Origin: an uncultured Flavobacteriales bacterium
Lineage (GTDB): Bacteria > Bacteroidota > Bacteroidia > Flavobacteriales_D > Parvicellaceae
DNA length: 64,000 nt
Reading direction: 5' to 3'
NCBI GenBank assembly: GCA_943788755.1
Contig: CALSRM010000003.1
Coordinates: 372,001 to 436,000, forward strand
In this document: positions 1-64,000 of the stretch, one piece after another
Numbering within the stretch: the first letter of the stretch is position 1
Layout: each line of letters opens with the position of its first letter
The notes under the pieces: generated by a model
What the model saw: the letters and a program-made list of their open reading frames with translations, nothing else
What the model was told of the DNA's origin: nothing
Databases searched by the model: none
Made by a program: the position numbers and the translations under genes

Positions 1-691
1 AATCTATTAAACCATAGCCATAATAATTTCCCTCTTTTTGATAGTATATAATTTTATTCGCAACCTGAATTTCATCTACATTTAATACTGGAACCGTTTT
101 AATATACGACCCATATATATCAAAAACTAAAATACCTTGCTTAGGGCAAACCATATAAACATGATCTTTATGCTCAAGGATTTGTGATGGATTCAGACTA
201 TCCTTTCGAAGAATTTGTTCTAAGTTGCCAGATTCATATATCCGCTCGAACTCTTTATTTATCTTTATTAATTGAAAAAGTTCCTGGTCGTAAATCCAAA
301 TTCCATTATCAACCAAACTCGTCGCAATTAATTGTGCCTGATATAAGTCAAGGTCTTCCAAGGAATATGAATGTTGTTGCGCAGATAATGTATTGTCTGT
401 AACTACAATTCGCGCATTTTCTTTAAAAAACAATATTGGACGAAGTGTATTGTTTACATCTAAATAATTTATATTCCCTAGTGTTTTGTCGCTGTAGGTG
501 TATAAGGTGTCTCCAGCATAATTTAACTTAAAGACTTGGTTATTCTCAATTAAATAAATTTTATTTAGATGATCCGTTGTAAAGTCTTTAGTCGATGTTG
601 AGAACTCATTAAGCAATTCAAATTTTATTTGCCCGTTACCGGAAATAACAATTCCAAAAACAAATACGAGTATGGACAACTTCAACTTCAT
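1..691 (-). CDS. Secreted protein, probable beta-propeller fold, C-terminus cut by window edge
   Basis: An open frame reads on the minus strand from the ATG at 691 to the left edge with no stop (about 230 codons seen). It begins with a clear signal peptide (MKLKLSILVFVFGIVIS followed by GNGQ). The mature part contains short repeating stretches of the type IYLIENNQVFKL, IWIYDQELFQLIK and VYMVCPKQGILVFD, which look like beta-propeller blades; that fold is my inference. Its ATG overlaps the TGA of the upstream GH3 gene (ATGA), so the two are probably translationally coupled. No enzymatic motif is visible. The function is unknown; a periplasmic or surface location is likely. Confidence 0.75.
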   Translation of the reverse strand, partial: MKLKLSILVFVFGIVISGNGQIKFELLNEFSTSTKDFTTDHLNKIYLIENNQVFKLNYAGDTLYTYSDKTLGNINYLDVNNTLRPILFFKENARIVVTDNTLSAQQHSYSLEDLDLYQAQLIATSLVDNGIWIYDQELFQLIKINKEFERIYESGNLEQILRKDSLNPSQILEHKDHVYMVCPKQGILVFDIYGSYIKTVPVLNVDEIQVANKIIYYQKEGNYYGYGLID

Positions 692-2214
692 TTAATCAGC
701 TCCAATATTTCATCAACAATTTTACGGTCATTTGAAAGCCTTGGTATTTTATTCTGTCCTCCAGATTTTCCTTTGCTTTTTAACCATTCATAAAACGTTC
801 CTTTTTCTACTTTTTGTATAACCGGAGGACGTAAAGTTAAGCTATTAGATCTTTTAGCTTCGTAATCACTATTTATAGATTTCAACGCCGTATCTAAACT
901 CTTTGCGAAGTAATCTAAGTTTTCGGGTTCATCTTCAAACTCAATTAACCATTGATGTCCTCCTGCTGTTGAATTATCCATGTAAATAGGACAGGCAGTG
1001 TATTCCTTCACTTGTGCATTAGCTTTTTCACATGCTGTTCTTATTGCTTTTTCAGCATTGTCGATTATCATTTCTTCGCCAAAGGCATTGATGTAATTTT
1101 TGGTTCTCCCCGAAACCTTAATCCGATAAGGGGTAAGTGATGTGAAGATTATTGTATCCCCAATAACATAGCGCCATAAACCCGCATTTGTGGAGATGAC
1201 TAAAGCGTAGTTGACATCAAGCTCAACATCTTCAATGTTAATGACTGTTGGCGAATTTTTTTCAAATTGATCCATGGGTATGAATTCATAAAAAATACCA
1301 TAGTCCAACATCAGAAGCATATCATCGGCAATAACTCGATCTTGAATTCCAAAACACCCTTCACTGGCATTATAAGTTTGGACATAATTCATGTCCCTTT
1401 TTTGGATTATCGCTTTAAATTGTTCTTCATAGGGCTCAAAACTAACGCCTCCATGCATATACAACTCAAGATTTGGCCAAATATCTAAAATGTTATCTGT
1501 ATTGTTTTTTTCAAGTATCTTTTTCAAGAGAACCAGGGTCCAGGAAGGAATTCCTGCAAGAATATGAACATCTTCTTTAACGGTAGATTCAGCCATTTTT
1601 TCCAATTTTTCCTCCCATTCTTCCATTAGTGTAATCTCCTTTTTAGGGGTCCTTCTGAGTTCACACCACCAAGGCAAATTTTTAACAATTATTGCCGATA
1701 AGTCACCAAAATAGGACTTATTGTTGATGTAGTTTATTTGAGCACTTCCCCCAAGAATAAGGTGCTTTCCGTTAAATAATTTTGTTTTGGGGTGGTTTGA
1801 ATAATACAAAGCCAAAAGGTCTTTTCCGCCTTGATAGTGGCTCGCTGTAAGCGCCTCTTTTGAAACAGGAATAAACTTACTTTTATCCCCGGAAGTTCCA
1901 GAGGATTTTGCAAACCATTTTATTTCTGTTGGCCACAATAAGTTTTGCTCACCTTGTTTTAATCTATTAACGTAGGGTTTAATATCCTCGTATGATTGAA
2001 GAGGGATATTATTCTTAAATTCTTTATAAGAATGAATGGACTTGAATTTGTGTTGTTTACCAAATTCCGTATCCTTAGCTGTGGTAATTAATTGTTCAAA
2101 GACGTCAAACTGCACGTCAATGGGGTATTGCTTAAATAATTCAATTTGATGAATACGTTTTTTTATCAGCCACGAAAAAATTGAATTGAACGGGACTCCA
2201 ATTTTCCTTGCCAT
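688..2214 (-). CDS. GH3 auxin-responsive promoter family protein (acyl-adenylate-forming)
   Basis: The 508-aa product resembles the bacterial GH3 family, relatives of the plant acyl-acid amido synthetases that adenylate a carboxylate and transfer it to an amine. Visible family features are the early segment WFAKSSGTSGDKSKFIPVS (ATP/phosphate loop, around residues 102-120), YNASEGCFGIQ (around residue 282) and YVIGDTIIFTSLTPYRIKVSGR leading to the C-terminal lobe. The length is normal for the family. The bacterial substrate is not known. It is followed without a gap by the secreted protein ending the window, and preceded by a 32-aa membrane peptide on the same strand. Confidence 0.88.
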   Translation of the reverse strand: MARKIGVPFNSIFSWLIKKRIHQIELFKQYPIDVQFDVFEQLITTAKDTEFGKQHKFKSIHSYKEFKNNIPLQSYEDIKPYVNRLKQGEQNLLWPTEIKWFAKSSGTSGDKSKFIPVSKEALTASHYQGGKDLLALYYSNHPKTKLFNGKHLILGGSAQINYINNKSYFGDLSAIIVKNLPWWCELRRTPKKEITLMEEWEEKLEKMAESTVKEDVHILAGIPSWTLVLLKKILEKNNTDNILDIWPNLELYMHGGVSFEPYEEQFKAIIQKRDMNYVQTYNASEGCFGIQDRVIADDMLLMLDYGIFYEFIPMDQFEKNSPTVINIEDVELDVNYALVISTNAGLWRYVIGDTIIFTSLTPYRIKVSGRTKNYINAFGEEMIIDNAEKAIRTACEKANAQVKEYTACPIYMDNSTAGGHQWLIEFEDEPENLDYFAKSLDTALKSINSDYEAKRSNSLTLRPPVIQKVEKGTFYEWLKSKGKSGGQNKIPRLSNDRKIVDEILELIK

Positions 2215-2247
2215 AAAAAAGAATTATATCCGAAAGGATAATACGAT

Positions 2248-2346
2248 CTATCCGAAGAATACGAATCCGAAAATTGCTAAAATTACAACCCCAGCATATA
2301 TGTATCCAACTCCTGCAGTGTCTCCGTGAAAATTACTATCTCCCAT
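2248..2346 (-). CDS. Small single-pass membrane peptide, 32 aa
   Basis: A short frame reads from ATG at 2346 to TAG at 2248. The product is a short polar, glycine-rich head (MGDSNFHGDTAG) followed by one hydrophobic segment (IYAGVVILAIFGFVFFG) that ends the protein. The ATG follows an A-rich leader (AAGTAAA), the usual Bacteroidota translation start context. It lies 33 bp upstream of the GH3 gene on the same strand. It is too short for most gene finders. No function is assigned; chance occurrence cannot be excluded without homologues. Confidence 0.55.
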   Translation of the reverse strand: MGDSNFHGDTAGVGYIYAGVVILAIFGFVFFG

Positions 2347-2389
2347 TTTTACTTAATTTTAAGCTAAATTAACACTTTCGTATAAAACA

Positions 2390-3703
2390 ATGCATATGTA
2401 TTTTAAATATTTAATCTTGTTTCTCTTCTTTCCCTCCATTACGTATTCACAAACAGGTTGGACTTGGGCCGAGCTTAAAAGCATGCCGGAAAGAATTTCC
2501 AACAATGCAGTTACTCAAGGAGTCGATGATTCTGGAAACGTAAATGTTTATTCCTTCTCGGGAATAGATAGCACCAAACTTTATTCTGGAATTAATCTCA
2601 AATCCTATCGGTATAATGTAACAACAGCTTTATGGGAAATAATCACGTCACTTCCAGATGGCCAAGGGAAAATAGCAGCCGGTGCCAGCACCGTTAAGAA
2701 TAAAATATACATCATAGGAGGTTATCACGTTAACGCAAATGGAAGCGAAGTTTCTTCTACCAAGGTTCATGTTTACGACCCTATAACTAATACTTATTTA
2801 CTCGACGGAGCAGACATCCCGATTGCTATTGATGATCATGTGCAAGCGGTTTGGAGAGATAGTTTGATTTATGTTGTTACAGGATGGAGCAACAACAACA
2901 ATGTGCCAGACGTACAAATTTACGACCCCGCAAATGACAATTGGCTAGTTGGAACCGCAACTCCTAATACAACTCAATACAAAATGTTCGGAGCTTCAGG
3001 AGTAATAATAGGAGATACCATTTACTACAATGGGGGAGTTACTTCAGGGTTTAGCTTTAATGCAACATCTTATTTAAGAATGGGGGTAATTGACCCAATT
3101 GACCCTACAATTATCACTTGGAGTCAGCTACAAGATAACCCTGGAGGAAATGGATATAGAATGGCTGCGGCCAAGTACAATAATCGTTGTTTCTGGATTG
3201 GAGGTTCAGGAACTGCCTATAATTATGATGGGATAGCGTATAATGGTTCGGGAGGAGTTGAGCCGCATTCTCGAATTCTTACCTATCAAAAGGATTGGAA
3301 CATGTGGTTTGAAGGTTTAGGGTCACCATATGGAATAATGGATTTAAGAGGAATCGCACAAATTACCCCAACGTCATGGATTATTTGTGGCGGCATGGAA
3401 ACAGACCAATTTGTTACAAATAGGACGTTTTTACTGGAATTTGATCCACAAGTAGGAGGTGTTGGTGAGAACTTAAAAGGAGGCATTTCCATTTATCCAA
3501 ATCCTGCATCAGATTACATTTCGCTAGACGGGGAATACAAAAACACTACTTACAAAATATTTTCCACCGCTGGAGGAATGGTGCTAAAAGGAGTTTTAAC
3601 GAATAATACAATTGAAATTTCAGCGTTATCAACTGGGTTTTATCAGCTAGAGTTGTCAGATAGCAAAAAAGTAACCAAGGGAGGGTTTGTAGTTTCCCCT
3701 TAA
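2390..3703 (+). CDS. Kelch-type beta-propeller protein with T9SS C-terminal sorting domain
   Basis: The 437-aa product has a signal peptide (YLILFLFFPSITYSQ), followed by Kelch-like blades carrying motifs such as KIYIIGGYH, VHVYDPITNTYLLDGADIP, LIYVVTGWSN and VQIYDPANDNWLVG. The last ~75 residues form a type A T9SS sorting domain, starting ISIYPNPASDYISL and ending with a GFYQLELSDSKKVTKGGFVV-type tail. It is thus probably exported through the outer membrane and attached to the surface or released. An in-frame ATG two codons downstream (2396) is an alternative start. It is convergent with sppA, with only 4 bp between them. The ligand is unknown. Confidence 0.85.
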   Translation: MHMYFKYLILFLFFPSITYSQTGWTWAELKSMPERISNNAVTQGVDDSGNVNVYSFSGIDSTKLYSGINLKSYRYNVTTALWEIITSLPDGQGKIAAGASTVKNKIYIIGGYHVNANGSEVSSTKVHVYDPITNTYLLDGADIPIAIDDHVQAVWRDSLIYVVTGWSNNNNVPDVQIYDPANDNWLVGTATPNTTQYKMFGASGVIIGDTIYYNGGVTSGFSFNATSYLRMGVIDPIDPTIITWSQLQDNPGGNGYRMAAAKYNNRCFWIGGSGTAYNYDGIAYNGSGGVEPHSRILTYQKDWNMWFEGLGSPYGIMDLRGIAQITPTSWIICGGMETDQFVTNRTFLLEFDPQVGGVGENLKGGISIYPNPASDYISLDGEYKNTTYKIFSTAGGMVLKGVLTNNTIEISALSTGFYQLELSDSKKVTKGGFVVSP

Positions 3704-3707
3704 TTTA

Positions 3708-5483
3708 CTACTCAATGACAATATCAAAGGGCATTCTAGCTTGAACCCCTTGTGTAGATATTATTTTATCCAATGATTGAATGAATGTTTCTAATTTTAA
3801 TTTTAAAGATGTTTCAATACTAGCTTCTTCATCTCCCAAAGACTCCATTAATTCAAGTAATTTATTCTCTTTTTGTTCGGGGTAAACCCCTAATTTAATA
3901 TCGTCAGCGCTGATATTAGCCTGTTGAGCCGCATAAGCAACTGCAGCATCTATCCCTCCTAATTCGTCAACCAATCCAATTCTTAAGGCGTCTGTTCCTG
4001 ACCAAACTCTCCCTTGCCCAATGCTATCAACATCAGCTTGTTCTAGCCCCTCTCTTCCATCTGCAACTTTTTGCGTAAAATCATTGTAAATATCATCTAC
4101 TCCTAATTGAATTAAGTGCTTTTCTTCATCTGTTAATGCCTTGTTTAAAGACAATACCGAATGGTGGTTTGTTTGCGCTCTGTCAAACGTAATTCCAAAG
4201 TTCTTTTTTAATGCCGGCCCAATATTTGGGATTATACCAAAAACGCCAATAGAACCGGTAATTGTATTGGGTTGCGCATAAATTTTATCTGCTGCACAGG
4301 CTATATAATAACCTCCTGAAGCAGCTACATCCCCCATGGAAACTATAATTGGTTTTACTTTTTGCGTTAATACTACCTCTCTCCAAATAACATCAGAAGC
4401 GAGTGCGCTTCCTCCCGGAGAATTAATTCTTAAAACAACCGCTTTTATTTCAGCATCTTCTCTCGCTTCGCGTATCGCTCCTGCAATCGTTTCTGAACCA
4501 ATAGTTGCAGCGTTTCCTTTACCACTTTCAATTCCTCCTACAGCATAAACTACTGCAATATTGCTGTTTTTATTTTTCCGGTCGTAACTCTTTGCTTTTT
4601 TCGAAGCATACTTTTTAAATGAGACCATGTTTAAATCCTGCCCTTTTTTTGTTCCTGATTCTTCTTTTAAGACTGCTAAAAGCTCATCCTCATAAATTAA
4701 TTCATCTACAAGTTTATAAGTTAAGGCGGTTTTAGAAGAGCGCACATACATCGAATCTGCAATTTCGTTTAACATATTTGTACTTACTCCTGTTTTTTCG
4801 TTAACCCCAATTAGCATTTGATTCCAAAGAGCATTTATATATGTCATCGTTTGCTCTCTATTTGCGACACTCATGCTGTCGTACATTAATGGTTCAACCG
4901 CACTCTTAAATTTATTGTTGCTTCCTCTTATTATTTGGACATCAACACCTAATTTATCAATTGCTCCTTTTAAAAACATGATTTCTGCTCCCAATCCTTT
5001 AAACTCTGCCATTCCTGCAGGAAATAAATAAACCATATCTGCAGCAGTAGAAAGGTAATATGCTTTTTGTGAGTAAAGCTCACTATAAGCGTAAACAAAC
5101 TTCCCAGAAGATTTAAAATCAATTATTGCATCTCTAATTTCCTCTGTTGTCGCCATTCCGGCGGAAAGATTTGTAATGTTTAAGAAAACCCCTTTTATTT
5201 TGTCGTCTGATTTTGCCGCGTTTAATCCAATTTTAATTTCTCTCAATCCAAATCCTTGCTCTAAAGAGAAAGAAGTCTGGTCAAATTCTGCATAAGAAAC
5301 TTCGCTAATTTTAGTATCCAATTTCATATGCAACACAGCATTCTCTTTTACAACAAAAGGGGTTGTCTCTGTCAATCCTGAAATAGCTCCTCCGATGCCT
5401 ACTAAAAGCAAAGCAGTTAAAGTCCCTCCTATTAAAAATATTGCTAAAGATGCTGACCAAAACGACCGCCAAAATGGTTTCAT
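3708..5483 (-). CDS. sppA: Signal peptide peptidase SppA (protease IV), 67-kDa type
   Basis: SppA is a membrane-anchored serine protease that degrades cleaved signal peptides. The 591-aa length fits the two-domain form. An N-terminal membrane segment covers about residues 10-32. The catalytic lysine is K193 in the segment NNKFKSAVEPLM, and the nucleophile is S389 in GDVAASGGYYIA, both in the arrangement known from E. coli SppA. TGSIGVFG follows as in the family. It is divergent from folK; its promoter probably uses the minus-strand box TACCTTTG at 5552-5545. No defects are seen. Confidence 0.95.
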   Translation of the reverse strand: MKPFWRSFWSASLAIFLIGGTLTALLLVGIGGAISGLTETTPFVVKENAVLHMKLDTKISEVSYAEFDQTSFSLEQGFGLREIKIGLNAAKSDDKIKGVFLNITNLSAGMATTEEIRDAIIDFKSSGKFVYAYSELYSQKAYYLSTAADMVYLFPAGMAEFKGLGAEIMFLKGAIDKLGVDVQIIRGSNNKFKSAVEPLMYDSMSVANREQTMTYINALWNQMLIGVNEKTGVSTNMLNEIADSMYVRSSKTALTYKLVDELIYEDELLAVLKEESGTKKGQDLNMVSFKKYASKKAKSYDRKNKNSNIAVVYAVGGIESGKGNAATIGSETIAGAIREAREDAEIKAVVLRINSPGGSALASDVIWREVVLTQKVKPIIVSMGDVAASGGYYIACAADKIYAQPNTITGSIGVFGIIPNIGPALKKNFGITFDRAQTNHHSVLSLNKALTDEEKHLIQLGVDDIYNDFTQKVADGREGLEQADVDSIGQGRVWSGTDALRIGLVDELGGIDAAVAYAAQQANISADDIKLGVYPEQKENKLLELMESLGDEEASIETSLKLKLETFIQSLDKIISTQGVQARMPFDIVIE

Positions 5484-5544
5484 AATTATTTATTTTTATT
5501 AAATATTCCCATTTTTTTGGGATGTAGATGTAAAGTTAAAAGTA

Positions 5545-5575
5545 CAAAGGTATTCTAAATTTTTATCTACACCAA
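5545..5575 (-). promoter_or_regulatory. Probable sppA promoter (TTG-N20-TACCTTTG)
   Basis: On the minus strand the -7 box TACCTTTG (5552-5545) is preceded 20 bp upstream by TTG (5575-5573). This fits the Bacteroidota promoter pattern, although the spacing is one or two bases longer than usual. It lies about 60 bp upstream of the sppA start. Confidence 0.5.
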
Positions 5576-5597
5576 TGGCAAATTAATATTACCAACG

Positions 5598-5660
5598 GAT
5601 AGATCTTGCTTTCAATCTATCTTAGATCTTCCTTTAGTGTGAATAACTATCTAAGATAGT
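5598..5660. promoter_or_regulatory. Repeated palindromic operator-like sites between sppA and folK
   Basis: Two near-identical elements, CTATCTTAGAT (5617-5627) and CTATCTAAGAT (5647-5657), lie 30 bp apart, which puts them on the same helix face. The second is part of the 15-bp palindrome ACTATCT-A-AGATAGT (5646-5660). The first overlaps the inverted repeat GATAGAT (5598-5604) / ATCTATC (5615-5621). They sit in the divergent promoter region, so a dimeric regulator binding both sites is plausible. No regulator is identified. Confidence 0.45.
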
Positions 5661-5695
5661 AGATAAGGAAATTGAAACTTTGAGTATTATAAATT

Positions 5696-5703
5696 TACTT
5701 TTG
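5696..5703 (+). promoter_or_regulatory. folK promoter -7 box TACTTTTG
   Basis: A perfect TAnnTTTG box lies only 4 bp before the folK ATG, so the transcript would be leaderless or nearly so. No TTG is found at the ideal spacing; the closest are 13 and 21 bp upstream. Confidence 0.45.
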
Positions 5704-5707
5704 TAGT

Positions 5708-6199
5708 ATGAAACAAACTGTTTTGCTTTTAGGTAGTAATATTGATAATCGATTAGAATTATTAGCAAGTGCTAGTTCCTTAATCCTCGAGCAAATTGGC
5801 CCTATCGTAGCGGCTTCATCTATTTACGAATCTGATCCTTGGGGGTATCATTCTAACAACCCTTTTTTAAATCAAGCAGTACTTATTAGGACAAGTTTTA
5901 GCCCTGAAAAAGTATTGAAAAAATGTCTTGCCATAGAGACTCAGTTGGGAAGAACAAGAAGCAAGAATGGAACTTACGCGGACAGAAATATTGATATTGA
6001 TATTTTACTTTTTGAGGAGTTGATTATCTCAAATGAAAATTTAGAAATCCCTCATCCAAGAATGCATCAAAGAAGATTTTGTATGGAACCTTTAGTCCAA
6101 ATCGCTCCCAACTGGATTGTGCCAACATTCCAAAAAACAACACGTCAGATTTTGGCAATATGTCCAGATCTTTCGAAAATTTCTATCTCAAATGCTTAA
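5708..6199 (+). CDS. folK: 2-amino-4-hydroxy-6-hydroxymethyldihydropteridine diphosphokinase (HPPK)
   Basis: FolK transfers pyrophosphate from ATP to hydroxymethyl-dihydropterin in folate synthesis. The 163-aa length is typical. Family motifs are visible: LLLGSNIDNR at the N-terminus, SIYESDPWGY (around residue 38), FLNQAVLIRT, LGRTRSKNGTYADRNIDIDILLF with the metal-binding DIDI, and HPRMHQRRFCMEPLVQIAP. Its last 8 bases overlap the start of the deoxynucleoside kinase gene, pointing to coupled expression. This folK-kinase arrangement is, to my knowledge, common in Bacteroidota. Confidence 0.96.
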   Translation: MKQTVLLLGSNIDNRLELLASASSLILEQIGPIVAASSIYESDPWGYHSNNPFLNQAVLIRTSFSPEKVLKKCLAIETQLGRTRSKNGTYADRNIDIDILLFEELIISNENLEIPHPRMHQRRFCMEPLVQIAPNWIVPTFQKTTRQILAICPDLSKISISNA

Positions 6200-6821
6200 A
6201 TACAATCACATAGCCATCGAAGGAAATATTGGCGCTGGAAAAACTACATTGACTAATTTTCTGGCAGATAAATTTAATGGTGACATCTTGTTGGAAGAGT
6301 TTGAAGAAAATGAATTTCTTAAGGATTTTTACGATGATAATAGTTATGCCCTGCATGCTGAAGTGCAATTTGTACTGGACAGAAGCAAACAATTATTTCA
6401 ATTTCATTCGCAACCGCATAATTTAATTTTTGCAGATTATTACCCCTTAAAAAGTTTGATATTTTCAAAAATGAACTTGAGCTCCAAAGAGTTTGACCTT
6501 ATTAATGATTTAATAGACTCCCTTTATAAAAAAGTGCCAAAACCAGATCTCCTTTTGTTTTTAAACAGGCCTCTCGACGAATTACAAAAAAACATTATTT
6601 CACGAGGAAGGCTCTACGAGAAAGAAATCTCTCCGGACTATTTATTTACTTTAAATAAGGCCTATGAAAATTTCCTACAAAGAATAGATGACATCCCAAT
6701 ATTATATATCAATGCAAACGAAATAAACCTTGAAAAACCTGACTGGTTAGAACTATCATTTAGGGAATTACTCTCATGTCAACACTCTAAAGGAATTAAG
6801 CGAATAAATTTAATAAAATAA
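6192..6821 (+). CDS. Deoxynucleoside kinase (dAdo/dGuo kinase family)
   Basis: The 209-aa product salvages deoxynucleosides by phosphorylation. The P-loop GNIGAGKTT lies at residues 11-19, the DRS motif follows in QFVLDRSKQ, and the lid region SRGRLYEKEISPDYL is present. I place the start at ATG 6192, because the family begins just before the P-loop and a longer frame from 6117 only adds residues that shadow folK. The start lies inside the end of folK (8-bp overlap). Which deoxynucleoside is preferred cannot be read from the sequence. Confidence 0.92.
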   Translation: MLKYNHIAIEGNIGAGKTTLTNFLADKFNGDILLEEFEENEFLKDFYDDNSYALHAEVQFVLDRSKQLFQFHSQPHNLIFADYYPLKSLIFSKMNLSSKEFDLINDLIDSLYKKVPKPDLLLFLNRPLDELQKNIISRGRLYEKEISPDYLFTLNKAYENFLQRIDDIPILYINANEINLEKPDWLELSFRELLSCQHSKGIKRINLIK

Positions 6822-6956
6822 AGCAAGTAGAATTACGCATAAACTAAAAGGCTTATTCTTTTGAATATCAATTATTTATACGCTATAATTCACTTTAAAA
6901 TCAGCTGTTTTTAGTTATTGATGTCATTCATCCTTTTATAACTAAAAAAACTTACT

Positions 6957-6964
6957 TATACTTG
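6957..6964 (+). promoter_or_regulatory. Promoter -7 box TATACTTG
   Basis: This box matches TAnnTTTG at all but one position. It lies 15 bp before the first possible ATG (6980) and 45 bp before the preferred ATG (7010) of the following lipoprotein gene. Confidence 0.35.
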
Positions 6965-7009
6965 CACGATATATAGAAAATGAAAACAAAAGTTTTAAAT
7001 ACAATTATA

Positions 7010-8740
7010 ATGAAAAAAAGCACACTTAAAAACATCGCTCTTACCTCTATAGTGTCAACAGGGTTACTATTGGGAAGTTGTGATTTAATAAAAGATATTA
7101 ATTATAAGGTAAAAGAAAATCCGTTGGAAATGCACGGAGATGAGGTTGATTTACAAATCAACGCTACTTTTGTAGAAAAAGGATTAAATGCAAAGGCAAT
7201 TGTAGAAGTAACGCCAACTTTCGTTTGTAAAGATGGGACTGAGATTCCTTTTGAAATGGCTGTATATCAAGGGGCAAAAGCTGCTGGAAACGGAACAGTT
7301 ATACCCAAAGAGGGAAAAACGGTTATCTATAACTCTACCCTACCTTATAACCCTTGTATGCAAGAAGGTGAGTTGGTTGTTAAGCTTGTAGTTAAGAAAG
7401 GAAAGAAAGAAACAGTTAAAGAAGAAATGACTACGGAAAAAATTGCAGACGGTACAATTATCACTCCATATCTATTGGGGTTTGATGATAAAGTAATTTT
7501 GGCAAATGACAAATTTGTAAGAACGACTGAAGAAAGTATTAATGCGGTAATCAATTACAAAAAAGGGAAATTCAATGTAAATGGTGCTGAATTAAAAGAC
7601 CAAGACATTAAAGATTTTGGAACATTCACTACTGATGCTGCAATCAATATTCGGAGAGAAATGAAAAACGTTAATGTTATGTCTTACGCTTCTCCTGAAG
7701 GAGAGATTGACAAGAACGCGAATTTAGCCGGTGATCGTGCTGCTTCTGCTTCTGAATATGTTTCTAAATTAATGAAGAAGCTAAACTTTGCTCCAGGAAT
7801 GGAAGAAGGTTTTATTTCTAAAACACCTAAAGGTGAAGATTGGGATGGCTTCAATGCTGAAGTTCAAAAAACAACCCATGAAGACAAAGATCTTATTTTA
7901 AGAGTTCTTGAAATGACGCAAGATCCTAACAAAAGAGAGCAGGACATTCGTAACATGGCTAAGACTTATAAATTCTTAGAAAAAGATGTTTTACCACAAC
8001 TTAGAAGATCTGTTATTACTTTAACTTACGATCAAATTGGTTGGAGCGACGAAGAGTTAACTGCTCTTACTACAACCAATCCTGATACATTAAATGTTGA
8101 AGAAGTTCTTTTTGCTGCTACACTAACCGAAGACTTAAATGAAAAACTAAGAATCTATAAGATAGCTGAGAAAAACTTTGTAGACGATTATAGAGGTGCT
8201 AATAATGTAGGTTATGTATTATACTTACAAAGTGATCTGGATGGTGCTGGCGCTCAATTTGAAAAAGCAAACGGAATCGAAGCTAACTCAATTTCAACAA
8301 ATAACATCGGTGCAGTTACTCATGTAAAAGGAGGAAACGATAAAGCAGGACGTGAGAAAGCATTAGAATTGTTTACTGAAGCAGGAACGGCAAACGAGAC
8401 TAAATACAACATGGGCTTATTAAAAATACAAGCAGATGAGTATACAGAAGCATTAGCGGATATGAATGGATACAAAACATTAAATGTTGCTATTGCAATG
8501 ATCGTTTCTGGAGAGGCTGCTGGAGCATTAGAAGTAATTGATGCTGCTGACGACAATGATTCAGCATTAGCTTATTACTTAAAAGCAGTTGTTGGTGCTA
8601 GAACGAATAACTCTGACTTAGTATTTAGTAACTTAAAAACAGCTCTCGAAAAGGATGCTGCTTTTAAAACAAAAGCTTCTAAAGATAGAGAGTTTGTGAA
8701 ATACTTCTTAAATGCGGATTTCAAAGCAATGGTTGATTAA
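7010..8740 (+). CDS. OmpA-like / TPR-containing outer-membrane lipoprotein
   Basis: I choose the in-frame ATG at 7010 because it gives a compact lipoprotein signal (MKKSTLKNIALTSIVSTGLLLGSC, lipobox LLGSC); the ATG at 6980 would add 11 residues. The N-terminal half is beta-rich. In the middle (around residue 224) the stretch MSYASPEGEIDKNANLAGDRA, with the N..L...RA spacing, resembles the OmpA C-terminal peptidoglycan-binding domain. The last ~200 residues look like TPR helices (NNVGYVLYLQSDLDGAGAQFEKAN and similar). It is probably an abundant envelope protein linking outer membrane and cell wall. A strong terminator follows. Confidence 0.8.
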   Translation: MKKSTLKNIALTSIVSTGLLLGSCDLIKDINYKVKENPLEMHGDEVDLQINATFVEKGLNAKAIVEVTPTFVCKDGTEIPFEMAVYQGAKAAGNGTVIPKEGKTVIYNSTLPYNPCMQEGELVVKLVVKKGKKETVKEEMTTEKIADGTIITPYLLGFDDKVILANDKFVRTTEESINAVINYKKGKFNVNGAELKDQDIKDFGTFTTDAAINIRREMKNVNVMSYASPEGEIDKNANLAGDRAASASEYVSKLMKKLNFAPGMEEGFISKTPKGEDWDGFNAEVQKTTHEDKDLILRVLEMTQDPNKREQDIRNMAKTYKFLEKDVLPQLRRSVITLTYDQIGWSDEELTALTTTNPDTLNVEEVLFAATLTEDLNEKLRIYKIAEKNFVDDYRGANNVGYVLYLQSDLDGAGAQFEKANGIEANSISTNNIGAVTHVKGGNDKAGREKALELFTEAGTANETKYNMGLLKIQADEYTEALADMNGYKTLNVAIAMIVSGEAAGALEVIDAADDNDSALAYYLKAVVGARTNNSDLVFSNLKTALEKDAAFKTKASKDREFVKYFLNADFKAMVD

Positions 8741-8770
8741 TTATAGAAAATCACTAACTAAAAATTGAAA

Positions 8771-8796
8771 GCCCACTATAATCAGTGGGCTTTTTT
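8771..8796 (+). terminator. Rho-independent terminator
   Basis: GCCCACT-ATAATC-AGTGGGC forms a perfect 7-bp stem followed by six T. It lies 30 bp after the OmpA/TPR lipoprotein stop. Confidence 0.93.
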
Positions 8797-8825
8797 ATTA
8801 AGACCAATCCCTAAAAACAAAAATT

Positions 8826-9446
8826 ATGAAAAAAATCTTAACAACTTTTATTGCAGCTTCAATGCTGATGGTATCATGCGGTGGCGGTGATAGCTTAACC
8901 GCTGAATTAAATAATTTAGCAAACGAATTAGAAAAAAACAACGAAGCTTTAGTGGATAACTTAGAGGCTGTCACGGACGAAGCTACAATTCCCTCTGAAA
9001 TATATGAATCTGAAGATGGAAGGTTTAAAGTTAACTTTCTAGGGGCTGCTCCCGAGATAAGCCAGGAAGTAATTCCTACTGAACTAGGAGACATCGAAAT
9101 TACCATGTTTTTATATGAAAAAAGTATGACGGAAGCTTATATTATAGGATACAACGATTACCCATCAGCTATTGTTGAGGCTGGATCTGCTGAAGACATG
9201 TTAGCAGGAGGAAAAGACGGAGTTGTAAACAGTATGGGGGTTACTCAATTCGACTTAGAAGAAGAAGTAAGTTTAGATGGTCACTCTGGTTTACACTTTA
9301 AAGGAATCGCAGGTACGTTGCACATCGAATACCAAATGTATTTAGTAGAAAACAGATTGTACCAAATTGGCGTTGTTAGAGACGGAAGTTACGTTACGCC
9401 AGATAGAGCAGACACATTCTTTGGTACTTTTGAACTCACTGATTAA
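8826..9446 (+). CDS. Hypothetical lipoprotein, 206 aa
   Basis: The signal peptide MKKILTTFIAASMLMVSC carries a lipobox (MVSC), followed by a GGGDS spacer, the usual linker after a lipidated cysteine. A short helical stretch rich in N, E and L (ELNNLANELEKNNEALVDNLE) may be a coiled coil. The remaining ~150 residues are a mixed beta domain (RFKVNFLGAAPEISQEVIP ... LHIEYQMYLVENRLYQIGVV) without a motif I can name. It is flanked by terminators on both sides, so it is probably a single-gene unit. Confidence 0.8.
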   Translation: MKKILTTFIAASMLMVSCGGGDSLTAELNNLANELEKNNEALVDNLEAVTDEATIPSEIYESEDGRFKVNFLGAAPEISQEVIPTELGDIEITMFLYEKSMTEAYIIGYNDYPSAIVEAGSAEDMLAGGKDGVVNSMGVTQFDLEEEVSLDGHSGLHFKGIAGTLHIEYQMYLVENRLYQIGVVRDGSYVTPDRADTFFGTFELTD

Positions 9447-9472
9447 CACAACTAATTCACATAAAACAAAAA

Positions 9473-9497
9473 AGAGGCCACATAAGCCTCTTTTTTT
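9473..9497. terminator. Rho-independent terminator, probably bidirectional
   Basis: AGAGGC-CACATAA-GCCTCT is followed by a run of T and preceded by a run of A, so it can stop transcription from both the lipoprotein gene (+) and the convergent gene at 9519-10451 (-). Confidence 0.9.
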
Positions 9498-9518
9498 GTT
9501 TCTATAAGTATCTACAAA

Positions 9519-10451
9519 TTATAAACGCCTAAACCAAGTGACCATGGGGATTGGTAGTGGAATAACATCACCATCAAAGTAAGCTCCAGCAAATCCAATT
9601 TGAAACGCTTTATTGTCGTCCGTTTGTAACCTGACACCTGGAATAATTAATGCAAAAATCGCTTTATAATTTGAACTTGCATAATTCCCTGTATTGGGAT
9701 TATAAGTCGATTGGCTTCGATTAATCGGAAAGATAAAGCTGTCAAAGACAAAACTAACCTTACCTCCGTTTCCAATAGCTCCTGCAACTGAAAAAAGTGA
9801 TGTACCATCAGTGCCATTTCCCACTGAAACTGCTCCATAACCTGCTGAAAAATTAATGTTTGATTTTCGCGTTCCGAAAGTCAATGTTCCAAATGGAAGT
9901 GCTGCAAAAAACTCTGGAGAAGCCCAAGAGCCAGTTCCAACTAAAGCTCCAATTCCCAGGTTTGCATTTTCGCCCAAGCTAATGCTGTATTTTGCCGTGC
10001 CAATAATGGGAATTCCAAACCATGAAGTCATTACACCAATTCCAAGCTTTTCCCCTACTCCAAAATGAAACTCAGGTCCAAATAAATTTAAAGAAGTATA
10101 ATTATCTCCTTTCTTCATTGGAAATGAGTTTGTTGTAATGAAGTAGCGAGTAGCAAATAAAGGGTCACTAACGTACTCTCCATCCTTGTTAAGCTGCCCC
10201 TCTTCAAGCTCTTTAATGCTTTTCACTTGGTATTTTGGAATGGACACTTCTCCTCTATCTTTTGTTTTAATAACAACTTCCTTTGAATTATCTGAAATTA
10301 TAGTTCCAATAAATTCTCCCCCGCCCATCGTAGTTATCAAAAACAACTTTGGTTTTACAAATTCAGTAGCTTCTGTTTGCGCATTAATTTGATTTTCACA
10401 AAGATTAAGAAATCCTGTTGTCAATACAGTGATGAATAATATTTTACGCAT
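9519..10451 (-). CDS. Secreted protein with predicted beta-barrel, unknown function
   Basis: The 310-aa product starts with a signal peptide (MRKILFITVLTTGFLNLCENQINAQ). A small beta domain follows (FLITTMGGGEFIGTIISDNSKEVVIKTKDRGEVSIP, about residues 37-72) that resembles an SH3/Sm-like fold; this is only my impression. The rest alternates polar and hydrophobic residues with many aromatic and glycine residues (FGPEFHFGVGEKLGIGVMTSWFG and similar), as in outer-membrane beta-barrels, and ends in RRL. No specific function can be given. Confidence 0.78.
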   Translation of the reverse strand: MRKILFITVLTTGFLNLCENQINAQTEATEFVKPKLFLITTMGGGEFIGTIISDNSKEVVIKTKDRGEVSIPKYQVKSIKELEEGQLNKDGEYVSDPLFATRYFITTNSFPMKKGDNYTSLNLFGPEFHFGVGEKLGIGVMTSWFGIPIIGTAKYSISLGENANLGIGALVGTGSWASPEFFAALPFGTLTFGTRKSNINFSAGYGAVSVGNGTDGTSLFSVAGAIGNGGKVSFVFDSFIFPINRSQSTYNPNTGNYASSNYKAIFALIIPGVRLQTDDNKAFQIGFAGAYFDGDVIPLPIPMVTWFRRL

Positions 10452-10473
10452 ATTAAATTAATTAATTCAGGAA

Positions 10474-10481
10474 CAAATTTA
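10474..10481 (-). promoter_or_regulatory. Promoter -7 box TAAATTTG for the 310-aa protein gene
   Basis: A perfect TAnnTTTG box on the minus strand, about 23 bp upstream of the ATG at 10451. No clear TTG was found at the expected distance. Confidence 0.4.
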
Positions 10482-10524
10482 AATGAATATCTATCTAAAA
10501 GAGAAAAGTTTTACCACAAAAAAA

Positions 10525-10550
10525 GCTTCCGGTTTAGGGAGCATTTTTTA
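10525..10550 (-). terminator. Probable terminator of the 1030-aa surface protein gene
   Basis: GCTTCC (10525-10530) and GGGAGC (10537-10542) form a 6-bp stem including one G-T pair. On the minus strand it lies just after the stop at 10569, and A-rich sequence on the plus strand supplies the minus-strand T tract. A T run on the other side makes it potentially bidirectional. Confidence 0.6.
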
Positions 10551-10568
10551 CAAATTCATGCATGCAAT

Positions 10569-13500
10569 CTAGTCAATAAATAGTTTTTGACTTTTTCTTT
10601 GCCCTTCAATAGTAATGTTGACAAAATAAACTCCGTTAGAAATCTTATCCGTATTTATAAGAGCTATTCTTCCGCTGGAAATAGTATACTCATTAGAAAG
10701 GATTCTCTTACCAGTAACATCTACTAGTATAATCTCGACATTAGTATGGTTTTCTAAAGCAAAATCAACTACCACTTTCCCGTTGTTTACAAAAGCATTG
10801 GTATTTTCTTCCAATTGCATAGCGTCAATTGACAAAGGTCCGTTCATTACAACGATATTTTTACTTGTTACTTCTGTACACTGACCAATATTATCATTGT
10901 CTGCTGATAGCATTACTTGATAAATTCCTGGAGCAGTGTAAACATGTGTAGGATTTTCATCTATACTCGTATTTCCGTCACCAAAGTCCCAAGCATAATT
11001 TGTAGCAGACGACATGTTGTTCACTTCTAATATTCCTCCTTGAACAAGGTATACTGTATCTTCTGCCAAATCAAAATTGGCAATTACTTGCGTAGGTTCT
11101 ATAACCGATATGAACAAGTTTTCTGAAGAACAACTTCCCGCATGGTTTGTAGCTACCTGGTATTCTCCAGCAGGAACATTTGAGAATTCAACAGTATCAT
11201 TGGTAGCTGTACCACTAAAAACAGCATTTCCTGCTCCGTCTAACAGCTCAAATGTTGATCCTGTAATGCCAGCACCATCAATAGTAACTGCGCCCTCTGT
11301 TGAACCAAAACAGGCTAAATCAACAACAGATGTATTGAAACCCTTAACCAGGTGTAAGATAAACCTAGGAAGTGTGGTAGTGTCGCTAGAAACATAAGCA
11401 TAAGTTGTATCAGATCTTAAATCAGTAATAATTCCGGTATGTAAATCTTCTAAAGTGATACAAGCTCCTAACATAAAATCTAAAGGAATATCAAAATCTA
11501 ATGTATAATCTCCTTGCGCCAGAGCGCCAGCTTTAGCAACTAAAGGAATTGAAATACTTTCATCCGCGATTTTGTTAAAACATAAATCATATCCATCTGG
11601 AGTGATCGTATAAAGTGATGGTGCATTGTTAGGGTTTAATGTTAAAAGTTTCTGAATGTCAACATCAACATCATAATTTTCAGTATAGTCATCTCTTTCA
11701 ATTATGACTGCTGCATCACCAAAAGTATTTACATTGCCCGATAGAGCAATTCGCATATAACTTCCATTAGAAGACTTGTAAAAAGCTTGATCCGTTGTGC
11801 TTTTATCGCTTTCTGAAATCTCGAGGCTCGTCAATCCAGTAGATCTTACCCAAAAGCCTTGTGTATGCGGTATAAATTGAGTCGCAGCAACTAAACCAGT
11901 GTTAGCATCCCCATCATAGTAGTCATAATTAGATAGACCATCATTATATACAAAAAACCCATCAATAAGAGTTCCAAGTGTTCCACCATGAATTGATTCC
12001 CAATCGATTGTACATGGATAAGGGTTAGCAATTAAATTCCACCCAGCTTGAGTTCCAGCAAAAGCACCATCATACTGCAAGGGAATATTTACAGTCCCCG
12101 TATTTGGAACTCCTGTAACATCTAAATTATAAGTAACTGCATCGGTATAGATATGAAACGCTCTGAAATCATTGGATGCTCCAACCGCTTGTGCGGTAGT
12201 AGCGGCTTTAGTAAAACCATTATTCATGGTCCCATCAGCAGCAGCTTCGTTATACCAATAAGTATTATGCCATCCAAAATTTTCGTAATTCGCTCCCGTA
12301 AATGTTCCGGGACCAGTTCCGGTATAAAGAATATTATCGTCTTGCCATGAAGCTAAGGTAGTTCCAGAAACAGGAGACCCAATCGAAAGAAATGATTGCT
12401 GCGTTTTTGCAATGCGTCTTTGAACTGTCATATCACCAGAATAAGAGCCAGTTCCTATATCATCCATTTGAGCTGTTCGAACAGCATCACTTATTAAAAC
12501 AACCAATGCACCTGTATTACTTACAGCACCAGAGTTAATATTCAAAATGTTGTGAATATTTTGAGTCCCTGAAGTCAAAGAAAGAGTAGATGCAAACGCG
12601 CCTTTATCGATGGTTAAGTTAAACCAGCTGGTGGTACCTGAAATTTCTTGATTTAAAAAAAGGCCGCCATCAAAGGTTACGATGTCTCCATCAAAATAAG
12701 TATATGTCCCTCCTGTATTGTCCCAATCACCTGCTAAATTAATATTACATCCAGAAGAGGTAAATGTGCCACTATTCGTAAAACCTGCTGTTAAATCAAT
12801 TGTTCCTGATGCGTTAAATGTGCCGGCATTGATTAAACTCCCTGTTAAACTAATCGTTCCTGAATTTATAAATGTGCCTGGATTAGAAATATCTCCGACA
12901 TATTCAATGTTAAACCCTCCATCATTAAAAACCCCCGAGGCAAGGGTTAAGGTGCCGCTTAAATTTGCCGCCGTAAGAGATCCGTCTAACGTAACTCCAC
13001 TCGGATGAGAATTCGCCATCGTTAAATTATCAAATACAATGGCAGCATTTGAAGTACCCGTGGTTTGTGCGGCAGAGCCGTTATAAGTAAAGGTACTACC
13101 TGCAGTTCCTCCCGTAATTGTTAAATCGTTGGCTCCAGCAAAATTACCTCCAAAGTTAAAACTCGCACTGCCGCCACTCATATCGATTATTGTATTAGCT
13201 GCTGCAGTATTTGTAACTGTAATATCTCCTGCTACCGCGACCGACCCAAGAGGAAGATTAACGCTACAAAGACCGGCACTAGATTGATTAAATATTAAGC
13301 TGTTTGTATTGACGGTAATTGTTCCACCTGAGATCTCATCTATTTTAGATTCACCTCCTGAACTAATTAACTCAATCGATGAAGCAGTAAGGGAACCTGC
13401 AAAAAAAGCAAGCGCTGCAGTGCCTCCTGTGCTGCTAATTGTAAGTGCAGAGCAGTTTTCAGCTCCGTTTAAATAAACCGTATGTCCGTTAGCGATTGTA

Positions 13501-13661
13501 GCATTATCTCCCGTCGAGGGATAATCTACTCCGGGAGTTGAGCCTAAATTACCCCAAGTAGCCCCTGCATTCCATATGTTGCCGCTAATAGCAGTAGTAA
13601 AGTCTGCCGCTTGCTTCGCTGATACACAAAACAGTGAGCAAATAAGTAATATATGTTTCAT
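10569..13661 (-). CDS. Large T9SS-exported surface protein with PKD domain
   Basis: The 1030-aa product has a short signal peptide, then about 350 residues of degenerate glycine/serine/threonine-rich beta repeats (SGTLTLASGVFNDGG, NAGTFNASGTIDL and similar) of parallel beta-helix or adhesin type. A middle region follows. A PKD domain (NYAWDFGDGNTSIDENPTHVYTAPGIYQVMLSADN) lies near residues 900-940. The last ~80 residues are a T9SS sorting domain (NNGKVVVDFALENHTNVEIILVDVTGKRI ... NGVYFVNITIEGQRKSQKLFID). It is likely a surface adhesin or matrix protein. It has its own terminator downstream. Confidence 0.85.
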   Translation of the reverse strand: MKHILLICSLFCVSAKQAADFTTAISGNIWNAGATWGNLGSTPGVDYPSTGDNATIANGHTVYLNGAENCSALTISSTGGTAALAFFAGSLTASSIELISSGGESKIDEISGGTITVNTNSLIFNQSSAGLCSVNLPLGSVAVAGDITVTNTAAANTIIDMSGGSASFNFGGNFAGANDLTITGGTAGSTFTYNGSAAQTTGTSNAAIVFDNLTMANSHPSGVTLDGSLTAANLSGTLTLASGVFNDGGFNIEYVGDISNPGTFINSGTISLTGSLINAGTFNASGTIDLTAGFTNSGTFTSSGCNINLAGDWDNTGGTYTYFDGDIVTFDGGLFLNQEISGTTSWFNLTIDKGAFASTLSLTSGTQNIHNILNINSGAVSNTGALVVLISDAVRTAQMDDIGTGSYSGDMTVQRRIAKTQQSFLSIGSPVSGTTLASWQDDNILYTGTGPGTFTGANYENFGWHNTYWYNEAAADGTMNNGFTKAATTAQAVGASNDFRAFHIYTDAVTYNLDVTGVPNTGTVNIPLQYDGAFAGTQAGWNLIANPYPCTIDWESIHGGTLGTLIDGFFVYNDGLSNYDYYDGDANTGLVAATQFIPHTQGFWVRSTGLTSLEISESDKSTTDQAFYKSSNGSYMRIALSGNVNTFGDAAVIIERDDYTENYDVDVDIQKLLTLNPNNAPSLYTITPDGYDLCFNKIADESISIPLVAKAGALAQGDYTLDFDIPLDFMLGACITLEDLHTGIITDLRSDTTYAYVSSDTTTLPRFILHLVKGFNTSVVDLACFGSTEGAVTIDGAGITGSTFELLDGAGNAVFSGTATNDTVEFSNVPAGEYQVATNHAGSCSSENLFISVIEPTQVIANFDLAEDTVYLVQGGILEVNNMSSATNYAWDFGDGNTSIDENPTHVYTAPGIYQVMLSADNDNIGQCTEVTSKNIVVMNGPLSIDAMQLEENTNAFVNNGKVVVDFALENHTNVEIILVDVTGKRILSNEYTISSGRIALINTDKISNGVYFVNITIEGQRKSQKLFID

Positions 13662-13810
13662 AACGAATGAATTAAAAATAACACGTAAATATATTTAGAA
13701 TAACGTAATTAAACAAACAAGGGTTGCTTCTTTACGCTAATTTCGCTTTCGGTTCTTTCCAAACGCTGCAAGTTGATTTCCAATCGTCTCTGAAATATTA
13801 TAAAATATCA

Positions 13811-14533
13811 CTAATCTTTCTCCGCAGGGAAAAAATATCGCAGATCTATGGTAATATAATTGCCGTTTAGAAATGCGGTAAATTCAGAGAAAGTGGCGGG
13901 TTGATATTCATATTTTATTTTGGTTTCTGTAATTGGTGAAAGTGGAGTTACTAGAGACGCCCCTAAATAAAAATTTCCTTTTTCTTCCGTCTTGTACTCA
14001 AACCCTATGTTTGCCAAATAACTCAAGCCAATTATTCTTCCTCTTAACGATAGCTGTTCTAACAATAAGTTCTCTCCGGAACTAATAACATGTGACGGAT
14101 AAGCGTTTAAGCCAATACCACTTGAAACATTCATGTATAGACTTTTTGATAATTGTACATAAACCAAAGCTTGGAGTGGAATTTCATAATTTACAAAGCC
14201 AAACTCCAATTGGTCATTAAGTATACCTATTTTAGAGGTTGCTGCTATAGCATAATTTCTTCTTACATAGTTAATTCCAGTCTCAAATGAAATTAAGTCT
14301 GTAATATTATGGCGAATAATCATCCCCATACTGTAGCCAAGCTTTTGTTTGATTTCAATATTTACTATTGTATCGCTTAAATTAATAGGTCCTGCATTGA
14401 AATAGCTAACCGGAACAATCGGCTTAAATTGAAGCCCAAAACTTGTTGTTCCTTTTTGGGCTAGGCTGACAGTGCCAATTAGAAATATGGTTAGAACCGT
14501 AATGCCTCTCATAACTTTATTCGTGTGCTTCAA
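13811..14533 (-). CDS. Outer-membrane beta-barrel protein (porin-family type)
   Basis: The 240-aa product has a signal peptide (MRGITVLTIFLIGTVSLAQ after a short leader; an inner Met at residue 8 could also start it). It then shows repeated amphipathic strands ending in aromatic residues (FETGINYVRRNYA, GLSYLANIGFEYKTEEKGNFYLGASLV, YITIDLRYFFP). This pattern and length fit the small 8-stranded barrels common in Bacteroidota. No ligand-binding motif is visible. Confidence 0.75.
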   Translation of the reverse strand: MKHTNKVMRGITVLTIFLIGTVSLAQKGTTSFGLQFKPIVPVSYFNAGPINLSDTIVNIEIKQKLGYSMGMIIRHNITDLISFETGINYVRRNYAIAATSKIGILNDQLEFGFVNYEIPLQALVYVQLSKSLYMNVSSGIGLNAYPSHVISSGENLLLEQLSLRGRIIGLSYLANIGFEYKTEEKGNFYLGASLVTPLSPITETKIKYEYQPATFSEFTAFLNGNYITIDLRYFFPAEKD

Positions 14534-14634
14534 TTAACAGCAAACATAAGAAAGATTCAACTTAAAAATTAATAATTTACTGGATGCACACAATTTATGT
14601 GGCTAAGGATTAAATGTATTGTTTAAGGGTTATC

Positions 14635-15795
14635 TCAACTGTCCTTAATCCTTAGTTTTTGACCAGCGGAAAGTCTCGTTTTTCTAGTTATTTCATTCAT
14701 TTTAAATAATTTCTCGGTAGTAATACCATACCTTTTGGCAACTTTAGAAGGATATTCACCTCTTTTTACGGTATGAAACTCTTTGCCAAGAGGAAAAGCA
14801 ATATACGTGCGTTTCATTTTTTTAAGAATTAGCGTGTCTGCATAAACCGCTTTATTTTGAAATGACACAATATGGGCTGGGTTTATTGGCAGTCCTTTAA
14901 ATCGCATTTCTAAATGTAAATGTGTTCCTGTGGCATTCCCGGTTTGCCCACCATGACCTAATAGCGCACCTGCTTTTACTACTTGGCCTTCCTTTACTGC
15001 TGTTTTAGACATATGAGCATAAAGCGTTTCTAGCCCATTATTGTGTCTAACGACAACCACTTTCCCAAAATCGGAATACGTTCTTGCCATTCTTACTTTC
15101 CCAGGAAACATACAGTAAATAGAATCCCAGTAATGTAGTTCTAGATCTACACCATTATGTGACTTGCCCTCTCTCCAGCCGAAAGGAGAGGTTACCCAGC
15201 CAAAATAGCGGCGAAGTGTTTTAACTCCAATTGGATGGTGATATTCGTCCTTATTTTCTTTTAGCAACAGCACTTCAATAGAATCATTCTCAGAAATAGA
15301 CGTTGGATAATCCCAAGCCACCCTGTTGTTCCATCGATTATAATAGCTCTGTGCAGGGTAAAAAGAGTTGTCGTTATTAACAAAAGAATATGTCGAGGGC
15401 ATCTCTATTTTTTTAGGATGCAAAGCTGTGTATAGATTTAATGGGTTTAATAAATTATAAGGAATTGAATCCAATTGAAATAAAGAATCAATCATCGCGT
15501 AAATCGACACTTCCGACTTGTTTTTTATGGTTTTATAAAAGTTTATTTCCTGTATTAGTTCTTTCGGAGCAAAATCGTCTTTAAGAATCGAGTCTAAAAG
15601 TTTATCAAATTCTACTATAGAAAGTTCTTGTGCAGATTCAAACAAAAAATCCTGACCATAAGCTACAACTGCTGATGCTGTGTCCTTTTCGTGCGTTTTA
15701 TCCTTGTCTACCGATAGGTCAACTCTATCTCTGGTTGTAGAAAAAGAATAGCTCGCTAGAATTAAAAAGGCTATTAAAACTGTCTTTGCGCTCAC
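14635..15795 (-). CDS. M23 family metallopeptidase with C-terminal LysM domain
   Basis: The 386-aa secreted protein is a probable peptidoglycan endopeptidase or a regulator of one. After a signal peptide, the LytM/M23 domain covers about residues 195-310. Zinc-binding motifs are visible: SHNGVDLELHYW (HxxxD) and THLHLEM (HxH), with YAHMS between them. The C-terminal ~50 residues are a LysM peptidoglycan-binding domain (HTVKRGEYPSKVAKRYGITTEKL ... RLSAGQKLRI). The domain order, with LysM last, is common in Bacteroidota. All key metal ligands are present, so it is probably active. Confidence 0.92.
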   Translation of the reverse strand: MSAKTVLIAFLILASYSFSTTRDRVDLSVDKDKTHEKDTASAVVAYGQDFLFESAQELSIVEFDKLLDSILKDDFAPKELIQEINFYKTIKNKSEVSIYAMIDSLFQLDSIPYNLLNPLNLYTALHPKKIEMPSTYSFVNNDNSFYPAQSYYNRWNNRVAWDYPTSISENDSIEVLLLKENKDEYHHPIGVKTLRRYFGWVTSPFGWREGKSHNGVDLELHYWDSIYCMFPGKVRMARTYSDFGKVVVVRHNNGLETLYAHMSKTAVKEGQVVKAGALLGHGGQTGNATGTHLHLEMRFKGLPINPAHIVSFQNKAVYADTLILKKMKRTYIAFPLGKEFHTVKRGEYPSKVAKRYGITTEKLFKMNEITRKTRLSAGQKLRIKDS

Positions 15796-15844
15796 CTTAA
15801 TTATTAATTTGAAGTTCGTATTACGACAACGCTAAAAAAAGGTT

Positions 15845-16204
15845 TTATTTTTTTAAGAAAAAGCCTAAAAGAGCCAAGCATAATGCAGATATGCCCAATA
15901 AAACAACGAACCATCTAAATGGTGAGTTGGCAATAAACGGTTTTCTGAATCTGCCGATTGCCAAATAGTTTAACGCTGTCACCTCGTCAACATCATTTTT
16001 TCGAATGGCAAACAAATACACAGTCTTACCATGGACTAGTTCTTCGTCAAACTCAAACTGAATGTTTTTTTCTAACAACAACTCTTCAAAATATAAAGCC
16101 TGCTCTTTTGTTTTAAAATCATACACCTTGTACATGTCATTTGTAGGATGGTCATGAGAATTGGTGATGTTCATTCTCCTCTCAATTTCTTCAAAGTCTT
16201 TCAT
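15845..16204 (-). CDS. Small protein with C-terminal membrane segment, DUF2007-like
   Basis: The 119-aa product has a soluble N-terminal part resembling the DUF2007 ferredoxin-like fold (YKVYDFKTKEQALYFEELLLEKNIQFEFDEE, where a segment such as EALYFEELL-NIQF is typical). A single hydrophobic segment (RWFVVLLGISALCLALLGFFL) sits at the C-terminus. It ends 49 bp before the M23 peptidase start and lies 3 bp after the nitroreductase stop, so it is co-oriented with both. The function is unknown; the family link is tentative. Confidence 0.7.
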   Translation of the reverse strand: MKDFEEIERRMNITNSHDHPTNDMYKVYDFKTKEQALYFEELLLEKNIQFEFDEELVHGKTVYLFAIRKNDVDEVTALNYLAIGRFRKPFIANSPFRWFVVLLGISALCLALLGFFLKK

Positions 16205-16207
16205 AAT

Positions 16208-16795
16208 TTAACTTTCTATCCATTCAGTTACGTATTCGATTGGTTTTCGCTGCCCTTTTGGCCAAGGCACTTCAGGATATCCAACATAGAAGAATCCAAG
16301 ACATTTGTCTTGATCATCGATTTGTAAAAACGCATTGGTTTTTTGCGAGTAAATTAACTTTGAAGTAGACCAAAAACCTCCTATACCATAAGCAGTGCAG
16401 GTTAAGTGCATATTCTGAATTGCACATGCTACCGCTTCAATTTCTTCAATCTCTAAAATTTTTAACTTCTCGTCACGTTTCATACAAACCGCAATTACAG
16501 CCGAAGCTTTTAAAGGTCTTTCTTTGAGCTTCTTAAATTTCAGTTCCTTGAAATCGGCTCCTGTATTTAACTCTTGGTACAAGTTACTTTGAAATGCACT
16601 CAATTTATTTAAACCAAGATCCATAAACACCTTAAACCTCCATGGCTGCGTGTTTCCATGAGTAGGTGCCCAAATAGCGTTATTTAATAGATCCTCTATA
16701 ATTTCCTTATGTACTTTTCTAGAACTATACATTTCTGGGTAAATAGTCCTTCTATTTTTAATCACTTCAGTGATTTCGCTTAGATTGTATTTCAT
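16208..16795 (-). CDS. Nitroreductase family protein
   Basis: The 195-aa FMN-dependent oxidoreductase shows the family's N-terminal IKNRRTIYPEMYSSRKV (phosphate-binding RR), IWAPTHGNTQPWRFKVF (the N-T-Q-P-W flavin-binding motif) and a C-terminal CLGFFYVGYPEVPWPKGQRKPI. The length and motif order match the YdjA/small nitroreductase type. The physiological substrate is unknown. It is divergent from a glycosyltransferase with 46 bp between starts. Confidence 0.9.
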   Translation of the reverse strand: MKYNLSEITEVIKNRRTIYPEMYSSRKVHKEIIEDLLNNAIWAPTHGNTQPWRFKVFMDLGLNKLSAFQSNLYQELNTGADFKELKFKKLKERPLKASAVIAVCMKRDEKLKILEIEEIEAVACAIQNMHLTCTAYGIGGFWSTSKLIYSQKTNAFLQIDDQDKCLGFFYVGYPEVPWPKGQRKPIEYVTEWIES

Positions 16796-16841
16796 GGTAA
16801 TAAAAATCTTTATCTTACAAAATTAATATCTTTACCGAAGA

Positions 16842-17600
16842 ATGAAAGTAAATATTTCTGCAGTGATTATTACATTTAATGAAGAGAAGAACATTGAAAG
16901 ATGTATTCTGTCATTAAAAAGTGTAGTTGATGAAATTGTTGTTGTTGATTCTTTTTCTAAAGACAAAACCAAAGAAATCTGTTTAGCCCATGAGGTTGTG
17001 TTTATTGAACATGCGTTTAAAGGTCATATTGAACAAAAAAACTGGGCTTACACGCAAGCCAAAAACAACCATGTTCTGTCTCTAGACGCGGATGAAGCAT
17101 TATCTGAGGAATTGAAAAAAAGTGTCCTCGCTGTTAAAAATAATTGGAGAAATGACGGGTATGCGTTCAATCGTTTAACCAATTATTGTGGAAAATGGAT
17201 CAAACATTGTGGTTGGTATCCAGATGTAAAATTAAGGCTTTGGGATAGACGAAAAGGAACCTGGAAGGGAGTAAACCCACACGATTGTTTTGAAATGGAA
17301 AAGGGAATAAAGCCCATTCATTTAAACGGTGATTTATTACACTATAGTTATTATACAATTGAAGAACACATAAAACAGATTAACTATTTTACAGATATTG
17401 CTGCAAATGAATATGCGCAAAAAGGGGCAAAAGCAAGTTTATTCAAGGTGTTTGCGAGCACGAAATTTATGTTTTTCAAAACGTACTTTTTAAAACTTGG
17501 AATCTTAGATGGCTATTATGGATGGATTATCAGTAAAAATTCTGCTCACGCAACGTTCCTAAAATATTCTAAAATACGAGAACTCCAAAAGAGGAAATAA
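16842..17600 (+). CDS. Glycosyltransferase family 2, lipopolysaccharide core type
   Basis: The 252-aa GT-A fold enzyme begins with ISAVIITFNEEKNIERCILSLKSV, has the acceptor/metal segment VLSLDADEALS (a DxD-like motif, around residue 81), and KWIKHCGWYPDVKLRLW further on. These features resemble the WaaE/KdtX-type core beta-1,4-glucosyltransferases. A C-terminal membrane-associated helix region is suggested by FMFFKTYFLKLGILDGYYGWI. It abuts the next glycosyltransferase with no gap (TAAATG), so the pair is an operon in envelope glycan synthesis. Confidence 0.92.
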   Translation: MKVNISAVIITFNEEKNIERCILSLKSVVDEIVVVDSFSKDKTKEICLAHEVVFIEHAFKGHIEQKNWAYTQAKNNHVLSLDADEALSEELKKSVLAVKNNWRNDGYAFNRLTNYCGKWIKHCGWYPDVKLRLWDRRKGTWKGVNPHDCFEMEKGIKPIHLNGDLLHYSYYTIEEHIKQINYFTDIAANEYAQKGAKASLFKVFASTKFMFFKTYFLKLGILDGYYGWIISKNSAHATFLKYSKIRELQKRK

Positions 17601-18647
17601 ATGTCACGAATATTTTTGGATACAGAAAAACTGAAAAGTCCCAATAGTGGATTAGGTCAGTTTTGTGCCTATCTTGGAACGGCAATTGAAAAAACTTCAA
17701 AAGAAGAAATCGGGTTTTATGTGGACGACGCTCATCTCAATTTTTTTGAAACCAAAAATACTGTTATTTGGAAAAGAAGTCATCAATATTTGGGAGTTCC
17801 AGCTAAAGTCGACTTGTGGCACAGCATGCACCAGGAGGCTAAATATTTTCCGAAAGATAAAGCAACAAAAATTTTATTAACCATCCATGATTTGAATTTT
17901 TTGGATAAATATACAGGTGCTAAAAGAGAAAGAAAGTTAAAGAATCTTCAAAAACTAGTATATAAAGCGAGCGGTATTGCATACATATCAGAGTTTACCA
18001 GAAAAATTGCCGAACAAAACCTAGAACTGCCAGATGTCTTGCAAAAAGTTATTTACAATGGTGCTTCTGTTTCAGATGCAAATCCAATAAAACCTGAATT
18101 TGTTGACGACAGTAAAGCTTTTATTTTTTCAATCGGAATTATTGGGGAAAAGAAAAATTTTCATGTGCTCATTGAAGCGATGAAAAATCTTCCAGATTTA
18201 AACCTCTATTTATGTGGAAACGCAACCTCAAAGTATGCAGATAAAATAAGAACTTTAATTACTCAACATAATCTGGAAAAAAGAGTCTTTCTACCCGGAG
18301 AAATTTCTGAGGCTGAGAAGAATTGGATGTTTGAAAACTGTAAGGCTTTTGTTTTCCCTTCATTAAGTGAAGGTTTTGGATTACCTGTTATTGAGGCCAT
18401 GCATTTTGGAAAACCTGTTGTTCTTTCAAAACTAACTTCTTTACCTGAAATTGGAGGAAAAGAGGCTACTTATTTGGATAATTTTTTACCCGAAGAAATA
18501 GCCAATAAAATCGAATTTGCAATAAAGAATAATACACTAGAGCAGCAAAAAGCCCTTAAGAACAGAGCATCTTTTTTCAGTTGGCAAAAAGCCGCTGAAC
18601 AATACTTAGAAATGTATTCCGATTTGCTAAGAAAAACAAGTGATTAA
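17601..18647 (+). CDS. Glycosyltransferase family 4 (GT-B)
   Basis: The 348-aa product shows the GT4 C-terminal signature SLSEGFGLPVIEAMHFGKPVVLS (E-x7-E type nucleotide-sugar binding, about residues 254-276) and the usual IGEKKNFHVLIEAMKNLPDL interdomain segment. HDLNFLDKYTGAKRERK in the N-lobe matches a conserved GT4 element. The start directly follows the stop of the GT2 gene. It probably adds a sugar to the same surface glycan; donor and acceptor are not known. Confidence 0.92.
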   Translation: MSRIFLDTEKLKSPNSGLGQFCAYLGTAIEKTSKEEIGFYVDDAHLNFFETKNTVIWKRSHQYLGVPAKVDLWHSMHQEAKYFPKDKATKILLTIHDLNFLDKYTGAKRERKLKNLQKLVYKASGIAYISEFTRKIAEQNLELPDVLQKVIYNGASVSDANPIKPEFVDDSKAFIFSIGIIGEKKNFHVLIEAMKNLPDLNLYLCGNATSKYADKIRTLITQHNLEKRVFLPGEISEAEKNWMFENCKAFVFPSLSEGFGLPVIEAMHFGKPVVLSKLTSLPEIGGKEATYLDNFLPEEIANKIEFAIKNNTLEQQKALKNRASFFSWQKAAEQYLEMYSDLLRKTSD

Positions 18648-18667
18648 ATATTAAGAAAGCCTATTGC

Positions 18668-19423
18668 CTACCAGATTGCATCTGGATAGCGATTGGTTAA
18701 ATATTGTAAGTCCGTTAAGATGTACCCCATAAAATCTGTGTGCCCGCCATTTTTCCCATAAACCAAGGAATGTTTTACGTGCTCTGGTTTGGTCACTGTA
18801 GCTTCACCTAACGCTTCCAAAACATCTTTTATCCAGCTTTTTTCAACTTCCTTTAAGTCAACTGCAACTCCTTCTTCGATAAGGCTTTTGTGAATAGCAT
18901 CCATGTCAAAAAGTTCGTCTGTATATTTCCATAATTCATTTACGGCATACTGTATTTTATTGTGGCTTTCTTCCGTTCCATCGCCGAGGCGTAACATCCA
19001 TTTTCGACTTCTTTGTAAATGATAATTCACCTCCTTTATTGATTTAGCTGCAACAGCTGCAATTGTGGGATCAGAACTGTTTTTTAACGCCGTAAATAAA
19101 TGATAGTTATATACGTCCATAAAAAATTGTCGAACCGTTATAAATGCAAAGTCCTCATTAGGATACTCGACCAAATGAAAATTTAAGTATTCACTTTCAT
19201 CGCGTTTATAAGCAATGTCATCATCGGTGATACCTCCTCCTTTGATTTCAGCTGCATACTTAAAGAGACTTTCTGCTTGCCCAATTAGATCTAAACCTAC
19301 ATTCGTTATAGAAAGGTCTTCCTCTAGAAAAGGGCCGTGACTTACATATTCGCCTAAACGATAACTTAATATAAAACTCGTGTCTGCTAATCTTAAGCAG
19401 AATTTATACAAATTACTCTCCAT
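18668..19423 (-). CDS. paaC: 1,2-phenylacetyl-CoA epoxidase subunit PaaC
   Basis: PaaC is the structural, non-catalytic ferritin-like subunit that pairs with PaaA in the phenylacetyl-CoA epoxidase. The 251-aa length is standard. Recognisable segments are LADTSFILSYRLGEYVSHGPFLEEDLSITNVGLDLIGQA near the N-terminus, DESEYLNFHLVEYPNEDFAFITVRQFF, and a C-terminal GKNGGHTDFMGYILTDLQYLTNRYPDAIW. It starts 2 bp after paaB and ends the operon. It is convergent with the glycosyltransferase gene. Confidence 0.95.
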   Translation of the reverse strand: MESNLYKFCLRLADTSFILSYRLGEYVSHGPFLEEDLSITNVGLDLIGQAESLFKYAAEIKGGGITDDDIAYKRDESEYLNFHLVEYPNEDFAFITVRQFFMDVYNYHLFTALKNSSDPTIAAVAAKSIKEVNYHLQRSRKWMLRLGDGTEESHNKIQYAVNELWKYTDELFDMDAIHKSLIEEGVAVDLKEVEKSWIKDVLEALGEATVTKPEHVKHSLVYGKNGGHTDFMGYILTDLQYLTNRYPDAIW

Positions 19424-19425
19424 AA

Positions 19426-19716
19426 TTAAATATGCTTAGAGCCTTCTGGCATGTTATAAAAAGTAGGGTGACGATAAATTTTATCATCTGCAGGCTCGAA
19501 GTACGACTCCTCATCTCCAGACTTAACAGAAACAATCTCTTCTGCTTTTACAAGCCAAATTCCAGTACCTTCATTTCTCCTTGTGTATAAATCTCTAGCA
19601 TTCTCGATAGCCATTTCTTTATCGTAAGCATGCAGGCTACCAACATGTTTGTAAGGTTTACCAGGTTTTGACTGAACAAACACCTCCCAAATAGGACCTT
19701 GATTATCTGTACTCAT
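19426..19716 (-). CDS. paaB: 1,2-phenylacetyl-CoA epoxidase subunit PaaB
   Basis: PaaB (96 aa) bridges PaaAC heterodimers in the epoxidase. The start is ATG 19716, giving MSTDNQGPIWEVFVQSKPG. A longer frame from 19791 would add 25 residues that are an antisense-like shadow of the paaA end and do not fit the family. The conserved stretch GSLHAYDKEMAIENARDLYTRR is visible. It lies 11 bp after paaA and 2 bp before paaC. Confidence 0.95.
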   Translation of the reverse strand: MSTDNQGPIWEVFVQSKPGKPYKHVGSLHAYDKEMAIENARDLYTRRNEGTGIWLVKAEEIVSVKSGDEESYFEPADDKIYRHPTFYNMPEGSKHI

Positions 19717-19727
19717 TGTGTCTAATT

Positions 19728-20666
19728 TTAAGCGGATTTTAACTGCTGTTCTTTCTTCTCGTTGTACGCTATGGCAGCTTCTCTGACCCACTGTCCATTA
19801 TCATGAGCAGCAGCATGTTGTTTTATTCTTTGTGTATTACATGGGCCATTTCCTTTTATAACATTCCAAAATTCATCCCAATCAATATCAGAGGTTTCAT
19901 ACGATCCATTTTCTAGCAACTTATAGTTAGCATCCGGAATTTTTAATCCTATTAATTCAGCTTGCGGAATTGTTTTGTCAATAAACTGCTGGCGTAAATC
20001 ATCGTTAGTTTCCCTTTTAATTTTCCACTTCATTGCATTCGAACTACGAGGAGAATCACCATCATGAGGACCAAACATCATTAATGAAGGCCACCACCAT
20101 CTTTCAAATGCTTCTTGTGCCATTTTTTTCTGCTCGGCAGTACCTTCCATTAAGGTAGCCATAATCTCATATCCTTGTCGTTGATGAAAACTCTCTTCTT
20201 TACATATTCTGACCATTGCTCTAGAATAAGGTCCATAAGAAGTTCTTTGTAGCGAAACCTGATTAACTATCGCTGCACCGTCAACAAGCCAGCCAATTGC
20301 CCCCATATCCGCCCATGTTGGCGAAGGATAGTTAAAGACACTTGCATATTTTGCTTTCCCTTCATGCAACCATTGGATTAGTTGCTCTCTAGTTACTCCT
20401 AAAGTTTCTGTGGCGCAATATAAATAGAGTCCATGCCCTCCTTCATCTTGAACCTTTGCCATAAGGATTTTTCTCGCTCTCAAACTAGGAGAACGTGTTA
20501 TCCAATTACCTTCAGGCTGCATTCCAATAACCTCTGAATGAGCATGCTGAGACATTTGTCGAATTAAATGTTGCCGATATTCGTCCGGCATCCAATCTTT
20601 CGGTTCAATTTTAATTTCAGCATCAATTTTAGCCTGAAACACTTCTAGGTTTTTCGAATTTTCCAT
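19728..20666 (-). CDS. paaA: 1,2-phenylacetyl-CoA epoxidase catalytic subunit PaaA
   Basis: PaaA (312 aa) holds the di-iron centre that epoxidises phenylacetyl-CoA using O2. Carboxylate and histidine ligands are seen in segments such as [14 protein letters not shown] (E..H, around residue 75) and [16 protein letters not shown] (EE..H, around residue 162). [17 protein letters not shown] near the N-terminus is characteristic. It is fourth in the hmgA-hpd-kynA-paaABC run, 11 bp after kynA. Confidence 0.97.
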
Positions 20667-20677
20667 ATTACTTCCGT

Positions 20678-21616
20678 TTAAACTTCTGTTAATATTTTAT
20701 ATGATTCGAGGTTTGTAATTCCCCAATTTTCTTTTTCTTCTTCGCTCCAAAGGTCGGGATAAAAAATTCTTTTTTGGTACTTTGGCAACATATACTTTGT
20801 CCAGTCACTTCCGCCAGTTGCAGCTCCACCACCAATATACTTTGCTGCAGCTTTGTAATGGGACATCACCCACTTAACATTTACAGTATAATCATAATGT
20901 CTCATTGTATTGACTAAATCTACGTTGTTTCTTACAGAATCTGGAAGCGACTTAAACTTCATCGAAATATTTGTTGTATTATAGTCTTTCATGAAATCTA
21001 TAAAATCCCCCATATACTTCTTCTCAAATTTATCAAGTAAAATTGACTTTTGTCCCGTATTATAGTTTTTTCCTGCGGCCTGCCAATATAAATGTTCATA
21101 AGCATGCTCAAAAGGAGTATCTCTATCAATAGTAGATCTAAACCTTACGTCAATTAGGTTTATAAGTTCTGTGGATGCAAATTCAATCATTCGATACTGG
21201 GCGCTTTGAAAGCCACTAGCAGGTGCAAGTGTATTCCGGAATTTCATGTATTGCTCTTTATCCATTCCATCTCCCATAATATCAAATGAGGAGGACAGCA
21301 TGTCAAAATACCTGCTAATTCGCATTAAGTGTTTTGTAAATACTTCAACGTCTAGCGAATCAGATTTTGCTATTTGCTTAATTTCTAATAGAATCATTTT
21401 AAACAACAGTTCATTCACCTGGTGGTACATAATAAAAATCATTTCATCAGGAAGTGTTGTTCTTTGTGTTTGGAGACCCAACAACGCATCTGTCTGAATA
21501 TAATCCCAATAAACCATTGGCTTACTATACAACAGTCCTTCAAGCATGGTATCGACAGGGATTCCTAAATCCTGATATTTTGATTCTATTTTTTGTAATA
21601 TCTCTTCCCTTTCCAT
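20678..21616 (-). CDS. kynA: Tryptophan 2,3-dioxygenase
   Basis: The 312-aa haem enzyme opens the indole ring of L-tryptophan to give N-formylkynurenine. Family segments include [41 protein letters not shown] (HQ..E..FK, substrate pocket), [16 protein letters not shown] and [16 protein letters not shown]. The C-terminal [19 protein letters not shown] is the flexible substrate-binding loop. The length fits the Bacteroidota form. No other kynurenine-pathway gene is in the window. Confidence 0.96.
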
Positions 21617-21627
21617 AGCGATTGGTT

Positions 21628-22785
21628 TTAAAGAGTCCCTCTTTTTGCCTGCTCTCTTTCGATCGATTCAAAAAGTGCTTTAAAGTTCCCTGCTCCAAAT
21701 CCTTTAGCCCCCATTCTTTGAATTATTTCAAAGAATAAAGTCGGCCTATCTTCAACCGGTTTGGTGAAAATTTGCAATAAATAACCTTCTTCATCCGCAT
21801 CTATCATAATTCCTAAACTCATTAAAACTTTTAGATCCTCTTGAAGCTCGTGATTATGCTCTTCTAATCTTCCAGGAGCGGCATTATAGTATTCCTCGGG
21901 AGGAGTAGATAGGAATTCTATCCCTCTTTCTCTCAATTGAGCTACTGTTTTAATTATATCATCGGTAGCTACAGCAATATGCTGCACCCCAGGGCCTTCA
22001 TAATAATCTAAATACTCTTCGATTTGCGAGCGTTTTTTCCCTTCTGCAGGTTCATTAATAGGAAATTTGATTCGACCATTCCCATTACTCATTACCTTAC
22101 TCATTAGGGCTGAATATTCCGTGTGAATTTGTTTATCATCGAAGGATAGGAAATTTACAAATCCCATAACATCCTCATACCATTTTACCCAAGTATTCAT
22201 CTCATTCCAGCCTACATTTCCTACCATATGATCTACATACTTAAGACCTACTGAGCTTGGATTATAATCCGATTCCCATTTTTCATAGCCCGGCAAAAAG
22301 ACCCCATTGTAGTTTTTTCGTTCAACAAACATATGAACCGTTTCTCCATATGTATAAATTCCAGCCCTAACGACTTCCCCATGCTCATCCTTTTCGACCG
22401 TTGGCTCCATAAAAGATTTTGCTCCACGCTTGGTTGTTTCTTCCCAAGATTTCTTAGCATCCTCTACCCATAATGCTACAACTTTTACTCCATCTCCATG
22501 CTTAGCAAGATGCTGATTAATAGGTGAGCTTGAATTTAATGGCGTAGTCAATACAATTCTGATTTTATCCTGTTTTAAAACATATGAAGCATATTCCTTA
22601 CATCCTGTTTCTAAGCCTTTATAGGCTGCAGACTGATAGCCGAAAGCTGTTTTATAATAATGAGCGGCTTGCTTAGCGTTTCCAACATAGAACTCGATAT
22701 AGTCCGTTCCTAACAAAGGAAGAAAATCCTTCGCATCTTTAAAAATCTTTTCTAATCCGTAATTTACATTCTTTATATCTGACAT
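21628..22785 (-). CDS. hpd: 4-hydroxyphenylpyruvate dioxygenase
   Basis: The 385-aa Fe(II) enzyme converts 4-hydroxyphenylpyruvate to homogentisate in tyrosine catabolism. It has two VOC domains. The C-terminal one carries the metal triad: H in LKYVDHMVGNV, H in GPGVQHIAVATDD, and E in TLFFEIIQRMG. The gene product acts immediately before HmgA, the gene just upstream, with 12 bp between them. Confidence 0.97.
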   Translation of the reverse strand: MSDIKNVNYGLEKIFKDAKDFLPLLGTDYIEFYVGNAKQAAHYYKTAFGYQSAAYKGLETGCKEYASYVLKQDKIRIVLTTPLNSSSPINQHLAKHGDGVKVVALWVEDAKKSWEETTKRGAKSFMEPTVEKDEHGEVVRAGIYTYGETVHMFVERKNYNGVFLPGYEKWESDYNPSSVGLKYVDHMVGNVGWNEMNTWVKWYEDVMGFVNFLSFDDKQIHTEYSALMSKVMSNGNGRIKFPINEPAEGKKRSQIEEYLDYYEGPGVQHIAVATDDIIKTVAQLRERGIEFLSTPPEEYYNAAPGRLEEHNHELQEDLKVLMSLGIMIDADEEGYLLQIFTKPVEDRPTLFFEIIQRMGAKGFGAGNFKALFESIEREQAKRGTL

Positions 22786-22797
22786 ATTTTTTATTTT

Positions 22798-23958
22798 TTA
22801 ATCAATCATCCATGATTTGTAATAATCATCAACTTGCAAATTCATTGCCTCTTCTGTTATCATTAATGGAGAAAATGGGTCTATCATTACAGCCAGTTCT
22901 CCTGTTTCTTTTTTTCCAACACTTCTTTCAATTGCTCCAGGGTGAGGACCGTGTGGTATTCCACCTGGGTGCAAGGTCAATTGTCCTTTTTCAATATTAT
23001 TTCGACTCATAAAATCTCCATCTACATAATACAACAATTCCTCCGAATCAATATTGCTATGATGATAGGGAGACGGTACCGATTTAGGATGGTAATCATA
23101 CATTCGTGGCACAAAAGAACAAACTACAAAACCTGCAGCTTCCCATGTCTGATGGATCGGAGGAGGCATATGAATACGGCCTGTAATTGGTTCAAAATCA
23201 TGTATCGAAAATGCGTAAGGATAATTAAACCCATCCCACCCAACAACATCAAATGGATGGTTTTCATGGGTATACTCCCAAAGAACATCTTGTTTTTTAG
23301 AAAGTACCTTAAACTGCCCCTTTTCGTCGTGTGTTTTCAAGTCTTTTGGGAGCCTAATATCTCTTTCACAAAACGGAGAATGCTCTAATAATTGACCGTA
23401 GTTATTTCTGTAACGCTTAGGTGTTGTAATAGCACTTGCTGACTCAATAAACAGAATTCTGTTATCCTTCGTGTCGAAATCAATTTGATAAGTAGTTCCT
23501 TTTGGGATAATCAAATAGTCTCCGTATGTAAAATCAATACTACCATACATCGTCCTCAGTTTGCCGGATCCAATATGGATAAATAACATTTCATCTGAAT
23601 CACTATTTCTGTAGAAATAATCCTTTGAAAATGATTTTGGTGCTGCTAGTCCAATTTTCAAGTCATTATTAACAAAAAGTATCTTCCTACTTTCAATATA
23701 GTCATCAATTTGCGGTAGTGAAAACCCCTTAAAGCTAAGTGCTTTCATGTTTTTTTTAACCCCAATTTTTGGTGTAAGGTCTTTAACCTGCTTTACTTCA
23801 CTTACCACTGTTGGCGGATGAACATGGTAAATTAAAGAGGACATCCCAACAAAACCTGCAGTCCCAAAAAGTTCTTCTTGATAAAGACCTCCTTCAGGTT
23901 TTTCAAATGTAGTGTGTCTTTTAGGAGGTATTGCCCCCAAAGAATGATATCTTGACAT
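22798..23958 (-). CDS. hmgA: Homogentisate 1,2-dioxygenase
   Basis: The 386-aa ring-cleaving Fe(II) dioxygenase turns homogentisate into maleylacetoacetate. Iron ligands are recognisable in SNIDSEELLYYVDGDF (E) and LHPGGIPHGPHPGAIE (H), with HSPFCERDIRLP earlier. The length is typical for the Bacteroidota form, shorter than the human enzyme. It is the first gene of the oxygenase operon. An 18-bp palindrome stands 28 bp upstream of its start. Confidence 0.96.
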   Translation of the reverse strand: MSRYHSLGAIPPKRHTTFEKPEGGLYQEELFGTAGFVGMSSLIYHVHPPTVVSEVKQVKDLTPKIGVKKNMKALSFKGFSLPQIDDYIESRKILFVNNDLKIGLAAPKSFSKDYFYRNSDSDEMLFIHIGSGKLRTMYGSIDFTYGDYLIIPKGTTYQIDFDTKDNRILFIESASAITTPKRYRNNYGQLLEHSPFCERDIRLPKDLKTHDEKGQFKVLSKKQDVLWEYTHENHPFDVVGWDGFNYPYAFSIHDFEPITGRIHMPPPIHQTWEAAGFVVCSFVPRMYDYHPKSVPSPYHHSNIDSEELLYYVDGDFMSRNNIEKGQLTLHPGGIPHGPHPGAIERSVGKKETGELAVMIDPFSPLMITEEAMNLQVDDYYKSWMID

Positions 23959-23985
23959 ATATTATTTTAAATAAAAGTGAACAAT

Positions 23986-24003
23986 AATCTACTAAAGTAG
24001 ATT
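23986..24003. promoter_or_regulatory. 18-bp palindrome upstream of the aromatic oxygenase operon
   Basis: AATCTACT-AA-AGTAGATT is a perfect inverted repeat with 8-bp arms and a 2-bp centre. It lies 28-45 bp upstream of hmgA, which is where an operator would act. No regulator gene is next to the operon, so the binding protein is unknown. Confidence 0.5.
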
Positions 24004-24196
24004 TAGAATAATGGAAGGGTAAAGAAAAACTAAATCACTCAGGATTCCTTTTGAGCTGTAGTTTTTTCTTGAAAATGTATTTCGTTGCCAAGTACATATT
24101 GCTTACTCTTTTTCTTTTGGTTGTATAAAGATACGAAATACTTATTACAATGTCGTAACCAAAATTGAATAATAATTATTCTCTAGCAGAGTGTTT

Positions 24197-24710
24197 TCAA
24201 TTACTAAGGTTGATGACGCATCTTTCTTCATTCAGTAATTTACTCCATTCTTTATTATACCCATGCACCTTTTTGGTTTGCTTGTTGTTTTTATCAACTA
24301 CCTCATAACCAGAGTTCACGCAATTAAAAATGCCTCCATAGAGGTTAAAAACATTATTAAATCCCATTTTTTGAATCCTTTCTCTAATTTTTTCACTTCT
24401 GTATCCGATAGAACAGTAGATATATATCGTATCTGTTTTTTTTGATTAAACTTACCGATTTAGTATCAAAATTATAGAAACCAATGTATTGAGATTTTGG
24501 AAGGTGGCTAATTTCATATTCTTTTTCCTCGCGCGCGTTTAATATAATTACATTCGGATTATTGATGGCTCTGTACAATTCTTTTGAATAAGCTAATGGA
24601 ACTGTTTTGGAAATATACTTTTCACATTCCGTATCAAAGCCACTTGGTTTTTAGGCAATAATCGAAGTTGCTCCAATTAACAAAACTTTAAATAATAAAA
24701 GAATCTTCAT
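24197..24710 (-). pseudogene. Decayed secreted rhodanese-like protein gene
   Basis: The minus strand from ATG 24710 reads MKILLLFKVLLIGATSIIA, then TAA (24653-24651), then continues in frame as KPSGFDTECEKY ... NPNVIILNAREEKEYEISHLPKSQYIGFYNF. At an eight-A run (around 24443-24436 on the minus strand) the frame must shift by one base to continue as IYIYCSIGYRSEKIRERIQKMGFNNVFNLYGGIFN. That segment carries the rhodanese active-site loop CSIGYRS. The TAA probably was CAA, as Gln after a signal-peptide end (A-Q) is typical here. Two lesions make a dead gene likely. A fragment read alone would hide the family identity. Confidence 0.82.
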
Positions 24711-24764
24711 TCCCTAAGAGAATTAATAAGATAAGAAAGGAAAGGATGTTTTAACTTGGATTAG

Positions 24765-25796
24765 CTAGAATGAAGCCTTAACTCTTCTTATGGTCTTACG
24801 CCTTCTATACCTTTTTGCAGTATAAATTTTTCTATAAACAGAAACCATTGCAATCATATATCCATCTTTGTTGGATGCATTTCCTCTTTGCTGGCCGGCA
24901 AATGTTTGCGCTAAAAAAGAGTCTCCTGTTCCGGGTGATCCATCTTCGGGGCCATGAGTATCGTGCCCCACTATTGCGGGATCAGCAAAATAAGCAGCTG
25001 TAGTTCCGTAATTCTCTTCTATAACATGGTTCTCAAAATAAACACCACTTACATCATCGATATAATCAGTAAAAGTAAATCTGTGACTAAGTTCAATTTT
25101 CATACCCCAGTCCCTGTTCATAGGTATTTTAAGTCCAAGACCTACTGGTATAGCAACACTTATTCCAGAATATTGTTTGGGCCCTTCCATTACCCCCCAA
25201 AAAGGATGGTTATAAGTTATTCCTTGACCTTCCGTGTGTAAAGGTTTTAAAGCAGTCATTTTTCCGTTTTTATCTCTTGATTTAGGATTGTAATAAAAAA
25301 CTCCGATTCCAAAAATTCCATAAACCCCTAATCCCGATGACTTTAAGCCTAGCCTTCTTCCGGAAGAACTTCTTAGGCGATAAACATTGCCCCTTCTTTC
25401 TTTTTTTAATTGAAGCTCCAAAATCAAAGATGCCTCCCAAATGTGAGATTGAACATTTAAGTTTCTATTGTTTCTATAACGCTCTTTCGTTAATTTATCA
25501 TCTGCAGAAACTTTAGCATAAGTAATGTTTGACCTTAACCCTACTTTTCTACCTATATAATATAGGTGGTTGAACGTCGCTGCAAGATTAGTTTTAGTTG
25601 GCTCTAGATCATAAATGAAATCTGAACCCACCCTGTCTCTTCCCCCTAAATCTCCAAGAAAATTAGATGCTCCAAGACCTCCGCTCCATTCAACACGATG
25701 CTTTTTCCACACTCCACGATTGTAAAATCCCTGGCTGTATGCATCACTAATAAAAATTAGACTGATAAAAACTACTATGTATTTTGACGTTTTCAT
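24765..25796 (-). CDS. Outer-membrane beta-barrel protein, DUF6089-like
   Basis: The 343-aa product starts at ATG 25796 with signal peptide MKTSKYIVVFISLIFISDAYSQ; a frame from 25829 adds 11 residues that spoil it. The mature protein has EWSGGLGASNFLGDLGGRDRVGSDF, a motif I associate with the DUF6089 group of Bacteroidota barrels, followed by alternating strands (RSNITYAKVSADDKLT, AVGLGLKIPMNRDWGMKIELSHRFTFTDYIDDVSG). The C-terminus is basic (RRRKTIRRVKASF). The role is unknown. Confidence 0.78.
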   Translation of the reverse strand: MKTSKYIVVFISLIFISDAYSQGFYNRGVWKKHRVEWSGGLGASNFLGDLGGRDRVGSDFIYDLEPTKTNLAATFNHLYYIGRKVGLRSNITYAKVSADDKLTKERYRNNRNLNVQSHIWEASLILELQLKKERRGNVYRLRSSSGRRLGLKSSGLGVYGIFGIGVFYYNPKSRDKNGKMTALKPLHTEGQGITYNHPFWGVMEGPKQYSGISVAIPVGLGLKIPMNRDWGMKIELSHRFTFTDYIDDVSGVYFENHVIEENYGTTAAYFADPAIVGHDTHGPEDGSPGTGDSFLAQTFAGQQRGNASNKDGYMIAMVSVYRKIYTAKRYRRRKTIRRVKASF

Positions 25797-25920
25797 GTTA
25801 TAAGTACCTACAAATATAGATTTAATCATTCTAAAAACGAAACTTTTTCAAAAAAGTTGCTTTTTTTATTTCCAGAGGAAACAAGGGCGCTTAGATAAAA
25901 AAAGCTATAAACATTCTGTT

Positions 25921-26457
25921 TTATAGCTTTTTAAGTGTTTGGTTTACTAAATGCCAAAGAACGACTCCATAGCTAATTGAAACATTAAAAGAGTGTTTAG
26001 TCCCAAATTGGGGTATTTCGATACTGTTTTTTGATAGATTGATAATATTTTGCCCTACTCCATCAACCTCATTGCCGAACACAAGCGCTATTTTTTCGAA
26101 ATTATACGTAAATTCTTGTAAATAGATTGAGTTTTCAGTTTGTTCGATGGCATAAATTAAGAACTCCTTTTTTTTCAATTTATCCAATGCTTGCTCAGCA
26201 GTTTCGAAATACTTCCATTCCACGGATTCTGTGGCGCCTAATGCCGTTTTTTGAATCTCTCGATGAGGAGGTTGAGCTGTAATTCCACATAAGTAAACTT
26301 CCTCAATATTAAAAGCATCTGATGTTCGAAAGAAAGAACCAACATTATTTAAGCTCCTGATATTATCTAAAACAACAATAATTGGGAGCTTTTTTTGACT
26401 TTTAAACTCTTCAACCGAGACTCGGTTCAGTTCATCTAATTTTAACTTTCTGTTCAT
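25921..26457 (-). CDS. SpoU/TrmH family RNA 2'-O-methyltransferase
   Basis: The 178-aa product shows the SPOUT-class knot motifs: VVLDNIRSLNNVGSFFRTSDAF (N-V-G-..-R-T), ALVFGNEVDGV and IPQFGTKHSFNVSISYGVVLWH (with the conserved N-V-S). It likely methylates a ribose in tRNA or rRNA using S-adenosylmethionine. I place the start at ATG 26457 (MNRKLKLDELNR); a frame from 26505 adds a hydrophobic leader that the family does not have. It is divergent from mutS. Confidence 0.92.
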   Translation of the reverse strand: MNRKLKLDELNRVSVEEFKSQKKLPIIVVLDNIRSLNNVGSFFRTSDAFNIEEVYLCGITAQPPHREIQKTALGATESVEWKYFETAEQALDKLKKKEFLIYAIEQTENSIYLQEFTYNFEKIALVFGNEVDGVGQNIINLSKNSIEIPQFGTKHSFNVSISYGVVLWHLVNQTLKKL

Positions 26458-26544
26458 AACTATTAATAAGAACACTAAGGATTCATTGGCAAATTTACGC
26501 TTCAATTTTTATTTTGCACTAACAACCACTTAAAATAAATAAAA

Positions 26545-29178
26545 TTGGCAAAAGCAGTTGAAAAAGAAACAAAGATAACTCCTTTGATGAAGCAATATAA
26601 TCAGATTAAGGGAAAGTATCCCGATGCTTTGCTGTTGTTTCGTGTTGGAGATTTTTATGAAACTTTTGGGAAAGACGCAATTTTAGCTTCAAAAATATTA
26701 GGCATTGTTTTGACCGCTAGAAATAATGGGGGGTCAAAATTAGAATTGGCCGGTTTCCCACACCATTCTTTAGATACCTATTTGCCAAAATTGGTAAGAG
26801 CGGGAAAGCGTGTCGCTATCTGTGATCAATTAGAAGATCCAAAAAAAACGAAAAAGATAGTCAAAAGAGGCGTGACGGAATTGGTAACTCCCGGTGTTGC
26901 TTTTAATGACCAAGTTTTAGAGCATAAAAAAAACAACTTTTTAGCTACGGTTCATTTCGACAAAAAAGAAGCAGGAGTTTCTTTTTTAGATGTAAGCACT
27001 GGCGAATTTATGGTTGCTCAAGGCTCCTTTGAATACATCGATAAATTGCTCCAAGGATTTGCTCCTAGCGAAGTTCTTTTTCAAAAAAACAAAGACAAAA
27101 CTTTTCAAAATAATTTTGGCGGCAGCTTTCATACATTCAAATTGGAAGACTGGGTGTTTACTCGAGATTTTGGGGAAGGGAAGTTATTAAAACACTTTGA
27201 CACAAACTCCTTAAAGGGCTTTGGTATTGAAAACTTAAATCTTGGCATAGTTTCGGCAGGCGCAGCATTACACTACCTATCTGATACGCAACACAATAGA
27301 GTTTCTCACATAACTAAAATCTCTCGCATAGAAGAGAAAAGTCATGTTTGGTTAGATAGGTTCACTATTCGAAACTTGGAACTAATTTATTCTAATAATG
27401 AAAATGCAGTAACTCTTTCAGACGTTTTAGATCATACTGTTTCTCCAATGGGTGGCCGCTTATTAAAAAGGTGGATTGTATTGCCGCTAAAAGATGAAGC
27501 GCCAATACAGGAGCGTCTCGACATAGTTGAAAGCTTTGTTAATAATACCCTTACCGCAGACAGTCTTCATGATCAATTGAGTAAAATTGGAGATTTAGAA
27601 AGGCTGATTTCAAAAGTTGCTGCTGCTAGAATATCGCCACGAGAAGTTGTTTACTTAAAACAAGCATTGTATGCTTTAGAGCCAATCAAGCAATTTTGCG
27701 AAAAATCAGAAAATGATGCTTTGCAAAAAATTGGCGACCAGATAAACTTATGCCAAATAATTAGAGATAAAATAGAAAAAGAGATTGACGATGAAGCTCC
27801 TGTTTTAGTAAGCAAAGGAAATATAATTAAAACAGGCATCAATAAAGAACTCGACGACTTACGCAGTATTTCTCATTCAGGTAAAGATTATTTACTTCAA
27901 ATGCAGGAACGACTGATGCGGGAAACAGGTATTGCAAAATTAAAAATTGCATTCAATAATGTTTTTGGCTATTATATTGAAGTTCGGCACATGCATAAAG
28001 ATAAAGTGCCTGAAGAATGGGTGCGTAAACAAACACTCACGCAAGCAGAACGGTATATTACAGAAGAATTAAAAGAATACGAGACAAAAATTCTGGGGGC
28101 TGAAGAGAAAATTCATGAACTTGAATCCACTCTTTTTGAAGCAATGATATTCGCTTTATCAGACTATATTCAGCCAATTCAGCACAATTCAGGTTTGTTA
28201 GCTCGCCTAGATTGTTTATTGTCTTTTTCGAAAATTGCTGTAAAGTATAACTATACTAGGCCCGCAATTAACGATTCGTATGAATTAGACATAAAAGAAG
28301 GTCGGCATCCGGTTATTGAACAAAACCTGCCGTTGGGAGAGGCATATATTTCTAATGATGTTTATTTAGACAACGAAACCCAACAAATTATAATGATTAC
28401 TGGGCCTAACATGAGTGGTAAGTCTGCTATATTAAGGCAAACAGCTTTAATTGTTTTAATGGCGCAAATGGGGTGCTATGTTCCTGCCAAAAGTGCTTCA
28501 ATCGGACTAGTTGATAAAATCTTTACTCGAGTTGGGGCAAGCGACAATATCTCTAGTGGTGAATCTACTTTTATGGTAGAAATGAATGAGACAGCAAGTA
28601 TCTTAAATAACCTATCTGATAGAAGTCTAATTCTTTTGGATGAAATTGGAAGGGGAACTAGCACCTATGATGGGATTTCTATTGCTTGGGCAATTGCAGA
28701 ATATATTCATCAAAATAAAGAAGGAAAGGCAAAAACTTTATTTGCAACTCATTACCATGAGCTAAATGAAATGGCAAGTGCGTTTAAGCGAATAAAAAAC
28801 TTTAACGTTTCTGTAAAGGAGCTGCAAAAGAAAATTCTCTTTTTGCGGAAATTAGTTCCGGGTGGAAGTGAACACAGTTTCGGAATACATGTTGCGAAAA
28901 TTGCGGGAATGCCTGCCAAAGTAATTACCCGAGCGAATTTAATTTTAAAAAAGTTGGAGAAGTCACATTCCGCAGAAGAATTACAAGGAAAGGCAAAAGA
29001 GCTATCAGATGAAGCGGGAATGCAGCTTAGCTTTTTTCAATTGGACGATCCTGTTTTGAATAGCATTAAAGAAGAGTTGTTGAGCATTGACATTAACACA
29101 TTAACTCCGGTAGAAGCATTGATGAAGTTGAATGAAGTAAAAAAATTGGTCGGTGGTAGAGAAAAGAATAGAAAGTGA
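26545..29178 (+). CDS. mutS: DNA mismatch repair protein MutS
   Basis: MutS (877 aa) recognises mismatches and uses ATP to start repair. The mismatch-reading FxE motif lies in [11 protein letters not shown] (around residue 34). Walker A is [11 protein letters not shown] (around residue 620) and Walker B is [10 protein letters not shown] (around residue 696), with THYHEL after it. The start is TTG at 26545, which gives [22 protein letters not shown], the usual N-terminus; the first ATG would lose the segment before LMKQY. The length is normal and no lesions are seen. Confidence 0.97.
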
Positions 29179-29291
29179 TGTGAAACTCGCTATTATGTTA
29201 AAATTATTTCTTTGCAAAAAAGCAAAGTAACTCGGTCAGGACTCTGTTGCTTGTGATTGGCTTCGACTCAAAATTAATACAGAAAGGTGCA

Positions 29292-29323
29292 AATAACAAA
29301 GAAGCCCATCAAAAGACGGGCTA
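29292..29323 (-). terminator. Terminator downstream of tRNA-Pro
   Basis: On the minus strand AGCCC-N10-GGGCT (29322-29303) forms a 5-bp stem followed by TCTTTGTTATTTG. It lies just 3' of tRNA-Pro. Confidence 0.7.
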
Positions 29324-29326
29324 AAG

Positions 29327-29401
29327 TCGGGGTGAGAGGATTCGAACCTCCGATCTCGCGCCCCCCAGACGCGCACTTTAACCGGACTAAGCTACACCCC
29401 G
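29327..29401 (-). tRNA. tRNA-Pro (anticodon GGG)
   Basis: The cloverleaf is complete: acceptor CGGGGTG/CACCCCG, D stem GCTT/AAGT with GG in the loop, anticodon stem CGCGT/GCGCG with loop CTGGGGG (anticodon GGG), variable loop AGATC, and T arm GGAGG-TTCGAAT-CCTCT. The discriminator is A. No CCA is encoded. It reads proline CCC and CCU codons. Confidence 0.95.
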
Positions 29402-29503
29402 AAAATGTTTGCAATCATCAACGCAAGTTATTCCTTTTTATAAAATAAATTACATAACTATTGATTACTAATCGAGTATCAGGATTCCCAGTAAATCGAT
29501 TGC

Positions 29504-29543
29504 AACCAAAAAAAGCATCAATAATTTGATGCTTTTTTTGGTT
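29504..29543 (-). terminator. Strong terminator downstream of tRNA-Gly (17-bp perfect stem)
   Basis: The two 17-nt arms at 29504-29520 and 29527-29543 are perfectly complementary (core GCATCA/TGATGC flanked by A7/T7), with a 6-nt loop. On the minus strand it follows tRNA-Gly directly, and its A/T tracts let it work in both directions. Confidence 0.9.
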
Positions 29544-29544
29544 G

Positions 29545-29617
29545 AGCGGGTGAAGGGATTCAAACCCTCGACCCCCACCTTGGCAAGGTGGTGCTCTAAT
29601 CACTGAGCTACACCCGC
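29545..29617 (-). tRNA. tRNA-Gly (anticodon GCC) with altered elbow pair 19-56
   Basis: The cloverleaf is GCGGGTG/CACCCGC acceptor, D stem GCTC/GAGC, anticodon stem CCACC/GGTGG with loop TTGCCAA (anticodon GCC), and T stem GAGGG/CCCTT, with discriminator T. The T loop is TTTGAAT, so position 56 is T instead of the nearly invariant C. The D loop is AGTGATTA, so position 19 reads A instead of G. The G19-C56 tertiary pair is therefore replaced by a possible A19-U56 pair. A strong promoter and terminator flank the gene, so it is probably expressed. Confidence 0.95.
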
Positions 29618-29631
29618 TTTTAAAGTGCGTG

Positions 29632-29661
29632 CAAATATAAGAACGCTTTTAGAATTACAAA
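29632..29661 (-). promoter_or_regulatory. tRNA-Gly/tRNA-Pro promoter (TTTG-N18-TATATTTG)
   Basis: On the minus strand TTTG (29661-29658) and TATATTTG (29639-29632) are separated by exactly 18 bp, a perfect match to the Bacteroidota promoter consensus. The box lies 14 bp upstream of the tRNA-Gly 5' end. Confidence 0.85.
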
Positions 29662-29738
29662 GCTAATTATTGTGTTTTTAATAAATCTACCTAACATAAC
29701 CCAAATTGAATCGTTAGGTTTAAAACCTTTCTTTTCAT

Positions 29739-29768
29739 TTTGCAGAAAGAATTAAGTTTCTATATTTG
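29739..29768 (+). promoter_or_regulatory. Promoter for structured RNA and tRNA-Leu (TTTG-N18-TATATTTG)
   Basis: TTTG (29739-29742) and TATATTTG (29761-29768) are 18 bp apart, with the same boxes and spacing as the divergent tRNA-Gly promoter. The expected start site is near 29774. A small palindrome AGGTTT-A-AAACCT (29716-29728) lies 10 bp upstream of the -33 box. It is the only good promoter in front of tRNA-Leu, almost 190 bp away from it. Confidence 0.85.
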
Positions 29769-29773
29769 CAGCC

Positions 29774-29960
29774 GCTAAAGGAAAAACGATTCCAATTTTA
29801 GTTTGAAATAATTGCAATACTTTGGTGAGACGTCCTTATGATGTTTGAGTTCGATTCTCTTTATTAGCACGCCAAACCACAAGTCTTAACATCCGTTAAG
29901 ACATTATTGTGAGAATCCCATTCTGATGCCGATTTATCGGAATCATCAGAATGTGGATGA
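29774..29960 (+). ncRNA. Candidate structured RNA upstream of tRNA-Leu
   Basis: There is no reading frame here, but strong structure. The predicted transcript start coincides with GCTAA (29774-29778), which can pair with TTAGC (29864-29868). Just before the latter stands a T-arm-like unit GAG-TTCGATT-CTC (29847-29859), so the first ~96 nt resemble a degenerate tRNA with a long variable region. Two strong hairpins follow. One is CACAA+GTCTTAAC, loop ATCC, GTTAAGAC+TTGTG (29878-29911). The other is CATTCTGATG+CCGA, loop TTTA, TCGG+CATCAGAATG (29919-29953). tRNA-Leu begins 9 nt later. It may be a tRNA relic, a processed leader or a small RNA; I cannot name a family. Confidence 0.5.
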
Positions 29961-29961
29961 T

Positions 29962-30045
29962 GCTCGAGTGGTGGAATTGGTAGACACGCAAGACTTAAAA
30001 TCTTGTGTCCTTTGGGACGTGCGGGTTCAAGTCCCGCCTCGAGTA
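29962..30045 (+). tRNA. tRNA-Leu (anticodon TAA)
   Basis: This is a class II tRNA with acceptor GCTCGAG/CTCGAGT (terminal G-T), anticodon stem CAAGA/TCTTG, loop CTTAAAA (anticodon TAA), a long variable arm (TGTCCTTTGGGACGT) and T arm GCGGG-TTCAAGT-CCCGC. The discriminator is A, as leucyl-tRNA synthetase requires. No CCA is encoded. Confidence 0.96.
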
Positions 30046-30048
30046 CTA

Positions 30049-30077
30049 ACCCTCATCAGAAATGGTGGGGGTTTTTT
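30049..30077 (+). terminator. Terminator downstream of tRNA-Leu
   Basis: ACCCTCATC pairs with GGTGGGGGT along nine positions (including G-T pairs) and is followed by a T run. It lies 3 bp after tRNA-Leu. Confidence 0.85.
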
Positions 30078-30100
30078 GCTTTTTTAAGAAAAGTAAAAAA

Positions 30101-30421
30101 CTAACGTTCTAACGTAAAGCCTCCTGTCAATTTGACAACCTCATCATCAAAACGACAATTTAGAGTATAGGTGTAAGTTCCATTTTTAGCAATTGTTCCT
30201 TTGTTAGTCTTCTCATCCCACATGAAATCCGGATTATCCGTTTGATAAATTTCATTCCCTAATTGGTCGTGGATTGTAAATGTGAAGTTTTCAGGCTGAC
30301 AACTAAATTGTGCTTGCAGTGGATATTTATCGGATAGTTCCGTGATTCTTGCATTACATGATTCTTGAGAAAAGGTCATTCCAGAAAAAAGGAGAACGAA
30401 TAGAAAAAAAGTAGTTTTCAT
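30101..30421 (-). CDS. Small secreted protein with gliding-motility-type C-terminal fold
   Basis: The 106-aa product has a signal peptide (MKTTFFLFVLLFSGMTFSQ). The mature part contains FTIHDQLGNEIYQTDNPDFMWDEK ... GTIAKNGTYTYTLNCRF, which follows the pattern of the gliding-motility-associated/T9SS type B domain (F.IYDRWG..I....... WDGK......GTY.Y). Here it makes up almost the entire protein, without a cargo domain. The domain assignment is tentative. It is likely a small periplasmic or surface protein. Confidence 0.7.
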   Translation of the reverse strand: MKTTFFLFVLLFSGMTFSQESCNARITELSDKYPLQAQFSCQPENFTFTIHDQLGNEIYQTDNPDFMWDEKTNKGTIAKNGTYTYTLNCRFDDEVVKLTGGFTLER

Positions 30422-30666
30422 AATAATAGTTTTCTAAGTAAACGAAATTTGAGGCTTGTTATTATAATCGAATCAACGAACCCGTTAACGAAAAATTACC
30501 TAATCATTTGGTTCGACAATAAAATCATCTCCTGTACAACAAAAGAAAAGCCCTGTATCTCTTATTATATGAGGATTTTTGGCTCGACCATCATTGAAAA
30601 CAGTTCGGTAATCTGTTATTTTCCTACTATTACTTTTTTTGTTTGTAGCGAAATGTATTAAAACCA

Positions 30667-32889
30667 TTATCCAATCTTAAATCTTAATCCAAGATAAATC
30701 TCCCTACCTCTTGTTGGACCCCAAACTGAGGATGTATCAAAGTATGGTCCAAATGGGTTTTGCCAACTAAGAATTGGTTGTTTTTGTCGGAAATCAAAAA
30801 TATTTTCACAACCTACATATAAATCAAGTTTTTTCCAGCTCTTTGTAAATTGAGCATTGATGACAGTATAAGGTTTAGATGTTTCAGGCATTTGGTACTC
30901 TATCGGATTGCTTGTTGTTTCTGCCAATCGCTGTTCTCCATACCAATGAACGTTCATATCAAAATGCCATTTCTTATTCAACGGTTTAAATGAAAGTGTG
31001 CCTGTAACTCTATGGGTAGGGTTAAATGGTAATAAAGTTTTGGTATTGTTGATGATTCGATACACATCAAGATAATTATACGTGATTTTAGCTCCTATTA
31101 TCTCAAAAAACTCGAACCCTACTTCACCTTGAAAACCATTACTAATACTTTGTCCTGTAAAATTACTGATATAAGCTTTAGTTGGGTCGGTATTATAGTC
31201 TGGGAATATTTGGTTGAGAAATTGAGTACGATAGAAGTCAAAAGTAAGTTGAGCTTCAACATTTTTACCATAAATCTTATACGTAAGGTTAGCTCCATAA
31301 TTAACTGCTTGCTCAGGCTCAAGTATTTCCGTAATAACTACATCTCTTGAGCTTGCTAAGAGGTTTGTATTCTCACTAAATAGGTTTATAGTTCTCCATC
31401 CTGTTCCAGCCGAAACTCTTGCTGTTGTGTTTTCAGAAAAGTTGTATTTTAACAGAGCACGAGGAGTTACAAATGTTCCAAAAGTATTGTGATTATCAAC
31501 TCGAACACCTGTAATCAGCGATATTAAGCGGTCTTTCCAGTTGAAGGTGTTCTCCATAAAGAAACCCGGTATTTGTTCATTCTTAACGTATTTTCCACCG
31601 TAAGTTCTACCAATTGTGTCTTCTCCAAACGAGATGTTTTCATCAAGATTTAGGTAACGATAGCTTAATCCTGTTTTAAGCGTATGATTCTTTTTCCAAG
31701 TAAGTTCATGTTGAAAATTAGCATAAGCATTTAATTGCTCAGCCTTAAAATGGGTTGAACCATAATAGGAGGATTGGTCTTGCTGGAAGGCTGATCCAAT
31801 GAATACAAGGTGGTTCTTGTCATTCATTCTATATCCTGTTTTTGTATAGACTTCAGGTTGAGAAAATTTTACTGTTTGTCCATAACTATTTGTAGTTCCC
31901 CTATCCGTATCAGTATTAAATTCCATTTGACCGCCAATCCGTTGCTCGTCCACATACCTCAACCCAATTCGAGAATGCCATCCCCATTCATTCTGATTCC
32001 CGCACTTCCATTTATTGTAAAGTGAGTAACGAGTTAGTAATGGTAAGTCAAGAAAGGAATCTTCATCACGGTCAAATTTATTAGATGGTTGAGTAGTATG
32101 ACCAACAATAATGGTGCTCCACTTCTTGAACTTGTGAGAATAGTTGACATTCAATTGCTTTTCTAAAAAATTGTTTGTGTAAGCATTGAACAGAAACTTT
32201 TCAGAGTTATCTGGATCCATAAGTTCAACATTTATCTGTCCAGATATACTCTCATATCCCTGTAGTACAGAATTGGCTCCTTTAGAAATGTAGATGTTGT
32301 CCACAAGTGTGCCTGGTATGGTGCTTACTCCATATGTATACGTTAACCCTTGAACAAGAGGCATGCCATCAATAAGAACTTGGTTGTAAACTCCAGACAA
32401 TCCCAGAATACGAAGTTCTTTTGCATTAGTAACTATGTTAGTAGTGGTAGGTTGAACACTTCCCTGAGTATCGAAACACCCTGCTAAATCGCAACAAGCT
32501 GCCTTAGTTAGTTCACCTTTTGTTATGACCTCGGTTTTAATAGGTTCAATGGAGGAGATAAACATATCAAGCCCCTCAACTTTAACCACAAATTCATCAA
32601 GGTTTGTTTTTTCTTGTAACTGAACTTTAATGCTTGTCTGATTTGTTATAATTATTGTATCAGATTCATAGCCCACATAACTCACAATTATTCTTTTGTC
32701 CATTATTCCCTCTAGAGAGATTTCAAAATTTCCGTCAACATCTACAATCCCACCAATGGTAGTATTTACCCAATGTATATTTGCACCAATTAGCGGTTCT
32801 TCTTTGTTGTCTGTCACCCTTCCTTTTATCGCTTGAGAAAAAACTGAAAGGGGAAAGAAGACTATTAATAGGGTTATATATTTGGTCAT
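30667..32889 (-). CDS. TonB-dependent outer-membrane receptor, probably for a metal
   Basis: The 740-aa receptor starts with a signal peptide and a carboxypeptidase-regulatory-like domain (IKGRVTDNKEEPLIGANIHWVNTT, residues 21-95). A plug domain follows (LGLSGVYNQVLIDGMPLVQGLTY; INVELMDPDN), then a beta-barrel ending in GREIYLGLRFKIG. The plug start contains an unusual cysteine cluster AACCDLAGCF (C132, C133, C138) that could bind metal. The downstream-in-transcription context is an HMA-domain protein and a Fur-family regulator upstream on the same strand, which suggests uptake of zinc, copper or a similar ion. The exact ion is not readable. Confidence 0.93.
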   Translation of the reverse strand: MTKYITLLIVFFPLSVFSQAIKGRVTDNKEEPLIGANIHWVNTTIGGIVDVDGNFEISLEGIMDKRIIVSYVGYESDTIIITNQTSIKVQLQEKTNLDEFVVKVEGLDMFISSIEPIKTEVITKGELTKAACCDLAGCFDTQGSVQPTTTNIVTNAKELRILGLSGVYNQVLIDGMPLVQGLTYTYGVSTIPGTLVDNIYISKGANSVLQGYESISGQINVELMDPDNSEKFLFNAYTNNFLEKQLNVNYSHKFKKWSTIIVGHTTQPSNKFDRDEDSFLDLPLLTRYSLYNKWKCGNQNEWGWHSRIGLRYVDEQRIGGQMEFNTDTDRGTTNSYGQTVKFSQPEVYTKTGYRMNDKNHLVFIGSAFQQDQSSYYGSTHFKAEQLNAYANFQHELTWKKNHTLKTGLSYRYLNLDENISFGEDTIGRTYGGKYVKNEQIPGFFMENTFNWKDRLISLITGVRVDNHNTFGTFVTPRALLKYNFSENTTARVSAGTGWRTINLFSENTNLLASSRDVVITEILEPEQAVNYGANLTYKIYGKNVEAQLTFDFYRTQFLNQIFPDYNTDPTKAYISNFTGQSISNGFQGEVGFEFFEIIGAKITYNYLDVYRIINNTKTLLPFNPTHRVTGTLSFKPLNKKWHFDMNVHWYGEQRLAETTSNPIEYQMPETSKPYTVINAQFTKSWKKLDLYVGCENIFDFRQKQPILSWQNPFGPYFDTSSVWGPTRGREIYLGLRFKIG

Positions 32890-32956
32890 GATTTTATATT
32901 AACAAAGTGGGAAGTCATACCATACTGCATGAACCAATGCCATCCTGTAATGCTTT

Positions 32957-33277
32957 TTATAGCTTGACTTTGTATGGTCGTTCATCTGGCTTTTCACAAC
33001 CTCCCGTCCCCTCAATAACTTTATAGATGTCTTTCTCTGTTGTAAGTTGAGGGTTGTACTTGATTGTAAATTTACTCGTGGCTCCTTGTTTACCTATCTT
33101 ACACTCACTGATTCCTTCCAGTTTCTCTACGCTAGTTTTTATCATTTTTAAGTCCGAAGAGCAGGTTATCCCTTTTACCTTTAAAGTAATCGAGGTGTCA
33201 ATAGTTTGACCTTTAGCACTTATTGCAAATATTGTGCATACTAAAAACATTATGGGATAAAGTAATTTAATTCGCAT
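32957..33277 (-). CDS. Periplasmic heavy-metal-associated (HMA) domain protein
   Basis: The 106-aa product has a signal peptide (LLYPIMFLVCTIFAISAKGQ) and one HMA ferredoxin-like domain (TLKVKGITCSSDLKMIKTSVEKLEGISECKIG). The usual metal site CxxC is changed: only one Cys remains in GITCSSDLK, with other cysteines in SECK and GGCEKP. So it may bind metal differently or act with the receptor. It lies 67 bp upstream of the TonB receptor gene on the same strand, probably in one transcript. A Fur-family box-like repeat stands before it. Confidence 0.85.
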   Translation of the reverse strand: MRIKLLYPIMFLVCTIFAISAKGQTIDTSITLKVKGITCSSDLKMIKTSVEKLEGISECKIGKQGATSKFTIKYNPQLTTEKDIYKVIEGTGGCEKPDERPYKVKL

Positions 33278-33307
33278 ACAATTGAATTTTTGGTTATTAT
33301 TTTAAAG

Positions 33308-33342
33308 CAAAGATAGGGTTAAAGGCGTGCAAGTAGTTTGCA
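33308..33342 (-). promoter_or_regulatory. Promoter and candidate Fur-family operator of the metal locus
   Basis: On the minus strand the -7 box TATCTTTG (33315-33308) is preceded by the inverted repeat TGCAA-N5-TTGCA (33342-33328), which covers the -33 region. It lies between the Fur-family regulator gene and the HMA gene. A repressor there would block the HMA-TonB transcript. The spacing and symmetry suit a Fur-family dimer, but this is inference. Confidence 0.5.
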
Positions 33343-33343
33343 A

Positions 33344-33760
33344 TTAATCATTACAGTTAGAACACAACCCTTTGACAACCATATTCGCCTCAGACATAGA
33401 GAATTTTTCAGGTAACTGAACCCTTGGAATGCTCTGTTCAGAAAGACAAATAGTCCTTTTGCATTTAAGACAGTGGAAATGATAGTGTAAATCTTGAGGT
33501 TCGCAGATGCAACCTTCAACACATTTTGCATACTTCATCACACCAGTCCCATCATCAATTGTGTGCAAAATCTTATGTTCAACAAAAGTTTTTAAAGTTC
33601 TGTACAAGGTAGTCATATCAGAATAATCAAAATGATTTTCAAGCTCTTTCAATGAAGTGGCATCAGTTTTATTGTCAAAATACTTTATGACCAGTAATCT
33701 TACCGCTGTTGGTTTAACATCCTTTGCTAATAAATGATCTTCTAACTCTTGGTTTGACAT
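33344..33760 (-). CDS. Fur-family transcriptional regulator
   Basis: The 138-aa product has the winged-helix N-terminus (VKPTAVRLLVIKYFDNKTDATSLKELENHFDYSDMTTLYRTLKTFVEHKILHTI) and a C-terminal dimer domain with two CxxC zinc-site motifs, CLKCKRTICL and GLCSNC, plus LHYHFHC (regulatory metal histidines). The pattern fits Fur/Zur/PerR; the metal is unknown but the neighbours (HMA, TonB) favour a metal-uptake regulator. Its own -7 box TAACTTTG lies at 33784-33777. Confidence 0.92.
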   Translation of the reverse strand: MSNQELEDHLLAKDVKPTAVRLLVIKYFDNKTDATSLKELENHFDYSDMTTLYRTLKTFVEHKILHTIDDGTGVMKYAKCVEGCICEPQDLHYHFHCLKCKRTICLSEQSIPRVQLPEKFSMSEANMVVKGLCSNCND

Positions 33761-34019
33761 TCTGCTTTTTTCAAAGCAAAGTTAGACTTTCTATTTAATA
33801 TGGTTCGACAATGCAATCATTAGGGGTGTTAAAAGCCTCAACTTGGTAGGGACTTTTTTGTTGCAAAACGTTTTTAGGTGGGCCTCCAGCCCTAATTACA
33901 AAAGAAAACCCAGGTATTTATGTTTGGGGTTTTTATTTATTTTTGACCCTAATTTTATTATCCCACCTCCCTTTCAATTACCCTAATTTAAAAGGACCGG
34001 ATACTTATATGAGCAAACT
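33761..34019. other. Intergenic region between Fur and CDGSH genes
   Basis: This stretch has no coding frame. It holds the Fur-gene -7 box (minus strand, 33784-33777), the right copy of the flanking repeat (33801-33820) and a weak terminator-like hairpin AAAACCC/GGGTTTT at 33905-33934 followed by TTTATTTATTTTT. The 34-bp palindrome begins directly after it. Otherwise I see nothing. Confidence 0.5.
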
Positions 34020-34053
34020 ATAAACTTTATATGTTGCAACATATAAAGTTTAT
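34020..34053. promoter_or_regulatory. 34-bp perfect palindrome, probable MarR operator
   Basis: The arm ATAAACTTTATATGTTG (34020-34036) is followed without spacer by its exact reverse complement (34037-34053). The centre TGTTGCAACA resembles MarR-family operators. It overlaps the TTG (34034-34036) that would be the -33 element for TAAGTTTG (34057-34064), so a bound dimer would block the promoter. The second gene downstream encodes a MarR regulator. Confidence 0.75.
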
Positions 34054-34064
34054 GCGTAAGTTTG
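34034..34064 (+). promoter_or_regulatory. CDGSH-marR promoter (TTG-N20-TAAGTTTG)
   Basis: The -7 box TAAGTTTG at 34057-34064 matches TAnnTTTG exactly. TTG lies 20 bp upstream inside the palindrome. The CDGSH gene starts 26 bp downstream. Confidence 0.6.
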
Positions 34065-34089
34065 ACTGAAATAACTAAAATATCAAATT

Positions 34090-34326
34090 ATGAGCAACCC
34101 AAAAATAGCACAGAAAGCACCTTTTGTAATGGAAATCAAGCCCGGAAAATATGCTTGGTGTTCTTGCGGAGAAAGCAAAAACCAACCGTATTGTGATGGA
34201 TCACATAAGGGGACAGGATTTACCCCAAACATAGAAGAAGTAACTGAATCAAAAACGGTTGCGTGGTGTGGTTGTAAGAATTCAGCTAATGGCTCTTTTT
34301 GTGATGGTTCGCACGCTAAGTTATAA
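34090..34326 (+). CDS. CDGSH iron-sulfur domain protein (double CDGSH)
   Basis: The 78-aa product holds two CDGSH-type 2Fe-2S binding motifs (C-x-C-x2-[ST]-x3-P/S-x-C-D-G-x-H): CSCGESKNQPYCDGSH and CGCKNSANGSFCDGSH. This matches the tandem mini-CDGSH class, which binds redox-active and NO/oxidant-sensitive clusters. The gene is the first of a two-gene unit with a MarR regulator, 25 bp upstream of it, so it may be induced by oxidative or electrophile stress. Its exact role is not known. Confidence 0.93.
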   Translation: MSNPKIAQKAPFVMEIKPGKYAWCSCGESKNQPYCDGSHKGTGFTPNIEEVTESKTVAWCGCKNSANGSFCDGSHAKL

Positions 34327-34351
34327 AAATTCGTATTGAAATTTAATCTAG

Positions 34352-34804
34352 ATGAAAATCGAAGATGAAATACAAAGCAGCTTCAGAAACGAGAAGCATA
34401 AGGCTATAGTTAATTTGCAATTTACCCAATTAGCCGTCACAAACAAGCTAGGGGAGATGTTTAAAAAACATGACATCTCCTTGCAACAATATAACGTTTT
34501 GAGAATTTTACGTGGCCAACATCCAAATTCAGCTTCTATAGGGTTGATCAAGGAACGAATGTTAGACAAAAATTCGGATGTGAGCAGAATAATTGATCGG
34601 CTAAAAAGAAAAAAACTAGTGGTAAGAAAAGAATGTAAATTTGACCGCAGGCAGAAAGATGTTACCATTAGCAACTTCGGATTAAGCTTATTAGAAATAT
34701 CAGATAATGACCTTGCTGTTTTGGAAAAGGTGATTGATAGTATTTCGGATGCAGACGCCATTAAGCTGAACAGTATTCTTGATGAAATTAGAAAAAACTT
34801 GTAA
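34352..34804 (+). CDS. MarR-family transcriptional regulator
   Basis: The 150-aa product has the MarR winged-helix core: ISLQQYNVLRILRGQHPNSASIGLIKERMLDKNSDVSRIIDRLKRKKLVVRKECKFDRRQKDVTISNFG. The DxRxxxVxLT-type wing is visible as DRRQKDVTIS. No obvious sensing cysteine stands out apart from the single Cys in KECKFDRR. It probably represses itself and the CDGSH gene through the palindrome upstream. Its stop overlaps the promoter of the sigma factor gene. Confidence 0.93.
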   Translation: MKIEDEIQSSFRNEKHKAIVNLQFTQLAVTNKLGEMFKKHDISLQQYNVLRILRGQHPNSASIGLIKERMLDKNSDVSRIIDRLKRKKLVVRKECKFDRRQKDVTISNFGLSLLEISDNDLAVLEKVIDSISDADAIKLNSILDEIRKNL

Positions 34805-34827
34805 TCCAACAATATTTAGTAAATTTG
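34799..34827 (+). promoter_or_regulatory. Promoter of the ECF sigma factor gene (TTG-N18-TAAATTTG)
   Basis: TTG (34799-34801) and TAAATTTG (34820-34827) are 18 bp apart, a perfect match to the Bacteroidota pattern. The TTG is the last Leu codon of the marR gene. The sigma factor ATG follows 15 bp after the box. Confidence 0.65.
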
Positions 34828-34842
34828 TACGTCTATTAACTT

Positions 34843-35422
34843 GTGATCATGATATTATTAGCAGTGCTTTCCGCAGAAGGCAGAAATAAAGAAATAAAGG
34901 AAAAGTTCGAAAAAGAACGCGGAAAACTATTTGGATTTATTCGCAAGAGAGTAAATACTGAAATCGATGCAGAAGATATTTTACAAGATGTGTTTTTTCA
35001 ATTTATCTCTTTTTACCGTGATTTAGAAAAAATAGAAAAAACATCATCATGGTTGTTTACCGTTGCCAAAAACAAAATTACGGATCTTTACAGAAAGAAA
35101 AAGAACGTCAACTTTTCTGAATTAAATAAAGAGGATAAAAGTGGAAATACTTTTGAAGATAATTATGCGGATTATGGTGATGCGCCCGACACTATATTTT
35201 CAAAAGGGCAGTTTTGGGAAAGGCTAAATGAAGTTCTAAATGAACTTCCTAAAGATCAAAAAGATGTCTTTCATGTCCCATGAAATGGACGGAAACTCTT
35301 TTAAGGACATCTCCAAACGAACAGGACTTCCAATAAACACACTTATTTCCAAAAAGCGCTATGCTGTTGTTGCGTTGCGCAAAAAATTAGGTGGAGTTCA
35401 TAACGACATTATATCATTCTAA
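34843..35422 (+). pseudogene. ECF-type RNA polymerase sigma factor gene with a -1/+1 frameshift
   Basis: The first frame (34843-35283) codes sigma-70 region 2 (FEKERGKLFGFIRKRVNTEIDAEDILQDVFFQFI ... SSWLFTVAKNKITDLYRKKK) and starts region 4 (LNELPKDQKDVFHV), then stops. Region 4 continues in another frame as HEMDGNSFKDISKRTGLPINTLISKKRYAVVALRKKL up to 35422. Deleting one C in GTCCCATGAA (around 35276-35281) restores one uninterrupted sigma factor of about 192 aa. Either the gene is broken or the base is a sequencing error. Other frameshifts lie just downstream. Confidence 0.8.
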
Positions 35423-35471
35423 TCAAACAATTTTCTTAATTCATACGTGGTTTTTTCCCTTTTGACGAATT

Positions 35472-35509
35472 CACAGGAAACTTTTTTCTCGTACAAAACG
35501 TTTCCTGTG
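35472..35509. promoter_or_regulatory. Inverted repeat and -7 box before the TetR gene
   Basis: CACAGGAAAC (35472-35481) and GTTTCCTGTG (35500-35509) are perfect 10-bp inverted repeats 18 bp apart. A -7 box TACTTTTG follows at 35523-35530, 4 bp before the TetR ATG at 35535. The position suggests autoregulation by the TetR protein. Confidence 0.55.
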
Positions 35510-35534
35510 TGTAATTTGTGTTTACTTTTGCACG

Positions 35535-36173
35535 ATGACGCAAGATAAAAGAAAAGAGCTTGAGCTTATTGCCTCCGTTGCTCAGCTTTTTATGAGGCTT
35601 GGAATTAAAAGCCTAACCATGGACGAAATTGCTCGTCAATTGGGAGTTTCAAAAAAAACACTCTACAAATACGCTTCTGACAAGAAAGAATTGGTGTCAA
35701 AAGCCGTCCAATTAGCAATCGATGAAGAAGAATCCTTGCCTTATCCGAAATGCACGAAGCAGAATGGCACGGCAATCGATAAGATTTTTGCAATCAACAC
35801 AATGGTTAGTGAGAAATTACAGAGCATTCAACCCGCTGTAATTTTCGATATGCAGAAATACTATCCTGAAGCTTGGGCAATAATGGAAGAGCATAAATCC
35901 GTATTCATTCACAACCAAATTAAAGAAAACCTGGCAGAAGGAATAAAACAAGGTTTATATAGAAGACAACATGAACCCCGAGCTAGTTACAAGAATTTAT
36001 GTAACGCTAATCAATTCAATCTTCGATTCCTCCTCTATACTCATTAAGCTTCTCATTCTTTCAAAGAGATGCATACAGAAGTTGTTCGGTATCATCTAAG
36101 GGGAATTACGAATGAAAAAGGAGCTGAGTATATGCAGCAATTGTTTAACACTACGAATTCAGATATAATATGA
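35535..36173 (+). pseudogene. TetR-family regulator gene with at least two frameshifts
   Basis: The N-terminus is a normal TetR helix-turn-helix (ELELIASVAQLFMRLGIKSLTMDEIARQLGVSKKTLYKYASDKKELV). After GIKQGLYRRQ (near 35970) the frame shifts to MNPELVTRIYVTLINSIFDSS, and after FDSS (near 36030-36060) to KEMHTEVVRYHLRGITNEKGAEYMQQLF, which ends at TGA 36171-36173. Each piece matches the expected order of the family, so the original gene was intact. The final TGA overlaps the ATG of the TolC gene (ATGA), showing the operon structure is preserved. Confidence 0.82.
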
Positions 36174-37500
36174 AAAAGCTAATAATAGCGCTAGCCTTGC
36201 TAAATGTCTATAGTACAATTGGGCAAGAATCTTATAGCTCTAAAACAAGCTAAACAGTATGCAATTCAGAACAGCTCCCAGGTGAAAAACTCCTTGTTGG
36301 ATGTTGAAATCGCTCAACAGAAAATTAAAGAAACAACAGCAACAGGATTGCCGCAAATATCGGGTACGGTGGCTTTTCAAAATTTTCTAGACGTTCCTAC
36401 TTCTCTTATTCCAGCTAGCTCGTTTGATCCTGCAGCTCCAGTCTGATTTGTTAATCCCTGTAAAGTTTGGAACCGATTTCAATTTGAACGGAACACTGCA
36501 AGTTTCTCAGTTAATATTTAGCGGAAACTACTTGGTTGGCGTTGCAAGCATCTAAAACATACAAAGCCATATTTCAATTCAAATGGTAGAAAAATCTGAA
36601 CTAGAGATTAAAGCGGCGGTGTCTGAAGCATATTTCACCGTTGTGGTTTTGCAAGCTAACATTAGAGCAATGGATTCAAGCTTAATTATGATTAAACGCA
36701 TATATGATGACACTAAAATTTTAATTAATGAGAAAGTGTTGGAATCAAATGCTTCACTCCAATTAGAGCTATCTATAATGGAGCTTGAAAATGGCTTAAA
36801 GCAGGTAAACGATCAAATTATCGTTGCAAAAAAGATGCTGAAATTCCAAATGGGGATTGAAATCAATACAGAAATTAATCTAGCCGATGACTTAAACACG
36901 CTATCTAGTGGACTAGAAGGAGAAATTGCATCTACTATCAATGTAGCTGAAAACATTGACTATAAGATGTTACAAACTCAGCTTAAGATTAATGAGCTTT
37001 TAGTTAAAAATAAAAAGGCTGATTATCTGCCAACCTTAGCCGGATTCTTTTCACATCAGCAGGTGGCAATGGGGAATGAATTTAATTTCTTCGGATCAGA
37101 TGGAAGTTGGTACCCAACAACTATCTGGGGCTTAAATCTGTCCATTCCCATTTTCAGCTGCGGCGAAGGGGGAGCTAAACTTAAGCAAGCCAAAATTGAG
37201 GCATTAAAAACGCAAAATAGCATCAAACAGTTGGACGAAGGTCTTCAGTTACAAACGGCTCAAGCTACAACTGCTTATAACAATTCTTTAGAGTCGCAAA
37301 AAACAAGAGAGAGAGCTGTTGAAATCGCGAACGAAGTCTTGCGAACGACTGAAGTAAAATTCAAAGAAAAAGTAGTTTCTGGAATGGAATTAACCCAGGC
37401 ACAAAGTCAGGTTATACAGTCCAAAACAAACTTAATCAATGCCAAATATGAAGTGCTAAAAGCAAAATTGGCAATCGACAAATTAGTTAACAAATTATAG
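36170..37500 (+). pseudogene. TolC-family outer-membrane efflux channel gene with four frameshifts
   Basis: The gene begins MKKLIIALALLNVYSTIGQESYS, then shifts near 36235 to ALKQAKQYAIQNSSQVKNS. It shifts again near 36440 (PAAPV to DLLIPVKFGTDFNLNG), near 36550 (SGNYLVG to LQASKTYKA) and near 36575 (to MVEKSELEIKAAVSEAYF). From 36583 the frame stays open to 37500 with the usual TolC helices (ending SKTNLINAKYEVLKAKLAIDKLVNKL). All fragments are in the right order. Downstream RND genes are intact, so the damage is local. Confidence 0.85.
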
Positions 37501-37520
37501 AACTCTAAACCTTAGTTATA

Positions 37521-38651
37521 ATGAAAAAGTATATAGTAATCCTTACAATTTTATCAGTGTCTTTGTTCCAAAGTTGCGGCGAAGCTGCAGAAGGTATGGA
37601 AAAGTTAAAAGGAGAAAGAAAAACAATTGTAACCGAATTATCAACTTTCCAAACACGCTTAGATGATTTAGATGAACAAATTGCAGCGCTAGACACAACT
37701 GAAATTGAGGAGGTAAAAAAAGTATCTGCAATAACAATTAATGAAGAAGTTTTTGAACATTATTTCGAAATTCAAGGTTCCGTAAAAGCCGATAAAAATG
37801 TAATTTTAGTTCCAGAAGTTGGAGGCTTAATCAGCGAAATAAGCGTTCATGAAGGGGAGCAAATTTTAAAGGGAAGTATTGTTGCTAAAATTAATTCCGA
37901 TGTAGTTTCCTCTAACATGAAGGAGCTAGAAGAGCAACGAGACCTGGCTAAATATATGTATGACAAACAACAGTCTTTGTATGATAAAGGCGTAGGAACA
38001 GAATTGGCATTAAAACAAACTGAAGGTCAATTTAGAACATTAGAACAAACAATTAAATCACTTCAAACACAACAAGGTAAATTTGTTGTTAGAGCCCCAT
38101 TTGACGGCTACGTGGAACAAGTATTCCCTGTTCAAGGAGAAATGGCTGGCCCTGCATCCCCAATTATTCGTTTAATTGCATTAGATAAAATGAGTGTAAA
38201 AGCAGACATCTCTGAATCTTATTTGAGAGGAATTAATATGAATAGCGCTGCGCAGTTGAGGTTTCCTTCTTTAGACCTAGATCCAATTGTTGGCTTAAAA
38301 TTAAAGCGAATTGGAAAGTTTGTAAACCCTGTTAATAGAACAATTACTGTAGAAATAGATGTCCCTAACAAAGCAGAAGGTATAGTGCCGAACCTAATGT
38401 CCGTGCTTAGAATTAGAGATTATGTTGACTCATCGGCTTTAGCGGTTCCGACTAGCGTAATTCGTAAAGATGTAGAAGTCCCTAGCGTATATATAATTAA
38501 GAATGGAAAAGCGATTAGAACAGAGGTTGTACTTGGAAGAAGCTCTGGAGACTACACAGTAATCGAATCCGGTATTTCTAATGGGGATCAACTGGTTGAC
38601 AAGGGGTTAAGAGGGCTGAAAAAGGATATTGAAGAAATAAAAGTAGATTAA
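37521..38651 (+). CDS. RND efflux system periplasmic adaptor (membrane fusion protein)
   Basis: The 376-aa product has a lipoprotein signal (MKKYIVILTILSVSLFQSC), a coiled coil (GMEKLKGERKTIVTELSTFQTRLDDLDEQIAALD), a lipoyl/HlyD-type domain (VLVPEVGGLISEISVHEGEQILKGSIVAKIN ... FVVRAPFDGYVEQVFPVQGEMAG) and a C-terminal beta domain (YVDSSALAVPTSVIRKDVEVPSVYII). It bridges the inner-membrane pump and the TolC channel. It lies between the broken TolC gene and the intact pump gene. Confidence 0.94.
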   Translation: MKKYIVILTILSVSLFQSCGEAAEGMEKLKGERKTIVTELSTFQTRLDDLDEQIAALDTTEIEEVKKVSAITINEEVFEHYFEIQGSVKADKNVILVPEVGGLISEISVHEGEQILKGSIVAKINSDVVSSNMKELEEQRDLAKYMYDKQQSLYDKGVGTELALKQTEGQFRTLEQTIKSLQTQQGKFVVRAPFDGYVEQVFPVQGEMAGPASPIIRLIALDKMSVKADISESYLRGINMNSAAQLRFPSLDLDPIVGLKLKRIGKFVNPVNRTITVEIDVPNKAEGIVPNLMSVLRIRDYVDSSALAVPTSVIRKDVEVPSVYIIKNGKAIRTEVVLGRSSGDYTVIESGISNGDQLVDKGLRGLKKDIEEIKVD

Positions 38652-38673
38652 TTAACGCTACAAATTGAATAGC

Positions 38674-41600
38674 ATGGAAAAGAATAAACCCATTGGGACC
38701 AAATTCAAGGAATTCGCGCTTTCAACATTAGCCGTTAATAATAGAAAAACTGTATACCTAGTTTTGGCAATATTACTAATCGGTGGTATTAGCTCATATC
38801 AAAATATGTCGAGAGAGGCATTCCCTGAAATTCAAATTCCTGAAATTTATGTAAACGTTCCTTACCCAGGGAATTCTCCAGAAATTGTGAGAGATAAAAT
38901 TATCAAGCCACTCGAAAAAGAATTAAATACAATCGCGGGAATTGATGAGATTAAATCTACAGCAATGCAAGATTTTGGAATAATCAACATCAAATTTGAT
39001 TTTAGTGTTTCGCCAGATGATGCAAAAGATCTAGTAGAAGAAGCTTATAATGATGCTAAAACAGATAAGCGATTTGCCAAAGATCTTCCGTTTCCTCCCA
39101 CCATTGCGCAAATGGACATAACTAATATGCCTATTATTAACTTGAATTTATCGGGGGATTTTCCAGTGCAATACCTCAACAATAAAGCAGAATACTTAGA
39201 GGATTTAATTGAGGCTATTCCTGAAATTAGTGGAATTGAAATTCGAGGTGTACAAGACAGAAAACTAAAAATAGAGGTAAATAAATTTAAAGCAGAAGCA
39301 GCAAAAGTAAGTTTTCAAGACATTGAAACAGCTATCCAAAATGATAATTTAATGATGGGTGCAGGAAATATGAGCATTGACGGAATCGACCATTTTGTTG
39401 TAATCGATGGTAAACTAAACTCTATAGACAAGTTAAAGCAACTAGTTGTAAAGCATGAAGATAATGATGATGTTTTTCTCCATGAGGTTGCCGATATAAG
39501 TTTCGGAGATACAGATACCACAAGTTTTGCCCGTCAAAGCGACAACCCAGTTGTAATGATAGACATAAAAAAACGGTCAGGGTCCAACGTAATTAATGCG
39601 ATTGATAAAGTGAAGATGGTTATTGAAGAGGCTTCAGAAGACGGCGTTTTAGATGGCATCAATTACACCTATACCAATGATCAATCTAATCAGATAAGAT
39701 CGCAAGTAAGTAATCTAGAAAACTCCATCATTTTCGGAGTCATTTTAGTCGTTGCTGTTTTATTATTCTTCTTAGGGTTAAGAAACGCTCTATTTGTTGG
39801 GGTTGCCATTCCTTTATCCATGTTTATGTCTTTCATGTTATTACATTATTTTGGAGTAACCTTAAACATTATGGTTCTCTTTTCTCTGGTACTTGCGCTA
39901 GGAATGCTAGTAGATAATGGAATAGTGGTAGTTGAAAACATCTATCGTTTAATGGATGAAGAGGGGATGGACAGCTTCGAAGCTGCAAAAAAAGGTGTAG
40001 GGGAAGTTGCTTGGCCAATTATCGCATCAACAGCAACTACCTTGGCGGTATTCATACCCTTGGCCTTGTGGCCGGGAATAATGGGAGAATTCATGCAATA
40101 CTTGCCCATAACACTTATGATAGTTTTGGGATCGTCATTGTTCGTTGCATTGGTTGTTAACCCTGTTTTAACAGCGGTTTTAATGAAAACAAAAGAGACC
40201 CCAGGTAACCATAAGAGAACATGGACAGTATTTGGAATATTTCTTTTACTAGGTCTAATTTCCTATGGCAATTCCATAGGAATGGGTAATTTATTTAGTG
40301 TGTTTGCTTTATTGGTAATTATAAATAGATACATCCTACTTCCAGCGACACTGCTATTTCAAAATAGAGCATTACCAAAGCTTGAAAACTTCTACATGAA
40401 ATTTTTGACCTCAACCATGAAAGGAAAAAGAGCGCTTTACATCTTTATTGGAACTTTTGCCTTACTAATAATGTCCTTTGTTCTGATGGGGTTATTTCCA
40501 CCGAAAGTTTTGTTTTTTCCCGACAACGAACCTAACTATTTAAACATTTACATTGAACATCCTGCCGGAACAGGCATCTCTGTTACCAACCAGACAACAA
40601 AAGAGGTTAAAGATGTAATTGATGCGGTTTTAGACAAAGAGAGATTAGTAGGAAACAAAACTATCTCCTACAGCAATAGCTTTGATACAGAAAGAAAAAA
40701 GTTAACAGCAGGAACCCAAGACATTGATACTATTCGTTTTGTAGAATCCATAATTGAGCAAGTAGGAAAAGGAACCAGCGACCCAATGGAGGGTCCTTCT
40801 TTTGGAGAAACACCCCATAAAGGAAGAATAACCGTCTCTTTTGCAGAATTTTCTCACCGCAATGGTTTGAGCACAGGTGATGTAATGGTGGCGATTGAAG
40901 ATTCACTCAGGTCATGGCCTTATGCGGATGTTAAAATTATCGTTGGCAAAGAGCCAAATGGGCCTCCTCAAGCTCCTCCAATTAACATCGAGATTGCCGG
41001 AAGCGATAATTATCGTGATCTTGTAATCGCAGCAGAAAAAGTACAAGCATATTTAAACGATCAACGTGTCGAGGGGGCTCCTCTTTTATCCGTAGACGTA
41101 AAGCTAAACAAAGCTGAAATCAATATTGAATTAGATCGTGAATATCTGCGAACTAACGGCATGAGCACAGGCCAAATAGCGAACACCATCAGGACTGCAC
41201 TTTTCGGAAAAGATGTCTCCACATATGAATACGAAGATGATTCTTATGACTTAAATGTACGTTTAGGAAGAGAGTTTAGAGGCGGTATAGACGACCTTTT
41301 AGATCAAAAGATAATGTTTATGAATAATAAAGGTCAAAAATTAAATATCCCGATAAGATCAGTCGTGAAAGATGTAAAAGTCAACTACACAAACAGTTCT
41401 ATCAAACGACTAGACTTAGTAAATGTGGTAACTGTTTTTTCAGGAGTAGAACAAGGAGCGAACGCAAACGAAGTGGTGGATGCTTTTAAATCTAAAATGA
41501 AAGAGTTTGAAAAAACAGAAGAATGGAAAGAATTGGCTGAAAATGGAATAGAATACACTTTCACAGGTCAAATGGAAGAACAAGCAAAGGAGATGGCTTT

Positions 41601-42228
41601 TTTGAGCAAGGCGCTATTAATTGCTGTTTTTTTAATCCTCTTAATTATTGTAACGCAGTTTAATTCATTTTCCACACCGACAATCATTCTTTTATCAGTG
41701 GTTTTAAGTTTGGTGGGGGTATTTATGGGAATTGTAATTGCTCAAGACGATTTCATTGTAATTATGACGATGATTGGAATTATTTCATTGGCGGGAATCG
41801 TTGTAAATAATGCAATTGTATTAGTTGACTACACAAATTTACTTCGCAAACGAAAAAGGGATGAATTAGGCCTAACAGAAACTGTTCAGCTACCAGTGGA
41901 GGAAATAAAAAATGCAATTATTCTAGGAGGAAAAACAAGGTTAAGACCGGTATTGTTGACAGCCATTACAACGATTTTAGGTCTTCTTCCAATGGCTACT
42001 GGGATGAACATCGATTTTTTCTCCTTGTTTTCAGAGTTTGATCCTAAAATATTCTTTGGTGGTGATAATGCAATGTTCTTCGGCCCGATGAGCTGGACAA
42101 TTATCTATGGATTAACGTTCGCAACTTTTTTAACATTGGTTGTAGTGCCTTCTATGTACTACCTACTTTATCGATTAAAAGTTTGGATGTATCGCGTTTT
42201 TAGATGGGAGTTAAAAAGTAATATCTAG
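38674..42228 (+). CDS. RND-family efflux pump (AcrB/HAE1-like inner-membrane transporter)
   Basis: The 1184-aa product is a full-size RND transporter with 12 membrane segments in two halves. Examples are the segments following NNRKTVYLVLAILLIGGIS and the central cluster FGVILVVAVLLFFLGLRNALFVGVAIPLSMFMSFMLL; a GIVVVENI segment with the proton-relay neighbourhood MLVDNGIVVVENIYRL is seen. The porter domain has IREAFPEIQIPEI-like start (SREAFPEIQIPEIYVNVPYPG). ATG at 38674 is preferred to the upstream TTG at 38665. The exported substrate is not known; drugs or cell-envelope compounds are possible. Confidence 0.95.
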   Translation: MEKNKPIGTKFKEFALSTLAVNNRKTVYLVLAILLIGGISSYQNMSREAFPEIQIPEIYVNVPYPGNSPEIVRDKIIKPLEKELNTIAGIDEIKSTAMQDFGIINIKFDFSVSPDDAKDLVEEAYNDAKTDKRFAKDLPFPPTIAQMDITNMPIINLNLSGDFPVQYLNNKAEYLEDLIEAIPEISGIEIRGVQDRKLKIEVNKFKAEAAKVSFQDIETAIQNDNLMMGAGNMSIDGIDHFVVIDGKLNSIDKLKQLVVKHEDNDDVFLHEVADISFGDTDTTSFARQSDNPVVMIDIKKRSGSNVINAIDKVKMVIEEASEDGVLDGINYTYTNDQSNQIRSQVSNLENSIIFGVILVVAVLLFFLGLRNALFVGVAIPLSMFMSFMLLHYFGVTLNIMVLFSLVLALGMLVDNGIVVVENIYRLMDEEGMDSFEAAKKGVGEVAWPIIASTATTLAVFIPLALWPGIMGEFMQYLPITLMIVLGSSLFVALVVNPVLTAVLMKTKETPGNHKRTWTVFGIFLLLGLISYGNSIGMGNLFSVFALLVIINRYILLPATLLFQNRALPKLENFYMKFLTSTMKGKRALYIFIGTFALLIMSFVLMGLFPPKVLFFPDNEPNYLNIYIEHPAGTGISVTNQTTKEVKDVIDAVLDKERLVGNKTISYSNSFDTERKKLTAGTQDIDTIRFVESIIEQVGKGTSDPMEGPSFGETPHKGRITVSFAEFSHRNGLSTGDVMVAIEDSLRSWPYADVKIIVGKEPNGPPQAPPINIEIAGSDNYRDLVIAAEKVQAYLNDQRVEGAPLLSVDVKLNKAEINIELDREYLRTNGMSTGQIANTIRTALFGKDVSTYEYEDDSYDLNVRLGREFRGGIDDLLDQKIMFMNNKGQKLNIPIRSVVKDVKVNYTNSSIKRLDLVNVVTVFSGVEQGANANEVVDAFKSKMKEFEKTEEWKELAENGIEYTFTGQMEEQAKEMAFLSKALLIAVFLILLIIVTQFNSFSTPTIILLSVVLSLVGVFMGIVIAQDDFIVIMTMIGIISLAGIVVNNAIVLVDYTNLLRKRKRDELGLTETVQLPVEEIKNAIILGGKTRLRPVLLTAITTILGLLPMATGMNIDFFSLFSEFDPKIFFGGDNAMFFGPMSWTIIYGLTFATFLTLVVVPSMYYLLYRLKVWMYRVFRWELKSNI

Positions 42229-42251
42229 GTGTTCTTTGCAGAACTTACATA

Positions 42252-42740
42252 TTAAATACATTTAAAATAATCGAATGGCTCCATACATTCGTTGCATTGA
42301 TATAAGGATTTGCAGGCAGTTGAACCAAATTGACTAATCATTTTAGAATTTGTGGATTTACACTGCGGGCAAGTAACAGATTTTCTGTCATCGACTAACA
42401 AAGCTGATTTATCTGTAGTTTTTTGCTCAGGCGGAGCAATACCATAGTCTTGTAACTTCTTTTTTGCCTCTTCACTCAACCAGTCGGTTGTCCAAGGTGG
42501 ATCGTAAGTTGTTACAATAGAAACTTTATCATAGCCATATTTATTTAAAGTTGTTACGATGTCGGCTTCAAACTGATTCATAGCAGGGCAACCGGAATAA
42601 GTTGGTGTAATAGTAACAATTATTTCATTGTTGATTTCATCAATTTTTCGAACAATCCCTAAATCGTGTATGGTCAATACCGGGATCTCTGGATCAGGAA
42701 TTTCTTCAAGTAAGTTCCATATTTTGTCTGTCGTGCTCAT
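42252..42740 (-). CDS. paaD: 1,2-phenylacetyl-CoA epoxidase subunit PaaD
   Basis: PaaD (162 aa) is thought to help assemble the metal centre of the epoxidase. The N-terminal DUF59/MIP18-type fold is seen in WNLLEEIPDPEIPVLTIHDLGIV and ITPTYSGCPAMNQFEADI. A C-terminal zinc-ribbon has paired cysteines (CPQCKSTNSKMISQFGSTACKSLYQCNEC). The start is ATG 42740 (MSTTDKIW), not the longer frame from 42764. It is located 22 kb from paaABC, transcribed alone. Confidence 0.94.
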   Translation of the reverse strand: MSTTDKIWNLLEEIPDPEIPVLTIHDLGIVRKIDEINNEIIVTITPTYSGCPAMNQFEADIVTTLNKYGYDKVSIVTTYDPPWTTDWLSEEAKKKLQDYGIAPPEQKTTDKSALLVDDRKSVTCPQCKSTNSKMISQFGSTACKSLYQCNECMEPFDYFKCI

Positions 42741-42808
42741 TAAATCAATAATAATCTTTTTCAAAGGTATTAATTAGAAAACGAACTTGAAGTGGCTTTT
42801 GTCAAGAA

Positions 42809-43930
42809 TTAACTAACTCGGTTAATTTGTCTAAAGCTGATATTCAATGTTTTTTCCAGAAATCGAAGTTGTTTCATGTCATAAGAAGTGACTAAACTTA
42901 ATGACACCCCTTCCTTGCCTGCTCGAGCAGTTCTTCCACTTCGGTGTGTGTAATACTCGTCTTTATCAGGAAGTTGATAATGGACAACATAAGCCAATCC
43001 TTCTATGTCTATTCCTCTTGCAGCTAAATCTGTAGCAACCAGTAGCTGTAAGGTTTCTTTTTTAAAGGCGCGCATTACTTTGTCCCGTTCTATTTGCCTC
43101 AAATCACCGTGAATAGCATCCGTAGCTATGTTTTTTGCGATTAATTGTTTCGCTAATTTTTGAGTAACGGCCTTTGTTCTACAAAACACTAACCCCCTGT
43201 TTTCTCCTTCTGATTTTAAAAACTGTAATAAAACATGTAGTTTTTCTGCCTCATCACAAATAACGTATTGGTGGTGAATTTTGCTATTTACTACGTTTTT
43301 TGCATTTACCTCAATTCGATGAGCATCTGAAGACATGTGCTCGTTTACAATTTGTCTAATTCCCTGCGGAATGGTGGCTGAAAAAAGCCACTTACTATCA
43401 ACATTATCTAAAAACCCTAGAATTTCGTCAAGTTCAGACTTAAATCCCATGCTAAGCATTTCATCAGCTTCATCCAAAATAACTGTTTTTACATTTTGTA
43501 AATCAATAGCCTTTCTTTTTACTAAATCTATCAATCTTCCCGGGGTGGCAACAACAATATGTGTGGGTCTTCTAAGTGCCACTATTTGCTTTTCAATGTA
43601 AGCACCCCCATAAACAGCTTCGGTAAATATTTTGTCTGTATACTTTGTAAATCGAAACAACTGTTTGGCAACTTGCTGTCCTAGTTCTCTGGTTGGGCAA
43701 AGAATAAGCCCTTGGATTACATCTTTTTTTGGGTCAATTATATGAAGTAAGGGTAGTCCATAAGCTGCCGTTTTTCCTGTTCCGGTTTGGGCTTGTGCAA
43801 CGATGTCCGTTTTACCTTTTAACAACAATGGTATAGCTTCTTGTTGAACTTGTGTGGGCTTAACAATGTTTAATTCATTTAACCCTTTAATAAAACCTTC
43901 CTTTATGCCAAGTTTTTTAAATTCTTCCAA
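42809..43930 (-). CDS. DEAD-box ATP-dependent RNA helicase
   Basis: The 373-aa helicase shows the full motif set: Q motif (KPTQVQQEAIP), Walker A AQTGTGKT, PTRELGQQ, TPGR, DEAD, SAT, LVFCRT, ATDLAARGID and HRSGRTARAG. It is the short core without a C-terminal RNA-binding tail, which fits the RhlE-like group only loosely. It unwinds structured RNA, probably in ribosome assembly or cold adaptation. Confidence 0.96.
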   Translation of the reverse strand: MEEFKKLGIKEGFIKGLNELNIVKPTQVQQEAIPLLLKGKTDIVAQAQTGTGKTAAYGLPLLHIIDPKKDVIQGLILCPTRELGQQVAKQLFRFTKYTDKIFTEAVYGGAYIEKQIVALRRPTHIVVATPGRLIDLVKRKAIDLQNVKTVILDEADEMLSMGFKSELDEILGFLDNVDSKWLFSATIPQGIRQIVNEHMSSDAHRIEVNAKNVVNSKIHHQYVICDEAEKLHVLLQFLKSEGENRGLVFCRTKAVTQKLAKQLIAKNIATDAIHGDLRQIERDKVMRAFKKETLQLLVATDLAARGIDIEGLAYVVHYQLPDKDEYYTHRSGRTARAGKEGVSLSLVTSYDMKQLRFLEKTLNISFRQINRVS

Positions 43931-44028
43931 AACAGTAATTTTTAATGATCGATTGCAAAAATACTTATTAATCGCACGGAAATACTATGAAATATAGCGA
44001 TTTTGTTTTATATCCCTTTTTATAATAT

Positions 44029-44036
44029 TACATTTG
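44029..44036 (+). promoter_or_regulatory. FKBP-gene promoter -7 box TACATTTG
   Basis: TACATTTG matches TAnnTTTG exactly and lies 13 bp before the ATG. A TTTG is seen 23 bp upstream, longer than the usual spacing. Confidence 0.4.
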
Positions 44037-44049
44037 CAAAAAAAATAAA

Positions 44050-44553
44050 ATGAGCGATACAAATCATAAAGTAATTTCACTAGAGTATAATCTATTTAGA
44101 GACTCTGCTGAAGGTGAACAAATTGAGACTACAGTAGGAAAAGATCCTTTAGTTTTTTTATCTGGAAAAGGAATGATGCTTCCTGATTTTGAAGTTAACG
44201 TTGTTCCCTTAAATACAGGAGACACTTTCTCTTTTGGAATTGAATCTGACAAAGCCTACGGACCAAGATCAGAAGAGGCTATTATCGAATTACCACAAGA
44301 CATGTTTATGCAAGAAGGTAAATTGGTAGAAGAGGTAAAAGTGGACAATGTACTTCCATTGGAAGACCAAAATGGGCAAGTTCACCCAGCTAAAGTAAAG
44401 TCTATTAACGAGACAACAGTAACTGTTGATGTAAATCACCCACTAGCTGGGCAAAACCTACATTTTACTGGAAGTATTGTTGATGTTAGAGAAGCAACTG
44501 CTGAAGAATTAGAACATGGTCATGTTCATGGTCCTGGAGGTCACGAGCACTAA
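44050..44553 (+). CDS. FKBP-type peptidyl-prolyl cis-trans isomerase (SlyD-like)
   Basis: The 167-aa product has the FKBP fold interrupted by an inserted IF domain as in SlyD (SLEYNLFRDSAEGEQIETT, PLVFLSGKGMMLPDFE, AYGPRSEEAIIELPQDMF, VDVNHPLAGQNLHFTGSIVDV). The C-terminal tail is histidine-rich (EELEHGHVHGPGGHEH), suggesting metal binding. It acts as a cytosolic folding helper. A strong terminator follows. Confidence 0.93.
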   Translation: MSDTNHKVISLEYNLFRDSAEGEQIETTVGKDPLVFLSGKGMMLPDFEVNVVPLNTGDTFSFGIESDKAYGPRSEEAIIELPQDMFMQEGKLVEEVKVDNVLPLEDQNGQVHPAKVKSINETTVTVDVNHPLAGQNLHFTGSIVDVREATAEELEHGHVHGPGGHEH

Positions 44554-44573
44554 AAATTACATTAAAAAACACG

Positions 44574-44617
44574 AAAGCCTCTTCGATCAATTATTGATTT
44601 AGAAGAGGCTTTTTTTA
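44574..44617 (+). terminator. Rho-independent terminator after the FKBP gene
   Basis: AAAGCCTCTTC pairs with GAAGAGGCTTT in an 11-bp perfect stem with a 17-nt loop followed by T7. Confidence 0.93.
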
Positions 44618-44669
44618 TGCCTTAAGGCCGATTTACAGCTGTATCTTCTTAGCGCATCAAAAAACTGAA

Positions 44670-44677
44670 TACATTTG
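44670..44677 (+). promoter_or_regulatory. Promoter -7 box TACATTTG of the fRMsr gene
   Basis: TACATTTG is an exact TAnnTTTG match that ends 6 bp before the ATG at 44684, so the mRNA would start at or next to the start codon. The TTG inside this box (44675-44677) is in frame but is better read as promoter. Confidence 0.45.
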
Positions 44678-44683
44678 TCAGAT

Positions 44684-45169
44684 ATGTCAGGATTAATCTC
44701 TATAAGCCCAAGCTTACCAACTACTGAAAGATATCTTTTACTTGAAGAACAGGTTAAAGCCCTTGTGTATGGTGAAGAGGATCTAATTGCAAACTTGAGT
44801 AATATTATGTCAGCCTTGAAATATGGGATGAATTATTTTTGGGTTGGAATTTACACCGTTGCTGGCGATCAACTTATTTTGGGTCCATTTCAAGGCCCTG
44901 TTGCTTGCACTAGAATTCTAAAAGGAAGAGGGGTTTGCGGTGCTTGTTGGGAGCGAAATCAAACAATTATTGTAGGCGATGTCGACAAATTTCCTGGCCA
45001 CATTGCTTGCAGTTCATCTACTAAATCTGAAATTGTTCTACCCGTTAGAAATAAGGAAGGGGAAGTTGCGTTTGTTTTGGATGTTGATAGTACCAACTTA
45101 CATGACTTTGATGCTGAAGATCAAAAAGGATTGGAAAAAATTGTAACTATTATTGAATCGATTCTTTGA
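44684..45169 (+). CDS. msrC: Free methionine-(R)-sulfoxide reductase (GAF-domain type)
   Basis: The 161-aa GAF enzyme reduces free methionine-R-sulfoxide. Catalytic and resolving cysteines are present in LGPFQGPVACTRI, RGVCGACWE and FPGHIACSSSTKSEIVLPV, the arrangement of yeast/E. coli fRMsr. NYFWVGIYTV and IVLPVRNKEGEV are family landmarks. The ATG at 44684 is preferred to the TTG at 44675, because that TTG lies within a -7 box. Its stop overlaps the TTG start of the next gene (TTGA). Confidence 0.92.
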   Translation: MSGLISISPSLPTTERYLLLEEQVKALVYGEEDLIANLSNIMSALKYGMNYFWVGIYTVAGDQLILGPFQGPVACTRILKGRGVCGACWERNQTIIVGDVDKFPGHIACSSSTKSEIVLPVRNKEGEVAFVLDVDSTNLHDFDAEDQKGLEKIVTIIESIL

Positions 45170-46779
45170 AGTTTCTCTTATACATAGCAGTAGTAGTCTC
45201 ATTATTTGTTTTTAGCCAATGTGCTCAACAAATGGCCCCATCTGGGGGCGTCAGAGATTTGTACCCGCCAACATTAGATACTAATAAGGTGGATCCAGCT
45301 ATTCCTGCCAACTTTTCAACGAATTTTAAAGCTGCCGAGATTATACTGCGGTTTAATGAGTATTTCGTTTTGGATAAACCTCTAAAGAATATAGTCATTA
45401 CACCCATTCCTAGTCAGAACCCTAATTATCGAATTAAAGGGAAAAAGCTTATAGTTGGGTTGGAAGGAGCGCTAAAAGACAGCACAACATATACAATTAA
45501 TTTTGGAGACGCAATTAAAGATGTTACAGAAGGAAATGTGACAAAGAACTTCAATTATGTTTTTTCAACCGGAAGTTATATAGACTCGCTCTCCTTCAAA
45601 GGAAAAGTACACGAAGCCTTTTCAAAGTTGGGAGTAGAAAATGCTACCGTAATGCTTTATGAAGAAAATACAGACTCTATTCCGTTTAAAGAAAAACCCA
45701 TGTACTTTGTTAAAACGAGTAAAACCGGAAGCTTTACTATGGATTACTTGAAGGCGGGAAAATATAAAGCCGTTGCCCTATTAGACGAAGACAACAATTA
45801 TCTGTTTAACCCGAAAATTGAAGCTATTGCGTTTTCAGACAATCAAATTGAAATTCCAAAATTAGCATCTGATACTTTGGAAGACACGTTCGTGCTTTTT
45901 AAAGAAGATTTAAAAAAGCAATTTGTTTTGGAGAAAAAATATACGCCCCAAGGTAGGATAAATTTAACCATGAATAGGCCATCTGACGACTTAGCAGTTT
46001 CAGGCGTTAATGGACTTGAATTAAACCCAAATTGGATTAATTATTCATCAAAAAGGGATTCTATTGAATTTTGGATTGACACGAACTACACAAAGGAAAA
46101 GTTTATTTCTATTTTAATTGATGACAAATCAAATGGACATACAGACACGATTAAAATTACAACTCCTACTCCCAAAAAAGCACAACCTTCTCCTTTTGTC
46201 ATTAACCACAATGCTAAAAAAGGGCTAGGCTATCACTCGGACCTTAGTCTTCTTTTTAACAAGCCTTTATCGAAAATTGATGACTCAAAACTGAAACTAG
46301 AGCTAAGAGAACAAGAAGTTCCTTTGCGTGTTACTCAAAACAGCGTCAGAGAAGTGATAATTTCCTCAGGATGGGTCCCAGGGAAAAAATATGTGCTTAC
46401 TATTTATCCTGATGCCTTTACAAGCATACTTGGTGAAAGCACCGATACTGTTAGGGTTTCCTTTAAATATAAAGAAGAGAAAGACTATGGCAAGTTATTC
46501 CTTAACATGGAAGTTGAGGAAGGGGGTTATATTTTACAACTGCTGAAAGAAGGAAAGATGGTTAGTCAGAAAACCTTTAAGGGAGATTATTTTAAGCACG
46601 ATTATAATCAACTAGCCCCAGGTAAATACCAGCTAAAATTAATCTACGATGAAAGTGGAAATGGTAAATGGGACACGGGAATTTACTTAAAACATTTACA
46701 GCCTGAAACAGTCGTTTTCTACAGTGGCGAAATTAGTATTCGCCAAGGATGGGATATTGATATTACCTGGAAGTTGTAG
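45166..46779 (+). CDS. Ig-like domain lipoprotein (Bacteroidota conserved)
   Basis: The 537-aa product begins with TTG in a TTGA overlap with the preceding gene. A lipoprotein signal (MKFLLYIAVVVSLFVFSQC, lipobox FSQC) is followed by the conserved APSGGVRDLYPPTL and a first Ig-like (SbsA-type) domain (IILRFNEYFVLDKPLKNIVITPIPSQNPNYRIKGKKLIVGL). Further beta domains follow. The C-terminal LAPGKYQLKLIYDESGNGKWDTGIYLKHLQPETV is typical for this family. The function is unknown; an envelope location is likely. Confidence 0.88.
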   Translation: MKFLLYIAVVVSLFVFSQCAQQMAPSGGVRDLYPPTLDTNKVDPAIPANFSTNFKAAEIILRFNEYFVLDKPLKNIVITPIPSQNPNYRIKGKKLIVGLEGALKDSTTYTINFGDAIKDVTEGNVTKNFNYVFSTGSYIDSLSFKGKVHEAFSKLGVENATVMLYEENTDSIPFKEKPMYFVKTSKTGSFTMDYLKAGKYKAVALLDEDNNYLFNPKIEAIAFSDNQIEIPKLASDTLEDTFVLFKEDLKKQFVLEKKYTPQGRINLTMNRPSDDLAVSGVNGLELNPNWINYSSKRDSIEFWIDTNYTKEKFISILIDDKSNGHTDTIKITTPTPKKAQPSPFVINHNAKKGLGYHSDLSLLFNKPLSKIDDSKLKLELREQEVPLRVTQNSVREVIISSGWVPGKKYVLTIYPDAFTSILGESTDTVRVSFKYKEEKDYGKLFLNMEVEEGGYILQLLKEGKMVSQKTFKGDYFKHDYNQLAPGKYQLKLIYDESGNGKWDTGIYLKHLQPETVVFYSGEISIRQGWDIDITWKL

Positions 46780-46942
46780 AATATTATGAAATTATTAGAA
46801 ACAAATGTACTTGTATAAATTCCATGTGCTGTAAGACATAAAGTATTGAAATGCATTTATATTTACCTTAGATACATTTAAAAGTAGGGTAGCTCATGTT
46901 TCAAACGATATAGATTCATACAAACACCTAAAAAAGATTATT

Positions 46943-48082
46943 ATGACAGCAAAAAGACTTCTTACACTATTAATATTTATCACTTGTCTTAGTGCAAGCA
47001 GTGCTCAAGGATACATTAGCTCAACCATCCAGAATGATGGCTTAACAAGAGAATATAATATTTACGTTCCGGCAAGTTATGATGGAACTACAAATTTTCC
47101 TTTGGTGTTTAATTTACATGGTGGTGGTGGCACAAATTCCGTTTGGCAAGCAGCTTCCGACATGAGACCTATTGCCGACACTGCTGATTTTATTCTAGTT
47201 TATCCCCAAGCACGTCCTGACCCAAGTGACGGGAACTCTTTTAACTGGATTCCTAAAGTCCCAGGTACTTTTGATGATGTGCCCTTTTTTAGTTCATTGA
47301 TTGATACGATTGCTAGTAATTATCAAATAGACCAGAATAGAATATATGCTTGTGGGTATTCCTTAGGAGGAGATATGACCTTTGAACTTGGATGTAAGCT
47401 CAATAACAGAATTGCAGCTATAGCTCCAGTAGCCAGAACTATGCAAGCGAATCCAAATAGTTTTTGCTCTCCGGTGCATCCCACTGGAATTCTTACAATA
47501 CTTGGTACGGATGACCTCACTTCACCATACAATGGAATCGTATTTGGAGGTATAGAATATTATATTTCCGCAGCAGCAACACATAGTTATTGGGCAACCT
47601 ATAACCTTTGCAATCCAACTGCAAGCATGATTGCTGTAAGCTCATCCGTAGAGCGATATACTTGGTCAACTGCATCAGGTTGTGCATACGTGGAGGAATT
47701 AAAGGTGATAGGTGGAGGACATGATTGGCCTGGTAGTTTTGGGAATATGACCATTGATGCCAATTCGGAAATTTGGCAATTTGTTTCTCGCTATGATATA
47801 GATGGAATTATTGGAGAGTGTACACAAACAACAGCAATAAGTGATGTGAATAGCTCCTCCAATTATTTCAATGTGTTTCCAAATCCTTTTGATAATCAAA
47901 TTACCATTGAAGCAGATTTCTCGAGCGTCAAAGAATTTACGATCTATAATATGTTGGGTGAAACCGTGATGACAGGGCAATTGAATTCTGATGTAAATTC
48001 AATCAACCTATCTTCATTAGCTCCCAATGTTTATATTTTAAATATTGAAAATCAATCCATAAGGCTGATAAAAACAAAATAA
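46943..48082 (+). CDS. Secreted PHB-depolymerase/feruloyl-esterase-like hydrolase with T9SS domain
   Basis: The 379-aa alpha/beta hydrolase has a signal peptide (LLTLLIFITCLSASSAQ), oxyanion-hole segment FNLHGGGG (57-63), nucleophile S140 in GYSLGG, a probable acid D190 (LGTDD) and H260 in GGGHDWPG. This fits the LpqC/poly-hydroxybutyrate depolymerase-type esterases. The last ~80 residues are a T9SS sorting domain (NYFNVFPNPFDNQITIEAD ... NVYILNIENQSIRLIKTK). It is an extracellular esterase acting on a polyester or a plant/algal polymer; the real substrate is unknown. Confidence 0.9.
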   Translation: MTAKRLLTLLIFITCLSASSAQGYISSTIQNDGLTREYNIYVPASYDGTTNFPLVFNLHGGGGTNSVWQAASDMRPIADTADFILVYPQARPDPSDGNSFNWIPKVPGTFDDVPFFSSLIDTIASNYQIDQNRIYACGYSLGGDMTFELGCKLNNRIAAIAPVARTMQANPNSFCSPVHPTGILTILGTDDLTSPYNGIVFGGIEYYISAAATHSYWATYNLCNPTASMIAVSSSVERYTWSTASGCAYVEELKVIGGGHDWPGSFGNMTIDANSEIWQFVSRYDIDGIIGECTQTTAISDVNSSSNYFNVFPNPFDNQITIEADFSSVKEFTIYNMLGETVMTGQLNSDVNSINLSSLAPNVYILNIENQSIRLIKTK

Positions 48083-48090
48083 AAGTGCAT

Positions 48091-48141
48091 AACATCGTAT
48101 AAACCCAACCCTGCGGGTGTATTGTTTATACAGGGCGTTAT
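48091..48141. repeat. Inverted-repeat element behind the esterase gene, attC-like shape
   Basis: TAACATCGTATAAAC (48091 onward) pairs with GTTTATAC-AGGG-CGTTA at the other end; the arms match with a short unpaired bulge, bounded by TAAC and GTTA. The ~51-nt element lies just after the esterase stop. Ends and unpaired bases resemble integron attC sites, but no integrase is present and the core box consensus is only partly met. A terminator role is an alternative. Confidence 0.4.
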
Positions 48142-48191
48142 TAGAGAAAAGGACAGTAATAATATATAGCTTTAAGGAATAAATAAACAGA

Positions 48192-49628
48192 ATGCTTTTT
48201 AACTCAATTGACTTTGCTTTATTCTTACCAATAGTTTTTATACTTTATTGGTTTGTTGCCAATAAAAATTTAAAACTGCAAAATGCATTAATAGTTGGTG
48301 CAAGTTATTTATTCTACGGTTGGTGGGATTGGAGGTTTCTATTTTTAATTCTATTTAGCACTTTTGTTGACTATGCAGTCGGCAGAAAACTAAAGACGGA
48401 AACCAAGGATACAAAACGAAAGATCCTTTTATGGACAAGTATTATTGCAAACCTTGGGTTTCTCGGTTTTTTTAAATACTACAACTTTTTCTTAGACAAC
48501 TTTATATCTGCCTTTTCATTCTTTGGAATGGAAATAAAAGTAAATTCATTGAACATTATTCTGCCTGTTGGTATCAGCTTTTATACGTTTCAAACATTGA
48601 GTTACACTATAGATGTATATAGACGAAAACTAGAGCCAACTAAAGACTTCATTGCTTTTTCAGCATTTGTTAGTTTCTTCCCTCAATTAGTTGCAGGCCC
48701 AATTGAAAGAGCAAGTAATTTATTGCCCCAATTTTATAAAAAACGAACTTTTGATTACTCTAAAGCAGTCGACGGAGTACGACAAATACTTTGGGGTTTA
48801 TTTAAAAAAATTGTGATTGCTGATCAGTGCGCAGAATATGCAAATTCGATTTTCAACAATTCTGCCGATTATTCGGGTAGCACATTAGTACTTGGCGCAG
48901 TTTTATTTGGTTTTCAAATTTATGGTGACTTTTCAGGTTATTCTGACATTGCAATTGGAACATCGCGGCTTTTCGGTTTCGACTTAAAGCAAAATTTTGC
49001 TTTCCCATACTTCTCAAGAGATATAGCTGAATTTTGGAGGCGCTGGCATATTTCACTTTCAACTTGGTTTAGAGATTACCTCTATATTCCTCTAGGTGGA
49101 AGTCGTGGTGGTACTTGGATGAAAGTCAGAAATACTTTTATGATATTTATTGTCAGCGGATTTTGGCACGGTGCAAATTGGACTTTTATTGTGTGGGGAG
49201 CATTAAATGCAATTTACTTTCTGCCGCTGCTATTAACAAAAAACAATCGTAATAATTTAGAAACAGTAGCCAAAGGGAAGATTTTCCCCAGCATAAAAGA
49301 ATTTTCCTCTATCATTCTAACGTTTGGGTTGACAGTATTTGCTTGGATATTCTTCAGAGCAAACAACCTTGAGCATGCAATAGTTTATATCTCAGGGATC
49401 TTTTCTAAATCAATTATTTCCAGCCCAGAGATATTACCTATACAAAATTTATTAATCCTAACCATTTTCATTATTACAGAATGGATAGGAAGAGAAAATG
49501 AATATGCATTGCAAAAAATATGGGCAATCAAATGGAATGGGGTTAGGTGGTCAATCTATATCGCCATTGCTCTAATTATTGCTATAAACATAGGCAATGA
49601 ACAGGACTTTATTTACTTCCAATTTTAG
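48192..49628 (+). CDS. MBOAT-family O-acyltransferase (AlgI-like)
   Basis: The 478-aa multi-pass membrane protein belongs to the membrane-bound O-acyltransferases that acetylate surface polysaccharides. Family motifs are FPQLVAGPIERASNLLPQF, FWRRWHISLSTWFRDYLYIPLGGSRGG (central), and FWHGANWTFIVWG with the catalytic histidine (FWHG). Several membrane helices are clear. It is followed 6 bp later by an SGNH-like protein, a typical partner. Confidence 0.95.
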   Translation: MLFNSIDFALFLPIVFILYWFVANKNLKLQNALIVGASYLFYGWWDWRFLFLILFSTFVDYAVGRKLKTETKDTKRKILLWTSIIANLGFLGFFKYYNFFLDNFISAFSFFGMEIKVNSLNIILPVGISFYTFQTLSYTIDVYRRKLEPTKDFIAFSAFVSFFPQLVAGPIERASNLLPQFYKKRTFDYSKAVDGVRQILWGLFKKIVIADQCAEYANSIFNNSADYSGSTLVLGAVLFGFQIYGDFSGYSDIAIGTSRLFGFDLKQNFAFPYFSRDIAEFWRRWHISLSTWFRDYLYIPLGGSRGGTWMKVRNTFMIFIVSGFWHGANWTFIVWGALNAIYFLPLLLTKNNRNNLETVAKGKIFPSIKEFSSIILTFGLTVFAWIFFRANNLEHAIVYISGIFSKSIISSPEILPIQNLLILTIFIITEWIGRENEYALQKIWAIKWNGVRWSIYIAIALIIAINIGNEQDFIYFQF

Positions 49629-49634
49629 TTTTTC

Positions 49635-50699
49635 ATGAAACAATTTATAACAAGAATCATCTTCTTATTCCTCTGCTTACTTACAATTTCTTTTATTTTG
49701 AGTGAGATTGAATTCTCTGATGAATTTATCATTTCAAAAACAAAAAATACGAATTTTGAAAAAGTAGCTTGGAGTCTAAATTTGATAAAAAACAATCCTG
49801 AACAGATTAAAGGAGCTGTAGTATTCTTAGGACCATCACTGTTTTTAACTGGAATCAACGATTCTCTATTAAATTTGAAGGGAATAAAAACTGTTAATTT
49901 AGCTATAAATCATGTAGGTAACGAAACTATGCTTTTTATTGTAAGTAGAATAAAAGACCTCGCTCCTCAGGAAATAGTATTATACAAAAGTAGTAATCCG
50001 ATATTACACTCTCATAAACTTAGTCCACTCTTATTTAAACCATCTGAACTCTATCATAGTGGACAAGGATTAAATTTCTATCTAGTACAACATCTCTTCA
50101 AAAGATTAAAACTTGTCGGTGAATATTTATCTTTCTCTTACTTTAAAACAAACGAAGTAATTTATCAATCAAAAAGCAATTATGGAGTGCGAATAAATAA
50201 GAAATTATGCAATGATTATGAAAAAATTAAAGAAAATTCACATCAAAAAGATGAGACAATGAACCTCTATCAAAATAAATTTAAATACTCTTATGAAAAA
50301 GAGTCCACATCATTCATAACAAAAATTAATTCCATTAAAAGAAGAATTCTTGACTGTTTATGGTTTGAAACGAATTTATATAATGCCAAATCACAAACAA
50401 TGTTTGTATCAAAAATAAAAGAATACTGCCTACGATTAAACATCGAATGTCGAATGCTTTATGTGCCAAGTATAAAAGACGTTGAATCTAATTATGCATA
50501 CAAAAGAAACTATTTCAGAAACACTTCTTATGATCTTGAAATTTTTAAGTTTAGTACTTACAAATCTTTTGATAAAGCCACCTTGTGGTCCGACTTTCAA
50601 CACATGAGCAAGTATGGGGCGAGTGTGTTTACGAATAAGTTAATTGATAATAATTTCTTCAAGAAAGAAAAATACCACACAACAATTAAGCATCAATGA
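49635..50699 (+). CDS. SGNH-hydrolase-like partner of MBOAT acyltransferase
   Basis: The 354-aa product has one N-terminal hydrophobic anchor (FITRIIFLFLCLLTISFIL). The region AVVFLGPSLFLTGINDSLL occupies the place of the SGNH block I (GDS) motif but reads GPS. Near the C-terminus, SDFQHMSKYGASVFTNKL resembles the DxxH block V. Directly downstream of MBOAT, it fits the AlgJ/AlgX-type acetyl carriers, but the changed GDS makes catalytic activity doubtful. No homologue is named. Confidence 0.72.
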   Translation: MKQFITRIIFLFLCLLTISFILSEIEFSDEFIISKTKNTNFEKVAWSLNLIKNNPEQIKGAVVFLGPSLFLTGINDSLLNLKGIKTVNLAINHVGNETMLFIVSRIKDLAPQEIVLYKSSNPILHSHKLSPLLFKPSELYHSGQGLNFYLVQHLFKRLKLVGEYLSFSYFKTNEVIYQSKSNYGVRINKKLCNDYEKIKENSHQKDETMNLYQNKFKYSYEKESTSFITKINSIKRRILDCLWFETNLYNAKSQTMFVSKIKEYCLRLNIECRMLYVPSIKDVESNYAYKRNYFRNTSYDLEIFKFSTYKSFDKATLWSDFQHMSKYGASVFTNKLIDNNFFKKEKYHTTIKHQ

Positions 50700-51091
50700 A
50701 CGATCAAGTAAGGGCTGACTTCATTGTGCTTCATGTTGCGCTCTGCCTTCGGTCAACCGATCTATGGGGTTCAATAACTATTTTTGAGTCATTAGGCTAT
50801 GGCTCACTCCTCTTTTCTGGATCAGTCGCAAAGGCTTACTGCTGTTTCGAAGTTCATTTTAGCCATCGAAGGTTGAGTTCAACACTGTATATAGCAAATA
50901 GGGGTTTTTCAGTTATAGAAAGTTCTTCATTTTTGAGAGCTCGCCGAATATAAAATTTGGCTTTTAAACAATGATTAAGTTAAAAACAAAATATTTACAT
51001 TTGGCTATATGCAAGCGGACAGATAATTGCATCTAACTGCCCTACTTTTCAAATACTAAACGTTGGCTTTAATAATTAATGAACAGAAATC
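50700..51091. other. Non-coding stretch with imperfect inverted-repeat element
   Basis: A short frame (50696-50953) overlaps the preceding stop but its composition is not protein-like. Bases 50880-51065 are bounded by CAACACTGTATATAGC-AAATAGGGG at the left and CCCTACTTTTCAAATACTAAACGTTG at the right, which are imperfect inverted copies of each other (CAAC ... GTTG; TAGGG ... CCCTA). Such CAAC-GTATA-AATAGGG ends appear to me to recur between accessory genes of Bacteroidota, so this may be a MITE-like or attC-like element. The first ~180 bp are GC-richer than the neighbourhood. Confidence 0.45.
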
Positions 51092-51637
51092 ATGAAACTT
51101 ATAACACTTACTTGTCTAAGTTGTCTGATAATTTACATATCAAATGCACAATCCGACTCGCCTAATATTCAGTCAACAACTTCTTTCGACCAAGAAAGCG
51201 TTAGGGAAATAGCCCAAAAACGGCTAAAATCTTTTTTAAAAGTGGAGAAAGGTACGGGCGGTTGGTTTAATTCTTTTGTCACAACACTTTACAATAAAGG
51301 AGAAACCGTTGCTAGAAGAGGGCAAGTGGATAACTATTTATGGTCAAATCAAAAATTTGTTGCTTTTCACTTTTTTACCAACGGTGGCGGCTCAAATACA
51401 CACTACATTACTTGTGTGGATTCCAGCGGAAACGTAACTGCGATAGAACATGTATTAACTGAAAGCTTAAAGCTTGATAACTATTTCAATGTTGGAAGAC
51501 ATGGAGAATACCAAATTTTAGCCACTGAGGAGACCCAAAAAACTTTATTCGCAAGGCATAAGCCATGTTTACTAGCGCGTTTTTACAACAGTCAATTTTC
51601 CATTGCGCATAATACTATTCCCTTTTACATGATATAA
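51092..51637 (+). CDS. Hypothetical secreted protein; 3' end probably not original
   Basis: The 181-aa product has a signal peptide (MKLITLTCLSCLIIYISNAQS) and a soluble domain without a recognised motif (FLKVEKGTGGWFNSFVTTLYNKGETVARRGQVDNYLWS, QKFVAFHFFTNGGGSNTHYITCVDSSGNVTAIEHV). Its last ~20 codons (from 51572 on) run antisense over the T9SS sorting domain of the convergent gene. That suggests the gene was fused to foreign sequence and lost its own end. Otherwise the body looks like a real protein. Confidence 0.6.
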   Translation: MKLITLTCLSCLIIYISNAQSDSPNIQSTTSFDQESVREIAQKRLKSFLKVEKGTGGWFNSFVTTLYNKGETVARRGQVDNYLWSNQKFVAFHFFTNGGGSNTHYITCVDSSGNVTAIEHVLTESLKLDNYFNVGRHGEYQILATEETQKTLFARHKPCLLARFYNSQFSIAHNTIPFYMI

Positions 51638-54600
51638 ATAGGTTCCCATACTCAACTGAAGCTTACCTATATTTATTAGGTCATTTCCATTTATAAGTTG
51701 ATGAGCAATAAGTTTTCCATTCAAATTAAAAAGGGAGAATTCTAAAGGTGTATCGGTAGATGATGAAATTTTCAACTCACCATTTGCAGCAACTGGATTC
51801 GGGTAACAAGAAATCCATTCTTTCAAAGGAGAAGCCTCCATTGCGACAGCTTGATCTCCAAGATTAATGTTATCGACATAAAGCATTTGCGACCAATTAC
51901 CGTGATTTCTAAATGCGATACTTAAAAAGTCTTCCCCTAGATAGCCCGTCATGTCTATGGAGTCTGTTCTCCATTCTGAGGCCATTGGCACAAAGGGTGC
52001 ACTTGAGAAATCTGGAGCTGTTGCCAAATCAGCGTCTCCCTTAAAATAAACGGTATTCCAGGTGGTTCCGCAATCGGTAGAAACCAATACTTCAAGGCTA
52101 TCCAAATATGCCCCACTATAACGTGCATATGCCACATCAAAAGTTAGCCAGCCACTATTCACTGCAGAAAGGTCAATCGCAGCAATCATATCACAAGTTG
52201 TGCCTCCACCATCTACATTATAATTATCGGCCACCATAGAATTGGCAGAGGTGCCATAGCCGCCTACCGCAGTTGCATGTCCCCAACTTAAGTTACCTGT
52301 AGTAGCGGTTTGCCAACCTGCTGGAGGAAAAGCATTTTCAAAACCTTCTTGAATATCATTTGCAGAAGCTCCGGTGAGTGACACATATATGCTGTCTACA
52401 TCACTTACAGAATTGATATCCGTAACTTCTAAAATTGCTAAATGCTGTCCTAAACCATTAAAAACAACCGATGGGTTTCGAGCGCTTGAGGTGCTTGGAG
52501 TGCCGGTTGGAAAAGTCCAGTTCCAACTTGCTCCATTATGATCGAGCATGGAATAATCATCAAAATAAAACATATCGCTTTCACACCATTTTTCAAAATG
52601 ATCTACCATTGCAGTAGCAACTGGACCTGATGGAGCTTCATAAAATGGACTTTCCCAAATCCCTTTGCCATAAGACGCTGATCTAATTTTACTGTCGCGG
52701 TAAAAAGGCTTGGCTTTATTCGTGTAAAAAACCGCAGGCAGGCCAGCATTATCTATTACCCAGTCGGTCATTACATTGTTGCGATAATAAACGGTGTTTT
52801 GCGAACAGAGATAGACTCCGCCATCTGTATTTCCTAAATGGAAAATACTGCAAGGATATTCTCCATTTAACGTGGCTGTAGTTCTATTGGTCCAAGTCAC
52901 TCCTCCATCATTGGTGTGCCATATCTTAAATCCATTGCTTCCGTTGTGGTAAGCCATCCAAAGTTCATTTGCATCATTGGGGTTCATGGTTAATAACATC
53001 TGCTTACTCGATCCGGATGGAATGGTTAATTGATTCCACGTAAGTCCTGAATCGTTACTTCTGTGGAGTTTCCCGACGGACCCTGTCGAAGGGTTAATTT
53101 GCACATACATCACAGAAGGATTGTTTCTAGAGATTTCAATTGCTTGAACCTTGTCATCAATACTGCCAAAGGAAGCCCATTCAGAATAAGAGGATCCTGC
53201 ATCCTCACTTTTATACAACTTGTTTTCATTTCCAAGAAACACAATATTATAACAATTGGGATGAAAAACCATTTCGCTAGAATTAGCCGCCCAATAGCTT
53301 TCATTTGGAGCCATTCCCATAGAGGCGCTAGCAATAGGGTCTCCAATATTTAAGGGTAAATACTTGCTTCCTACATCAGAAGTATAAACCCGTCTTCCTG
53401 ACTCAGGGCTTACATATCCCGTTGGTGCTTCTCCTCCGCCAATGTTAAGGAATTCACCTGCAGGATAATTTTCATAATAAGTCGGGTTTCCATTGTGATA
53501 CAACCCACCGATGAGCACGTCTTCATTCCACCCTTGTCCGAATCCCCAATAATCTGCCCCATGTACACCATACATTTTAACTTCAGGTTGAGTGTTAAAA
53601 AAATCTAGTGATTTATAAATCCCTCCATCTGTTGAAACCCAGTATTCATTTCCAAAAACTCTGAAATCTTGCATATCTACGTGCATTGAATAATTGGAGC
53701 ATTCATAGCCGTTCACGCATTCGAAGGTTGCTCCTCCATCATTTGAACGCCATAAATTAAGGCCTCCGATTAGAATTTCATCTGCATTTGTGTTAGACGC
53801 CATAAAAGCACAGTTATAAAAGCCCTGATGATACACCCAAGTACTAGTACCTATCGCCAAATTAGGATGCGTTGCAGTATAAGGCCCTCCATCTGGTCCG
53901 TTTGGCAATGTCCAAGTTGATCCACCATCATTGCTTCGATAAACTCCGATGTAACCTGCATCATCGGTTTTAGATTCTCCAATAAGATAAGCATACACCC
54001 TATTGGTATCTGCTAGAGATACAGCAATTCGAGCCCCTCCACAATTTCGATCTGGATCGCTTGAAGTATACCAGCCAGAAGTCTGTATTTGAAAACTTTG
54101 TCCAGCATCATAAGACCTCCAAAATTCCGCTAGCTTAGCAGGACCATTTTCTTTTATTAAATAGAGTGTGTTGGGGTTTTGTGGGTTTGCTTTGATGTCG
54201 TAAGAAGCATCTGTAAACATTTCTACCCAAGTGACTCCTGCATCCGCACTTCGATGGAATCCAGTTGCTCCAGCAACCATTACAATGTTCGAGTTCGATT
54301 CGTTAATAATAATTTCGTTGGCATCCAATACTGGCGTTGAATATGTAATTGTCCAATTGGAACCACCATTGATGGTTTTGAATAAAACATCTCCAGATCC
54401 GGCATAAACGATATCAGCATCACTTGGATCTATAGCCAAAGCAGTCACCCCGGCGGAGAATAGTCCTGTTGGAACAAATATTTCATAAGAAACATTACTC
54501 CAAATTTCTCCTCCATCCATACTCTTGTATATCTCTCCATTTTCCGTTCCACAAAACATGACCAGAGGGTTGGAAATTCCTTGTGCTAAGCTGTACACAT

Positions 54601-55000
54601 TTGTCTGCTGAGCTATGACATCACCATTTGAATTTTGCATTTGCATTGGCCCAATCAGCGACCATGACCCGGATTTCTCCACACTATTGTTTTGACTCGA
54701 AAGGCCTTCGATATAATAAGATGGTTCATCATTAGATATGGATCCATCCGGTTTTATGCGCAGATCTATATTTCTTCTCCAATATTTATAATACTGTGTA
54801 TGGTACGATTTCTCGAAGGGGTGGTTTTTGTAATATGCCGTATAGGCCCTATCAACATTATAAACATTAGGAGATTCTGCGTACATAAGTTGAGCCCAAT
54901 TAGGAGCTTCACGCAGCAACTGTCCTTGAGCGGACTTTCTTTTCTGAGAAAAACTGAAACTGGTAATTAAAAGTATAAGCAGCGTTAAAAAATATTTCAT
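51572..55000 (-). CDS. Large T9SS-exported sortilin/BNR-type beta-propeller protein
   Basis: The 1142-aa product has a signal peptide (MKYFLTLLILLITSFSFSQ). About 700 residues of Asp-box propeller repeats follow (IYKSMDGGEIWSNVS, LFKTINGGSNWTI, VYRSNDGGSTWTLP, LHRSNDSGLTWNQL: pattern S-x-D-x-G-x-x-W). Next come a PKD-like domain (NGASWNWTFPTGTPSTSSARNPSVVFNGLGQHLAILEVTD), a MAM/jellyroll-like region and a T9SS sorting domain (SCYPNPVAANGELKIS ... MGTYLYHVKGNSIMRNGKLTV). This domain order matches the VPS10/sialidase-like T9SS cargo. The ligand or activity is unknown. Confidence 0.9.
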   Translation of the reverse strand: MKYFLTLLILLITSFSFSQKRKSAQGQLLREAPNWAQLMYAESPNVYNVDRAYTAYYKNHPFEKSYHTQYYKYWRRNIDLRIKPDGSISNDEPSYYIEGLSSQNNSVEKSGSWSLIGPMQMQNSNGDVIAQQTNVYSLAQGISNPLVMFCGTENGEIYKSMDGGEIWSNVSYEIFVPTGLFSAGVTALAIDPSDADIVYAGSGDVLFKTINGGSNWTITYSTPVLDANEIIINESNSNIVMVAGATGFHRSADAGVTWVEMFTDASYDIKANPQNPNTLYLIKENGPAKLAEFWRSYDAGQSFQIQTSGWYTSSDPDRNCGGARIAVSLADTNRVYAYLIGESKTDDAGYIGVYRSNDGGSTWTLPNGPDGGPYTATHPNLAIGTSTWVYHQGFYNCAFMASNTNADEILIGGLNLWRSNDGGATFECVNGYECSNYSMHVDMQDFRVFGNEYWVSTDGGIYKSLDFFNTQPEVKMYGVHGADYWGFGQGWNEDVLIGGLYHNGNPTYYENYPAGEFLNIGGGEAPTGYVSPESGRRVYTSDVGSKYLPLNIGDPIASASMGMAPNESYWAANSSEMVFHPNCYNIVFLGNENKLYKSEDAGSSYSEWASFGSIDDKVQAIEISRNNPSVMYVQINPSTGSVGKLHRSNDSGLTWNQLTIPSGSSKQMLLTMNPNDANELWMAYHNGSNGFKIWHTNDGGVTWTNRTTATLNGEYPCSIFHLGNTDGGVYLCSQNTVYYRNNVMTDWVIDNAGLPAVFYTNKAKPFYRDSKIRSASYGKGIWESPFYEAPSGPVATAMVDHFEKWCESDMFYFDDYSMLDHNGASWNWTFPTGTPSTSSARNPSVVFNGLGQHLAILEVTDINSVSDVDSIYVSLTGASANDIQEGFENAFPPAGWQTATTGNLSWGHATAVGGYGTSANSMVADNYNVDGGGTTCDMIAAIDLSAVNSGWLTFDVAYARYSGAYLDSLEVLVSTDCGTTWNTVYFKGDADLATAPDFSSAPFVPMASEWRTDSIDMTGYLGEDFLSIAFRNHGNWSQMLYVDNINLGDQAVAMEASPLKEWISCYPNPVAANGELKISSSTDTPLEFSLFNLNGKLIAHQLINGNDLINIGKLQLSMGTYLYHVKGNSIMRNGKLTVVKTR

Positions 55001-55113
55001 GTGGATAGAGCTTTACAGTGTTATAAATGTACTGAAAAAAATAGTACATATAAACCGTATAAAACAACCAGCAAAAAACACCTCTAAATTTTATAATAAA
55101 TTCAACTGAGCAG

Positions 55114-56727
55114 TTATACCTCGTTATCCATTAAATCAGTAACGACATGATATCTTGGGTCGTCAATTGACGATTCAATAATGTTTCCAAAATTAGGATC
55201 TGATTTTAACAATAGCACTTTGCATTCAGGGCTTAAGTGTGTTAGCCTTATTTGTTTACCAAATTGCATGTATTTATCCGTAATTGATTTTATTGCTTCA
55301 ATACCTGAGTGATCAGATACTCTTGATTCGATAAAGTCAATTTCTATTTTGTCAGGATCATTTTTAGGATTAAATTTTGAACCAAACATTTGAACAGAAC
55401 CAAAAAAGAGAGGTCCCCAAATTTCATAAACCAATGTTCCGTCTTCTTTCGTCTTTTTTCTCGCACGTATCATTGCAGCATTTTTCCACGCAAAAACCAA
55501 TGCAGACATAATTACTCCCGCAATCACGGCAATTGCTAAATCTTGCCAAACAGTAATAGCAGAAACCGCAATTAAAACGATTGCATCAGGTAAAGGAATT
55601 TTTCTTATGATTCTAAAACTACTCCAGGCAAACGTCCCGATAACTACCATAAACATAACGCCTACCAACGCTGCTAGAGGAATTTGCTCTATTAGTGGAG
55701 CACCGAATAATATAAAGCATAACAAAGCAATAGCAGCTGTAACTCCAGATAATCGGCCTCGGCCGCCTGAATTGACATTAATTAGTGATTGTCCAATCAT
55801 TGCGCATCCACCCATTCCGCCAAACAGACCGTTTAGCAAGTTTGCGCCGCCTTGAGCGACACATTCTCGATTACCACTACCTCTAGTTTCAGTAATATCA
55901 TCAACTAAATTTAATGTCATCAACGATTCAATTAAACCAACTGCCGCCATTAAAAATGCGGTTGAAACAATTAAACTCCAATGACCATTTAGGCTACCAA
56001 AAAAACTAAATATTTGGGGTTGAAAGGAAGGTAAGGAGCCTTCAAGCCCTTCTCCTCCTCCGTCACTAATAAAAGTCCCAACCGTACTAACTTCTATATG
56101 CCCAAAAATAGTAATTGCAGCAACAACTATTATTGCAACTAAAGCAGCGGGAATTTTTTTTGTCAACTTGGGCAACCCAAACATTATACCCATAGTTAAT
56201 ACTACCAACCCAATCATCATCCACAACTCGGAACCTTCCATGATTTGCGGAATTCCGTCCACGTTTTTCATAAAAAGGCCCAACTGAGAAATAAAAATCA
56301 CAATGGCTAAGCCATTAACAAACCCCATCATAACCGGGTGCGGAATAAGTCTAACAAATTTCCCAAGTTTTAAAAACCCTGCTGAAATTTGAATAACTCC
56401 AACAAATAAAAGCGTAATAAAAAGCCATTGTAAACCCAGGTTTTCAACAGGAACTTGCATTGCATCTCCAACTTCATTTCCTTTTTGAATCATGTGGACC
56501 ATTACAACCGCCATTGCTCCCGTAGCTCCTGAAATCATACCTGGTCTGCCACCAAACAATGCCGTTACAAGCCCCATCATAAAAGCTCCGTATAAACCAA
56601 CTAAGGGGTCAATTCCTGCAACAAAAGCAAAAGCCACAGCCTCAGGAACCAACGCTAATGCAACAGTAAGCCCCGAAAGAATATCGTTTTTTGGATTATG
56701 GCTAAAGTTATTAAATAGTTTTCTCAT
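55114..56727 (-). CDS. SulP-family inorganic anion transporter with STAS domain
   Basis: The 537-aa carrier shows the SLC26/SulP core (GLTVALALVPEAVAFAFVAGIDPLVGLYGAFMMGLVTALFGGRPGMISGATGAMAVVM) with about 11-12 membrane helices, and a C-terminal cytoplasmic STAS domain (IEIDFIESRVSDHSGIEAIKSI ... HLSPECKVLL). It transports sulfate, bicarbonate or a related anion by proton or sodium coupling; the substrate is not readable. It is on its own. Confidence 0.95.
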   Translation of the reverse strand: MRKLFNNFSHNPKNDILSGLTVALALVPEAVAFAFVAGIDPLVGLYGAFMMGLVTALFGGRPGMISGATGAMAVVMVHMIQKGNEVGDAMQVPVENLGLQWLFITLLFVGVIQISAGFLKLGKFVRLIPHPVMMGFVNGLAIVIFISQLGLFMKNVDGIPQIMEGSELWMMIGLVVLTMGIMFGLPKLTKKIPAALVAIIVVAAITIFGHIEVSTVGTFISDGGGEGLEGSLPSFQPQIFSFFGSLNGHWSLIVSTAFLMAAVGLIESLMTLNLVDDITETRGSGNRECVAQGGANLLNGLFGGMGGCAMIGQSLINVNSGGRGRLSGVTAAIALLCFILFGAPLIEQIPLAALVGVMFMVVIGTFAWSSFRIIRKIPLPDAIVLIAVSAITVWQDLAIAVIAGVIMSALVFAWKNAAMIRARKKTKEDGTLVYEIWGPLFFGSVQMFGSKFNPKNDPDKIEIDFIESRVSDHSGIEAIKSITDKYMQFGKQIRLTHLSPECKVLLLKSDPNFGNIIESSIDDPRYHVVTDLMDNEV

Positions 56728-56827
56728 TTTCGTTTAGGCTTTTCAATTCAGAAAGGCGCAAAAGTAGGCTTTTAGTTAGAGGTAGAAAAAGTTTTTTTTT
56801 AGGATAAATACCGCTAGCATGTTTTGT

Positions 56828-57622
56828 CTAAAATAGTGTAAACAAATCAGCATCGTCACTTACGGGAAATTTTTCACGAAATTCTTTGAGCGTTTTGAGG
56901 TTCAATGTAACTATACTTATCATTTCTTTATTAGCAATAACTTTGTCTATTCTTTCTCCCTTGGGAGAAAAAAAACGAGAATCTCCGGAATAATCAATGC
57001 CATTGCCATCTACCCCAACTCTATTTACTCCAACAACAAAAGCTTGGTTTTCTATTGCTCTTGCCTTTAATAAAGATGTCCAAGCATCATTTCGTACTTT
57101 TGGCCAATTCGCAACGTAAATTAGGCAATCGTATATGGGTAATTTAGATCGACCATCTGAATTCCGGCTCCAAATAGGAAATCGCAAATCATAACAAATT
57201 TGTGGACAAAACCGTATCCCTTTGTATTCTATTATTACACGTTCGTTTCCAGGAATAAAATGATTATGTTCGTTTGCCATCCTAAACAAGTGCTTCTTGT
57301 TATATGTTTTGGTCTCTCCATTTGGGGTTGCCCAAACTAGCCTATTATAACGCTTCTTGTTTTCTAGAATAATTAGACTCGCAACAAACACGGCGTCTTT
57401 TTCGTTGGCCATTTTTTGTAACCAGCAAGCTGCTTTTCCTTGCATTGTTTGACCAATGTTATCGGAATTCATTGTAAAACCAGAGTTAAACATTTCTGGA
57501 AGTACAAAAAGGTCAACGCCTGTAACATTTTCTAATAAACTAGAAAAATGAGCTAGGTTCTTATCGTTGTCTTCCCAACATAACTCAGCTTGAACTAAAG
57601 CAATTTCCATATAATTATTCAT
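56828..57622 (-). CDS. Nitrilase-family amidohydrolase (omega-amidase/YafV-like)
   Basis: The 264-aa enzyme has the nitrilase triad: E43 in LFVLPEMFNSGF, K110 in TYNKKHLF and C143 in FCPQICYDLRFP. The context around each fits omega-amidase (NIT2/YafV), which hydrolyses 2-oxoglutaramate in methionine/glutamine salvage. The start at 57622 (MNNYMEIALVQAEL) could instead be the in-frame ATG at 57610. A -7 box TAACTTTG (57656-57649, minus) stands about 30 bp upstream. Confidence 0.92.
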   Translation of the reverse strand: MNNYMEIALVQAELCWEDNDKNLAHFSSLLENVTGVDLFVLPEMFNSGFTMNSDNIGQTMQGKAACWLQKMANEKDAVFVASLIILENKKRYNRLVWATPNGETKTYNKKHLFRMANEHNHFIPGNERVIIEYKGIRFCPQICYDLRFPIWSRNSDGRSKLPIYDCLIYVANWPKVRNDAWTSLLKARAIENQAFVVGVNRVGVDGNGIDYSGDSRFFSPKGERIDKVIANKEMISIVTLNLKTLKEFREKFPVSDDADLFTLF

Positions 57623-57631
57623 TTATAATTA

Positions 57632-57690
57632 TTGAGCACCACTTCTTTCAAAGTTATCGATGTAAAAAAAATCTTTTGATAGGTGCTCAA
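57632..57690. promoter_or_regulatory. Spaced 9-bp inverted repeat around the amidohydrolase promoter
   Basis: TTGAGCACC (57632-57640) and GGTGCTCAA (57682-57690) are perfect inverted copies 41 bp apart. Between them lies the minus-strand -7 box TAACTTTG (57656-57649). This may be a pair of operators or the ends of a hairpin in the 5' leader. Confidence 0.45.
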
Positions 57691-57997
57691 GCCCACAACA
57701 TTATGCGATAAAGATATAGCACTTTCATCTAACTAGAGTAACTCAGCCTATATATTCCAGCATCAATTGTAGTTTTTGCCAATAAATCAAGAGAAGGAAT
57801 AATTATATTCATATTAATTATCGTTTTTAACAAATTCAACTACTTAACATATTAGCCTGTATAACAACAATTTAACTGGCATGTGTTTAAACACCTTCGA
57901 ATGGTGAATGCCGTTTTTCGTCAAAAAAATTTATAACTTCATCACTCGGAAGAAATTTTGGTACAATTTTTATGTATTTTGGCGGGCAATATAAAAA
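57691..57997. other. Intergenic region before the YwqK-type gene
   Basis: I see no coding frame or RNA gene. A 12-bp perfect palindrome GTGTTTAAACAC lies at 57883-57894. The rest is AT-rich and without clear structure. Confidence 0.4.
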
Positions 57998-58888
57998 ATG
58001 TTTTTTATGGTGAAAAAAATCATATTTCTGGTGGCCCTGTTTATCGGCTTCATCTTTTTTTTGGAAGGGAAAGTCTCAGCACAAAACGCTTTTGATGCTG
58101 AAGAAAAAAAAACTGGCCCATGGATTATTACAGGAGACATCAGCAGGCAGGAAGGATTTGATGACACTGCCAAGGTTGAAGAAGGAGAATATAAAAAAAG
58201 TAGAAAGGTTGGTGTTTGGGTTAAATACTGGCCAAATGGGGAAAAGAAATCCGAAATTTTCTATGATAATGGAAGGCCAACAGGAGACTATAAGACATTT
58301 TACGAAAATGGGCAAATGGAAGAAAGTGGGTCAATGAAAGCTGGTAATTTGGTAGGAGAATTTGCTATGTACTACCCAGATGGTACTCCACAACAAAAGA
58401 AAACTTTTAATGAATTTGGAGAAACTGAGGGTGCGGTTACTTTTTGGTATGAAAATGGTCAGAAAGAACTAGAATTTGAAACGATAGCTGGCAAAGAAAC
58501 CGGCAAGGCGGAATGGTTTTATGAAAATGGCGATATAAAAAAGGAGAAAACATTTACAGATGGAGTTGCAAATGAACCTACATTATTTGAACGGGAAAAC
58601 CCACCTTACAAAGACCCTAATCCTCCAGTTGTAGAAAAAGGCCCGAAAGCTAAAGGAGACGAAAATTCAGCGCAAGGAGGTAAAAACGGAAGTCAAATTG
58701 TTGATGGGTATCACAAGACTTATGACAATGCTGGAAACATTCTAATGGATGGAGAATTTTCAGGTGGCCGATTGTATGATGGGCGACATTACATTTATGA
58801 TGAATTTGGCTTACTAGATCACATTGAAGTATTTAAAGAAGGTGCTTTTGCAGGGAATGGTGTTATTGGATCTAAAGACAAATACTAA
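57998..58888 (+). CDS. MORN/YwqK-repeat protein (toxin-antitoxin-associated type), secreted
   Basis: The 296-aa product has a signal peptide (MVKKIIFLVALFIGFIFFLEGKVSAQ; alternative ATG at 58007). It carries tandem MORN-2-type repeats: KVGVWVKYWPNGEKKSEIFYDNGRP, GDYKTFYENGQMEESGSMKAG, GEFAMYYPDGTPQQKKTFNEFG, VTFWYENGQKELEFETIAGK and AEWFYENGDIKKEKTF. Databases often label such proteins YwqK antitoxin, but the secretion signal and the lack of a toxin gene argue for an envelope role here. The exact function is unknown. Confidence 0.88.
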   Translation: MFFMVKKIIFLVALFIGFIFFLEGKVSAQNAFDAEEKKTGPWIITGDISRQEGFDDTAKVEEGEYKKSRKVGVWVKYWPNGEKKSEIFYDNGRPTGDYKTFYENGQMEESGSMKAGNLVGEFAMYYPDGTPQQKKTFNEFGETEGAVTFWYENGQKELEFETIAGKETGKAEWFYENGDIKKEKTFTDGVANEPTLFERENPPYKDPNPPVVEKGPKAKGDENSAQGGKNGSQIVDGYHKTYDNAGNILMDGEFSGGRLYDGRHYIYDEFGLLDHIEVFKEGAFAGNGVIGSKDKY

Positions 58889-58941
58889 TTCTTTTTCTGC
58901 TAAAGACATGTTAACCTCTAACCCAAGAATCACTCTTCTTG

Positions 58942-59874
58942 CTAGTTGAATGCAGGGCAAAGATAATCAGAAGCTCCGCGCGGGCATGAATATATTCCAA
59001 GTATTATTTCGTGGGTATTTGAGCTGCCAAGGCGCACTTTAGAAGTAGTTAAATCAAAAGAATACCCTAAAGAAAGGTACTCTAAAAAGTTAAATTTTAC
59101 AATTCCAGCTAACGCATCACCGCTTCTCCAAGAAGCCCCAATCTCGAAATAGTGGTTCAATTCAAATAATAAGTTTAAGTCTAGTGATGGGTTTGTATAC
59201 CCTGTCCATTTAACCATTGCAGAAGGAACAACATTAATTGCGTTTCCCGTTTCAAATCTTTTCCCACCGACTAATAAATAATGCAAAGTGTTTTTCGTTT
59301 TATCAGAGCCAATTAATCCCCATTTTTTGGGAAAAGCTTGACGAATACTGAATCCAGTAAACCAATCTTTATGACTTATAAAAAATCCTGGTGAAATATC
59401 TGGTATAATAAAACGAGACCCCGAACCTCTTATTAATGGGTCATCCGGATCAAAAACTAATATGTTTGATGCGTCTAAACGCAATTCTTGCAATCCAGCA
59501 AACACTCCTGCCGAAGCAGTAATCCCTCTAGACAAAGGAAAATGATAAGCATACGCTAGATACATAGTTGTTTTTTTAACAGGGCCAATTATATCGCTTT
59601 CTAGATAAACTCCCCCTCCATGCTTCGTCCTAATGCTCCTGACTTTTTTAAATTTTAATTCGCCAGTCACAGAAGCAAATGTGGTTTTTGGCGCTCCCTC
59701 AAAGCCAACCCATTGCAATCGATAACCTAATTTAACATCTAAACATGGTTTGATCCCAGCAAGCGCAGGGTTTATAGCAAATCCATTAAAAATATATTGC
59801 GTAAATTGAACGGTTTGCTGACCTTTTAATTGGACGCAAATAAAAAAAAATAGTATGCCTATAAACAATCTCAT
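58942..59874 (-). CDS. PorP/SprF-family T9SS outer-membrane protein
   Basis: The 310-aa barrel protein has a signal peptide (MRLFIGILFFFICVQLKGQ). Family landmarks follow: TVQFTQYIFNGFAINPALAGIKPCLDVKLGYRLQW near the N-terminus and GYSFDLTTSKVRLGSSNTHEIILGIYS at the end. PorP/SprF proteins attach gliding adhesins or T9SS type B cargo to the cell surface. It directly follows the gliding-domain protein gene (stop and start overlap), a known paired arrangement. Confidence 0.95.
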   Translation of the reverse strand: MRLFIGILFFFICVQLKGQQTVQFTQYIFNGFAINPALAGIKPCLDVKLGYRLQWVGFEGAPKTTFASVTGELKFKKVRSIRTKHGGGVYLESDIIGPVKKTTMYLAYAYHFPLSRGITASAGVFAGLQELRLDASNILVFDPDDPLIRGSGSRFIIPDISPGFFISHKDWFTGFSIRQAFPKKWGLIGSDKTKNTLHYLLVGGKRFETGNAINVVPSAMVKWTGYTNPSLDLNLLFELNHYFEIGASWRSGDALAGIVKFNFLEYLSLGYSFDLTTSKVRLGSSNTHEIILGIYSCPRGASDYLCPAFN

Positions 59875-61184
59875 TATAGAATAATAGTAATAGATCCGGT
59901 GACTATCCCTTTATCATTTCCTGTTTGTAAATCAACTACATAAAAGTAAGTGGCAGCCGGCAATTTAAGGCCCTTGTGGGTCCCGTCCCATCGTTTATCA
60001 TCTGTATAACCAACAGCGTTAAAAACCTTCTGACCCCATCTATCATATATACTGACTTTTGCTCTAGGATATTGACTAATATTAAGTATTTCCCAATAAT
60101 CGTTAATCCCATCCTGATTTGGAGTGATTGTATTAGCAGAATAAATAGGGCTCGTTAAAAATACGGTAACTTCGTCGTAAGATTCGCAACCGCCAACAGA
60201 AGTAACGGTAAGCTGATATGTAGTAGTTGCGTCCGGACTGGCTAAAGGCTGGGCAGAAGTGGTAGACGACAAGCCTTCTAAAGGCCCCCAAGAATATGAC
60301 CCTTCACCGCTTCCTTGAAGAATGATGGTTTCGCCAAAAAGAATTACAGCGTCCATTCCCGCATCAGCCATTGGATCATCCACTGTTAGTATTATTCCAT
60401 CCGAAACACTGCTTATTGGACAGTCTGCGGTACATGTAAACGTGGCTGTTATTTCATCCCCATCAGTAAAACCGGTGCTAGTAAAAACGTTTGATATTCC
60501 AGTTGCAACTGTCAACCCATTTACAAACCATTCAATCGTACTTGTCGAATTACAACCCGCGGTATCAGCCGTAAAAGTAACATCATCATTTACGCAGACG
60601 TCAGTTGCGCTAGATGTAATTACAACCGTTGGAGGATTTTGATCAACTGCCGTGCCGTTAACCACAAGGTCGAACGTGGCTGATGCAGGCTCCACATCAG
60701 CGCCGGTCATAGAGCCATCAACTTGGACGTAATAGGTCGTGTTCGGCTGCAATCCGAAGGCGTTAAGAGTTGATTGACCGGCTGTTCCGTCAATTGTTGT
60801 TTCACAATTCGAAACAGCAATATAGGTAGATTCATCGCAGGCCGTACTCGCTTCAACTATAACAGCTTCAAGGCTGGAGCCAAACCCAACTGTTAAGTCA
60901 AATACCACATTAGAAAAATCAATTTGTACGTCACCTCCTATTGAGTTTGTAGTGAAGGAAAACCAAACCGTATTCTCTAGTGAAAAACAAAAGTTTCCAG
61001 CAGCAGTAGACCCATCAGAGCAGCCAACACAAACGCTAGTTGTTGCGTCTTGTGTGCTACCGGAGATTGGCTGATTAGCACATAAAGCTATTGAACTTGT
61101 ACAATCGTCGTTTCCAGGTTGCGTATAGAACTTAGTTGTATTTGCTCCTACAAGCAACAGTATGAACAGCAATAGTTTCATCAA
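59874..61184 (-). CDS. Gliding-motility-type protein with T9SS type B sorting domain
   Basis: The 436-aa product has a signal peptide (LLLFILLLVGANTTKFY). A beta-sandwich domain follows (NDDCTSSIALCANQPISGSTQDATT ... NTTYYVQVDGSMTG), then Ig/PKD-like domains (VVITSSATDVCVNDDVTFTAD, ADAGMDAVILFGETIILQGSGEGSYSWGPLEGLSS). The C-terminus is the type B sorting (CHU_C) domain (TITPNQDGINDYWEILNISQYPRAKVSIYDRWGQKVFNAVGY ... ATYFYVVDLQTG). Its stop overlaps the PorP/SprF start (TAATG). The pair acts in export and surface anchoring. Confidence 0.94.
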   Translation of the reverse strand: MMKLLLFILLLVGANTTKFYTQPGNDDCTSSIALCANQPISGSTQDATTSVCVGCSDGSTAAGNFCFSLENTVWFSFTTNSIGGDVQIDFSNVVFDLTVGFGSSLEAVIVEASTACDESTYIAVSNCETTIDGTAGQSTLNAFGLQPNTTYYVQVDGSMTGADVEPASATFDLVVNGTAVDQNPPTVVITSSATDVCVNDDVTFTADTAGCNSTSTIEWFVNGLTVATGISNVFTSTGFTDGDEITATFTCTADCPISSVSDGIILTVDDPMADAGMDAVILFGETIILQGSGEGSYSWGPLEGLSSTTSAQPLASPDATTTYQLTVTSVGGCESYDEVTVFLTSPIYSANTITPNQDGINDYWEILNISQYPRAKVSIYDRWGQKVFNAVGYTDDKRWDGTHKGLKLPAATYFYVVDLQTGNDKGIVTGSITIIL

Positions 61185-61240
61185 GCAACAAATTTAAACA
61201 AATACCTGTAAAAATCCATACTTTGTTTTTGTCCTTTAAA

Positions 61241-61267
61241 TTGAATTGTATCATTTTCTTACATTTG
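61241..61267 (+). promoter_or_regulatory. Promoter of the Ig-repeat protein gene (TTG-N16-TACATTTG)
   Basis: TTG (61241-61243) and TACATTTG (61260-61267) are 16 bp apart, slightly short for the consensus but with a perfect -7 box. The ATG lies 48 bp downstream. Confidence 0.55.
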
Positions 61268-61315
61268 CATCTCATTGGTACGAATTATGCATTGTTCGCA
61301 GGAAATCACTTAATT

Positions 61316-64000
61316 ATGAAAAAGCATTTACTTCTCACACTCGCAATATTGTTTCTTTCACTTACTTCTGCACAAGCGCAGTTTGTTAATTATGAAAATG
61401 ATTATGGTTGGAATTTAGGGATTAATATTGGGGGGGTTTGGCAACAAAATGATTTCGATTATACTCCAAAAGGAGGAATTAGTGGAGGTTTGACTTTTGG
61501 AAAATCAATTTACGAAAAAGAAGGGGCGTTTTTTGCTTTCGATTTAAGATACAGATATTTAGGAGGCTGGAACAGAGGTTATGCAACCGACACTAGTGAA
61601 ATCGCCTTGGATACAGTTTCGTTTTTAGGCTATCAAAATTACCGACTAGCCATACATGAGCACACTCTTGAAGGGGTGATAACACTAAATCGATTGCGCG
61701 AGTCAACCGGCATTTTACTTTATGGTTTTGGAGGTCTAGGTCTTACTAATTACTCGGTAAAAGCAAACTATGAAGATGGGATTTTTGGAGATTATAACTA
61801 TTTATCAATTGACAATGCACAAAGTCCAAATGAAATCGTAAATGACTTGGATCGGATGTTGGATAATTCTTACGAAACAACAATAAAAGAAAAAGGAACA
61901 GATTTCATGCCTTCTCTTGGTTTTGGAATTGGTTATCAGTTTCCTTATCACTTTTCAATGGGACTAGAACATAAAATCACCTATGCTTTGGCAGATAATA
62001 AATTAAACGGGATGCCTAATGGGCTTAATGACAAATACCATTATTCGGCGATGTATTTTAGATGGAACTTATTTGGTTCAGGAAATGAAAATTATACTGT
62101 AAATAGTAGCGGAAATGTAAATAGCTATACTCCTGCACCAGCGAATGAAGCGGTAAACACTCCGACAGGGAATAAACCGTTAGTTAATATCACTAACCCA
62201 TCTGCAAATAACACAACCTTTCAAAATAGTGCCCAAACCATAAGCGCCAACATTTATTATGTTGAAACTAAAGAAAAGGTTCTTTTTAAACAGAATGGAA
62301 TTCAACTAAGTAACTTTAATTATAACAGCAATACGAATCATTTTGATGCTTCTGTAATATTGCAGCCAGGAAACAATGTCTTCGAGATTGTTGGGTCTAA
62401 TGCATATGGTTCTGATCAAGATTCAAAAATTCTTCTTCTTCAAAACCCTGTTGAAGTTGTCCAGCCTCCAATTGTTACTATTACAAACCCGCCATATTGT
62501 CCGTTTATAGTTACGTCATCACAATTTATACTAACGTCTACGGTTTTAAACATTGATAACGCAAATCAAATTACATTTACGTTTAATGGCATAAATTCTG
62601 CTAATTTTAGCTATAACATTAGCACTAAGGTTTTTAGTTCAGGATTAACATTAAAAGAAGGAAATAACACGATTCAAATTACAGCGACCAACTCACAAGG
62701 AAGTGTTACAAAAACGTGTACAATTAATTATACTGCCGTTAATGCGTTACCTCCAATAGTTGATATTACCTTTCCTGTACTTAATCCTTTTAATACTACA
62801 AAATCATTGGTTAATATTAACGCAACAGTGAAAAACGTGACCTTAAAAAACCAAATAAAGGTATATGTTAACGGCGCTATTCAGCAAGCCTTTGTCTACA
62901 ACTCAGGGACAAAACAAGTTTCTTTTCCGGCTAATTTAATAGTAGGAACAAATGTGATTCAAATTTCTGCATCCAACGCTGATGGGTATGACTCTGAGTC
63001 AACAACAATAATTTATACGAAACCGCAAAAACTTCCGCCTCCAGTCGTAACATTTGTGAATCCTTCTGTTTCGCTGTACACAATTGCTGTGAGCAACATG
63101 AATATTAAAGCAACCGTGTTAAATGTAAATAGCAAGCCAGGAATTTCGGTAAAGCATAATGGTTCGACACTAACAAACTTTAGTTTTAGCCCAGTCACAA
63201 AGCTAGTTTCTTTTAACGCTAATCTAGTAATTGGAAGTAACGTGTTTGAGATTAAAGGAACAAACACGGTTGGCAGTGATGCTGCAACAGCAACAATTAT
63301 TTACAAAATACCTTTAGAAATTAATCCGCCAGTTGTAACAATTACAAAGCCTAGTGTAACACCTTACATGGTAAATTTCCCTACTCAGTCAATAAACGCT
63401 ACCATTTTAAATGTAAATAACGCAAACAACGTAACTGCTGTATACAATGGTGTTACGGTTTCAAATTTTATTTATGACCCCGCAACAACAGAATTTAGTT
63501 ATTCAGCAAGTTTGTTAGAAGGAGCAAACACACTATTGATTACAGGAACAAATGTGGCTGGAACTGCCTCTAAAACACAAACCGTGATTTACGATGTTCC
63601 TCCTTGTGAAAAACCAACCTTAACACAAGTTTCGCCAGCCGCAAATCCATATGCAACATCTAATTCCAAAGGATATTTGGAGTACAGTATCACAAATGCA
63701 ACATCGGTAGAGTTTAATATTAATGGACAATCTTCACCTGGGTTTAACTTTAATCAAGCTACTGGAAAATTTACTTCAATGCTTCACCTAACAGAAGGAG
63801 CTACTTCTTACGAGGTTATTGCAACAAATAGCTGTGGAAGCACCTCTCAAATGACAGCTATTATTTATGAAGAAGAATTGCCTTGTTACGAACCCACGAT
63901 TAGTTTTATCAACCCATCTGTAAGCCCTTTTGAGCATATTGGAAAAACAGGAAACACATCATTTAATGTGAGTGTTGAAAATATCACTAATGAAAATATG
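61316..64000 (+). CDS. Large secreted Ig-repeat protein with N-terminal barrel-like domain, cut by window edge
   Basis: An open frame runs from ATG 61316 to the right edge (895 codons so far, no stop). After a signal peptide (MKKHLLLTLAILFLSLTSAQAQ), residues ~25-260 resemble an outer-membrane barrel (YGWNLGINIGGVWQQNDFDYTPKGGISGGLTFG ... YHYSAMYFRWNLFG). A linker rich in N, S and P is followed by tandem bacterial Ig-like repeats of ~90-95 residues, each starting PP-VTI-P and containing VxxNG ... LxxGxNxxxIxxxN. At least six full repeats and the start of a seventh are seen. It may be a surface adhesin or anchor. Confidence 0.85.
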   Translation, partial: MKKHLLLTLAILFLSLTSAQAQFVNYENDYGWNLGINIGGVWQQNDFDYTPKGGISGGLTFGKSIYEKEGAFFAFDLRYRYLGGWNRGYATDTSEIALDTVSFLGYQNYRLAIHEHTLEGVITLNRLRESTGILLYGFGGLGLTNYSVKANYEDGIFGDYNYLSIDNAQSPNEIVNDLDRMLDNSYETTIKEKGTDFMPSLGFGIGYQFPYHFSMGLEHKITYALADNKLNGMPNGLNDKYHYSAMYFRWNLFGSGNENYTVNSSGNVNSYTPAPANEAVNTPTGNKPLVNITNPSANNTTFQNSAQTISANIYYVETKEKVLFKQNGIQLSNFNYNSNTNHFDASVILQPGNNVFEIVGSNAYGSDQDSKILLLQNPVEVVQPPIVTITNPPYCPFIVTSSQFILTSTVLNIDNANQITFTFNGINSANFSYNISTKVFSSGLTLKEGNNTIQITATNSQGSVTKTCTINYTAVNALPPIVDITFPVLNPFNTTKSLVNINATVKNVTLKNQIKVYVNGAIQQAFVYNSGTKQVSFPANLIVGTNVIQISASNADGYDSESTTIIYTKPQKLPPPVVTFVNPSVSLYTIAVSNMNIKATVLNVNSKPGISVKHNGSTLTNFSFSPVTKLVSFNANLVIGSNVFEIKGTNTVGSDAATATIIYKIPLEINPPVVTITKPSVTPYMVNFPTQSINATILNVNNANNVTAVYNGVTVSNFIYDPATTEFSYSASLLEGANTLLITGTNVAGTASKTQTVIYDVPPCEKPTLTQVSPAANPYATSNSKGYLEYSITNATSVEFNINGQSSPGFNFNQATGKFTSMLHLTEGATSYEVIATNSCGSTSQMTAIIYEEELPCYEPTISFINPSVSPFEHIGKTGNTSFNVSVENITNENM

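Follow-up and report, generated by a model that had tools for sequence, protein, structure and literature searches.

A tRNA-Gly(GCC) gene with an A19-U56 elbow in place of G19-C56, and the recurrence of this exchange in other bacterial and viral tRNAs

Results

A tRNA-Gly(GCC) gene carries A19 and U56

The window, by which we mean the whole 64,000-nucleotide stretch of Flavobacteriales DNA analysed here, contains a tRNA-Gly(GCC) gene on its minus strand, together with putative control elements and a neighbouring tRNA gene:

29503..29544, minus strand: perfect 19-bp hairpin with a T run, probable terminator, directly 3' of tRNA-Gly(GCC); fold -25.2 kcal/mol
29545..29617, minus strand: tRNA-Gly(GCC), single copy, no encoded CCA; ARAGORN (29544-29617) and Rfam RF00005
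29562, minus strand: U56 in the T loop (normally C56); sequence, parsed T loop tttgaat
29600, minus strand: A19 in the D loop (normally G19); sequence, parsed D loop agtgatta
29632..29661, minus strand: Bacteroidota-type promoter TTTG-N18-TATATTTG, 14-44 bases upstream of tRNA-Gly(GCC); consensus match
29962..30046, plus strand: tRNA-Leu(TAA) with a normal elbow, neighbouring gene and marker of the orthologous locus in relatives; ARAGORN

The gene scores 68.8 bits against the full RF00005 model (positions 1-71; cut-off 29), as expected of an elongator-tRNA cloverleaf, and all of its stems are intact. Reading of the sequence shows the complete glycine identity set (G1-C72, C2-G71, C35, C36 and U73; PMC9976931). 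Counted from the 5' end at position 29617, the linear sequence follows standard tRNA numbering except in the D loop, which reads AGTGATTA on the minus strand (A14 G15 U16 G18 A19 U20 U20a A21), and where the G18-A19 register is fixed by the D loops of homologues, AGTTGATA and AGTTGGTA. The T loop, TTTGAAT, corresponds to U54 U55 U56 G57 A58 A59 U60. These readings agree with the original prediction of A19 and U56 in this tRNA, which is confirmed by the sequence and by the parsed loops.

The remainder of the molecule is standard at U8, A14, G15-C48, U54, U55, G57, A58, G53-C61, U54-A58 and U73, and the T arm (GAGGG-TTTGAAT-CCCTT) and D loop together provide the framework of U54-A58, G18-U55 and G53-C61. 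The letters G19-C56 are absent, yet a Watson-Crick 19-56 pair is possible as A19-U56. The gene thus shares its cloverleaf, anticodon loop, glycine identity set, T-loop fold and locus in relatives with the canonical bacterial tRNA-Gly(GCC) (RF00005), but differs from it in having A19-U56 where the canonical molecule has G19-C56.

A further stretch on the plus strand, 5' of tRNA-Leu(TAA) (29739-29932), is conserved in the sister species and includes both a hairpin, GTCTTAACATCCGTTAAGAC, and GAGTTCGATTCTC, which resembles a T arm. It has no match in ARAGORN or Rfam, its hairpin could not be located in the other genera retrieved, and it is possibly a tRNA relic or a leader RNA.

The gene is single-copy and conserved with its promoter

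An Rfam search collecting the tRNAs of the 3.17-Mb genome yielded one Gly(GCC) gene, and thus no second copy with a normal elbow. The second glycine tRNA of the genome, with anticodon TCC, has the usual G19-C56 elbow. Codons GGT and GGC account for 441 of the 1183 glycine codons in the long ORFs of the window.

The Bacteroidota promoter consensus is TTTG-N16-23-TANNTTTG, which has seven matches in the whole window, counting both strands; the match upstream of tRNA-Gly(GCC) lies in a region that is nearly unchanged in a genome of a second species of the same genus (G035), whose tRNA-Gly(GCC) is 100% identical. On the 3' side, the hairpin at 29503..29544 escaped a simple terminator scan, presumably as its T run forms part of the stem. 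Conservation, single copy, promoter and terminator together suggest that tRNA-Gly(GCC) is a functional gene.

Two tRNAs of the same genome share the exchanged elbow

The genome has 32 distinct tRNAs; G19-C56 is present in 30 of them and A19-U56 in the other two, with none in a mixed state. The second A19-U56 molecule is tRNA-Arg(ACG) (genome G000, contig C2:384550-384623; L030:1501-1574), with D loop AACTGAATA and the same T loop, TTTGAAT. A search of the order with an Arg(ACG) pattern open to G or A at position 19 and to C or U at position 56 matched 15 genomes from three families, and all 15 have A19-U56.

The elbow of tRNA-Gly(GCC) is exchanged in place in relatives and recurs in other phyla

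From the Gly(GCC) genes of an order-wide search, the elbow was read in representatives of 12 families. A19-U56 occurs in family f13 and in part of family f1, G19-C56 in the remaining families, and mixed states in none. This comparison of homologues, proposed alongside the original prediction, returned either one Watson-Crick pair or the other. Within f1, seven genomes have A-U and 17 have G-C, again without mixed states, and one genus of the family (g2) contains both. The gene adjoins tRNA-Leu(TAA) in A-U relatives (for example L065 and L070) as well as in G-C relatives (for example L061 and L062), so that the locus is common to both states, which shows that the elbow was exchanged in place.

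Next to these relatives, 84,980 species genomes were scanned for Gly(GCC) genes with U56 fixed and either G or A allowed at position 19. At least 114 loci with U56 were found, and all 114 of those listed have A19, more than chance would give, with 25 different sequences among them. According to record titles, which are to be used cautiously as a source of taxonomy, the carriers among the matches listed belong to Clostridia, Bdellovibrionota, Bacteroidota (Labilibaculum, Crocinitomix), Gammaproteobacteria (SAR86 and others), Saccharibacteria and Peregrinibacteria. The class to which one of the Clostridia carriers belongs has three A-U, five G-C and no mixed genes among its Gly(GCC) matches.

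Two individual records deserve mention. The title of L180 (a Saccharospirillaceae MAG) is at odds with G024, a genome assigned to the order of the window, suggesting a mislabelled record. In L205 (Saccharibacteria), tRNA-Gly(CCC) has U19-A56, the opposite Watson-Crick exchange, and the neighbouring Gly(GCC) has A19-U56.

Additionally, 247 Bacteroidota genomes were surveyed with a class-I tRNA pattern with the common D stem, naming the species from the matched anticodon. Within the part of tRNA diversity that such strict patterns cover, this survey found 12 A19-U56 genes in eight genomes: four Gly(TCC), two each of Arg(TCT), Thr(TGT) and Arg(CCT), and one each of Ala(TGC) and Gly(GCC). The mixed patterns G19-U56 and A19-C56 had no match in the same 247 genomes.

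Viral tRNAs changed at both positions nearly always retain a pair

Viral contigs contain at least 124 tRNA matches in which both positions are changed; those listed comprise 100 A-U, 18 U-A, 5 C-G and one A-A, so that 123 of the 124 listed have a Watson-Crick 19-56 pair. After identical sequences were collapsed, with related ones all kept at full weight, 114 of the 115 unique double-changed sequences among the matches listed could pair, compared with a mean of 78.6 and a maximum of 93 in 20,000 shuffles. Single changes also occur: there are 65 places with G19 and a changed position 56, G-U accounting for 43, and 64 with a changed position 19 and C56, A-C accounting for 17. The existence of such unmatched states indicates that the 19-56 pair is not absolutely required in viruses.

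Arg(TCT) and Thr(TGT) make up most of the swapped-elbow viral tRNAs (L246-L365), and all three alternative Watson-Crick pairs are seen among the matches listed, in which one unique A-U sequence is a Gly(GCC). In a BLAST search of named phages with Gly and Arg tRNA queries, the matches listed were at 79-84%.

Discussion

A probable compensated elbow under pair-preserving selection

The A19-U56 exchange had originally been proposed to be compensatory, a view strongly supported by two observations: no mixed Gly(GCC) was found in bacteria, and the double-changed viral matches listed are nearly all Watson-Crick. We consider it very probable, from these comparisons of genes, that tRNA-Gly(GCC) is a working elongator with a compensated A19-U56 elbow, which its partners would accept through stacking and which would have arisen recurrently under pair-preserving selection. 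Such a tRNA would decode GGC and GGU codons, with A19-U56 joining the D loop to the T loop instead of G19-C56. The outer face of the elbow is read by stacking, by RNase P, the L1 stalk and the T-box (PMC4810234; PMC12974513). Since A-U and G-C share Watson-Crick geometry and differ little in shape, this flat outer face would be kept, and since stacking on a Watson-Crick pair should be indifferent to the letters, A-U, U-A and C-G should all serve. RNase P, the L1 stalk and other partners may accordingly be expected to accept A19-U56; the class A RNase P RNA of the genome is normal (258 bits).

Judged from the taxonomic spread of A19-U56, the swap would arise repeatedly in evolution and in several tRNA species, and would then be held by selection for pairing. 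The most likely route would pass through a short-lived G19-U56 wobble intermediate, as the larger number of viral G-U (43) than A-C (17) cases weakly suggests. Because A19-U56 is found in Arg(ACG) of this genome and in further tRNA species, as well as beyond the phylum and in phages, it is a recurrent variant rather than a single oddity, and its distribution indicates that selection at the elbow keeps the pairing shape, not the letters.

Alternative explanations

The swap itself could instead be adaptive: in phage tRNAs and in particular cellular ones (Gly, Arg, Thr, Ala) it might be selected because it modulates or prevents some interaction at the elbow, for example docking on the ribosome, translocation or T-loop modification, or because it lets the tRNA escape an elbow-reading protein or nuclease. 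Consistent with this idea, the set of tRNAs is non-random, with Gly(GCC) in several phyla, Arg(ACG) A-U in every genome matched in the order, and Arg(TCT) and Thr(TGT) commonest among the viral matches listed; however, the patterns used bias the sampling, A-U and G-C coexist within one genus, and no genomic partner was found to vary with elbow state, making adaptation an unlikely explanation.

Replacement of the gene by a phage-borne or otherwise transferred A-U tRNA is very unlikely, for although A-U is common among double-changed viral tRNAs, the same tRNA-Leu-linked locus is occupied in G-C and A-U relatives, and Gly(GCC) contributes only one unique viral A-U sequence among the matches listed.

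A tRNA reserved for non-ribosomal work would have a precedent in the staphylococcal cell-wall-bridge tRNA-Gly, in which the G18-G19 and T-psi-C contacts are lost and which is present as an extra gene copy. The likeness is that of a tRNA-Gly with altered D and T loops; the gene described here, however, is the only Gly(GCC) gene of its genome and retains G18, U54, U55 and A58, with the 19-56 pair compensated rather than lost, so that such a role is scarcely credible.

Finally, the idea that the gene is misread by sequencing, or is a degenerate and silent copy, has nothing in its favour beyond the rarity of the bases and can be set aside, as can a second normal copy, since this sole GCC-anticodon tRNA, beside long ORFs that use GGT and GGC as described above, has intact stems and an identical counterpart with a near-identical promoter in another species.

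Relation to known systems

Both the 19-56 pair and the general principle that tertiary pairs covary have long been known. A search of the open literature yielded no description of natural A19-U56 tRNAs and no paper on 19-56 covariation in tRNA; earlier comparative work in subscription journals or tRNA databases may have listed some cases. G19-C56 has been termed invariant in a paper on synthetic tRNAs (PMC6337575), and according to a review of T loops the bases are conserved (PMC7912444). Among the listed substrates of the protein-only RNase P PRORP is an engineered A19/U56 pre-tRNA, with constants like those of the C56-to-U56 change (PMC5039416). It carries the same double exchange, but is one designed substrate, whereas the A19-U56 elbows described here are natural, recurrent and found in cells with RNA-based RNase P.

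The natural non-canonical tRNAs covered by one review (PMC7609411), namely tRNA-Sec, tRNA-Pyl and mitochondrial tRNAs, likewise depart from tRNA norms; but where tRNA-Pyl and many of the mitochondrial molecules have given up the contact between 19 and 56, the present tRNA-Gly(GCC) has exchanged it. Neither A19 nor U56 turned up in a term search of that review.

T-boxes, which read the same face of the elbow, are present in 16 Clostridia genomes with an A-U tRNA-Gly. In the part of these matches that was inspected, none stands before a recognised glycine gene and most precede synthetases for Val, Ile, Phe, Asp, Asn or Thr, a result limited to that part and by the shortness of glycine T-boxes.

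Implications

The swap is wider than the first reading of this gene saw, and it is a variant of a known molecule, no new kind of system. tRNA annotation and engineering that hold C56 or G19 fixed should be relaxed to a rule of pairing. Natural tRNAs with swapped elbows are also ready-made substrates for testing how far recognition of the elbow is pure stacking, and a mature A19-U56 tRNA should be obtainable, as one carrier is the record of a named isolate, Labilibaculum filiforme 59.16B (L138). G19-C56, called invariant, is the surface gripped by RNase P, the L1 stalk and T-box riboswitches, and the natural A-U, U-A and C-G elbows indicate that it is the pair, and not its letters, that selection keeps.
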